Positions 1 through 37,016 of a stretch of 37,016 nt of DNA are shown here, piece after piece. The DNA lies in assembly GCA_003138855.1 (NCBI GenBank), contig PLHF01000100.1, forward strand, positions 1 through 37,016, read 5' to 3'. The translations under genes were made by a program, and so were the position numbers. Each line of letters starts with the position of its first letter. Position 1 is the stretch's first letter. The notes below the pieces were generated by a model. The model did no database searches. It saw nothing but the letters and a program-made list of their open reading frames with translations, and was not told the DNA's origin. The stretch is from Acidimicrobiaceae bacterium. Its GTDB lineage: Bacteria > Actinomycetota > Acidimicrobiia > Acidimicrobiales > RAAP-2.

Positions 1-49
1 GACCTCAGCCGTGTGAAGGCTGCGCTCTAACCAACTGAGCTAAGCGCCC
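1..49 (-). tRNA. tRNA-Val (anticodon CAC), 3' part cut by window edge
   Basis: Read on the minus strand from 49, the acceptor 5' strand GGGCGCT is followed by TA, a D-arm GCTC-AGTTGGTTA-GAGC and an anticodon stem CAGCC/GGCTG closing the 7-base loop TTCACAC. The anticodon CAC is at 15-13, so this tRNA reads GTG (valine). The variable loop starts at GGTC and the window ends there, so the T-arm and acceptor 3' strand are missing. Everything visible pairs as expected for an elongator tRNA. Confidence 0.93.
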
Positions 50-132
50 GGACGACGGCCGCGGCATGGTCACCGTGGCCGAGCAGATGGACATGGTAGC
101 CCGGCACCGGGGAGGGCAGTCCAGGCCCGGGC

Positions 133-176
133 GGGCATCCTCGGCCCGGCGGTACGCAGCCTGCCCGAGGATGTCC
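133..176 (-). terminator. Stem-loop just after the amidase stop codon
   Basis: A 9-bp perfect stem (CATCCTCGG at 136-144, CCGAGGATG at 165-173) encloses a 20-base loop. In the minus-strand RNA it is extended by two pairs beyond one C-A mismatch. It starts two bases after the amidase stop and lies before the tRNA. There is no U-tract, so it may be a GC-type terminator or only a 3'-end stabiliser. Confidence 0.35.
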
Positions 177-177
177 C

Positions 178-1599
178 TCAGCCGGTCGAACCGACAGGGA
201 ACGGAGCCACGGTGTCGAGGCCGAGCGCCTCTTCCAACGCCGCCGCCGATCGCAACACCACCAGATCGCCGTGCTGGGGCCCGATCAGTTGCAGGCCGAC
301 CGGCAGGCCCTCCGCGGTGAACCCTGCACAGATCGTGGCAGCCGGCGAGCGGGTCATGTTGAACGGATAGGTCAGCTTGACCCAGTTGAAGTCGGCCGTG
401 CCGTTGATCATCCCCGAGCCACCGAGCGAGCGGGGCGGAGGGGCGGCCGCCATGGTGGGGGTGATCAGCAGGCGCACGTGGTGGAACACGTCCACCAGCC
501 GCAGGTTGAGCAGGTGGCACGCGTCCTCGGCCCGGACCAGGTCCAGAGCACTGGTCGACGCCGCTCCGTCGATGATCATGGCCAGCACCGGATCGACCCG
601 TTCCCAAGCGGGGGTGCCCCGGAGCCGGGCGTGGGTCCTGAGGTTGTACACGCCGGACAGGGTCAGCCACTCGTCGAGCGGGTCGGCGTCGAACACAGCG
701 TCCACCTCGACCACCTCGGTGCCCAGGGTGGCCATCACCTCCACCGCCCTCCGGCAGATGTCCAATACCTCTGCGTCGACCTCCGCGTAACCGAGCGTCG
801 GCGACCAGGCCACCCGACGGGGCGGCCTCGGGCCCTCGAGGGCGGCAATCCACGACGCCTCCGGGCGGGGCAGCGATCGCAGGTCGCAGGGATCCGGCCC
901 GACGACGACATCCAGGGCGGCCACCACGTCGGACAGCCTCCGGGCCATCGGACCCCTGGTCGACAGATGCTGCCAGTCGGGCGGCTCGGCCCCCCCGCTC
1001 GGAACCCGGCCAAGCGAGGCCTTCATCCCCGAAAGGCCGCAGCACGACGACGGGATCCGGATCGAGCCACCACCGTCCGAACCGGTGGCCAGGGGGACCA
1101 TGCCGGCGGCGATGGCCGCCGCGCTCCCGCCTGAGGAGCCCCCCGGCGTGTGGTCGAGGTTCCACGGATTGAGCGTCGGGCCGAACACCGGGTTGTCGGT
1201 GTCCGGCTTCCATCCGAGTTCGGGGGTATTGGTCTTCCCCACCACCACGCACCCGGCGGACACCAGGCGGGCCACCAGTGGCGAGTCGGCCGTTGCGCGC
1301 GGGGCGTCTGCGAAGGCCAGGGAGCCGTGCGTGGTGATGTAGCCGGCTGCGTCCTCGAGGTCCTTGACCCCGATGGGGATGCCGGCCAACGGACCCGGGT
1401 CCTTTCCGGCGGCCACCGTGGCATCGACCGCCGCGGCCTCCGCCCGCGCCCGCTCCTCGTCGACCGCCACGAAGGCATTGACCCGCGGATTGTCCTCGGC
1501 GATGCGCGAGAGGGCGTGCCCGACCAATTCGCCGGCGGACAGCTGGCCGCTGCGCACCTGCTCGGCCAGGCCCACGACCGACTCGCGGCGAAAGTCCAT
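178..1599 (-). CDS. Amidase signature (AS) family hydrolase
   Basis: 473 residues, the usual length for the AS family (GatA, fatty-acid amide hydrolase and 6-aminohexanoate-cyclic-dimer hydrolase relatives). The Ser-cisSer-Lys triad is complete: Lys79 in GIPIGVKD, cis-Ser155 in the glycine/serine-rich GGSSGGSAAA, and nucleophile Ser179 in GSDGGGSIRIP. The 24-residue spacing between the serines is that of characterised members. It is expected to hydrolyse a carboxamide in the cytoplasm; there is no signal peptide and no gatB/gatC nearby, so it is probably not the tRNA amidotransferase subunit. The ATG at 1599 has no Shine-Dalgarno, but TACGGT lies 7 bases before it, which fits a leaderless mRNA. 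The substrate cannot be read from sequence. Confidence 0.9.
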   Translation of the reverse strand: MDFRRESVVGLAEQVRSGQLSAGELVGHALSRIAEDNPRVNAFVAVDEERARAEAAAVDATVAAGKDPGPLAGIPIGVKDLEDAAGYITTHGSLAFADAPRATADSPLVARLVSAGCVVVGKTNTPELGWKPDTDNPVFGPTLNPWNLDHTPGGSSGGSAAAIAAGMVPLATGSDGGGSIRIPSSCCGLSGMKASLGRVPSGGAEPPDWQHLSTRGPMARRLSDVVAALDVVVGPDPCDLRSLPRPEASWIAALEGPRPPRRVAWSPTLGYAEVDAEVLDICRRAVEVMATLGTEVVEVDAVFDADPLDEWLTLSGVYNLRTHARLRGTPAWERVDPVLAMIIDGAASTSALDLVRAEDACHLLNLRLVDVFHHVRLLITPTMAAAPPPRSLGGSGMINGTADFNWVKLTYPFNMTRSPAATICAGFTAEGLPVGLQLIGPQHGDLVVLRSAAALEEALGLDTVAPFPVGSTG

Positions 1600-1606
1600 G
1601 TTCTCG

Positions 1607-1612
1607 ACCGTA
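1607..1612 (-). promoter_or_regulatory. Putative leaderless -10 box of the amidase gene
   Basis: TACGGT on the minus strand, 7 bases before the ATG at 1599. It matches TANNNT at the distance that would put the transcript start on the start codon. No clear -35 is visible. Confidence 0.4.
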
Positions 1613-1702
1613 CCGGTCCGGCTGTCCGGTCACAACCGCTTCGCGCCGGCGTCGGACATCCCCGTTTCGACAACCCGAGCTGGCGGGAAGCAGTCTGTGC
1701 CC

Positions 1703-2599
1703 ATGAGCCCGCCTGTCTCCACGAGTGGAGCGACCATCGCCGGAACCGCGTTCGACCATGTCGCCCACGCCGTGGTCCGGTGGCAGGACGTCTGGACCCG
1801 CTACGCCGTCGACCTCGGGGCGGAGTGGAACTCGGGCGGCCCCGGACCCGGCTTCGCCCCGGCCCAGCTGCGGTTCGGAAACGGCGCACGGGTCGAGGTC
1901 CTGATGCCCCACCGCGTCGAGGTCAACGACTTCCTCGACCGGTTCATCACCGGCAACGGCCCGGGGCCTCACCACCTCACCTTCAAGGTCCCCGACCTCC
2001 AGGCGGCGATCGAACGCGTGGTGGAAGCCGGATTCGAGCCCATCGGCGTCGACGTGAGCGATCCGGAATGGATGGAGGCGTTCATCCATCCGAAGCGGGC
2101 CACCGGGGTGGTGGTCCAACTGGCCGAGCAGCGGATCCCCTGGGCCAGTCCCCCACCGGACGACTACCCGACCGAGCGCCGTCGTCGGCCCGATGGCTCC
2201 GGACCGGCTCCGCCGGCATCCCTCCGATGGGTGGCCCATGTCGTCGCCGACCTCGAGGCGGCTGCCGGGCTTTTCGTCGGCCTGCTCGGCGGCAGCGTCG
2301 TCGACGAGGGAATGCTCCCCGACCAGCGCTGGGTGGACCTGCAGTGGGCAGGCCCGCTCGGACTGCGGCTGATCGCACCCGCCGATGGTGCCACGGGGCC
2401 CCTCCACGCCTGGTTGGGCGGACGAAGCGGTCGCATCCACCATCTCGAGCTCACCGTCGAGGACCCCGCAGGGGTGCCCGGTGTCCGGCCTGCCAGTTCG
2501 CCGCTCGCCCTCATGGGCAGACGCGGCACTCCCGTCGACCTCTGGGAGCTCGCACCCGAGGACAATTCGGGCCTCGGCCTGGTGCTCGCGCCGGCCTGA
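1703..2599 (+). CDS. Two-domain VOC (glyoxalase/bleomycin-resistance fold) protein
   Basis: 298 residues in two similar halves. The first (about residues 15-135) has the paired betaalphabetabetabeta pattern, including FDHVAHAV at the start and GPGPHHLTFKVPDL in the middle. The second (about 170-290) begins LRWVAHVVADLEAAAGLF and contains RIHHLELTVED. Such proteins are metal-binding lyases, dioxygenases or binding proteins; His residues in both halves could bind metal, but the class cannot be fixed. The start chosen is the ATG at 1703, because the open frame upstream is non-coding in character and overlaps the divergent amidase. No strong ribosome site is seen. The gene is 78 bases before a membrane-protein gene on the same strand. 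Confidence 0.75.
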   Translation: MSPPVSTSGATIAGTAFDHVAHAVVRWQDVWTRYAVDLGAEWNSGGPGPGFAPAQLRFGNGARVEVLMPHRVEVNDFLDRFITGNGPGPHHLTFKVPDLQAAIERVVEAGFEPIGVDVSDPEWMEAFIHPKRATGVVVQLAEQRIPWASPPPDDYPTERRRRPDGSGPAPPASLRWVAHVVADLEAAAGLFVGLLGGSVVDEGMLPDQRWVDLQWAGPLGLRLIAPADGATGPLHAWLGGRSGRIHHLELTVEDPAGVPGVRPASSPLALMGRRGTPVDLWELAPEDNSGLGLVLAPA

Positions 2600-2664
2600 C
2601 CCGCCGCCGGGACGTGGAGAGCCACCACACCGGGCCCGGCTCCGGAGCCCACCGTCAGGACCGG

Positions 2665-2670
2665 TAGCCT
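2665..2670 (+). promoter_or_regulatory. Putative leaderless -10 box of the membrane-protein gene
   Basis: TAGCCT ends 7 bases before the ATG at 2678 and matches TANNNT. A perfect 12-bp palindrome, GGCTCCGGAGCC (2638-2649), lies about where a -35 or an operator would be. Confidence 0.4.
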
Positions 2671-2677
2671 TGCCGGA

Positions 2678-3313
2678 ATGGCCAATCGACCTGAAGATCG
2701 GGACCGGGGCGGCGAGCCCGGCAAGGCGGGGGTCCCAACCAAGTGGGCCATCGACCGGCTCGACGAACGCGAGAAGCGCTTCTCCTTCGCCGCCGCCGGA
2801 GCGGCCGCGCTGTTCGGAACGATCCTCTACTTCACCGAGACCAGCAACGCCCATTTCCACCCGGTCAAGGGCCAGTTTGCGCCGCTCACCACCCTGGTAG
2901 TGAGCCTGGTGGCGGCAGCGATGCTGCTGGGCACCACGCTGATCGGCAGGCGTGCGCTGGTCGGCTTCGTCGCGCTGTTCACCTTCCTGGCCTTCGGCAA
3001 CTCCGCCCTCGTCCTCGGGCTCCCGTTCGTCGCCCTAGCGGTCTGGCTCCTCTTCCGCTCCTACAAGGTCCAAAAGGAGGCGGCCGCCAACGTCCGGGCC
3101 GCCAAGGCCAGTGGATCCGCAGGCAGCGCCTCGTCCACCCGGTCACCGGCGGCGAGGTCCACCGGCAAGGTCGAGACGAAGGGGCGCGCCAAGAAGGGAC
3201 CGGTCACGCCGGAAGCCAACAAGCGCTACACGCCCAAGCGTCCCGCTCCCCCTGCACCGCCGCCGCCCAAACCGTCGTGGCGCGAGCGCAGAGCGGCCAA
3301 GGCCGGCGACTGA
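2678..3313 (+). CDS. Small membrane protein of unknown function with a basic Pro/Lys-rich tail
   Basis: 211 residues. A charged N-terminus (1-35) is followed by three or four hydrophobic segments: about 36-52, 68-86, 89-104 and 106-125. From residue 127 the protein is soluble, rich in Ala, Lys, Arg and Pro, and ends in a PAPPAPPPPKP run and a basic stretch, so the tail probably lies in the cytoplasm. I recognise no named family. Codon use is typical of the window. It ends 7 bases before the 3' end of the convergent TetR gene, so the two share one transcription-termination zone. Confidence 0.7.
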   Translation: MANRPEDRDRGGEPGKAGVPTKWAIDRLDEREKRFSFAAAGAAALFGTILYFTETSNAHFHPVKGQFAPLTTLVVSLVAAAMLLGTTLIGRRALVGFVALFTFLAFGNSALVLGLPFVALAVWLLFRSYKVQKEAAANVRAAKASGSAGSASSTRSPAARSTGKVETKGRAKKGPVTPEANKRYTPKRPAPPAPPPPKPSWRERRAAKAGD

Positions 3314-3320
3314 CCACTTG

Positions 3321-4007
3321 TCAGCCCGCGTCGGTGACCAGGGCGGAGCGCAACAACTCGAGGATCTCGTTGCGACGGCGCACCAGCGAGCGGGCGGTCG
3401 GCTCCTCCCCGAACGCACGGAGCACCTCCACCTCGGTCAGCATGCCGATCACCGTGGAGTAGATGGCCAGCAGCAGCAGTCGCGGCTCGTGCCGGCGCAT
3501 GTGCCCCGCGTCCATCTCCGCCTCGAGGAACTCCGAGGCGCGCGTGACCAGCGGTTCGACCGCTGTGACGAAGCGGGTGGCCGCCGGAGTTCCCAACCGG
3601 CCCATCTCGCGCACCAGCCCGAGCAGCTCGGGTCGCCTGGCCGCAAGTCGGAACACGGAGCGGACCACCGCCTCCACCCGTGCCCAGCCGCTGCCGGCAG
3701 TAGCCAGCGATGCCTCCAACGCGGCCGACAATTCGACGGCACTGTGATCGATGACCGCTTCGAGGAGGACCTCCTTGGACGGAAACCAGTAGAGGATGGT
3801 CTGCTTGCGGACTTCGAGGCCCTGGGCCAGTGCGTCGAGCGACGATGCCTCGTAGCCGCGGGTGGCGAACGAGGTGAGTGCTGCGTCGAGAATCCGTTCG
3901 GACGTGCTGGCGCCGTCGGCCACCGGCCGGCCGGCCGGCCGCACCGGGCGTGGCCGAGTCCGGTCACGCCCTCCCGACGCTGGTTCTGCCATGTTCGACT
4001 CGGTCAC
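3321..4007 (-). CDS. TetR-family transcriptional regulator, divergent from the acyl reductase operon
   Basis: 228 residues. A disordered N-terminal 35 residues is followed by a TetR helix-turn-helix (about 38-83: ERILDAALTSFATRGYEAS, then the recognition segment VRKQTILYWFPSKEVLLEAV) and a helical ligand-binding domain of about 130 residues. The GTG at 4007 is preferred because TACCAT lies 7 bases before it, giving a leaderless transcript; an ATG at 3992 is the alternative. The divergent operon starts 23 bases away, with a perfect palindrome between. By position it is the likely repressor of itself and of the acyl reductase/LarA/MMPL operon, released by an acyl or lipid ligand. That role is inference. 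Confidence 0.88.
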   Translation of the reverse strand: MTESNMAEPASGGRDRTRPRPVRPAGRPVADGASTSERILDAALTSFATRGYEASSLDALAQGLEVRKQTILYWFPSKEVLLEAVIDHSAVELSAALEASLATAGSGWARVEAVVRSVFRLAARRPELLGLVREMGRLGTPAATRFVTAVEPLVTRASEFLEAEMDAGHMRRHEPRLLLLAIYSTVIGMLTEVEVLRAFGEEPTARSLVRRRNEILELLRSALVTDAG

Positions 4008-4008
4008 T

Positions 4009-4020
4009 TACCATATGGTA
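4009..4020. promoter_or_regulatory. Perfect palindrome: operator and bidirectional promoter core
   Basis: TACCATATGGTA is a perfect 12-bp palindrome in the 23-bp gap between two divergent GTG starts (4007 and 4031). Read on the minus strand, TACCAT (4020-4015) is a TANNNT box 7 bases before the TetR start. On the plus strand the overlapping TAGACA (4019-4024) is 6 bases before the operon start. A TetR dimer bound here would cover both promoters. It is the only palindrome in the gap. Confidence 0.6.
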
Positions 4021-4030
4021 GACAGATCCG

Positions 4031-6475
4031 GTGACCCGCGTCCGCGACGCCCTGGCCGGCAAGCGCTTCTTCATCACCGGTTCCACCGGCTTCTTGGGGA
4101 CTGCCCTGGTCGAGCGCCTCCTGCGGTCCATCCCCGACAGTGAGGTCGTGCTCCTCATCCGACCCGGCCGCCGTGCCACCCCCATGCAACGGGCCACCAA
4201 GGAGATCGTGAAGAACGACTGCTTCGACCGGCTCCGCCAGGAGTACGGGGAGCGGTTCGATGCCGACGTGGTCTCGCGGGTATCGGCGATCGCCGGCGAC
4301 GTGGGAACCGACGGCCTCGGCCTCGACGGCGACGGGCTCAAGAAGCTCTCGGATTGCGACATCGTGATCCACTCGGCGGCATCGGTCAGCTTCGACTCGC
4401 CACTCGACGCTGCCGTCGAGGTCAACCTCCTCGGGCCCTCGCGGGTGGCGGCGGCCACGGTGGCGGCCAGGCAGCTCGCCCAACAGGAAGGCCGCCGGGG
4501 CCCGGTCCACTTCATCCCGGTCTCCACCGCTTACGTGGCCGGAACCCACCAGGGTGAGGCCAAAGAGGAGCTGCTGGACGCCAACCCCTTCAGCGTGGAG
4601 GTGGACTGGCGTACCGAGGTCGGGGCCGCCCGCCGCCAGCGCGGCGACTCCGAGGCCGAGTCCCGCCGCCCCGATCGCCTGGCCCGGTTCAACAAGGAGG
4701 CCCGAGGGGAACTGGGCGGCGCCGGCCTGCATCTGCTGGCCGAGCGGGCGGAACGACTCCGGGAGGACTGGGTCAAGAAGCAGATGGTCGAGATGGGCAA
4801 GGCCCGAGCCCAATCGCTCGGGTGGCCCGACGCCTATCCCTATACGAAGGCACTGGGAGAGCGGGCACTCGTCTCGCAGTTCGGCGACGCCCTCCCCATG
4901 ACCATCGTCCGGCCGTCGATCATCGAGTCGGCGCTCGCCGAGCCCCGCCCGGGCTGGATCAGAGGCTTCCGCATGGCGGAGCCGATCATCATCTCCTACG
5001 CCCGGGGCCTGCTGCGGGAGTTCCCCGGCGTGCCCGAAGGGATCACCGACGTCATCCCGGTCGACCTGGTGGTGGCCGCCATCATCGCCGTCGCCGGGGA
5101 GAGCCTCATCGACCCACCCGAGCGCTACCAGGGCCCGACGGTGTACCACGTCGCCTCCGGGGTCCGGAACCCGTTCCGCTACGGGCACCTGGTCGAGCTG
5201 GTCACGGCGTGGTTCACCGAGCACCCCCTCTACGACAGTGACGGCCAGCCCATCGTGGTGCCGGCGTGGTCGTTCCCCGGTCGGGGCCGGGTGCAGCGCC
5301 AGCTCACCCGGGCCAGCCGGGCCATGGACCTGGCCGAGAGAGTGGTCGGCTCCCTGCCCATCCGCGGGCGCCAGGCCGAGTGGATGGCCGCCCTCGAGGA
5401 ACAGCACCTCCTGGCGGACCGCGCCCTCGGCTATGTCGAGCTCTACGGCGCCTACACCGAGACCGAGGCCCTCTACCGCGTGGACCGCCTGCTGGCGCTG
5501 TGGGACCGGATGGACGACGACGACCGCCAGTCCTTCTGCCTCGATCCCGCCGCCGTGGACTGGGAGACCTATGTCCGCGACATCCACCTGCCGTCGATCG
5601 TCGAGCACGCCCGGGTGCGCACCACGCCCGGAAAGTCGATCAAGCCCAACCGGGCCGACCGGGCCCGCAAGGCCATCCTCTCCACGGACCGGCACCTGGC
5701 GGCGTTCGACCTCGAGAACACGCTCATCGCCTCCAACGTGGTCGACTCGTATGCCTGGCTGGCGTCTCGCCACCTCCCTGCCGGCGAGCGGGCCGCGTTC
5801 GTGGCCGATCTGATGCGGGAGGCACCCTCCCTGCTCGCACTCGACCGCCGCGACCGCGGGGACTTCCTGCGCTCCTTCTACCGGCGCTACGAAGGAGCAC
5901 CGGTCGACCGGCTGCGCGACGACGGATGGGAACTCTTCCACCATCTTCTGCTGGCCAAGTCGTTCCCTGCCGGCATCGCCAGGGTCCGGGAGCATCGGGC
6001 ACTCGGGCACCGCACCATCCTCATCACCGGGGCCCTCGATCTGGTGGTGGAACCCCTCCGCCCGCTCTTCGACGACATCGTCTGTGCCCGCCTGGGCGAG
6101 GCCGACGGCAAGTTCACCGGGCGACTCGATGACCTGCCGCCCATCGGCGAGGCCCGGGCCCTCGTGCTCGCCGACTATGCGGAGGCCGAGGGTCTCAAGC
6201 TCGAAGAGTCGATGGCCTACGCCGACTCGGCCAGCGACCTGCCCATGCTCGAGGCGGTGGGCTTCCCGGTGGCGGTGAACCCCGAGGCCAAGCTGGCGGC
6301 CATCGCCAGGCGCCGGGGATGGCACGTGGAGCACTGGCACCAGGCAAAGGGCGGGGCACAGCCGCTGCTCCCCCTCGGCCCCATCGACCGGCGGGGCTCG
6401 CTCCAGCGGGGACGCACCAGCGCGGCGGCTCTGGCCGGTGCGGTCCGGCGGACCACCGGCGGGGGCGACCGTTGA
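4031..6475 (+). CDS. Fatty acyl-CoA reductase (FAR-type) fused to a C-terminal HAD-IB phosphatase domain
   Basis: 814 residues. Residues 10-300 are an extended SDR of the fatty acyl-CoA reductase type, with NAD(P) loop TGSTGFLG (16-23), the VSTAYVAG strand and active-site pair Tyr269-Lys273 (YPYTK). Residues 300-545 match the helical FAR C-terminal region (YHVASGVRNPFRYG, VPAWSFPG, ALWDRMDDDDRQSFCLD). Residues 556-770 are a HAD-IB hydrolase: motif I FDLENTL (Asp560; the second Asp is Glu562), motif II LITGA and motif IV YADSASDLPML (Asp732, Asp736). The first part should reduce an acyl-CoA or acyl-ACP thioester to aldehyde or alcohol. The phosphatase partner substrate is unknown. The GTG at 4031 has no ribosome site and the transcript is probably leaderless. 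Its TGA overlaps the next start by 4 bases. Confidence 0.88.
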   Translation: MTRVRDALAGKRFFITGSTGFLGTALVERLLRSIPDSEVVLLIRPGRRATPMQRATKEIVKNDCFDRLRQEYGERFDADVVSRVSAIAGDVGTDGLGLDGDGLKKLSDCDIVIHSAASVSFDSPLDAAVEVNLLGPSRVAAATVAARQLAQQEGRRGPVHFIPVSTAYVAGTHQGEAKEELLDANPFSVEVDWRTEVGAARRQRGDSEAESRRPDRLARFNKEARGELGGAGLHLLAERAERLREDWVKKQMVEMGKARAQSLGWPDAYPYTKALGERALVSQFGDALPMTIVRPSIIESALAEPRPGWIRGFRMAEPIIISYARGLLREFPGVPEGITDVIPVDLVVAAIIAVAGESLIDPPERYQGPTVYHVASGVRNPFRYGHLVELVTAWFTEHPLYDSDGQPIVVPAWSFPGRGRVQRQLTRASRAMDLAERVVGSLPIRGRQAEWMAALEEQHLLADRALGYVELYGAYTETEALYRVDRLLALWDRMDDDDRQSFCLDPAAVDWETYVRDIHLPSIVEHARVRTTPGKSIKPNRADRARKAILSTDRHLAAFDLENTLIASNVVDSYAWLASRHLPAGERAAFVADLMREAPSLLALDRRDRGDFLRSFYRRYEGAPVDRLRDDGWELFHHLLLAKSFPAGIARVREHRALGHRTILITGALDLVVEPLRPLFDDIVCARLGEADGKFTGRLDDLPPIGEARALVLADYAEAEGLKLEESMAYADSASDLPMLEAVGFPVAVNPEAKLAAIARRRGWHVEHWHQAKGGAQPLLPLGPIDRRGSLQRGRTSAAALAGAVRRTTGGGDR

Positions 6476-7722
6476 AGGCGCTGGTCTTCGAACGGAACCT
6501 CCCCCGCTATGCCGCCTCGCGGGTGGCGTCGATCTTCGGTTCGGGGCGGGGCGCCGGCATCGGCCCGCTGCAGCTGCTCGACTGCGAGCCACCCGATCTG
6601 CCGGCCGGGGGTTGGTTCCACCTACGACCCCTGTTGTCGGGCATCTGCGGCTCCGACCTGGCCACCCTGGACGGCCGGAGCTCCCGCTACTTCGAGGACA
6701 TGGTGAGCTTCCCGTTCATACCCGGCCACGAGGTGACGGGCATCCTCGACGACGGCGGGATCGACCACGCGGGGCGTGCGCTCGCTCCGGGCACCCGCGC
6801 CGTGATCGAACCGGTCCTGGGCTGTGCCCCGCGTCACATCCACCCCCTCTGCCCCCAGTGCGCGCGGGGCCACACCGGCCTGTGCGGCAACATCGCCTTC
6901 GGCGACCTTGCCCCCGGGCTGCAGACCGGCTTCTGCGCCGACACGGGTGGTGGATGGTCCACCGCCGGCCTGGTGGCCCACTCCTCGCAGGTGCACGCCG
7001 TCCCCGACGCCTTTTCCGACGAGGACGCGGTCATCGTCGAGCCCACCGCGTGTGCGGTGCATGCGGCGCTCTCCGCCGGTGTCGAGGGCGACGACGTCGT
7101 GGCTGTCATCGGGGCGGGCACGCTCGGACTGGCCACCGTGGCCGCGCTGCACCGGGTCGTGCGGCCGAGCACCGACTGCACCGTCCTGGTCGGTGCCAAG
7201 CACGCCCACCAACAAGTCCTGGCCGACGACCTCGGTGCCGACGCTGTGGTCGCGCCCGAGCAGTTGGCCCGGGCCGTGCGCCGGCGCGTGGGCTCGCTGG
7301 TGCTGGCCGGTCGGCTGACCAACGGCGCCGACGTCGTGTTCGACTGTGTGGGCACCGCCGAATCGTTGACCCAGGCGCTGGCCATGGTCCGGCCCCGCGG
7401 CCGGGTGGTCCTGGTCGGGATGCCGGGCAAGGTGTCGGTCGACCTGGCCCCGCTCTGGCACCGCGAGCTGACCCTGGTCGGCGCCTACGCCTACGGCACC
7501 GAGGCCCCGCTTCTGGCGGGGGAACCGGCCGCCGCACCGACACGTCGCAGCTTCGAGTTGGCCCTCGACCTCGTGTCCGCCGCCGGGCTCGGCTCGCTGG
7601 TGTCGGCCACCTACCCCCTCGAACGCTACGAGGAGGCCATCGCCCACGCCGGGGCCGCCGGACGCCGGGGCGCGGTGAAGGTGGCCTTCGATCTTCGCAA
7701 CCGGAAAGGAAGCACCCGATGA
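6472..7722 (+). CDS. Zinc-dependent MDR alcohol dehydrogenase
   Basis: 416 residues from a TTG start that overlaps the previous stop (TTGA). Catalytic zinc ligands Cys59 (GICGSD) and His86-Glu87 (GHE) are present. A four-cysteine structural-zinc lobe holds Cys118, 127, 130 and 138. The nucleotide-binding turn is GAGTLG (214-219), with VVFDCVGTAES after it. Family members oxidise alcohols or reduce aldehydes with NAD(P)H. Beside an acyl reductase it could interconvert a long-chain aldehyde and alcohol, or act on the hydroxy-acid handled by the next gene. The upstream reading frame is open, but homology begins at KALVFERN, and translational coupling supports the TTG. The end overlaps the next gene's ATG by 4 bases. 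Confidence 0.88.
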   Translation: MKALVFERNLPRYAASRVASIFGSGRGAGIGPLQLLDCEPPDLPAGGWFHLRPLLSGICGSDLATLDGRSSRYFEDMVSFPFIPGHEVTGILDDGGIDHAGRALAPGTRAVIEPVLGCAPRHIHPLCPQCARGHTGLCGNIAFGDLAPGLQTGFCADTGGGWSTAGLVAHSSQVHAVPDAFSDEDAVIVEPTACAVHAALSAGVEGDDVVAVIGAGTLGLATVAALHRVVRPSTDCTVLVGAKHAHQQVLADDLGADAVVAPEQLARAVRRRVGSLVLAGRLTNGADVVFDCVGTAESLTQALAMVRPRGRVVLVGMPGKVSVDLAPLWHRELTLVGAYAYGTEAPLLAGEPAAAPTRRSFELALDLVSAAGLGSLVSATYPLERYEEAIAHAGAAGRRGAVKVAFDLRNRKGSTR

Positions 7723-9308
7723 GCCCCAGGCCCGGATTCGTGCTCGACGTCGACCGCTCGACCCCGCCCACCCTCTTCTGGCACGGCGAGCGCTTCAGCC
7801 TCGAGCGACTGCCCGAGGGGAGCCGGGTGATCTACGCGCCCGAGTCGATCGACCCGGTGGCGGACCCCTCCTCCGCCATCCGGTCGGCGCTCCGCCATCC
7901 GGTCGGTGACAGCGACCCACTGCCGGCTCTGCTGCGGGCGGGCATGAAGCTCACCATCGCCTTCGACGACATCTCCCTGCCGCTCCCCCCCATGGAGCGG
8001 CCCGACATCCGCCAGTTGGTCATCGAGCAGGTCCTCGACATGGCCGCCGATGCCGGCGTCGACGACGTCGCCCTCATCGTGGCCCTCGCCCTCCACCGGA
8101 GGATGACCGAGCCGGAGCTGCGCCATGCCATCGGGGACAGGATCTACGACGCCTTCGCTCCGAACGGGCTGCTGACCCAGCACGACGCCGAGGACCCCGA
8201 CGCCCTGGTCCACCTGGGCCTGACCGATCAGGGCGAGGACGTCGAGATCAACAGACGTGCCGCGGAGAGCGACCTCCTGATCTACGTCAACATCAACCTG
8301 GTGGCCATGGACGGTGGCCACAAGAGCGTCGCCACCGGGCTGGCCAGCTACAAGAGCCTGCGCCACCACCACAATCCGCAGACCATGCAGAAGAGCCGGT
8401 CGTTCATGGACCAGCAACGGTCCGAGCTGCACTCGGCCAACTGGCGCATGGGCCGCCTCATCGCCGCGGCCGGGGTCAAGGTCTTCCAGATCGAGACCAC
8501 CCTCAACAACGACACCTTCCCCCCGGCCTTCACCTTCCTACAGAAGCGCGAGTGGGAGTGGGGGGCGAAGGACCGCCTGGGCTACCTGGCGGCGTCCAAG
8601 GCCCTCGACCGGACCCCGCCGCGGTACGCCCGCAAGATCTTCCACTCGGTCAAGGCCCCTCACCGGATGACCTCGGTCCAGGCCGGGGAGGTGGAGGCCG
8701 TCCACGCCATCACCACCGAGCACGTGTGGGAACAGCAAGGGGTGGTCGTCGAGGGCCAGACCGACATCTTGACCATGGGCCTGCCCTACATCAGCCCCTA
8801 CAACGTCAACTCCATCCTCAACCCCATCCTGGTGGCCTGCCTCGGTCTCGGGTACTTCTTCAACCTCTACCGGGGCAGGCCTCTGGTCCGCGAGGGCGGC
8901 GTCCTGATCATGACCCATCCCACCCCGTGGGAGTTCAACCCGGTGCACCACCCGAGCTACATCGACTTCTTCGAACAGGTGCTGAGCGAGACGACCGACC
9001 CGATCGAGGTGGCAGACCGCTTCGAGGAGGGGTTCGCCACCGACCCGTGGTACATCCACCTCTACCGCACGGGGCACGCCTACCACGGCGTCCATCCCTT
9101 CTACATGTGGTACTGGTGCGCCCACGCGCTCCAACATCTCGGCGCGGTGATCATCGTCGGTGGCGAGCAGGCCGCGGTCCACCGTCTCGGGTTCCGGGCC
9201 GCATCCACCCTCGCCGACGCCCTCGAGATGGCGAGAGACGTGGTCGGCACCTCGCCATCGCTGACCCATCTCCACGCCCCCCCGATCCTCATGGCCGACG
9301 TGCAATGA
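7719..9308 (+). CDS. LarA-like (DUF2088) nickel-pincer racemase/epimerase homologue
   Basis: 529 residues, ATG at 7719 with ribosome site GGAAAGGAAG. The N-terminal half matches the LarA domain: FDDISLPLP (82-90), ALALHRRMTEPEL with His126 at the place of the LarA catalytic His108, LTQHDAEDPD with His155, and DGGHKSVATGLAS with Lys202 at the place of Lys184, then a HHH run at 216-218. The C-terminal half (about 230-529) is longer than in LarA and contains YYF- and HP-rich segments such as MTHPTPWEFNPVHHPSY. LarA enzymes use a nickel-pincer nucleotide and invert 2-hydroxy acids. The cofactor genes larB, larC and larE are not in this window. It has the key residues of an active enzyme; its substrate, probably a hydroxylated acyl compound, is inferred from the operon. 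Confidence 0.8.
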   Translation: MSPRPGFVLDVDRSTPPTLFWHGERFSLERLPEGSRVIYAPESIDPVADPSSAIRSALRHPVGDSDPLPALLRAGMKLTIAFDDISLPLPPMERPDIRQLVIEQVLDMAADAGVDDVALIVALALHRRMTEPELRHAIGDRIYDAFAPNGLLTQHDAEDPDALVHLGLTDQGEDVEINRRAAESDLLIYVNINLVAMDGGHKSVATGLASYKSLRHHHNPQTMQKSRSFMDQQRSELHSANWRMGRLIAAAGVKVFQIETTLNNDTFPPAFTFLQKREWEWGAKDRLGYLAASKALDRTPPRYARKIFHSVKAPHRMTSVQAGEVEAVHAITTEHVWEQQGVVVEGQTDILTMGLPYISPYNVNSILNPILVACLGLGYFFNLYRGRPLVREGGVLIMTHPTPWEFNPVHHPSYIDFFEQVLSETTDPIEVADRFEEGFATDPWYIHLYRTGHAYHGVHPFYMWYWCAHALQHLGAVIIVGGEQAAVHRLGFRAASTLADALEMARDVVGTSPSLTHLHAPPILMADVQ

Positions 9309-10351
9309 GCGTCCGGGCCGGTTCCTCCAACTCCCTGCGCTCCCGCCGAGCGGTGCGCACCGATGCCACCTTGGGAACGAGCGAGACCGAGGGGGGCTCG
9401 GGCGGACTGCGCGGCACCCTGCGCAGGCTGGCTCCTCCCGCGTTGGCCGCCCGTGCGGGCAGGAGCAGGTTTCCGCTGGCGGCCCCGAGTTGGCCCGAGT
9501 CGATCCCGCGGCCGGCGCCGACCTCCGACCTCGGCGTGCACTACGACACGGCCTGGGCCCGCAAATACCCGGTGCGCCTGGCCCGCGCCATGGTGTTGGA
9601 CAACGTGACCCGGCCGGTGGTCCGGGTGCTCGCCTCTCCCTTGGTCCGGGGCGAGGAGGCCCTCACCGATCTCGAGGCGCCGGTCATCTTCGCCGCCAAC
9701 CATGCCAGCCACGTCGACACCCCCTTGCTCCTGAGCTGCCTGCCCCTTCGCTTCCGGCATCGCACCGTAGTCGCCGCCGCCGCCGACTACTTCTTCGACC
9801 GGCGGTGGAAGGCCGATGCCTGGTCGTTCGTGCTGGGTGCCATTCCCATCGAGCGGACCAAGGTCAACCGCCGTTCGGCCGAGCTGGCCGCCGAGCTGCT
9901 GGCCGACGGGTGGAACTTGATGATCTTCCCCGAGGGAGGCCGCTCCCCGGACGGGTGGGCGCAGACCTTCCGGGGGGGTGCCGCCTATCTGGCCTCACGC
10001 ACCGGCCGGCCAGTGGTCCCGGTCCACCTCGACGGCACCCGTCACGTCCTGCCCAAGGGCCGGAACACCGTGCGCCGGACACGGACCACGGTCGCCTACG
10101 GCACCCCGCTCCGGCCCGAGGAGGGCGAGGACGCACGGCGCTTCGCGGCGCGCATCGAGGCTGCGATCGCCACCCTGGCCGAGGAGGCCTCCTCCGACTG
10201 GTGGACGGCCCGCAAGAGGGCCGCCTCGGGAGCCACCCCCTCGCTGCGGGGCCCCGATGCGGCGGCCTGGCGGCGGTCGTGGATGCTGCCGACCGCCCCG
10301 GGCCACCGTGACACCGATGACGGTGTGGAGTGGCCCAAGCGGTCTCACTGA
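9305..10351 (+). CDS. PlsC-type 1-acylglycerol-phosphate acyltransferase-like protein
   Basis: 348 residues, ATG overlapping the preceding stop (ATGA). After about 75 unconserved residues comes the acyltransferase domain: NHASHVD (His133, Asp138 of the HX4D motif), the IPIERTK segment and FPEGGRS (208-214) for acceptor phosphate binding, then VPVHLDGTRHVLPKG. The family moves an acyl group from CoA or ACP to a lysophospholipid or similar acceptor at the inner membrane face. It is the fourth gene of the operon and would supply or use the acyl group altered by its neighbours. There is no HAD domain in this copy; the operon's HAD domain sits on the reductase instead. Confidence 0.87.
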   Translation: MSVRAGSSNSLRSRRAVRTDATLGTSETEGGSGGLRGTLRRLAPPALAARAGRSRFPLAAPSWPESIPRPAPTSDLGVHYDTAWARKYPVRLARAMVLDNVTRPVVRVLASPLVRGEEALTDLEAPVIFAANHASHVDTPLLLSCLPLRFRHRTVVAAAADYFFDRRWKADAWSFVLGAIPIERTKVNRRSAELAAELLADGWNLMIFPEGGRSPDGWAQTFRGGAAYLASRTGRPVVPVHLDGTRHVLPKGRNTVRRTRTTVAYGTPLRPEEGEDARRFAARIEAAIATLAEEASSDWWTARKRAASGATPSLRGPDAAAWRRSWMLPTAPGHRDTDDGVEWPKRSH

Positions 10352-10477
10352 CGCTTCCGGCCCCGCCCGCGTTTCGTGCCGGGCGCCGAGCGGGTAGCCC
10401 ATCGGACGATCGCATCACCCAGGAGACGTTCCCGGGCACCGACCACCCACCGACCACGCGGAAGGAGCGCCTCGACA

Positions 10478-12586
10478 GTGATCGGCTTCATCTGTGGCAA
10501 GCGCTCCAAGTGGGTGGTCCTCGTGGTGTGGGTGGTGATCATGGGACTGGCCGGCGGGGCCTCCACCAAGTTGATGTCGGTGGAGAAGAACGACGCCATC
10601 TCCTTCCTCCCGCCCAATGCCCAATCCACCCAGGTCCAGAACCTGGCAGCCAGATTCCCCGGCGGGCAGACCCAACTGGCCACCGTCGTCTACCACCGGG
10701 AGGGCGGCCTGACCGCGGCCGACCTCGCCACCATCGCCTCGGACCGGCAGCGGATCGACGCCTCCCCCGACAAGGCCGCCGGGGAGCAGCCGGCCCGGGC
10801 CCCGGTGGTCTCCCCCGACCGGGCCACCGCGTACTTCTCCGTCCCCCTCTCGTCGTCCGTGGACATCAACGCCACCACTGACGGAGTGCACCACCTCCGT
10901 GCCGTGGTCGGCGAGGGGTCGGGTGGCCTGGATGTGAAGGTCACCGGTCAGGCCGCGTCCCTGGTCGACTCGGTCGGGGCCTTCAAGGGTCTGGACGGCA
11001 CGCTCCTCATCGCCGCCGGGCTGTTGGTCGCCGTCCTGCTCCTCATCATCTACCGCAGCCCCTTCCTGTGGCTGCTCCCCCTGCTCGCCGTGGGATTCGC
11101 GTACCAGGCCGCCGAGGCCCTCATCTACGAGCTGGCCCGGCACGGGCTCACCGTCAACGGCCAGAGCGGCGGCATCCTCACCGTCCTCATCTTCGGGGTC
11201 GGGACCGACTACGCCCTGCTCATCGTGGCCCGCTACCGGGAGGAGCTGGTCCGCCACGAGGACCGCCACGAAGCGATGGCCGCCGCACTCCGGAGGGTGG
11301 GGCCGACCATCCTCGCGTCCGGCGGCACGGTGACCCTCAGCCTCCTCTGCCTGCTGACCGCGTCGCTCAACTCCGACAAGGGGCTCGGCCCGGTGTGCGC
11401 CATCGGGGTGGTGGTGGTGGTGTTCGCGATGCTCACCGCACTGCCCATGCTGCTGTTGATCGTAGGCCGCGGCGTGTTCTGGCCCTTCGTCCCCCGCTAC
11501 GACGCCTCGGTCGAAGCAAACCACGCTGTCACCCAGAAGCGGCTGTGGGTGTGGCTCGGGGGACTGATCACCGGCCGGGCCCGGCCCATCTGGATCATCA
11601 CCGCCCTCCTGCTCGGGTTGATGGCCCTCGGCCTGTTCCGCCTCGACACCAATCTGACCAACGCCGAGGGGTTCACCAGGACGGTCGACTCGGTGGCCGG
11701 CCAGACCCTTCTCGAGCACGGCTTCCCCTCGGGCACCACCGCGCCCTTGCTCATCGTGGTGCCGTCCGACCGCGCTGCCGATGCCAAGCAGATCGCCAGC
11801 GGCGTCAAGGGCATCGCCGAGGTTGCTCCTCCCCAGGTCGCCGGCGAACTGGCCCAGGTGGTGGCCATCGGCACGTCGGCCGACTCGACGCCGGCCGCCG
11901 ACGCCACCATCAACGACCTGCGGGGACAGCTGGCGTCGAAGATCGGGCCCGGCGCACTGGTCGGTGGGCCCAGCGCAACCGACCTCGACGTGCGCCAGGC
12001 CACGGTGCACGACGAGAAGGTGATCATCCCCCTGGTGCTGGCAGTGGTGCTGGTGGTGCTGATGATCCTGCTGCGTGCCGTGCTCGGCCCGATCCTGCTG
12101 GTGCTGACCGTCCTGCTCTCCTACCTGGCCTCCCTCGGAGTGGCCGCGGTGGCCAACACCTCGGTGTTCGGATTCGCCGCCACCAGCCCCAGCCTCCCCT
12201 TGTTCGGTTTCATCTTCCTGGTGGCCCTCGGGTGCGACTACAACATCTTCCTCATGGCACGGGTGCGGGAGGAGGCCCTCGAACACGGAACGCGCGAGGG
12301 CACCCGTCGCGGCCTCTCCGCCACCGGCGGTGTCATCACCTCGGCCGGGCTGATCCTGGCCGGCACTTTTGCCGTGCTCGGGGTGCTGCCCCTGGTCACC
12401 CTGGCCGAGATCGGGTTCATCGTGGCCTTCGGGGTCCTCCTCGACACATTCGTGGTGCGGTCGGTGCTGGTGCCGGCCCTTGTCATGGATGCCGGACCGG
12501 CATGGTGGTGGCCGAGTGCCCTGTGGAAGCAGGAGCACTCAGCCGCGGTGACGGATGAGCCGGTGCACGAGGTGGGCGCGGCCTGA
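10478..12586 (+). CDS. MMPL/RND-family lipid transporter
   Basis: 702 residues from a GTG with a strong ribosome site (GGAAGGAG, 10 bases upstream). The layout is MMPL: TM1 (about 12-30), an extracytoplasmic loop, a block of five TMs (about 165-345), a second TM and loop, and a second TM block (about 510-680). The paired Asp-Tyr motifs of the proton relay are present as GVGTDY (Asp244-Tyr245) and ALGCDY (Asp587-Tyr588). MMPL proteins export complex lipids in actinobacteria. Here it follows four lipid-type enzymes after a 126-base gap, so it may be the exporter of their product; a separate promoter in the gap cannot be excluded. Its last 48 bases overlap the 3' end of the convergent gatD gene. 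Confidence 0.9.
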   Translation: MIGFICGKRSKWVVLVVWVVIMGLAGGASTKLMSVEKNDAISFLPPNAQSTQVQNLAARFPGGQTQLATVVYHREGGLTAADLATIASDRQRIDASPDKAAGEQPARAPVVSPDRATAYFSVPLSSSVDINATTDGVHHLRAVVGEGSGGLDVKVTGQAASLVDSVGAFKGLDGTLLIAAGLLVAVLLLIIYRSPFLWLLPLLAVGFAYQAAEALIYELARHGLTVNGQSGGILTVLIFGVGTDYALLIVARYREELVRHEDRHEAMAAALRRVGPTILASGGTVTLSLLCLLTASLNSDKGLGPVCAIGVVVVVFAMLTALPMLLLIVGRGVFWPFVPRYDASVEANHAVTQKRLWVWLGGLITGRARPIWIITALLLGLMALGLFRLDTNLTNAEGFTRTVDSVAGQTLLEHGFPSGTTAPLLIVVPSDRAADAKQIASGVKGIAEVAPPQVAGELAQVVAIGTSADSTPAADATINDLRGQLASKIGPGALVGGPSATDLDVRQATVHDEKVIIPLVLAVVLVVLMILLRAVLGPILLVLTVLLSYLASLGVAAVANTSVFGFAATSPSLPLFGFIFLVALGCDYNIFLMARVREEALEHGTREGTRRGLSATGGVITSAGLILAGTFAVLGVLPLVTLAEIGFIVAFGVLLDTFVVRSVLVPALVMDAGPAWWWPSALWKQEHSAAVTDEPVHEVGAA

Positions 12587-13351
12587 ACGGTCTACGGCGG
12601 CCAGGCGCTCGTTGCGCAGCGCCAGCTCCTCGGAGTCGTCCAGCGGGTCGAGCGGCGGCTCCGGCTCCCCGGGGCCGGCCAGTGCCCAGCTCAACAGGAG
12701 GTCGGCGAGCGCGGTGTTACGGGCCAGCACCGGTCCGTGCAGGTAGGTCCCGAGCACCCGGCCCGACCAGGCACCCTCCGACCCGTCGCCGCTTCCGTTT
12801 CCCACCCCGCTGACCACGTGGGCCAGAGCCCGCGCCCCGGGGCCCACCGAGGTCACACCGCCGTGGTTCTCGAAGCCGGTCAGACGGGGCAGCGATCCGC
12901 CACCGCCCGGACGGGGCCCGTCCGGAGCCGCGGTGGCCACCAGCTCGCCCACGGCCCGTGGGCCGGTGCCCTTGCGGGTCGTGACGTCGAGAAGTCCGAG
13001 ACCCTCCTGGGGGCGGTCCGAGCTGTCGGGGAAGAACCGTCCGAGCAGTTGGAAGCCGGCGCAGACGCCGAAGACGACCGCACCGCGATCCGCGGCCCGG
13101 AGCAGGGTCCCGTCCTCTCGGAGCGCGGTGGCGGCGCGGACCTGCGGACCGTCCTCCCCGCCCCCGATGCAGTAGAGATCGGCGGTGGGGAGGGGACGCC
13201 CCGAGTCCGCCTGGATCAGCTGGGCGTAGATGCCGCGCCACGATGCCCGGCGCGCCAGGACCAGGCCGTTCCCGCCGTCCCCATACGTGCCGAGTAGGTC
13301 GGGAAATACCACGGCGACGGTGAGCGCCGAGCCACCGGTGGGCGCACTCAC
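12539..13351 (-). CDS. gatD: Lipid II isoglutaminyl synthase, glutaminase subunit GatD
   Basis: 270 residues, a class-I glutamine amidotransferase of the CobB/CobQ-like type. The nucleophile is Cys97 in VVFGVCAGFQLLG, and the catalytic His205 is in GTYLHGPVLARN, followed by Glu-rich ends. GFENHGG lies between them, as in known GatD. It releases ammonia from glutamine for MurT, which amidates D-Glu of the lipid II stem peptide to D-isoglutamine, at the cytoplasmic membrane face. The GTG start overlaps the murT stop as GTGA, so the two are translationally coupled in the known order murT-gatD. Its 3' end overlaps the MMPL gene. Confidence 0.93.
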   Translation of the reverse strand: MSAPTGGSALTVAVVFPDLLGTYGDGGNGLVLARRASWRGIYAQLIQADSGRPLPTADLYCIGGGEDGPQVRAATALREDGTLLRAADRGAVVFGVCAGFQLLGRFFPDSSDRPQEGLGLLDVTTRKGTGPRAVGELVATAAPDGPRPGGGGSLPRLTGFENHGGVTSVGPGARALAHVVSGVGNGSGDGSEGAWSGRVLGTYLHGPVLARNTALADLLLSWALAGPGEPEPPLDPLDDSEELALRNERLAAVDRSGRAHLVHRLIRHRG

Positions 13352-14712
13352 AACTGCCTCCTCAGGTCGGCGAACGCGGTGTAGTTGCCAAGGAACTCGA
13401 CGGTTCCCGCGCCCCGGTCCGGGCCGACGGTTCCCAGATCGGTCAGGTCCAACGCCAGGTCGAGCGCGGCCAGGGGACCGTCGACCACGGCATGGGTGAC
13501 CTCGGCATACCGCAGCCGCACCGCCAGATCGAGGCGCCGGTCGCCGGTGGCGACCACCGACCGTCCGGCCAGGCGCTCGAAGGGAACGTCCCACAGCCAA
13601 CTGGTGTCGAGGCCGTCGGCGACCCGGGCATTGACCGACAGCACGACCGGGGCGCCACAGGTCCCGGCCTCGTCCAACAGGTCGAAAATGGCGGTCCACC
13701 CGGCAGGGTTCTTGGCCAGTAGCAGCCGGACCGGCCGGCCCCTCCGCACGGTGGACGAGAAGCGGCCGGCGACCTGGTCGACGGAGGCGAGGCGGGCCAG
13801 GAGACCGGGTAGCAGCGGCGTGGACCGCGGTGCCCCTCCCGGTGTCTCGCTCGCCGGCATCTCGGTGGCAGCCAGAGCGGCCATGGCCGCGTTGGCTCGA
13901 TTGAACTGTCCGGGGAGCCCCAGAAAGAGCACCTGCCGGGTACCGTCGGCCATCACCAGGTCGGCACCCTCCAGCCAGGCGTCCCGCACGGGCCGGGCGA
14001 AGTCGCACCGGTCACATGCCCAGGCCCCTCCGGCGCCGAACTCGATCCGGCCACCGCAGGCCGGGCAGCCGACGGCATCGTCGTGCCACACCTGGCCGGC
14101 GCCCACCCAGCGGACGTCCGGCGCCGCCAGGGCCGCCCATACCACCATGGGATCGTCGGCATTTGCCACCACGACCGTGCCCCTTCCGCCGGGGTCGGAG
14201 GCTCCCGAAAGGCCGGCCAGTGCCGCCCGCCACCGGTCGACCAGCATCCTCACCTCGGCGATACGATCGAGCTGGTCCCGCGACAGGTTGAGCAGGACCA
14301 CCACACGCGGACGGGTCTCCTCGATCAGCCGGCCGAGATAGCTCTCGTCCACCTCGAGCACCGCAGCAGTCGCCCGGGGCGATTCGACCATGGCGGCCAC
14401 ATGGCCGGCGGGCATGTTGGCGCCCGTATCGTTGGAGGCGATCGCGGGCCCCGCCGCACCCGAGAGGGCTGCCACCAGCATGCGGGTGGTGGTGGTCTTC
14501 CCGTTGGTGCCGGTGACCAGGACCACGTCCCTGTCGCGGGCCAGCGTTGCCAGCAGGGTGGGGTCGACGACCAGCCCGGCACGACCCCCGACCACCGTGC
14601 CGCTCCCGCGTCCGAGCACCCTCGACAGCCGGTTGGCCACCTTGACCACCCCGACGGCAACCGAGGCGCGGGCCGACAGGGTGACCGTCGGCGCGCCAGC
14701 GTCGATGGTCAC
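13348..14712 (-). CDS. murT: Lipid II isoglutaminyl synthase, Mur-ligase-like subunit MurT
   Basis: 454 residues. The Mur ligase ATP-binding loop is GTNGKTTTT (68-76), followed by NDTGANMPAGH and the central-domain motif LNLSRDQLDR. A Cys4 zinc-ribbon insertion (Cys216, Cys219, Cys233, Cys236) is the hallmark separating MurT from MurC-F. The C-terminal domain (about 330-454) is the DUF1727 type, with LLLAKNPAGWT and FLGNYTAF. It activates the D-Glu alpha-carboxylate with ATP and receives ammonia from GatD. The GTG start overlaps the stop of the upstream HAD-PlsC gene (GTGA), and its own stop overlaps gatD. Confidence 0.94.
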   Translation of the reverse strand: MTIDAGAPTVTLSARASVAVGVVKVANRLSRVLGRGSGTVVGGRAGLVVDPTLLATLARDRDVVLVTGTNGKTTTTRMLVAALSGAAGPAIASNDTGANMPAGHVAAMVESPRATAAVLEVDESYLGRLIEETRPRVVVLLNLSRDQLDRIAEVRMLVDRWRAALAGLSGASDPGGRGTVVVANADDPMVVWAALAAPDVRWVGAGQVWHDDAVGCPACGGRIEFGAGGAWACDRCDFARPVRDAWLEGADLVMADGTRQVLFLGLPGQFNRANAAMAALAATEMPASETPGGAPRSTPLLPGLLARLASVDQVAGRFSSTVRRGRPVRLLLAKNPAGWTAIFDLLDEAGTCGAPVVLSVNARVADGLDTSWLWDVPFERLAGRSVVATGDRRLDLAVRLRYAEVTHAVVDGPLAALDLALDLTDLGTVGPDRGAGTVEFLGNYTAFADLRRQL

Positions 14713-16091
14713 GCCGAAGGTCGGCTGCGGGCGAGTTCCTCTTTCGTCGGGACGTGCTCGATGCGGGACTCCGCCGGCAGCAGGTCGGCGATCGCCGACA
14801 TCAGCGCGGCGGTGTCCGCCACTGCATCCTCGAGCCCGAGCTCCACAGCCCTCCCCACCCTCACGGTCACCCTGGGCGGATGCTGCAGGTGCGCCATGTT
14901 GGGCACCTTGGACGACCGCGGCCAGACCTTCTCCGTCCCCCAGACCCCGATGGGGATGACCGGAGCCCCGGTCTCGGCGGCCAGGCGGGCTGCCCCGGTG
15001 TGGCCCTTCAGGACCGGGTCGAAGAACGCCTCACCCCGCGGGATGGTCCCCTGGGGCAGGACGATGACCACTTCGCCCGCACGCAGTGCGGCCGCGGCAC
15101 GGTGCATCGGCTCCGACGCATGGCTCCCCCGGTCCACCGGGATGCCCCCGAGGGCGCGGGCCAACTGCCCGACCACCGGTGCGTCGAACACCTCCTGCTT
15201 TCCCATGAAGCGCACCGGTCGACGCAGTTCGGATGCGACCAGCCCGATTGCCGCGACGTCGAAGTAACTCCGGTGGTTCGACACCAGCAGCACCGGGCCG
15301 GTCTTCGGGATGTGCCCGACGCCGGTCACCTTGAAGCGCGCATAGGGGAACGCCTCGGGCCGGAAGAACAGACGCATCAGGTGGTAGGGCTCCAGCCCCC
15401 CCACCGTCGGCACACCCGAGGAATGGTCCCAGTACTCGAGGGGCCACCTCCGGGCCATGGCCACCGCCGCCAGCCGCGGGTCTGCGTTCAACGGGTGGGG
15501 ATGTCCGACCTCATGCAGCAGAGGGAGGTCGAAGAAGCTGTCCGTGTAGAGGTGCGAGGCGCCGAGGTCGACGCCGTGGTCGGCCGCCCACTGCCTGGCC
15601 GCGGTCCGCTTGCCCACGCCCCAGACGAACCCACCCTCGAGCTTGCCCGTGTAGTGACCGTCGACCTCGGCATAGCGGGTGGCGATCACCCCGTCGAAGC
15701 CGAGCGCATCAGCCAGGGGCAACACCAGGTCCACCGGGGACGTGGTGGCCAGCACCAGTGGCAGCCCCTCGGCCCGGTGGGCGGCCAGGGTCTCGAGGGC
15801 CAACGGTTGGACCAGCTCGACCAGGGGCTCGACCGACCGCTTCCCGGCCCGGCGCACGGCATCGGCCGAGCGGTTGCGCATCAGGGGGGCAGCGGCCCGG
15901 GCCAACCCCATGAACGGCACCGACTCGCCGAACAGGTCGTAGAACCGGTACATGTACCGGTCACCGGGAAGATGGCGCCCGGCAGGCAGGACGCCCTCGG
16001 CCACCATCGCCTCGTGGAACACCGGCCCACTGGCCGACCGGATCAGGGTCCGGTCCAGATCGACGAACACGGCTCCTTGGGTTTCGGACAT
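14709..16091 (-). CDS. HAD-IB phosphatase-PlsC acyltransferase fusion
   Basis: 460 residues. Residues 6-205 are a HAD-IB domain: motif I DLDRTL (Asp11, Asp13), motif II ATTSP and motif IV YTDSFFDLPLL. Residues 225-445 are a PlsC domain with NHRSYFD (HX4D) and PQGTIPRG in place of FPEGT, then GAARLAAETGAPVIPIG. The same architecture is known in the mycobacterial PlsC/Rv2483c group. It should acylate a lysophosphatidate-like acceptor; the HAD part may dephosphorylate the product or an intermediate. TAGCGT stands 6 bases before the ATG, so a leaderless promoter is possible in addition to the upstream 6C RNA promoter. It is the first gene of a coupled operon with murT and gatD. Confidence 0.9.
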   Translation of the reverse strand: MSETQGAVFVDLDRTLIRSASGPVFHEAMVAEGVLPAGRHLPGDRYMYRFYDLFGESVPFMGLARAAAPLMRNRSADAVRRAGKRSVEPLVELVQPLALETLAAHRAEGLPLVLATTSPVDLVLPLADALGFDGVIATRYAEVDGHYTGKLEGGFVWGVGKRTAARQWAADHGVDLGASHLYTDSFFDLPLLHEVGHPHPLNADPRLAAVAMARRWPLEYWDHSSGVPTVGGLEPYHLMRLFFRPEAFPYARFKVTGVGHIPKTGPVLLVSNHRSYFDVAAIGLVASELRRPVRFMGKQEVFDAPVVGQLARALGGIPVDRGSHASEPMHRAAAALRAGEVVIVLPQGTIPRGEAFFDPVLKGHTGAARLAAETGAPVIPIGVWGTEKVWPRSSKVPNMAHLQHPPRVTVRVGRAVELGLEDAVADTAALMSAIADLLPAESRIEHVPTKEELARSRPSA

Positions 16092-16097
16092 GGGCTC

Positions 16098-16103
16098 ACG
16101 CTA
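16098..16103 (-). promoter_or_regulatory. Putative leaderless -10 box of the HAD-PlsC/murT/gatD operon
   Basis: TAGCGT on the minus strand, 6 bases before the ATG at 16091. It would give the operon its own start independent of the 6C RNA promoter about 190 bases upstream. Confidence 0.35.
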
Positions 16104-16193
16104 CCGCCCACCCGCACGGAGCGGGAGACCATAGGGGGGCCGAACCCGCAAGTCCGTTGCCGCCACCTTGGCCACGATCTGCCCCCGGACGCG

Positions 16194-16281
16194 GCGAAGG
16201 GACCGCCAGGGGGGGTAGGCGATCCCTTCGCACTGACACAAACAGGAAAGGAGGGGGATTCCTTATGCTCCTGCGGTCGTA
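16194..16281 (-). ncRNA. 6C-type small RNA (two hairpins with C-rich loops)
   Basis: On the minus strand, two hairpins follow a good promoter. Hairpin 1 (16264-16248): AAGGA, loop ATCCCCC, TCCTT. Hairpin 2 (16231-16194): a 14-bp stem with one U-G pair (outer arms GCGAAGGGA and TCCCTTCGC, inner CGCC/GGCG) closing a loop TACCCCCCCT with seven C. Two stem-loops each exposing a run of C define the actinobacterial 6C RNA (B11 of Mycobacterium), which pairs with G-rich mRNA segments. The length from predicted start to hairpin end, 88 bases, agrees with that RNA. As I recall, in M. tuberculosis it also lies next to a HAD-IB gene (Rv3661); here the next gene is HAD-PlsC. No U-tract follows, so termination or processing is unclear. 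Confidence 0.72.
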
Positions 16282-16288
16282 TTGAAAG

Positions 16289-16316
16289 CGTATAACACTC
16301 GCGAGCAATCAGTCAA
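16289..16316 (-). promoter_or_regulatory. Promoter of the 6C-type RNA (TTGACT-16-TATACG)
   Basis: On the minus strand TTGACT (16316-16311) and TATACG (16294-16289) are separated by 16 bases, a good match to the major sigma-factor consensus in one of the few AT-rich patches of the window. The expected transcript start is near 16282-16280, just before the 6C hairpins. Confidence 0.6.
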
Positions 16317-16328
16317 ACAGCTTATTTC

Positions 16329-16341
16329 GATAGCTGCTATC
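16329..16341. promoter_or_regulatory. Inverted repeat, candidate LysR binding site
   Basis: GATAGC-T-GCTATC is a perfect 6+1+6 inverted repeat. Its right arm overlaps TATCTT (16338-16343), the -10-like box of the lysR gene. Its centre lies about 53 bases upstream of the predicted 6C RNA start. Both positions are classical for a LysR-type recognition site that represses its own gene and acts on the divergent one. Confidence 0.5.
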
Positions 16342-16351
16342 TTCTTTAGTG

Positions 16352-17263
16352 ATGGAACTACGGCACCTCCAGGCACTGACCGCCATCAGCGACCACCGCA
16401 CCTTCTCTGCCGCGGCCGAGCACCTGGGCACCGTCCAGTCCAATGTCTCTGCCCATATCGCCCGCCTCGAGCGCGAGCTGGGCGCCCCGATGATCGACCG
16501 CTCGGACGGCCACCTCACCGAGGAAGGCCTGGTGGTGGTGGCCCGGGCCCGCCGGATCCTCTCCGAGCTCGACGCGCTCGTCTCCGATGTGGCCGCCTGC
16601 CGGGACGAGGTGACCGGCACCGTCCGGGTGGGCATCATCGGGACCACCGCTCGGTGGCTGGTCCCCCAGGTGATGGACGCCGCCCACCAACGCCACCCCA
16701 AGCTGCGGCTGGTGATAGTAGAGGGCACCACCACCAGCATGGAACCCCAACTGGCCTCGGGCCAGCTCGACCTGGCCGTGCTCAACCTGCCGGTCGGCCG
16801 CGACCTGGTGGCCAGCCTGCTCTTCGAAGAGGATCTGATGCTGGTGGTGCCCGAGGGCCACCCCATGGCCACTCCCGACCGCCCCCTCACCCTGGAGGAC
16901 CTGGCCGACCTGGAGCTCCTGCTGCCCCTGCCGGGCACCGCCTTCCGTGACGAGCTCGATTCCGTCACCCGTCCACTGGGGATCAGCCTGCTTCCCGCCG
17001 CCGAGATCGACGGCCTCCGGCTCATCGCCTCGCTGACCTTCGACGGGTACGGACCGGCCATCCTGCCGGCAACGGCCATTCCCACCGTCCTGCGCTCCCG
17101 GTTCTTCCCGGTGGCGGTCGAGGGACTCCCCCGCCGACAGGTCGGTGTGGCCCAGCGCAGCAGGGGGCTCCCCTCGGCCCCCACCCGGGCCCTGCTCGAA
17201 TTGGTGCAGGCCGTGGTGGCTTCACCCGCTCGCCGGCCCCAAGGCGTCCACGTCAGGCCCTGA
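16352..17263 (+). CDS. LysR-family transcriptional regulator
   Basis: 303 residues. The N-terminal winged helix-turn-helix is typical (ELRHLQALTAISDHRTFSAA, then VQSNVSAHIARLERELG; about residues 2-60), and from about 90 comes a periplasmic-binding-protein-like effector domain (VRVGIIGTTARWLVP, QLASGQLDLAVLNLP, LEDLADLELLLPLPG). TATCTT ends 8 bases before the ATG at 16352, so the mRNA is probably leaderless; a GTG three bases upstream is possible. It is divergent from the 6C RNA and the HAD-PlsC/murT/gatD operon, and a perfect inverted repeat lies in its promoter. The effector is unknown. Confidence 0.9.
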   Translation: MELRHLQALTAISDHRTFSAAAEHLGTVQSNVSAHIARLERELGAPMIDRSDGHLTEEGLVVVARARRILSELDALVSDVAACRDEVTGTVRVGIIGTTARWLVPQVMDAAHQRHPKLRLVIVEGTTTSMEPQLASGQLDLAVLNLPVGRDLVASLLFEEDLMLVVPEGHPMATPDRPLTLEDLADLELLLPLPGTAFRDELDSVTRPLGISLLPAAEIDGLRLIASLTFDGYGPAILPATAIPTVLRSRFFPVAVEGLPRRQVGVAQRSRGLPSAPTRALLELVQAVVASPARRPQGVHVRP

Positions 17264-17315
17264 GCCGGGCAGACGCCCAGGGTCCGGCCATCGGGCTGGT
17301 GCCGACCCTGCCCGG

Positions 17316-17331
17316 CGTTCCGGACGGAACG
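17316..17331. terminator. Compact inverted repeat between convergent lysR and GNAT genes
   Basis: CGTTCCG-GA-CGGAACG is a perfect 7-bp inverted repeat with a 2-base centre in the 92-base convergent gap. The tight centre is poor for an RNA hairpin, so it could equally be a protein site; no T-run follows on either strand. Confidence 0.25.
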
Positions 17332-17355
17332 TAGTCGACGGCTCCACTTCCCCAG

Positions 17356-17988
17356 TCAGAGGTCGGGGACCCGCGGCTCGCGCCACATGCGCCAGATGGG
17401 CGGGCTGCCGACCTTGGAGCGGAACTCGTCGATCACCTCGAACCCGAAGCGCGCATACAGCGGCAGGTTCCGCTCCTTGGATGACTCCAGATAGGCCGGG
17501 TACCCCTCCTCGTCGACGGTGGCGAGCATCGAGGCCAGCAGCGCGGAACCGATGCCCTTCCCCTGCTGCGACGGCTCGGTTCCCAGAGTGGCCAGGTACC
17601 AGTGCGGCTCCTTGGGGTGGAGGCCGTCCACCTCGAAGAGCAGTTGCAGTGCACGGTGGACCCGCGAGCTCACCAGGAAGGGCGCCGTGGGCAACAGGTG
17701 CGCCAGCTCCGCCAGTGGGCGCCGGACCCGATCGGGCGGGCCCCACAGGGCCACCCCGCCCAAGCCCCGGGTCGCATACACGTGGCCGGCGGGCAGGTAC
17801 TGCCGTCGAAGCTGTGCGGTGAAGAAGGAGTGCAGGCCCAAGCGGCGGCGGCGGTCGCCGGCGAACATGAAGTTCGCCACCGGGTCGTCGACGAACGAGC
17901 GGACCAGCATGGCGGCGAGCGCCGGGACGTCACCGGCGACGACCGGGCGCACCACCGGCACCACGGGGCGACCGGCTCGGTTCTCCAT
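17356..17988 (-). CDS. GNAT-family N-acetyltransferase
   Basis: 210 residues. The GNAT core covers about 10-205: the N-terminal VRPVVAGDVPALAAMLVRSF, and the acetyl-CoA site motif A as WYLATLGTEPSQQGKGIGSALL (about residues 130-151, with QQGKGIG binding the pyrophosphate), then YLESSKERNLPLYARFGFEV (motif B). The arrangement with 'HWYLATLGTEP' is that of the GNAT subgroup related to puromycin acetyltransferase. The acceptor is unknown. TACCAT sits 6 bases before the ATG at 17988, a leaderless layout giving it a start separate from the algH-like gene 24 bases upstream. Confidence 0.85.
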   Translation of the reverse strand: MENRAGRPVVPVVRPVVAGDVPALAAMLVRSFVDDPVANFMFAGDRRRRLGLHSFFTAQLRRQYLPAGHVYATRGLGGVALWGPPDRVRRPLAELAHLLPTAPFLVSSRVHRALQLLFEVDGLHPKEPHWYLATLGTEPSQQGKGIGSALLASMLATVDEEGYPAYLESSKERNLPLYARFGFEVIDEFRSKVGSPPIWRMWREPRVPDL

Positions 17989-17994
17989 TGGGCG

Positions 17995-18000
17995 ATGGTA
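17995..18000 (-). promoter_or_regulatory. Putative leaderless -10 box of the GNAT gene
   Basis: TACCAT on the minus strand, 6 bases before the ATG at 17988; the same hexamer serves the TetR gene at 4015-4020. Confidence 0.4.
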
Positions 18001-18012
18001 GCGCCGGCCGGA

Positions 18013-18666
18013 TCAGTTGACGGCGGGATCGGGGGGGAATCCCGACACCAGGGCCAGGGCACCCCCTTGGCGCCGGAGCACCCGCCGCCACAGCCCCTCG
18101 GGGTCGGCTGAGATCGGGTCGCGCGCCTCGGCGGCCACGACGTACCACGACCGCTCGTCGATCTCCGCCTCGAGCTGGCCGGAGTCCCACCCTGCATAGC
18201 CCGAGAACAGGCGCGCCCCCAAGATCGAACCGGTCATCGCCAAGGGATCGGCGGAAAGGTCCACCGTGCCCACCGGTCGTTCGGCATCGACCAGCAGTCT
18301 CCAGCCGGCGGGGCAGTTCCCCGATGCCTCGGCTGCATCGTCCCGCGAGCCGAGGCGCACCAGGCCGATCAGGGCGTTGCGGGCGACCGGTCCACCGGTG
18401 AACAGCTCGGAGGGAGGAGTGGCCAGAGACTGCCACTGCGGAAGCAGTTGATCCACGGCCACACCGCCGGGTCGGTCGAGGACCACTCCGAGTGCACCGT
18501 GGTCACCATGGTCGAGCACCAGGATCACCCGGCGCGAGAAGTTGGGGTCGGACAGGCCAGGGGTGGCCACCAGTAGGTACCCGGTCAGCGACTCGGGAGG
18601 GGCAGCGCCGCCGTAGGGGTCGAAGGCGCGGAAGGGATCGATCGGCACCTCACGATGATGGCCCAT
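18013..18666 (-). CDS. AlgH/YqgE (UPF0301) family protein
   Basis: 217 residues. The family signatures appear in order: LTGYLLVATPGLSDPNFSRRVILVLDH (about 27-53), GALGVVLDRPGGV, ELFTGGPV, and ARLFSGYAGWDSGQLEAEI followed by WYVV. The family is widespread and folds as an alpha/beta sandwich; its biochemical role is not settled (in Pseudomonas it was linked to alginate regulation). The ATG at 18666 is used; a GTG about 18 bases downstream, just before the conserved PIDPF, is an alternative start. It is 24 bases upstream of the GNAT gene on the same strand. Confidence 0.9.
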   Translation of the reverse strand: MGHHREVPIDPFRAFDPYGGAAPPESLTGYLLVATPGLSDPNFSRRVILVLDHGDHGALGVVLDRPGGVAVDQLLPQWQSLATPPSELFTGGPVARNALIGLVRLGSRDDAAEASGNCPAGWRLLVDAERPVGTVDLSADPLAMTGSILGARLFSGYAGWDSGQLEAEIDERSWYVVAAEARDPISADPEGLWRRVLRRQGGALALVSGFPPDPAVN

Positions 18667-18714
18667 CCGCCGGGTCGAGTGGCGCCGGATGCCCCGGTCG
18701 GTGAGGCTGGGGCC

Positions 18715-18870
18715 ATGTCACCCGTCTCCGTCGATCCGGTCCATCCGCACCTGCGGGCGGAGACCCCCGACCTCGAGAACCGCACCCGTCTGCCGGCCGG
18801 GCACACCGGAGACCCCACCGAGGCAACGGCCGCCTTCACGGAGAAGCGGCCGCTCGTCCCCTCGGGGTAG
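18715..18870 (+). CDS. Possible small protein of 51 residues
   Basis: 51 codons with about nine in ten ending in G or C, as in the real genes of the window. A GAGG lies 8 bases upstream of the ATG. The product is hydrophilic. Its last third (TEATAAFTEKRPLVPSG) weakly resembles the C-terminal tail of enoyl-CoA hydratases, so it could be a remnant, but nothing upstream resembles the rest of that enzyme. It ends 9 bases before the next small gene. No function is proposed. Confidence 0.35.
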   Translation: MSPVSVDPVHPHLRAETPDLENRTRLPAGHTGDPTEATAAFTEKRPLVPSG

Positions 18871-18879
18871 CCGGGCCCC

Positions 18880-19110
18880 GTGGCCAAGGCCCGCCGGGGA
18901 AGGAAGCGTCCCCGCCCATCGTCCACCCCGGCCCCGGGAGGAACGTCGCGCGAGCACTGGCGGTCCGATGGAACGCCGAAGTCACGGTTTGCCACCCAGG
19001 ACGAGGCCAACCGCTCGGCACTGCGGTTGCGGCTCGAGGTGGGGGCCGATCTCGATCCCTATCCGTGCCGGTTCTGCGGCGGGTGGCACCTCGGGAACCG
19101 CCGGGACTGA
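18880..19110 (+). CDS. Small protein with a Cys2-Trp-His (zinc-knuckle-like) C-terminus
   Basis: 76 residues from a GTG. The N-terminal 20 are basic and Pro/Ser-rich. The rest (HWRSDGTPKSRFATQDEANR) leads to PYPCRFCGGWHLG with Cys63, Cys66, Trp69 and His70. The pattern Y-x-C-x2-C-x2-WH[LI] is seen in many small actinobacterial and phage proteins of unknown role and probably binds one metal ion. Ending in the motif, and with a GC-rich third position, it looks like a real gene. It precedes the TetR-MFS operon, whose operator begins 16 bases after its stop. Confidence 0.6.
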   Translation: MAKARRGRKRPRPSSTPAPGGTSREHWRSDGTPKSRFATQDEANRSALRLRLEVGADLDPYPCRFCGGWHLGNRRD

Positions 19111-19126
19111 TCCGGTCGCGCCTGTA

Positions 19127-19160
19127 CTCCTACTGTACCGTCCAGACGGTACAGTAGGAG
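19127..19160. promoter_or_regulatory. Perfect 34-bp palindrome, operator of the TetR-MFS operon
   Basis: Two 16-base arms, CTCCTACTGTACCGTC (19127-19142) and GACGGTACAGTAGGAG (19145-19160), flank a 2-base centre without a mismatch and end one base before the TetR ATG. The right arm holds TACAGT (19150-19155), a -10 box 6 bases before the ATG, so a bound TetR dimer or pair of dimers would block transcription. The same strand could fold as an RNA hairpin if transcribed from upstream. Confidence 0.75.
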
Positions 19161-19161
19161 C

Positions 19162-19716
19162 ATGGAGCAGGGCACCACGACCAAGCGCCGCATCCTCGAT
19201 GCCGCCGAAGAGGTCGTGCTGCGGGACGGGGTGGCCCACCTCACCCTGGATGCCGCCGCCACCGAGGCCGGCCTCAGCAAGGGCGGGGTCCTCTACCACT
19301 ACCCCACTCGTGATGCCCTGGTTGCCGGCATGGTCACCAAGATCATCGAGGAGTTCGAGGAGGACATCGAGCGCGAGCTGTGTTCCTCCGACGGGCCCGG
19401 TGCCTTCACCCGCGCCTACATCCGGTCCACCATGGCCCCGGGCACGGCGACGCCGGATCGCCAGGACCGGCTGGGCGCGGCCCTGATCGCCGCGGCCGCC
19501 GCGGAGCCGGCGCTGCTCCTCCCCTTGCAGGAGGCCGCGGGCCGGTGGCAGACCCGCCTCGAGGGCGACGGTCTCGACCCGACGGTGGCTACCGTACTGC
19601 GCCTGGCCTGCGACGGCCTGTGGCTCTGTGACCTGTTCGGCCTGGCGCCACCCTCGGCTGCGCTGCGTTCACGGGTGGGCGCCGAGCTCGAGGCAATGTC
19701 CACGATGTCGTCATGA
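19162..19716 (+). CDS. TetR-family regulator of the adjacent MFS transporter
   Basis: 184 residues. The DNA-binding domain spans 5-55 (TKRRILDAAEEVVLRDGVAH, LTLDAAATEAGLSKGGVLYHYPTRDALV). The YHYP and KGGVLYHY recognition helix is typical of the subgroup that controls MFS or other efflux genes. The C-terminal helical domain (60-184) is short. Its stop overlaps the MFS start (ATGA), so the regulator and pump form one transcript under the 34-bp palindrome, an autoregulated layout. The inducer is probably a compound exported by the pump; this is inference. Confidence 0.9.
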   Translation: MEQGTTTKRRILDAAEEVVLRDGVAHLTLDAAATEAGLSKGGVLYHYPTRDALVAGMVTKIIEEFEEDIERELCSSDGPGAFTRAYIRSTMAPGTATPDRQDRLGAALIAAAAAEPALLLPLQEAAGRWQTRLEGDGLDPTVATVLRLACDGLWLCDLFGLAPPSAALRSRVGAELEAMSTMSS

Positions 19717-21032
19717 TCCGACGCGACCCGGTCTCGACCCCTGCCGGTGCCGACGGGTCCGCCCGGCTCATCCGCACCCTCACCCTCACCGTCTTCCTCC
19801 AGTGGATGGGTGCCACTGCCATCGTTCCCATGCTCCCGGTCTACATTCGGCGGCTCGGTGGTTCGGACGCCCTCGCCGGCGTGGTCATGGCCGCGTTCTT
19901 CGCAGCCGGGGTTCTCTTCCAGTACCCGATCGGGCGGATCACCGACCGGGTGGGGCGACGGCCCGTGCTCGTCGCCGGTCTTGCCGTCTACGGGGCGGCC
20001 AGCCTGATGTTCCTCGCACCGATCGTGCCGTCGGCAGCCATCGCCCTGCGCTCCCTGCAGGGCATCGGCGCGGGTGCCGCCGCCGTGGCCTCGCTGGCCA
20101 TGATCTCCGGATCGGTGGCCGCCGAGCGCCGGGGGCGGGCGTTCGCCTCGATCTTCGGCGGCGAGATCGCCGGCATGGCCGTCGGCCCCCTGGTGGGAAG
20201 CCTCCTCGGCGTCCACTACATGTGGGCCATCTTCCTCGGCTCGGGCATCATCTCGTTCGCCGCCTGCATCCCCGCCCTGCGGATCGCCGAGTCCGGCCAC
20301 ATCGCCGAGGAACGGGTGGAGGCCGCCGCCCGGCGGGCAGGCGGGTCGGCGGCACCGCTCTCCCGGATCGCCTTCAACCGGTCGATGGTCGGCGCACTGG
20401 TGGCGGGCTCGGCGCTGGGCCTGGCCAACGGCGTCTACGACATCTGCTGGACCCTGCTGCTGGTGTCCCGCGGGGCGTCGGGGTGGGAGATCGGCCTGTC
20501 GTGGACACTCTTCGCCGTCCCGTTCGTGATCGCCGCCAAACCCAGCGGCTGGTTGGCCGACCACATGGACCGGCGGGTGCTGGTCGTGGCCGGAATCGGC
20601 CTGTCGGCCACCCTGTGTGCCTCGTACCCCTTCGTCCACAGCGTGCCGGCACTGATCGTGCTGGCCGCGTTCGAGGCACTCGGATTCGCTGCAGCGTTAC
20701 CGGCCGGCCAGTCGATGTTGACCCAAGGGTCGGAACCGGCACAGGTCGGCAGGGTGCAGGGACTCTTCGCAACCTGCCAGACCGCCTCCACCGCCGTTGC
20801 CGCCGCCGCCGCCGGCGCCGCCTTCGCCCTGGCCACCTGGCTGCCGTTCGTGACGGCCGCATCGACCGTCGTGCTCAGCCTGGCCGTGATCGTCGCCATC
20901 TGGCGGTCGGTGCCCGGGAAGGTGCAACCGGCCGGGCACGCGGGCGCTGCGGTGCACGCGACAACCAGCAGGCCGTCGCTCGTTCAGTCGCCCATACCCG
21001 AGCCGGTCGGCGTCAGCTGGGACGTGCAGTAG
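19713..21032 (+). CDS. MFS drug/metabolite efflux transporter
   Basis: 439 residues with 12 hydrophobic segments (first about 23-42). The signature motif A of the major facilitator superfamily is GRITDRVGRRP in loop 2-3 (about residues 73-83), and a second weaker copy SGWLADHMDRRV lies in loop 8-9. GGEIAGMAVGPLVGSLLG in TM5 resembles the antiporter motif C. Together with the upstream TetR gene this suggests proton-driven export of a small hydrophobic compound. The last 49 bases overlap the 3' end of the convergent mscL gene. Confidence 0.9.
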   Translation: MIRRDPVSTPAGADGSARLIRTLTLTVFLQWMGATAIVPMLPVYIRRLGGSDALAGVVMAAFFAAGVLFQYPIGRITDRVGRRPVLVAGLAVYGAASLMFLAPIVPSAAIALRSLQGIGAGAAAVASLAMISGSVAAERRGRAFASIFGGEIAGMAVGPLVGSLLGVHYMWAIFLGSGIISFAACIPALRIAESGHIAEERVEAAARRAGGSAAPLSRIAFNRSMVGALVAGSALGLANGVYDICWTLLLVSRGASGWEIGLSWTLFAVPFVIAAKPSGWLADHMDRRVLVVAGIGLSATLCASYPFVHSVPALIVLAAFEALGFAAALPAGQSMLTQGSEPAQVGRVQGLFATCQTASTAVAAAAAGAAFALATWLPFVTAASTVVLSLAVIVAIWRSVPGKVQPAGHAGAAVHATTSRPSLVQSPIPEPVGVSWDVQ

Positions 21033-21408
21033 GCACAGCGGGTGGCCGCTTCGGGCACTTTGGACAGGCACTCGGGGCACTCTCGGACCGGGTCCTCCTC
21101 GGGCGTGCGGCCCAGGCGCTTCATCAGGTGGTTGAGCGGCTTGATCACCAGGAAGAAGATCACCGCGGCGACGATGACGAAGCTGAGCAGCGCGTCGAGA
21201 AAGGTGCCGTACAGCAGCTTTGAGCCGTTGATCGTGATGTACACGTCGTTGAACTGGGTCTGGCCGCCGCAGACGGCCTTGATCAGCGGCGTGATCAGGC
21301 TGCTCACAAAGGAGTTGACCACTCCGGTGAACGCAGCGCCGATGGCCACTACCGCAGCCAGGTCGAGCAGGTTTCCCCGCAACAGGAACCCTTTACCTCC
21401 TTGATCAC
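20984..21408 (-). CDS. mscL: Large-conductance mechanosensitive channel MscL with zinc-ribbon tail; frame break near the start
   Basis: The channel part (GNLLDLAAVVAIGAAFTGVVN, then TM2 ALLSFVIVAAVIFFLVIKPLN) is clear MscL, a homopentameric membrane valve that releases solutes on hypo-osmotic shock. The C-terminal bundle is followed by CPEC and CAYC, a Cys4 ribbon ending the protein. The expected start MIKE is encoded at GTG 21408 (GTG-ATC-AAG-GAG), with GGAAG 6 bases upstream, but this frame stops after 19 codons. One extra T in the GGTTCC at about 21390-21385 would join it to the channel frame. Without correction, the only start in the channel frame is a rare TTG at 21382 (132 residues), which would lose the N-terminal amphipathic helix. 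Either a sequencing error or a recent mutation is likely. Confidence 0.85.
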
Positions 21409-21465
21409 AGCGACTTCCGTTCGTCGGTGGTTCCGATGGTCGGGGATGCCCCGGCGCTCGCGACC

Positions 21466-21951
21466 CTAGGTGAGCCCGGGGTAGACCGAGGCGATCCACC
21501 GGCCGGTGGAAGGCACTGCGCACACCGCCTGGGCGGCGCGTAGCAACCAGTCGATGACCGCGTGGTCGTCGGCGGCGGCCGGCACCTGGGCCACCAGGCC
21601 GCGCCTCGGGTGATCCTGGGTGATCCGCCAGCCTTCGGGAAGGGGCAGGCCGAGATCGCGCAGCTTCCAGGCAACCCGGGGGCCGGCGGCATGCTGGAGT
21701 CCGACGGTCGTCGGTTTCACCGTCCCGTCGGCCACCCGCTTCCCGGGCATCCAGGTGACGGTCGGAACCTTGTGGGTCGATCCCCCCAGGAAGGCGAAGG
21801 GCCCCGGCGGCGGCGGTTCCTGGTCCTCCTCGATCACCGGCTCCACGTTGATCCACCCGCTGCCGGCGGTCTTGATCGACTCCATGCGGGCGAGCAGCTC
21901 AGGATCGTCGTGAGCCACGAACTCCAGCTCGACCGGCCTCGCCCGGGTCAT
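21466..21951 (-). CDS. Conserved-looking protein of unknown function, third gene of the nitroreductase-LLM operon
   Basis: 161 residues, no signal peptide or membrane segment. Visible features are an acidic start (MTRARPVELEFVAHDDPELL), a WINVEPVIEED segment, a Pro-rich run (PPPPGPFAFLGGS), and a core LQHAAGPRVAWKLRDLGLPLPEGWRITQDHPRRGL followed by a helical end with WLLRAAQAV. I recognise no family. The ATG overlaps the stop of the LLM oxidoreductase gene (ATGA), so it is translated with it and probably serves the same process. Confidence 0.75.
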   Translation of the reverse strand: MTRARPVELEFVAHDDPELLARMESIKTAGSGWINVEPVIEEDQEPPPPGPFAFLGGSTHKVPTVTWMPGKRVADGTVKPTTVGLQHAAGPRVAWKLRDLGLPLPEGWRITQDHPRRGLVAQVPAAADDHAVIDWLLRAAQAVCAVPSTGRWIASVYPGLT

Positions 21952-22838
21952 GCCTGGAGGTCGAGGACGGCGGACGCCAGTGCCTCGAGCTCGGCCCGCC
22001 ACGACCCGGGGGACTCGAGCGGACGCACCACGAACTTGGAGAACCCCACCTCGAGGAATCGCTCGATCATGGAGCGCAGCCCGTCGAGGCCCACCGGCAC
22101 CACCTGCTCCGGATCGACACCCTTGCGGGCTGCGGCCAGGGCCCGGACCGTCTTCGGCTCGAGGGGACGCCGGGCATAGGCCAGGGAGACCCCGAAGTGC
22201 TCGGGGCTGATCACGCGTCCGGCCTGTTCGGCGGCTTCGTCGATGACCAGCCGTGCGGCGGCGACCTCCTCGGGGGTGCACGACGACGGCAGCCAGCCGT
22301 CGGCGAAGCGGCCACACCTCCGGAGCGCCGCCGGCACCATGCCGCCCGTCCAGAACTCGAGGGGGCGCTGCACCGGCAGGGGCGCCACCGCCACCTCCTC
22401 GAAGTCGGCGAACGCACCGTGGTGGGTGACCCGCTCCCCCGCCCAGAGCCTCCGCAGCACCGGGAGTGTCTCGTCCATCATGCTCCCCTTGTCCGGACCG
22501 GCAACCCCCACCGCTCCCGACTCGGGTTGCCGGGGGATACCGGGCACGAAGGTGATCAGCAGACGACCACCGGACAGGAGATCCAGCGTGGAAAGCTGCT
22601 TGGCCACCCGGACCAGGTTCCGGCCGGGAAGGAGCAGGGTGGTGCCCAGCTTCAGGTGGGAGTTGTGGGCGGCGGCGAACGCCAGGGCGGCCAGGGGGTC
22701 GAGCGTGGGTGCGGTCAGCACCTCGGGCAGCCAGATCGAGTCGAACCCCAGCCCGTCAATGTCGTCGACGAGGCGCGAGAAGCCCGCCCCGTCACCCGGG
22801 GCCGTGGCCCCCATGCCCACGCCGACGCGAACCTTCAC
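21948..22838 (-). CDS. LLM-class (F420-dependent type) oxidoreductase
   Basis: 296 residues from a GTG at 22838, where VKVRVGVGMG begins the TIM barrel. Family features are IDGLGFDSIWLPEVL, LAALAFAAAHNSHLKLGTTLLLPGRNLVRVAKQLSTLDLLSGGRL and PLEFWTGGMVPAALRRCGRFADGWLPS. These enzymes use F420 or FMN in actinobacteria. The substrate is unknown. It lies 49 bases after the nitroreductase gene on the same strand and overlaps the next gene, so a three-gene operon is likely. Confidence 0.88.
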   Translation of the reverse strand: MKVRVGVGMGATAPGDGAGFSRLVDDIDGLGFDSIWLPEVLTAPTLDPLAALAFAAAHNSHLKLGTTLLLPGRNLVRVAKQLSTLDLLSGGRLLITFVPGIPRQPESGAVGVAGPDKGSMMDETLPVLRRLWAGERVTHHGAFADFEEVAVAPLPVQRPLEFWTGGMVPAALRRCGRFADGWLPSSCTPEEVAAARLVIDEAAEQAGRVISPEHFGVSLAYARRPLEPKTVRALAAARKGVDPEQVVPVGLDGLRSMIERFLEVGFSKFVVRPLESPGSWRAELEALASAVLDLQA

Positions 22839-22887
22839 CGGGGCCGCCCCAGCCGGGCACCACCGCGCCGTCCGGCACACCCGTCCG

Positions 22888-23580
22888 TCACGGCGCCGCC
22901 AGCGGTGTTCCGTCGAACCGGTCGATGGTGGCGAAGGCCTCGACCGGCTCCCTCCGCAGTCTGGTCGGTTGGTGCACCGGTTGGCCCAGGGCCAGCACGC
23001 CGGCCACCGTCACGGTGTCGGGCACGCCGAGCAGCTCCTTCACCGCCGCCTCGTCCCTCACCACCATGGTGGTCATGACCCCGGCCAGGCCCTCGGTCCG
23101 GGCGGCCAATAGGATGCTCCACGCGAACGGGTACACCGATGCTCCACCGACCAGGGTGTAATGGTCCGCATCGCGGTCGACGGTGGCCAGCTTGGCGAAG
23201 TCGGCCAAGAGGACGAGCATGACCGGGACCTCGTCGAGGTGCTCGGCGAACCCACCCGGGCCAACGGCTGCGGCCTGGGCGATGGCCGGGGCACCTGCGA
23301 CCGACCGGTGCTCCAGCTCGCGGTCGGTGACCACCGCCCACGGGGTGAGGCCGGCCGCCACCTGGGCCAGGTACTCGTACCAGCCGGGAAGGTAGATGTC
23401 CCGCATGGCCCTGCGGAGGGATGGGTCCTTCACCAGAATGACCCGCCAGGCCTGGCGGTTGCCCCCGTTGGGCGCGAAACGGGCGGTGTCCAGCACCCGG
23501 TAGACCGTCTCGTCGGGGACGGCCGCATCCCGGTACTGACGCACCGCCCCGGTGGTGCGAAGTGCGTCGATCAGTTCCAT
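22888..23580 (-). CDS. Nitroreductase-family flavoprotein
   Basis: 230 residues. The FMN-binding elements are present: LRTTGAVRQYRDAAVPDETVYRVLDTARFAPNGGNRQAWRVILVKD at the N-terminus (about 7-52), and YPFAWSILLAARTEGLAGVMTT near 155-175. The N-terminal Arg and the GGNRQAW segment bind FMN phosphate and ring. Family members transfer hydride to nitro groups, quinones, enones or iodotyrosines, or remodel flavins. TACCGT stands 7 bases before the ATG at 23580, which fits a leaderless start. It heads an operon with an LLM oxidoreductase and an unknown protein. Confidence 0.88.
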   Translation of the reverse strand: MELIDALRTTGAVRQYRDAAVPDETVYRVLDTARFAPNGGNRQAWRVILVKDPSLRRAMRDIYLPGWYEYLAQVAAGLTPWAVVTDRELEHRSVAGAPAIAQAAAVGPGGFAEHLDEVPVMLVLLADFAKLATVDRDADHYTLVGGASVYPFAWSILLAARTEGLAGVMTTMVVRDEAAVKELLGVPDTVTVAGVLALGQPVHQPTRLRREPVEAFATIDRFDGTPLAAP

Positions 23581-23587
23581 CCCCTCG

Positions 23588-23593
23588 ACGGTA
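23588..23593 (-). promoter_or_regulatory. Putative leaderless -10 box of the nitroreductase operon
   Basis: TACCGT on the minus strand ends 7 bases before the ATG at 23580. The 191-base divergent gap up to the phospholipase D gene shows no other clear signal. Confidence 0.4.
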
Positions 23594-23771
23594 GTGGCGC
23601 TGCACCGCGCCCGCGCACCCCGGGGAACGCACCGACCCACCGGTGCGCCGGTACCCCGGTGCACGGTCGACGCCCGATCCGTCACCTGATTGACTGGGCC
23701 CTCGGGCAGCCGCGCCCCACTCACCGCCGGGCCGTCCCTTTCCCGGCCCGCTCGGCACCACCCACCCCGAG

Positions 23772-25166
23772 GTGCACCGTCATGGCACGCTCCCCGACAC
23801 ACCCACACCATCGCCACCGCGGTCGACGCGCCGCCCGTTGCTGCCCTGGTGCCGGGTCCGCCACCGGGGCAGCGCTCCCCTGGTCGTCGCCGTGCTGATC
23901 CTGACCGGGTGCAGCGCGTCCGCACCGACCGCCGGTCACTCCGCGCCCGCGACGTCGAAACTCCCGGGCGCGACCGCTGCAGGGACGTCCACGCCGACGG
24001 CGGTCGCGCCCGCGGCAGGCACGTCGACCACCGCGGCAGGCACCGGTGCGCTCAGCCTGGTCGTCGAGCCCGACGACGACTACCGGTCGACCGACCAGTT
24101 GATCGCCGCGGCCCACCACACGATCGACATGACCATGTACGAGTTGGCCGATACCCAGACCCAGGCCCTGTTGATCGCCGCCCGCCAACGAGGGGTGGCC
24201 ATCCGGGTGGTGGTCGACCAGGCCGACAGCGGCGCTTCGGTCAACCAGTCCGCCTACGGACAGCTGCAGGGTGCAGGGGTGCCGGTCCGCTGGGCGCCCG
24301 ACGGGGTCATCTTCCACCAGAAGACCATCACCGTGGACGGAGCGGTCTCCGCCATCATGTCCGGCAACCTGACGTCGCAGTACTACGGAACCACCCGCGA
24401 CTTCGTGGTGATGGATCGCGCCCCAGCGGCCGTTGCCGCCATCGAGGCGGTGTTCGCCGATGACTGGGACGGCCGACCGATCACCGGCGGGGCCACCCCC
24501 GACGGCCTGGTGTGGAGCCCGGGCGCCGAGCCGGCGCTGGTCGGCCTCATCGACGCCGCCCATCGCTCGGTGTCCGTGGAGAACGAGGAGATGGACTCGA
24601 CGCCGATCGTGTCGGCGCTGGAGGCAGCGGGTCTCCGGGGAGTGCTCGTCGAGGTGACCATGACGGCGAACTCCGAATGGGACACCGCGTTCGCCGCGCT
24701 GACCGGCGCCGGTGTCCGCGTCGCGACCTACCCCGATTCGCCGAGCGCCCTCTACATCCACGCCAAGGCGATCGTCGTGGACGGCTCGACCGCCTTCGTC
24801 GGGTCGCAGAACTTCTCGACGTCGAGCCTCGACGACAATCGCGAGCTCGGTCTGGTCACCGGCGACCACGCCGTGGTCGGCTCGCTCGCCCAGACACTGG
24901 CGGGGGACTTCGCGGGGGCCACACCGTTCGCCGGCGGCCCGGCGGCTGCGACCACCACGGCTCCACCACCCACACCACAGCCGTCCTCGGCCCAGGGAGC
25001 TGCTCCCCGGCCGGCCGGCACGGCGTGCCTCATCGACTCGGAGGGGAAGTGCTACCAGGCGGACGAGTACTGCCCTGCCGCACGGCGCGGCCAGACCGTC
25101 GAGGGTGCCGACGGCCCGATCACCTGTGTCGACGTCGACGGTTGGCGTTGGGAGCCGGCGGGCTGA
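23772..25166 (+). CDS. Secreted phospholipase D-fold lipoprotein
   Basis: 464 residues from a GTG. A hydrophobic segment PLVVAVLILTG is followed by lipobox Cys47 (LTGC), so the protein is probably anchored outside the membrane; the long stretch before it (about 30 residues) suggests the true start may be further downstream. Residues 48-90 are Ala/Thr/Pro-rich. Two PLD half-sites follow: H182-x-K184-x4-D189 in FHQKTITVDG with SGNLT after it, and H330-x-K332-x4-D337 in IHAKAIVVDG with GSQNFS. This is the arrangement of PLD-type nucleases and phosphodiesterases. After a second Pro/Thr linker comes a 50-residue tail with four Cys (ACLID, KCYQ, YCPA, TCVD), likely two disulfides. Substrate unknown. 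Confidence 0.85.
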   Translation: MHRHGTLPDTPTPSPPRSTRRPLLPWCRVRHRGSAPLVVAVLILTGCSASAPTAGHSAPATSKLPGATAAGTSTPTAVAPAAGTSTTAAGTGALSLVVEPDDDYRSTDQLIAAAHHTIDMTMYELADTQTQALLIAARQRGVAIRVVVDQADSGASVNQSAYGQLQGAGVPVRWAPDGVIFHQKTITVDGAVSAIMSGNLTSQYYGTTRDFVVMDRAPAAVAAIEAVFADDWDGRPITGGATPDGLVWSPGAEPALVGLIDAAHRSVSVENEEMDSTPIVSALEAAGLRGVLVEVTMTANSEWDTAFAALTGAGVRVATYPDSPSALYIHAKAIVVDGSTAFVGSQNFSTSSLDDNRELGLVTGDHAVVGSLAQTLAGDFAGATPFAGGPAAATTTAPPPTPQPSSAQGAAPRPAGTACLIDSEGKCYQADEYCPAARRGQTVEGADGPITCVDVDGWRWEPAG

Positions 25167-25175
25167 GCGGACTGA

Positions 25176-25194
25176 CCGGCCCCGGGGGCGCCGG
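25176..25194. terminator. GC hairpin between convergent PLD and peroxiredoxin genes
   Basis: CCGGC at 25176-25180 pairs with GCCGG at 25190-25194, with two further C-G pairs past one mismatch and a 3-base loop. It lies between two convergent stop codons and is symmetrical enough to act both ways. No T-run follows. Confidence 0.3.
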
Positions 25195-25208
25195 ACCGGC
25201 TGTGCTGC

Positions 25209-25691
25209 CTACAGTGCCTCGAGGATGGCGTCGGCCGCGCTGACCGTCAGTCCCGCGCCCGGCTCAACATTGAGCGTGGTCACCACGCCGTCCTCGATGA
25301 CCATGGCGTAGCGCTGCGACCGGGTCCCCAGACCGAACCCGCTCCCGTCGAGCTCGAGCCCGATCGCCTTGGCGAACCCGCCGTTCCCGTCGGCCAGCAG
25401 CTCCACCAGATCACCGACGTTCTGGGCCTCTCCCCAGGCCTCCATCACGAACGGGTCGTTGACCGAGATGCAGACGATTTTGTCGACTCCCTTGGCCTTC
25501 AGCTCGTCGTGGCGGATGACGTAGCTGGGCAGGTGGTAGTCCGAACAGGTCGGGGTGAAGGCGCCGGGGACGGCGAACAGCACCACCTTGCCGGAACCGA
25601 GCACGTCGCCGGTCTGCACATGGGTCGGCCCGTCCGGGCCGTAGGTCATCACCTGGATGTCCGGGATCCTGTCACCGACGGCAATCGTCAT
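25209..25691 (-). CDS. Peroxiredoxin of the Prx5 type
   Basis: 160 residues. The peroxidatic site is PGAFTPTCS with Cys49, the signature of the Prx5/AhpE-like group (PGAFTPTCS versus PxxxTxxC elsewhere). Following elements VDKIVCISVNDPFVMEAWG and TRSQRYAMVIEDG are also typical. It reduces hydroperoxides in the cytoplasm; Cys74 (IVCIS) is structural in relatives and a resolving thiol, perhaps glutaredoxin or mycothiol, would be external. The ATG has a good GGAGG 6 bases upstream, and TATGCT on the minus strand around 25765 could be its -10, giving a leader of about 60 bases with a hairpin. Confidence 0.92.
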   Translation of the reverse strand: MTIAVGDRIPDIQVMTYGPDGPTHVQTGDVLGSGKVVLFAVPGAFTPTCSDYHLPSYVIRHDELKAKGVDKIVCISVNDPFVMEAWGEAQNVGDLVELLADGNGGFAKAIGLELDGSGFGLGTRSQRYAMVIEDGVVTTLNVEPGAGLTVSAADAILEAL

Positions 25692-25717
25692 GGTTGTCCT
25701 CCGTGTCGCGCCGTTGC

Positions 25718-25732
25718 GATCCCCTCGGGATC
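25718..25732 (-). terminator. Small hairpin between the DUF2254 and peroxiredoxin genes
   Basis: GATCCC-CTC-GGGATC is a perfect 6-bp stem with a 3-base loop in the 98-base gap. It could end the DUF2254 transcript or lie in the peroxiredoxin leader. No U-tract is present. Confidence 0.3.
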
Positions 25733-25789
25733 ACCCGGCTGCGGCGGTCTGATCACCAGCATACGGGACACTCGTCGACAGCCGTCGCG

Positions 25790-27217
25790 TCAATCGACAT
25801 GGCGCGGGGATGCCAGGAGCCTGTCATCCAGTGTCGTCGCCGCCCGAACGAGCCGATCGAACCGCAGACGGATGACATCCATGTCGTGTGGTTCGGGCAC
25901 TTCCTCTTCGGCACCGCGCAGGATCATCTCGGCCTGACGGAGGAGAACGGCCCGTTGTCGGTCGCTGGTCGTGTTCTCCGTGATGTGGGCGAGTGCGTCG
26001 ATCATACGGATGATGACGGCGGGCATGGCGCGGGCCGCCTGACGGACCTTGTCGAAGGCCCGATCCACCATCCGGCCGTAGCTCGGATCGAACTCGATGA
26101 GTCGGACATGTCCGCTCCGATCGCGATAGACCCCCTCTTCGAGCACTCTGGCCGAGATCTCCGACAATCCGGCAGAGAGCCAGTCGATGCACGTCAACGC
26201 GGTGAACGTGTCGTTTACGGCTGGGGACAGGGCCCGAATGGCGATCTCGACGAGTTGGTCGATGGCGAACACCGGATCCTGGGTGAGGGTGCGATGCGGA
26301 CCGGTCACGTGGGCCTGTTCCAGGGCGGCAGCCACCCGCTTCGCCGCCCCGGCCGGCCACACCGTGGCCAACGGGCGATGGGCCACCACGAAGTGGCCGG
26401 GCCGATGGGCCAGGCGGATCACCGCATCAGAGGCCTCGGCGATCTCGACGAGTTGCCCGTAGCCGACGAATTGGAGGTAGCCACTCTGCCGGGCGGTGAC
26501 TTCCGCTCCCGGCTTCTCGAGCATGTCCACCAGCTCCGCGGTGTACCCGGACGGCGAATGCCGGCCTTGGCCCAGAGCAGAGTGGCGCTCGGGGAATTCC
26601 GCGGCGATTGCCCTGTCGAGGTCGCGGGCGATTCCGGCGATGACCTCCGGCAGCTGGATGGACTTGGCGATGTGGTGAATGAAGTAGATGAGCACGACCA
26701 GGTCCACCAGCAACATGGCTTCGGCCACGGTGATCGACAGGTGGGGGACGAAGTCCCCTGACGGGAGGCCGGTGATCGAACCGAGGGCCAGGACCGAGTA
26801 GACGAACGTGCCCACGAAGATCCCGAGCGTCATCTGGTTGCCCAGATCCCGGATGAAGTTGCGCATCATCCGAGGCCCGAACTGCTGCGACGCCAGCGTC
26901 AGGGCCAAGATGGTGATGGAGAACACCACGCCGATGGTGGTGATGATGGCCGCGGCGATGGCGATGAGCACCTGGCGGCCGGCGTCGGCACTTCCGGTCC
27001 TCACCCACCACGGCAGCGTCAGGTGGTGGTGGGACGCCGCCAGGTCCACTTCATAGGTGATGGCGAACAGCAGGAAGGCGACCACGATGGCCAGGGTCGG
27101 CACCACCCAGAACGTCGTTCGAAGCGCCTCGCGCCGCCAGCTGGGAAGGCGAAGCTTTCTCTGCCTGGCTTGGTCCGGCAGTCGCTGTCCCACGCTCGCC
27201 TGTTCTGGTTCGGTCAC
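25790..27217 (-). CDS. DUF2254 predicted membrane protein
   Basis: 475 residues from GTG 27217, chosen because GAGGAG lies 4 bases upstream; an in-frame ATG at 27256 is an alternative. Four membrane segments: about 34-52, 78-104, 130-150 and 160-185. VVFSITILALTLASQQFGPRMMRNFI between TM2 and TM3 is the hallmark of DUF2254. The cytoplasmic half (200-475) includes GYLQFVGYGQLVEIA, and DQLVEIAIRALSPAVNDTFTALTCIDWL, also conserved. The function of the family is unknown; a channel or transport role has been suggested only from topology. It stands alone, upstream of the peroxiredoxin gene on the same strand. Confidence 0.88.
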   Translation of the reverse strand: MTEPEQASVGQRLPDQARQRKLRLPSWRREALRTTFWVVPTLAIVVAFLLFAITYEVDLAASHHHLTLPWWVRTGSADAGRQVLIAIAAAIITTIGVVFSITILALTLASQQFGPRMMRNFIRDLGNQMTLGIFVGTFVYSVLALGSITGLPSGDFVPHLSITVAEAMLLVDLVVLIYFIHHIAKSIQLPEVIAGIARDLDRAIAAEFPERHSALGQGRHSPSGYTAELVDMLEKPGAEVTARQSGYLQFVGYGQLVEIAEASDAVIRLAHRPGHFVVAHRPLATVWPAGAAKRVAAALEQAHVTGPHRTLTQDPVFAIDQLVEIAIRALSPAVNDTFTALTCIDWLSAGLSEISARVLEEGVYRDRSGHVRLIEFDPSYGRMVDRAFDKVRQAARAMPAVIIRMIDALAHITENTTSDRQRAVLLRQAEMILRGAEEEVPEPHDMDVIRLRFDRLVRAATTLDDRLLASPRHVD

Positions 27218-27313
27218 CGCGCTCCTCTGCGAGGGCGGCCAACGAGGCCGACCCAATGCCGACCAGACTTCCCGGCGCTCCGCAACCAGGCTACCTCCAC
27301 GGAGGAGGGGTGA

Positions 27314-28252
27314 TCACCGACGGCCATGGCGCTCCGGCACCTCGGGCAACACCTCGTGCCCGAACCGCTCGATGGCGGCCAACTGGGCGTCCCTCGTCTC
27401 GCCGGGGAGGGCCACGCTCACCCAGTCGACCCCGATCGCCCCGAGCTCCTGCATCGAGGCGACCACCCGCTCCTCGTCGACCTCGGACCCGCCGCCCATC
27501 GACAACCCCTCGGGGATGAAGCACACGGTCAGGGGCGCGCTGCGCCCGATCGCTACCGCGTGCTCGCGGGCATACTCCAGGGACGCGGCCAGATCCTCTG
27601 CCCTCTCCAGCGGAGCGGTGCGGGTGCGTCCCGCCAGGCCGGCCGGGTTGGGGAAGGGACACCAGCCGTCGGCCAGCTCCACGGCCCGGCGGATGGCACG
27701 TCGGCTGTTGCCGCCGATCCACAGTGGTGGGTGGGGTCGCTGGACGGGTCTGGGGAGCATGGTGTTCCCCGTCGCCCGGTAACCCGACCCCTCGAAGGTG
27801 GTGCTCGAACCCGTCCATGCGGCGCGCATGGCGGCAATGGACTCGTCCATCCGTTCGTTCCGCTCGGCGAACGACGCCCCCAGCGCCTCGAACTCGGGCT
27901 CGAGGTAGCCGGCACCCAGGCCGACGATCACCCGCCCGCCGCTCAGCACGTCGAGGGAGGCGATCCCCTTGGCGGCCACGAACGGGTTGCGGTAGGCGAC
28001 GATGAAGAGATTGGTATGGAGCCGGATGGACGTCGTCGCCGCCGCCGCGAAGGACAGTGCCACCAGCGGGTCCAGGGCGTGGTGGCCGCCGTGGGCCAGC
28101 CAGGCGTCACCCGGGAAGGGGTGGTCGGTGGTGTAGACGGCCCCGAACCCGGCCGCTTCGGCGGCAGCGGCCAGCTCGCCGATGGCACCCGGACCGAGGA
28201 ACTCCCCGTCGAGATCGACCCGGTGGGTCGGCAATCCGTAGGACACGCGCAC
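27314..28252 (-). CDS. LLM-class (F420-dependent type) oxidoreductase
   Basis: 312 residues from a GTG. LLM features: AAEAAGFGAVYTTDHPFP (about 33-50), LHTNLFIVAYRNPFVAAKGIASLDVLSGGRVIVGLGAGYLEPEFEALG (97-145) and PRPVQRPHPPLWIGGNSRRAIRRAVELADGWCP (about 183-215). These positions build the F420/FMN pocket. It belongs to a different subgroup from the LLM gene at 21948-22838 (length and C-terminus differ). It starts 12 bases after the thioesterase stop and is probably in the same transcript. Substrate unknown. Confidence 0.9.
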   Translation of the reverse strand: MRVSYGLPTHRVDLDGEFLGPGAIGELAAAAEAAGFGAVYTTDHPFPGDAWLAHGGHHALDPLVALSFAAAATTSIRLHTNLFIVAYRNPFVAAKGIASLDVLSGGRVIVGLGAGYLEPEFEALGASFAERNERMDESIAAMRAAWTGSSTTFEGSGYRATGNTMLPRPVQRPHPPLWIGGNSRRAIRRAVELADGWCPFPNPAGLAGRTRTAPLERAEDLAASLEYAREHAVAIGRSAPLTVCFIPEGLSMGGGSEVDEERVVASMQELGAIGVDWVSVALPGETRDAQLAAIERFGHEVLPEVPERHGRR

Positions 28253-28264
28253 CCGAGAGCCCCG

Positions 28265-28735
28265 TCAGGCCGAACGGTCGCCGGGGCCGACCGGATCGGC
28301 CGGCCCGGCCGGCTCGGCCAGCTCGGCCAGCCACGCCGGCATGCGGGCTGCCCTCCCGGTGCTGTCCACCGCGCCGTGGACGGTGACTGCGGTGGACCGG
28401 GTCTCCTCCGCCACCTGCAGCAGGTAGCCGATCTGGAAGGTGGTCCGGGTCAGCTTGCCCACGGCCAGGTGGACGTCCACCTCGTCGTCGAACCGGAGGG
28501 CCAGGCGGTAGCGCACGTAGAGCTCGAGCACTGCGAAGTCGATGCCCTGTCGCCGGATCTGGTCGTAGGGATGGCCGGCCGCCCGCAGGAGCTCGACACG
28601 GGCCTCCTCGAGATAGGCGGCATAGGCGCCGTGATGGATGATCCCCATGGCGTCCGTCTCCGCGAAGCGGGGCCGGATCCGGTGCACGAACCGGTAGTCC
28701 GACGGGTCGAGCGACGGGTCGAGCGAGAGGCGCAT
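28265..28735 (-). CDS. 4HBT-fold (YbgC/FadM-type) acyl-CoA thioesterase
   Basis: 156 residues. The hot-dog domain has the active-site segment RFAETDAMGIIHHGAYAAYLEEARVELLR, with the catalytic Asp28 in ETDAMG and the HHG turn, then FAVLELYVRYRLALRFDDEVDVHLAV. It hydrolyses acyl-CoA to free acid and CoA in the cytoplasm; chain length cannot be read. A short repeat SLDPSLDPS lies in the first 13 residues. TAGCGT ends 7 bases before the ATG, a leaderless layout. That box lies in the last bases of the upstream DUF7064-type gene. The LLM gene follows 12 bases after. Confidence 0.9.
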   Translation of the reverse strand: MRLSLDPSLDPSDYRFVHRIRPRFAETDAMGIIHHGAYAAYLEEARVELLRAAGHPYDQIRRQGIDFAVLELYVRYRLALRFDDEVDVHLAVGKLTRTTFQIGYLLQVAEETRSTAVTVHGAVDSTGRAARMPAWLAELAEPAGPADPVGPGDRSA

Positions 28736-28742
28736 CGACCCG

Positions 28743-28748
28743 ACGCTA
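28743..28748 (-). promoter_or_regulatory. Putative leaderless -10 box of the thioesterase gene
   Basis: TAGCGT on the minus strand ends 7 bases before the ATG at 28735 and overlaps the stop codon of the preceding gene. Confidence 0.4.
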
Positions 28749-29690
28749 CCGTGCGGTCACCGAAAGGTCGGGCTGATTCCACTCGATCCACCCGGTGCCG
28801 GCCCGGCCGTCACGGCAGGTGAACCGGGCGACCGCACGAGGGAACCGGGTGGACCGGCCGTCCGGGGCCACCAGCAGCAGCGGTCCGAAGGCCAACGGCT
28901 GGATCCCGAGCTCGAGACCGCCCGGCTCGATCCGGATCGAGCCGGTGCTCGGCAGTCCCTCATCGCCCAGGACCTCGGTCACCTCCACCGCCTCCACCGG
29001 GTGCACCTCCCCATCGGGATGCTGCAGGTAGCCGAAGGCCACCGGGTGCCCGGGGATCCGGATGTCGGCGGCGTGCACCCTGGTCCCGTCGTCGAGCCGG
29101 GCCGCCATCCAGCACCAGCCGAAATCCCACCAGTCGCGGACGCCCCAGGAATGGTCACGCTGGCCGTGCCCTTCGACGGCGAGCATCTCGTCGCCCACGC
29201 TCACCGTGCCCCCGACCAGACAGGGCACCTCGTACCGGGTGGTGATGTCGTAGTGGTACGGCACGCCATCGGTGCTCCAGCTGAGGTCGAACCCGACACT
29301 GGTGGGGTCACCCGCCTCACCCCGGTAGACCGCCGTCGGTTCGGCGTACCCGACGGCGGGCGCCGTCCCCCGCAGCGTCATCACGTCCAGGGGCTCCTCG
29401 ACGGAGCAGGTGATGTCGTAGCCCTGCGCCCCGAGTACCAGCCCGGTGCCCTCCCCGACCGGAAGGTCGTAGGCCACCGACGCGGTCACCGGACGTCCCG
29501 GGCCGACGACCATGGTCGTCCACCAGGTCACTCCCAGGTTGGGATAGAGGCCGATCCGGGCATACCCGGCCACCGCGCCGTCGTCGGACACGAAGTCGAG
29601 GTAGTACGACTCGTTCCAGAGCATCTCGGTCCCGGGGAGGTGTCGTTGCTCATCGTCCGGGTCGACCGGGTGGCTGCTCAAATCGGGCAC
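28746..29690 (-). CDS. AttH/CrtC-like lipocalin-type protein (DUF7064/DUF7065 type)
   Basis: 314 residues from a GTG with a perfect AGGAGG 5 bases upstream. The N-terminal half has WNESYYLDFVSDDGAVAGYARIGLYPNLGVTWW, and the C-terminal half GHGQRDHSWGVRDWWDFGWCWMAARLDDGTRVHA, the signature that links hydroxyneurosporene synthase (CrtC), AttH and the DUF7064/7065 group. It is a tandem of two lipocalin-like beta barrels. CrtC relatives add water to a lipid double bond, but the role of this group is not established. The gene begins 19 bases after an APH-like kinase gene, a pairing frequent for this group, which suggests a common lipid or sterol-type substrate. That is inference. Confidence 0.75.
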   Translation of the reverse strand: MPDLSSHPVDPDDEQRHLPGTEMLWNESYYLDFVSDDGAVAGYARIGLYPNLGVTWWTTMVVGPGRPVTASVAYDLPVGEGTGLVLGAQGYDITCSVEEPLDVMTLRGTAPAVGYAEPTAVYRGEAGDPTSVGFDLSWSTDGVPYHYDITTRYEVPCLVGGTVSVGDEMLAVEGHGQRDHSWGVRDWWDFGWCWMAARLDDGTRVHAADIRIPGHPVAFGYLQHPDGEVHPVEAVEVTEVLGDEGLPSTGSIRIEPGGLELGIQPLAFGPLLLVAPDGRSTRFPRAVARFTCRDGRAGTGWIEWNQPDLSVTAR

Positions 29691-29709
29691 GGATCCTCCT
29701 GTCGTCGGG

Positions 29710-30813
29710 TCATCTGCGGGCCGGCCCGGGAAGGACCGCCCCGGCGTCGAGGTCGAGGGCCTGTTGGGCGTAGCGACCCAGGTTGGTGACGAACATCTCG
29801 TCGCCCCGCTCCGTCCGCTTCACCAGCATGGACGCCCCGATGGTCATGAGCAGCCCACCGAAGCACATGAGGCGGCAGTCCTGTTCGAGTTGGTCCAGGC
29901 CGTAGCCGGTCACCCCGTGGGCCACCAGGGCGCCATGGTACGCACGCAGCAGGTCGTCACCGTGGCACCGACGGTCCTCGACGGTGAGGCTCGCGCCCAT
30001 GAAGTACGACACGTCCGAGGCGGCGGAGCCCCACGCAGCCGTCTGCCAATCGACGACGTAGGGACGCACCTGCCCGGGGCAGAACAGGAGATTGTCGAGG
30101 CGGAAGTCGCCATGGGTCACGGTGGTGGCAGCCGAGCGGCCCGCCAGCCACGGACCCAGCACGTCGATGAAGTGGTCGCACAGCTCGAGGTGGGCCGGAT
30201 CGATACGCGAACCGTACCGCTCGACGAACTCCGGCCACAACGGGGTCACCACACCGGCGAGGAAATGGTCGGCCTCGGGGCCCCCGCGTTGCAGCCACCC
30301 CAGTCCGGCGAGGTGGGGGTCGGACCAGGCCGGCCCGTGGAGAGCGGCCATCTCGACCAGGGCCGCCTCGGCCGCCTCCGCGTCACATCCGTCGAGCTGC
30401 TCGCCCTGGACCCCGTCGATCACGTCCTCGAGGAGGATCACGAACCATCCGGTGTCGGGCTCGTAGTGGCTGAGATAGCACTCGGGCATGCGGGTGCCCA
30501 CCCGGCCGGCCACCGCGGTGTAGAAACCGACTTCGATCTCGTAGGCCCGGGTCATCAGGCCGGTCGACCGGCTCTGCTCGTCGGCCGAGGCGAACTTGGC
30601 GACGACCGAGTGCGCTCCGCCGTCCGGGGGCTCGAGCCGGTAGGAGACCCGCACGGTGTCGGCCATCTGCCCGGTGCCCACGGGGCTGGTCGAGACGGAG
30701 TGCGCCATCCGGCCGTCGGCGATCACCCCCGCCTCGGCGAGGACGGACGTCAGCCATTCGGCGGTCACATCCTCGGGTCGATGCACCGACCCCGGCGGGC
30801 CCGGGGCAATCAC
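29710..30813 (-). CDS. Aminoglycoside phosphotransferase-like (APH/ecdysteroid-kinase type) kinase
   Basis: 367 residues from a GTG at 30813 where homology starts; no ribosome site is seen and the exact start is uncertain. Kinase-like elements: VVAKFASADEQ (nucleotide-binding lysine), ECYLSHYEPDTGWFVILLEDV, catalytic loop THGDFRLDNLLF (HGDxxxxN) and the metal-binding VVDWQ. The HGDFRLDN/VDWQ form is that of the APH and ecdysteroid-kinase branch that phosphorylates small hydroxylated compounds. Resistance is unlikely to be its main role here. The DUF7064-type gene follows 19 bases downstream. Confidence 0.8.
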   Translation of the reverse strand: MIAPGPPGSVHRPEDVTAEWLTSVLAEAGVIADGRMAHSVSTSPVGTGQMADTVRVSYRLEPPDGGAHSVVAKFASADEQSRSTGLMTRAYEIEVGFYTAVAGRVGTRMPECYLSHYEPDTGWFVILLEDVIDGVQGEQLDGCDAEAAEAALVEMAALHGPAWSDPHLAGLGWLQRGGPEADHFLAGVVTPLWPEFVERYGSRIDPAHLELCDHFIDVLGPWLAGRSAATTVTHGDFRLDNLLFCPGQVRPYVVDWQTAAWGSAASDVSYFMGASLTVEDRRCHGDDLLRAYHGALVAHGVTGYGLDQLEQDCRLMCFGGLLMTIGASMLVKRTERGDEMFVTNLGRYAQQALDLDAGAVLPGPARR

Positions 30814-31118
30814 GAGGGAGCGACCGGCTCGCAGGAAGGCCCCGGGCGGGCCACCTGGCCGGGGACGGGACGTCCCGGGACGCCGCCCAGCCCCGGAGAC
30901 GCCTCGAGGAAACCGTCGAGCTGCACGCCGGTGACGATACCCATCCGGTCCGACAGGTGCACGAGACCCCCGGTGGCCCGCTCCGCGCCCTATCGCCGCG
31001 TGGTGGCCAGGGCTAGTGTCGACGGAGACGGAGCCAGTGCAGGGTGCCTGCTGCCGGAGCACATCCCGCCCGGGACGGCACCTGTCCGAAGCCGCAAGGG
31101 ACCCTCGATCCCCCGAAC
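30814..31118. other. Divergent intergenic region (305 bases)
   Basis: Between the kinase gene (minus) and the GH43-like gene (plus). The only promoter-like element is TAGTGT at 31013-31018 on the plus strand, about 100 bases before the ATG at 31119, with no clear -35. No RNA gene or strong palindrome is seen. Confidence 0.4.
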
Positions 31119-32918
31119 ATGAACAAGGCGGTGGCCGTGCGACGTTGGTTGAGGAGCGCAGTTGCGATCCTGTTGCTGGTCACCGGATCGGTCGGCGCGG
31201 CCCTGGCCGTCTCGGAGGGGTCCGCCGGGGCCCAGGGCAACGGGGCCATCTCCATCCAGCCGACCGATCCGCCGGTCTACGACTTCGATGCCCCGGACCC
31301 TGACGTGGTGTGGGACGGATCGAACTACTACGCCTTCACCACCGGCACCGACCGGGGCAACAACCTCCAGGCGCTGGTCGACACCGGCAACGGATGGAAC
31401 ACCTATACCGGCACCGAGTCGGGCTCCACCGCCCTTCCGTTCCCCCCGGCCTGGGAGACACCGAACACCCAGACCTCGCCGGGGGTCTTCCGCTGGGACG
31501 GGAAGTGGATCATGTACTACGACGCCGCCACGAACGGTCAGCCGGGCGACACGGGATCCGACTGCCTGTCTGTGGCCACGGCGGCGACCCTCACGCCGAG
31601 CAGTCCGGTCTTCACCGACAACTCCACCCAGCCCCTGCTCTGCCAGCCGAACCTGGGGGGTGCGATCGATCCGAGCCCGTTCGTCGATCCGGCGACGGGG
31701 ACTCCCTACCTGCTCTGGAAGTCGAACGACGGCGGCTCCACCGGACCGGCTCGCCTGTGGTCACAGCAACTCAGTGCCGACGGGATGTCCCTGGTTGGGT
31801 CGCCGACGCAGCTCCTGATTCAGAATGGCTTCCAGTTCCCTTGGGAGACCACCGTCGAGAACCCCGACATGGCCGAGGCGGGGGGCACCTACTTCCTCCT
31901 CTTCTCGGCGGGTGCCTACGACTCCTCTGGCTACTCCGAAGCGTTCGCCACCTGTGCCGGCCCGGCCGGGCCGTGCACCCAGAGCCAGACCGAGCCGTTC
32001 CTCACTTCCTACGGATCGGCGGCCGGCCCGGGTGGTGGGTCGTTCTTCAAGGATGCATCCGGCAACTGGATGCTGGCGTACGCCGCCTGGCTGCCCGGAT
32101 GCACCGCCTACGTCGACCCCTCCTGCGTGGGCGCACGACGCCTGTTCGTGGCGCCCATCGAGTTCACTCCTGCGTCGCTCTCCACCCCGGTCACCGGCAT
32201 GGCCTCGACCCCGACAGGCGACGGCTACTGGCTGGTCAACACGCAGGGCGGGGTATCGGCCCACGGCGCCGCGCCGTACTACGGGTCGATGGCCGGCCAC
32301 GCCCTCAACGCACCGGTCGAGCACATCGTGGCCACCCCGGACGCCAAGGGATACTGGCTGGTGGCCGCCGACGGTGGGACGTTCGCCTTCGGTGACGCCG
32401 GGTTCTACGGGTCGATGGGCGGCCGGCCCCTCAACGCCCCCGTAGTGTCCATCACGCCCACCAAGGACGGCGAGGGGTACTGGCTGGCGGGCGCCGACGG
32501 TGGCATCTTCGCCTTCGGCGACGCCCAGTTCCACGGATCGATGGGCGGTCGACACCTGAACAGGCCGGTGGTCGGCGTCACCTCCGACTACGCCACCGGT
32601 GGCTACTGGGAGGTGGCCTCGGACGGCGGCATCTTCGCCTTCGGCGCCCCGTTCTTCGGTTCCACGGGCAACATGACCCTCAACCAGCCGGTCAACGGGA
32701 TGGCCCCCACGGCCGACGGCGGGGGCTACTGGTTCGTGGCCTCCGACGGCGGCATCTTCGCCTTCGGCGACGCCCAGTTCCACGGATCCATGGGAGGCAC
32801 ACACCTCAATGCACCCGTCACGGGCATGGCGGCCGACGCGGGCACGGGCGGCTACTGGTTGGTCGGAGCGGACGGCGGCATCTTCTCCTTCCTGGCACCG
32901 TTCTACGGCGCCGACTAA
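31119..32918 (+). CDS. Secreted GH43-like protein with six C-terminal propeller-type repeats
   Basis: 599 residues. A signal peptide (basic start RRWLRSAV, hydrophobic 13-31, cleavage near AGA-QG at 38-39) sends it outside. Residues 45-350 resemble a five-bladed GH43 propeller: APDPDVVWDGSNYYAFTTG (Asp60 as candidate base), GGAIDPSPFVDPATGTPYLLWKS, and ENPDMAEAGGTYFLLFSAG (Glu as candidate acid). From about 355 come six tandem repeats of about 42 residues, each with PV.GM....GGYW.V..DGGIF.FGDA.F.GSMGG..LN; the last is truncated. Such repeats are frequent on actinobacterial secreted proteins and probably bind carbohydrate or cell wall. No ribosome site is seen before the ATG. The polysaccharide target is unknown. 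Confidence 0.82.
   Translation: MNKAVAVRRWLRSAVAILLLVTGSVGAALAVSEGSAGAQGNGAISIQPTDPPVYDFDAPDPDVVWDGSNYYAFTTGTDRGNNLQALVDTGNGWNTYTGTESGSTALPFPPAWETPNTQTSPGVFRWDGKWIMYYDAATNGQPGDTGSDCLSVATAATLTPSSPVFTDNSTQPLLCQPNLGGAIDPSPFVDPATGTPYLLWKSNDGGSTGPARLWSQQLSADGMSLVGSPTQLLIQNGFQFPWETTVENPDMAEAGGTYFLLFSAGAYDSSGYSEAFATCAGPAGPCTQSQTEPFLTSYGSAAGPGGGSFFKDASGNWMLAYAAWLPGCTAYVDPSCVGARRLFVAPIEFTPASLSTPVTGMASTPTGDGYWLVNTQGGVSAHGAAPYYGSMAGHALNAPVEHIVATPDAKGYWLVAADGGTFAFGDAGFYGSMGGRPLNAPVVSITPTKDGEGYWLAGADGGIFAFGDAQFHGSMGGRHLNRPVVGVTSDYATGGYWEVASDGGIFAFGAPFFGSTGNMTLNQPVNGMAPTADGGGYWFVASDGGIFAFGDAQFHGSMGGTHLNAPVTGMAADAGTGGYWLVGADGGIFSFLAPFYGAD
32182..32918 (+). repeat. Six tandem protein-coding repeats of about 126 bases
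   Basis: Each unit encodes a conserved YW, DGGIFAFGDA and GSMGG with LN at the end. Units 3 and 5 are nearly identical at FAFGDAQFHGSMGG, which points to recent recombination between units. Unit 1 has lost part of the motif (NTQGGVSAHGAAP), and unit 6 is short. Confidence 0.75.
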
Positions 32919-33241
32919 GACCAGCACCAGCCGACCAGGACCAGCACCACAGGGACGGGCCTGCCGTCGCCGGCGGTCGAACTCCCGCCCGCATCGTGGC
33001 CCGCAACGGCTTCGGTCCACCCGCTCGAGCAGGGCCCCGCAGGTAGTTTCCCGGCCGTGAGCAGCGCGGGCCCGCCTCGCAGGTTGGGCGGTCGTTGGCA
33101 CCTCACGCGCCGTCAAGGGCCCGTCTGCCCCTGGCGTTCTGGCCTACGGCCCGGACGGCCCGGTCGTGCCGGGGCACTACGTGGCAACGTTCTGTTTCGG
33201 CCTGGGAGATCCCCGGTCGCAGCTGGCCGACACGGTTGAGT
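32919..33241. other. Convergent gap (323 bases) with a short direct repeat and a possible gene remnant
   Basis: An 11-base direct repeat GACCAGCACCA occurs at 32919-32929 and 32939-32949, directly after the GH43-like stop. From about 33091 one plus-strand frame reads GVLAYGPDGPVVPGHY and ATFCFGLGDPRSQLAD in protein-like composition, but it has no start codon and runs into the DUF1810 gene. It may be a degraded gene fragment; I cannot name a family. Confidence 0.3.
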
Positions 33242-33667
33242 TCAGATCCGCTGATCGGTCCCCAGGTCAGGAAGGCTGTCGAAGTACCGGTCGAGCACTT
33301 GCCCGAACAGTGGCTCGTCGGGAGCGGCCCGCATGAACAACGTCATCGACGAGTGCAATTTCAGAGCGTCGATACTTCCGAAGATCTGCTCCGCACTTTC
33401 CGCCTGCCCTTCGGCGACCAGGCGTGCGCATTCGATCAACCGAGGACCGAGGATGGCGTGGTGGAGATATGCCTGCGCCTCCTTCAGTGACGAGATCGCA
33501 AACCTCTTCGACAGTTCGCTTCGTCCGAGGCCGGCGATCTGTGGAAACACGAACCACATCCAGTGGCTCGTCTTGTGACCACGACGCAGCTCCTCGATCA
33601 CGCAGTCGTAGGTGTCGTCGGCGTCCTGGGCGGCAACGAAGCGCTCCAGGTCGTGCTGATCGTCCAT
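33242..33667 (-). CDS. DUF1810 family protein
   Basis: 141 residues, the normal length of the family. Conserved blocks are DLERFVAAQ, ELRRGHKTSHWMWFVFPQIAGLG, AYLHHAILGPRLIECARLV, IFGSIDALKLHSSMTLF. The protein is soluble and of unknown function; the fold is calpastatin-like by prior description only. ATG 33667 with GGGAGA 5 bases upstream; a longer open frame to 33724 lacks these signals. It is a single gene. Confidence 0.9.
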   Translation of the reverse strand: MDDQHDLERFVAAQDADDTYDCVIEELRRGHKTSHWMWFVFPQIAGLGRSELSKRFAISSLKEAQAYLHHAILGPRLIECARLVAEGQAESAEQIFGSIDALKLHSSMTLFMRAAPDEPLFGQVLDRYFDSLPDLGTDQRI

Positions 33668-33877
33668 CGGTTCTCCCGGGTGGTCACGACACCCGATCAG
33701 TCGGATGGTGGACAGGGCGATCACTCGACCTAGCGAAGATGGTAGCGGGAAGCCACTTACCGTCCGAGCTCGGCGAGGCGTCCGGTCCCATCAGGCGATT
33801 CCACCAACGTATGGGCCGGCAGAGAGCCCCTTGTTGCTCAGTGAACCACCGCAACCGCGCCCGGCACGCTTCGATGC

Positions 33878-34858
33878 TCAGCGGTACACCGGGGTCATGT
33901 CGCCGTACCGGTCCCCGGCGCTCGCACCCGGAGGCAGCACCTCGTCGATGCGCCGCAGTTCGTCCTCGCTCAGCACGATGCCGTCAGCCGCCACGTTCTG
34001 CTCGAGGTACCTCCGTCGCTTGGTGCCGGGGATGGGCACCACGTCGTCTCCCTGGGCCAGCACCCAGGCCAGGGCCAGCTGCGACGCGGCCACACCCTTG
34101 GCGGCCGCGATCCCCTTCACCCGCTCGACCAGCTCCAGGTTCCTTTCGAAGTTCGCACCCTGGAAGCGCGGGTTGTGCCGCCTGAAGTCGTCCTCGGCCA
34201 GGTCTTCGGGCTTCTGGATCGCCCCGGTCAGGAAGCCGCGCCCGAGCGGCGAGTAGGCGACGAAGCCGATGCCCAGCTGGCGGACGGTGTCGAGTACGCC
34301 ATTGGTCTCAGGGTCCCGGGTCCACAGCGACCACTCCGTCTGCAAGGCGGTAATCGGGTGCGCGGCGTGCGCCCGGCGAATCGTGTCGGGGGCCGCTTCG
34401 GACAGGCCCAGGTGACGCACCTTGCCCGCCGCCACCAGCTCGGCCATGGCACCCACCGTCTCCTCGATCGGGGTATCGGGATCGACTCGGTGCTGGTAGT
34501 AGAGGTCGATGTGGTCGACGCCCAGCCGCCCGAGCGAGGCATCGCAGGCCGATCGCACGTACTCGGGGCGGCCGTTGACGCCGATGCGGGTGCCGTCGGG
34601 GGCGCGCTCGTTCCCGAACTTGGTGGCGAGGACCACCTGCGCGCGGCGGCCGGCCAGGGCCCGCCCCACCAACTGCTCGTTGGTGAACGGCCCGTACATG
34701 TCCGCGGTATCGAGCAGAGTGATGCCGAGGTCGAGAGCCCGGTGGATGGTGGCGATCGACTCCTCCTCGTCCCCCGCACCGTAGAACTCGCTCATCCCCA
34801 TGCATCCGAGTCCCTGGGCCGAGACGACGAGGCCTTGTCCGAGTGTTCGTGTGTGCAT
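33878..34858 (-). CDS. Aldo/keto reductase (AKR13/YakC type)
   Basis: 326 residues. The (beta/alpha)8 reductase has the catalytic Asp50 and Tyr55 (LLDTADMYG), Lys80 (LATKFG) and the His of YYQHRVDP. The NADP-binding C-terminal segment [16 protein letters not shown] is present. The closest type is the actinobacterial and yeast YakC-like group that reduces aldehydes or methylglyoxal. TAGAAC stands 6 bases before the ATG, a weak leaderless box. It is a single gene. Confidence 0.92.
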
Positions 34859-35305
34859 GCCCCTGTTCTACCGTGCGCGCAGGGTGGGCCGAACCGCCCC
34901 TCGGCCCCGTCCCCGCCGACCCCGACTCGTCTTCGACGGGCGCCCGTAACGCTCCCATCTGGGCGCCGAGGGTTCGTAACCCGTCCTCGTTGGCCGAGGA
35001 GCCACCCTGAACTCGGCGAGGCGGCGAGTTCGGCGCGCGCCCACGTTGACCGTGCCCAGCCCTCACGGTCCAGCGTAACAACCGACGCTCCTCCGGCGGT
35101 GTCTCCGAGCGCACCGGCAGACCCCGGAATGCGCCGTCGTCGGCCTCAACGGTGTGTCCCCGACGTGGTGTCGGCGGCATCCGACCGGCGATCGGGAATG
35201 TTCCTCGGGTAGCCGAGAGAGGTTGTGGGATCTCGAGAGGTGTGGATTCGATTGCCGCCGGCGATGCAGCGGACGCTGCCGAACGGGAGCCTCTTGGATC
35301 CGGCC
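34859..35305. other. Intergenic region (447 bases) without a supported gene
   Basis: No frame on either strand has protein-like composition here. The only structure is a 7-bp hairpin, GAACTCG at 35009-35015 and CGAGTTC at 35025-35031, with a 9-base loop and no T-run. The amidase gene downstream ends at 35306, so a terminator for it is expected but not visible. Confidence 0.4.
34865..34870 (-). promoter_or_regulatory. Weak leaderless -10-like box of the aldo/keto reductase gene
   Basis: TAGAAC on the minus strand ends 6 bases before the ATG at 34858. It fits the spacing of the other boxes but lacks the final T. Confidence 0.25.
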
Positions 35306-36289
35306 CTATCCGGAGCCCGCAGGCGCCGCAAGAAATTGCTCGGCGGCGGTGGCCATGCCGCGGGCAATCGCCTGTTGGTCAGCCGAGCTGGCCGCAATCG
35401 ATCCTTCGAAGGGATCGGTGAGGTACAGGGGCTCGACGACTGCGCCCGGCATCTCGCTCGGCGTGGAGAAATAACCGGACATGGCGGGGCCGATGAGCAG
35501 AAGGTGGTTGTAGGCGGCTGCTTCTCCGGCGATGCCACCGGCCGAGGGGTCGCCGACGGAGGAGCCGAAGCCACTATCGGGGAGCGACCCGTCATTGGGG
35601 ATCTGCCAGCCCTGGGCATTCATCGCCGACAGGACGTCGTTCTGCAGCAACCCTGCCAATCGGAGATTTGCTTGCGAGAACGGTCGGTCGGTGTCGTAGA
35701 CCGTCACGCTGCCCGCGTTCTGAGAAGTGGCACCGGCATCCATATAGATCCCAACCAGGGCGTCCGCCTTGGCGAGGTTGGCACAGGCATCCCTGGCAAC
35801 GACGTCGTCATGAGAACCCTGCAGCGAGAGGACGCCGTCAGAGGTGTCGCCGGTGGTCAACCGAACCACGGTCGAATCTTGCGTCCTCGAGACGACGACG
35901 CGGTAGCCACGCGCCCGCAGGAGCGCCATCGTGTCCAGTTCGATGGCCAGATTGACGTCGGACTCGTAGATCGTCTGTCCGGATTCGGTGGTTCCCACTC
36001 CACCAGGGTCGATCCCACCATGACCGGCGTCGAGGAACACCGTCTTGTTGTTGTCGCCCGCCGTGGGGGCGAATGCCATGCATGCCCCTGCCGAGAACGC
36101 CGATGGGTCCAGTGGCGTGCCGTCCGAAGACGTTGAGTCGATGTGGATCACGTCGCCAGCCAAGCGCCTGACGTCGCCGCCGAACGTCGAAATGAGGAGT
36201 CCCGCGACCACAGTTGCGAGGAGCAGAGCCACGATGACGACAGTCCGACCGAGTCGACGGCGGCGGCGATCAGAAGGTTGGCGCGTCAC
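35306..36289 (-). CDS. Membrane-anchored N-acetylmuramoyl-L-alanine amidase-like protein (Amidase_3)
   Basis: 327 residues from a GTG. A basic start is followed by a membrane anchor (about 15-35); the rest should lie outside. The Amidase_3 fold is clear: FLDAGHGGIDPGGVG (zinc His), IYESDVNLAIELD (zinc Glu), RGYRVVVSRT, and the closing PGAVVEPLYLTDPFEGS with the catalytic-type Glu. The expected second zinc His, in a motif like SIHAN, is here GIYMDAGATSQNAGS, so a Tyr occupies it. I recall a subgroup in actinobacteria with this GIYxDAG form. It cleaves, or at least binds, the MurNAc-L-Ala bond of peptidoglycan. Activity needs checking because of the altered ligand. Confidence 0.82.
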   Translation of the reverse strand: MTRQPSDRRRRRLGRTVVIVALLLATVVAGLLISTFGGDVRRLAGDVIHIDSTSSDGTPLDPSAFSAGACMAFAPTAGDNNKTVFLDAGHGGIDPGGVGTTESGQTIYESDVNLAIELDTMALLRARGYRVVVSRTQDSTVVRLTTGDTSDGVLSLQGSHDDVVARDACANLAKADALVGIYMDAGATSQNAGSVTVYDTDRPFSQANLRLAGLLQNDVLSAMNAQGWQIPNDGSLPDSGFGSSVGDPSAGGIAGEAAAYNHLLLIGPAMSGYFSTPSEMPGAVVEPLYLTDPFEGSIAASSADQQAIARGMATAAEQFLAAPAGSG

Positions 36290-36881
36290 GCAGGACGCTC
36301 TCGTACCGGTTCAGAGCGTGCGGGCATCACGAACGTCCCGCCAGAGCACAACCAAGGCAGCAGGGACGGGTCTCCAGCACGTCCGCTTGGCGAAGTGAGT
36401 CGCTTCACTTGGGTCACACATGCAGACAGTACCGACGATCGCCTCGACAAAGGCATCGCCAGAGCCACGATCCGGGCACAGACGCAGCAGCGGCTGCGGT
36501 CGCCGATTCCGGTGACCACCTGCACGAGCCAGGTGACGTGACGTTCCAGAGCACCGAAGGTGGCCGAAAGGACCTGGGGGACCCTTATCAGGCGTGAATT
36601 GTCATGCAGGTACCGGAGCCCGCCGTGTGACGCATGAACCGGCACTGCACATCCTCGGCGAGTCAACTGTCGAGTCCACTGTCAAGTCGACAACAGGTGA
36701 CCTTTGGCCCATCTTGGCGCCCCCACGAGCGATGCCAGAACCGGTCGCAAGTCTCTGAACCGGGGTTTCTCTGGTGGGCCGTGCGGTGGCAGGCCGTGCG
36801 GTGGGCCGTGCGGTGTCCGGTTCCATGACTTAGTGGACACCATGTCCCAGGACATCGTGGACACCTGCTCAGGTGGTGTCC
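36290..36881. other. Gene-poor region (592 bases) with short repeats leading to an IS end
   Basis: No supported gene. AAGTGA/TCACTT (36393-36398, 36405-36410) is an inverted repeat near the amidase start. At 36661-36696 a 12-base unit AGTCNACTGTCN is present twice and then partly a third time. At 36777-36815 GGCCGTGCGGTG occurs three times (36777, 36792, 36804). Base composition is less extreme than in the genes, as expected for insertion-site DNA. Confidence 0.45.
36812..36881 (+). mobile_element. Left-end region of an IS481-like insertion sequence
   Basis: Four copies of GGTGTCC or its complement GGACACC lie in 70 bases directly before the transposase: 36812-36818, 36835-36841, 36859-36865 and 36875-36881. 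The two GTGGACACC at 36833-36841 and 36857-36865 are direct repeats. Between them ATGTCC-CA-GGACAT (36842-36855) is a perfect inverted repeat. This is consistent with transposase-binding sites at an element end. The exact terminus cannot be fixed without the right end. Confidence 0.5.
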
Positions 36882-37016
36882 ATGGATCGTGCCCGCTATG
36901 CCGTTGACGCTGTGGTGCTCGAGGGCCGGTCCATCCGGTCGGTGGCCTCGTCGCTCGACATGTCGAAGTCCTGGGTGGCCAAACAAGCTGCACGCTTCCG
37001 AGCCGGCGGCTACGAG
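36882..37016 (+). CDS. IS481-like transposase, N-terminal part (runs off the window)
   Basis: 45 codons, still open at the window edge. The product begins MDRARYAVDAVVLEGRS and has a helix-turn-helix (SVASSLDMSKSWVAKQAARF) ending RAGGYE, the N-terminus expected for IS481-type DDE transposases with an integrase core. Those usually continue with a segment like GLEPRSR. The ATG at 36882 follows the last GGTGTCC box directly, and no ribosome site is seen. The catalytic domain lies outside the window, so intactness is unknown. Confidence 0.75.
   Translation, partial: MDRARYAVDAVVLEGRSIRSVASSLDMSKSWVAKQAARFRAGGYE

Follow-up and report, generated by a model that had tools for sequence, protein, structure and literature searches.

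A predicted 6C-like small RNA with two C-rich hairpin loops, encoded between a LysR gene and HAD-PlsC, murT and gatD in Acidimicrobiales

Introduction

The closest described counterparts of the element reported here are the 6C RNA of mycobacteria, Streptomyces and other Actinomycetales (Rfam RF01066; B11 in mycobacteria, cgb_03605 in C. glutamicum) and the alpha-r14 or cuckoo RNAs of alphaproteobacteria (RF02344). The C. glutamicum report describes 6C for many Actinomycetales genera, finds it at about 100 nt on Northern blots and gives a link to GlxR, its function being unknown to those authors (PMC4046766). In M. marinum, the RNA is 93 nt long and the terminator hairpin carries a C-rich seed loop; it represses mRNAs that carry G-tracks adjacent to the ribosome-binding site, and the other C-loop is dispensable there (PMC12395582). 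In M. abscessus, repression persisted when either C-loop was mutated singly, and the target contains a six-G tract (PMC10470900). Among the alpha-r14 RNAs, the C-rich-loop small RNA NfeR1 of Sinorhizobium is activated by the LysR protein LsrB (PMC10746234). No report of a 6C RNA in Acidimicrobiales was found in the literature searched, a body of text with most subscription literature outside it.

Here we describe a locus in a 37,016-nt contig of a soil bacterium of the Acidimicrobiaceae (PLHF01000100.1, assembly GCA_003138855.1), the whole of which we refer to as the window. A first-pass annotation had proposed a 6C-type RNA with its own promoter at 16194–16316, an interval that runs from the foot of a hairpin to the start of a −35 box and whose description fits what we find. 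We consider it likely that the locus encodes a 6C-type small RNA that is free-standing and acts in trans.

Results

The RNA gene and its fold

The 6C-like RNA gene is predicted at positions 16183–16279 on the minus strand, giving a transcript of about 97 nt with both ends placed from the sequence; it matches our covariance model R1 (see below) and lies in a block conserved in 30 genomes. Reading along the minus strand, a TATACG box is followed by 9 nt and then by CGACCGCAGG, which begins at 16279. Hairpin 1 (16235–16278) has an outer stem GAC...GUC and an inner stem AGGA/UCCU, both taken from single folds and from covariation among 58 sequences. Its loop (16253–16259) reads AUCCCCC, with five Cs, and together with the adjoining UCCU forms CCCCCUCCU, or CCCCCUCCUUUC when the loop is read with its flank; this region presumably resembles or holds the anti-Shine-Dalgarno sequence of 16S rRNA. 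Hairpin 2 (16194–16231) has a 14-pair stem with 13 Watson-Crick pairs and one U-G pair, closed by the loop UACCCCCCCU (16208–16217) with its run of seven Cs. It is followed by the 3′ tail CGCGUCCGGGG (16183–16193), which has no U-tract; within the tail, CGCGU is present in 48 of 58 sequences and UCCGG in 23. The two hairpins with C5 and C7 loops, the second on a 14-pair stem, had been predicted in the first-pass annotation and are borne out on the minus strand by sequence, fold and covariation.

Folded as a single sequence, the segment 16284–16185 reaches −44 kcal/mol (z −4.7), and none of 200 shuffles was as low. However, a lone hairpin with at least ten pairs (G-U allowed) and at least five Cs in its loop is not rare, with 20 arising in 40 shuffles of the 37-kb window on both strands, and it is the comparison across relatives that decides. 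A scan of the whole window against Rfam at gathering score returned nothing other than a minus-strand tRNA at 1–49, which is cut by the contig end.

Conservation and covariation

A DNA search of 61 genomes (the organism's own and its relatives) recovered the block in the genus and the family. It gave matches at E≤1 in 59, many of them noise, and 31 sequences from 30 genomes, those with loci, were used. By eye, conservation in the relatives' loci covers the −35 region through the tail and weakens beyond. All cells (100%) of hairpin 2 are paired in these 31 sequences, and 8 of the 14 pairs show changes on both sides (RNAalifold). RNAalifold on the sequence-only alignment of the 31 returned hairpin 2 and two pairs in another register, with hairpin 1 absent; the hairpin 1 pairs were set by hand from single folds, a few sequences folding otherwise. 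In the 31-sequence alignment the hand-set pairs are 88% and 80% paired, 28 of 500 shuffles matched the count of further pair types, and both-sided changes are seen in 12 of the 27 pairs of the two hairpins.

R1 was built from the relatives' sequences with the window included; a second model, R2, is another model of the RNA. The R1 match in the own genome scores 102 bits (E 5.8e-14), the window being among its building sequences. At E≤0.01, R1 finds the RNA in 47 of 198 Acidimicrobiales genomes, with 52 matches; of these, 30 already had loci, 20 more loci were added, and G161:C1 and G048:C20 were left out. Alignment A3 comprises the 58 matches that reach E≤1e-4 among 57 sources, L088, L096 and L100 having been dropped as repeats. 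A further 20 weaker loci are counted apart and may include false matches, as L135 and L136 seem to be.

Across the 58 sequences, 93.7% of cells are paired and there are both-sided changes in 25 of 27 pairs, in an alignment that was fitted to the R1 structure and so leans toward it; none of 500 shuffles reaches any of five measures. Hairpin 1 contributes 87% paired cells and both-sided changes in 13 of 13 pairs, and hairpin 2 contributes 99.6% and 12 of 14. Both C-runs have at least five Cs in all 58 sequences and at least six in 40, and CCUCC is present in hairpin 1 in 46. G-U pairs are retained (17 of 58 at one pair), which indicates that the RNA is the minus strand. Of 36 loci collected from relatives by HAD protein search, 20 have an R2 match at E<0.01 immediately upstream of HAD, a count that is not independent since some of the genomes had already been counted. 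The nearest named relative found is the metagenome-assembled Acidimicrobiales isolate Chersky.15_37, the HAD protein of which is 85% identical.

The promoter and the divergent LysR gene

The RNA is preceded on the minus strand by a −35 box TTGACT (16311–16316) and a −10 box TATACG (16289–16294) separated by a 16-nt spacer, the promoter given in the first-pass annotation, which is upheld by the sequence and by conservation upstream of the RNA over 58 loci. In 39 of the 58, TTGAC is found in the 52 nt that precede the RNA, and in 48 the −10 box ends 5–10 nt short of the modelled 5′ end. The best −35/−10 pair in these 52 nt scores a mean of 9.05 out of 12 over the 58 loci, versus 4.95 in a downstream stretch. 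A strict promoter scan found none around the RNA; its rule requires T at the last −10 position, which is why it missed TATACG.

On the other side of this promoter is a divergent gene for a LysR-type regulator (16352–17263, plus strand; Pfam PF00126 and PF03466), with an ATG at 16352 in a reading frame that opens at a GTG at 16349. A LysR gene is divergent from the RNA in 49 of 58 loci, the other nine being without one within the DNA examined, and its start lies 66–76 nt from the RNA 5′ end in 44 of 56 LysR-bearing loci. A TANNNT −10-like box is present just before the LysR start in 32 of 49 loci, and in the window this is TATCTT at 16338–16343. Overlapping it, between the RNA and LysR promoters, is a GATA-N5-TATC dyad (16329–16341) that is found in 30 of 49 LysR loci and is a candidate operator. 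Control of the RNA by the LysR protein is plausible, because a LysR protein activates the C-loop small RNA NfeR1 in Sinorhizobium.

A position between divergent genes, with a dyad nearby, could also suit palindromes that act in the DNA, as an operator or a bidirectional terminator, with no RNA made. We regard this as highly improbable, since G-U pairs are kept in the stems, all 58 sequences have their C-run loops on the same strand, and the promoter is on that strand.

Genes downstream of the RNA

Downstream on the minus strand are genes for a HAD hydrolase-acyltransferase (HAD-PlsC, 14709–16091; PF12710 and PF01553), murT (13348–14712; PF08353 and PF08245), and gatD (12539–13324, start approximate), with a glutamine amidotransferase domain (PF07685). 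The HAD-type gene adjoins the RNA on the same strand, as had been noted previously. The relatives are similar: 46 of 58 loci have HAD (41) or murT (5) directly downstream and co-directional with the RNA; the loci end about 1.5 kb away, some of them at contig ends. Neither gene is present in 12 of the 58, and four have none of HAD, murT and LysR (some of these reach contig ends). The 20 weaker loci comprise six with HAD, two with murT and 12 with neither. In seven loci without HAD, murT is directly downstream of the RNA.

The earlier suggestion that the RNA doubles as the HAD leader is one explanation of this arrangement, and hairpin 2 would then be an attenuator or translation switch in the 5′ leader of HAD-murT-gatD. 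It would account for the shared strand and adjacency in 46 of 58 loci, for the loci where murT takes the place next to the RNA, and for those in which the estimated gap to HAD or murT is less than 20 nt. However, the gap is estimated to vary from 4 to 351 nt, and by eye it holds little in common apart from a TANNNT box. A TANNNT box just before the start codon is the form taken by leaderless actinobacterial promoters, and the window has one, TAGCGT (16098–16103, minus strand), 6 nt before the HAD start codon. Of 51 HAD or murT genes, 36 have such a box 4–9 nt ahead of the closest in-frame start, 26 of them at exactly 6 nt, versus 44 of 5848 ATG or GTG codons elsewhere in the same loci (0.75%); three of 54 downstream genes in which a start was not found were omitted. 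Counting any in-frame start raises the figure to 45 of 51, but the control is for single starts and 36 of 51 is the fair figure. The boxes make it unlikely that the RNA serves as the HAD leader, and the presence of the RNA without HAD or murT in 12 of 58 loci and in 12 of the 20 weaker ones (some at contig ends) is against it too, such that the earlier suggestion is not supported. The RNA and HAD-PlsC-murT-gatD are most simply, and probably, two separate transcription units. We note that the HAD-PlsC and murT genes of Acidimicrobiales look leaderless, with TAGCGT-like boxes mostly exactly 6 nt before the start (positions 16089–16103 in the window, and relatives).

Relationship to 6C RNA

The RF01066 covariance model, which the first-pass annotation had pointed to as a check, gives no match at E≤10 in 16090–16360, nor in 20 loci made up of the window's own and 19 from relatives. 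The RNA is 6C-like and is not a member of RF01066 as modelled. In the whole of the own genome the model has one match of 20.3 bits, on another contig (gathering score 47 bits). Among 296 genomes of the phylum, 24 match at E≤0.01 and 12 of these are above the cut-off. C. glutamicum, a known 6C carrier (PMC4046766), has a match below the cut-off, which may or may not be that RNA. The layout itself, as the first-pass annotation said, is that of 6C, with two hairpins with C-rich loops of about six Cs each (C5 and C7 here) and a promoter of its own.

The RNA may be a true 6C orthologue at an inherited locus, too diverged for the Rfam model, and several observations bear on this. Of 26 Rfam-6C loci, R2 matches 16, in each case at the 6C site, and it has no further match in 80 kb; R1 matches 17 of the sites and three other places in 83 kb. 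In 13 of the 26 loci hairpin 2 has UCCGG after it, versus 266 of 9306 background windows (2.9%), although six of the 13 are from one genus. However, the R2 matches score 13–23.5 bits (E 0.016–1.5), and on the antisense of its own hairpin R2 scores 14–25 bits, with one off-site match of 17.6 bits. As the cross-scores are no better than the antisense scores, they speak for like shape and not for descent. In an alignment of the classical 6C sequences (25 of 26, with L084 omitted) the groups are out of register with one another.

A HAD gene is beside 17 of the 26 Rfam-6C loci, which supports the HAD-type neighbour pointed out in the first-pass annotation, but there it is always divergent, and no murT was found beside classical 6C. 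The 6C-adjacent HAD is its genome's best match to the window HAD domain in 6 of 10 genomes, and in the other four there is a 6C match without a HAD neighbour. In a tree of 38 different HAD sequences (those shorter than 150 aa or identical were dropped), the 6C-adjacent proteins group with other HADs (95/89) and not with those of Acidimicrobiales, yet joining the two is not rejected (AU p 0.109). HAD orthology was considered as proof of a common locus; the tree does not support it and the AU test does not reject it. Taken from the architecture, the weak cross-hits, the UCCGG tail and the HAD neighbour, kinship with 6C is suggested and not proven, and we see orthology of the RNA with 6C as evenly balanced.

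Relationship to alpha-r14 RNAs

The RF02344 model does not reach its gathering score of 58.8 bits in any of the 20 loci, and has no match at 16090–16360 in the window. Weak matches lie over the RNA in L014, L015 and L019, at 21.8–26.3 bits (the best in L014) with E values of 0.68–6.7. These matches, CCUCC in hairpin 1 in 46 of 58 sequences, and the LysR control of an alpha-r14 RNA would fit an unrelated C-loop small RNA that has converged on the form of the alpha-r14 RNAs. However, the matches are at chance level and far below the cut-off, the alpha-r14 RNAs have three hairpins, and the tail and the HAD neighbour point to 6C. Convergence is a real possibility, to which we give rather less than even weight.

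Additional copies

In L018 (G010) the RNA occurs as two near-identical tandem copies (1–93 and 430–523) next to a single LysR gene, and both copies have a −35 box of the TTGAA type. In family f16, three genomes have two or three R1 matches each, and RNA matches in nine loci of this family (L108, L110, L120, L121, L123, L124, L125, L127 and L132) are without HAD, murT or LysR alongside. Copies L110, L123, L124 and L127 have a TTGAC box upstream, and L121 and L123 precede an ORF that we take to be malic-enzyme-like. R2 matches outside the order (E 0.003–0.008) resemble ordinary hairpins on inspection.

Discussion

As a free-standing small RNA, the element would work as follows. RNA polymerase would start from TTGACT/TATACG, with the divergent LysR protein probably controlling this promoter, and the transcript, about 97 nt long, would terminate at hairpin 2 or shortly beyond it. 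Hairpin 1 would expose C5 and then UCC, and hairpin 2 would expose C7; through these loops the RNA would pair with G-rich stretches located at, or adjacent to, the ribosome-binding sites of mRNAs made elsewhere. By analogy, pairing would block translation and speed decay, effects that have been measured for mycobacterial B11/6C. Loop 1 with its flank may bind ribosome sites broadly, since this stretch presumably holds the anti-Shine-Dalgarno sequence. HAD-PlsC-murT-gatD would be a separate unit with its own leaderless-type promoter. The retention of the C-loops in 58 of 58 sequences while the stems change, and the f16 copies away from HAD, murT and LysR, both support the small RNA reading; on the other side, the common direction with HAD or murT in 46 of 58 loci, with some gaps below 20 nt, would also suit a role in cis.

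The 3′ end is uncertain, because hairpin 2 is followed by CGCGUCCGGGG and not by a U-tract; a search for terminator-like sites in 15900–16500 found none. A general terminator tail was considered and, for the own genome, dropped: CCCTTC-N0-3-CGCGT occurs there 9 times and its reversed form 14 times, and on inspection no place other than the RNA forms such a hairpin. In other genomes, plain GC-rich hairpins in L136 (2211–2279), L145 and L143 are followed by CGCGTCCGGG, so that some lineages may have a terminator tail that lacks Us.

A scan of the own genome for candidate targets found GGAGGGGG 3–9 nt before an ATG at 27 sites, one of which is the RNA's own antisense, versus 11 for the reversed pattern, an excess no greater than any Shine-Dalgarno-like pattern would give. 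Among the 27 are ORFs that we take to resemble an HMG-CoA-lyase-type enzyme, a short-chain dehydrogenase, a fructose-bisphosphatase-type protein and a P450.

More tentatively, the RNA may represent an unlisted family of C-loop small RNAs that is widespread in Acidimicrobiales, forms a module with the divergent LysR gene and, in some lineages, has spread as copies that lie apart from that gene. Together with 6C and alpha-r14, this family would make three versions of the same strategy, RNA mimicry of the ribosome's anti-Shine-Dalgarno sequence, here adjoining genes of lipid II amidation (murT-gatD). The RNA would extend the 6C-type regulator from Actinomycetales to Acidimicrobiales, it suggests that C-loop regulators are more widespread than catalogued, and it places a candidate regulator, LysR, next to the RNA. 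The standard 6C model misses RNAs of such layout, and the 58-sequence alignment, with its strong covariation, could become an Rfam family.

Compared with the alpha-r14 RNAs, the likeness is in the C-rich anti-Shine-Dalgarno motifs in the loops and, for NfeR1, in activation by a LysR protein (PMC10746234). However, the alpha-r14 RNAs have three hairpins with CCUCCUCCC; they belong to another phylum, and their model scores far below its cut-off here. The similarities to 6C include the length of about 90–100 nt, C-rich hairpin loops, an own promoter, a last hairpin with a long GC-rich stem, an adjacent HAD-type gene (17 of 26 6C loci) and the UCCGG tail (13 of 26). There are also departures from 6C, in that the hairpin 1 loop is here followed by UCC and RF01066 has no match, the HAD gene is co-directional with the RNA and not divergent from it, and LysR and murT are present at this locus, whereas the classical 6C loci examined have no match to either.
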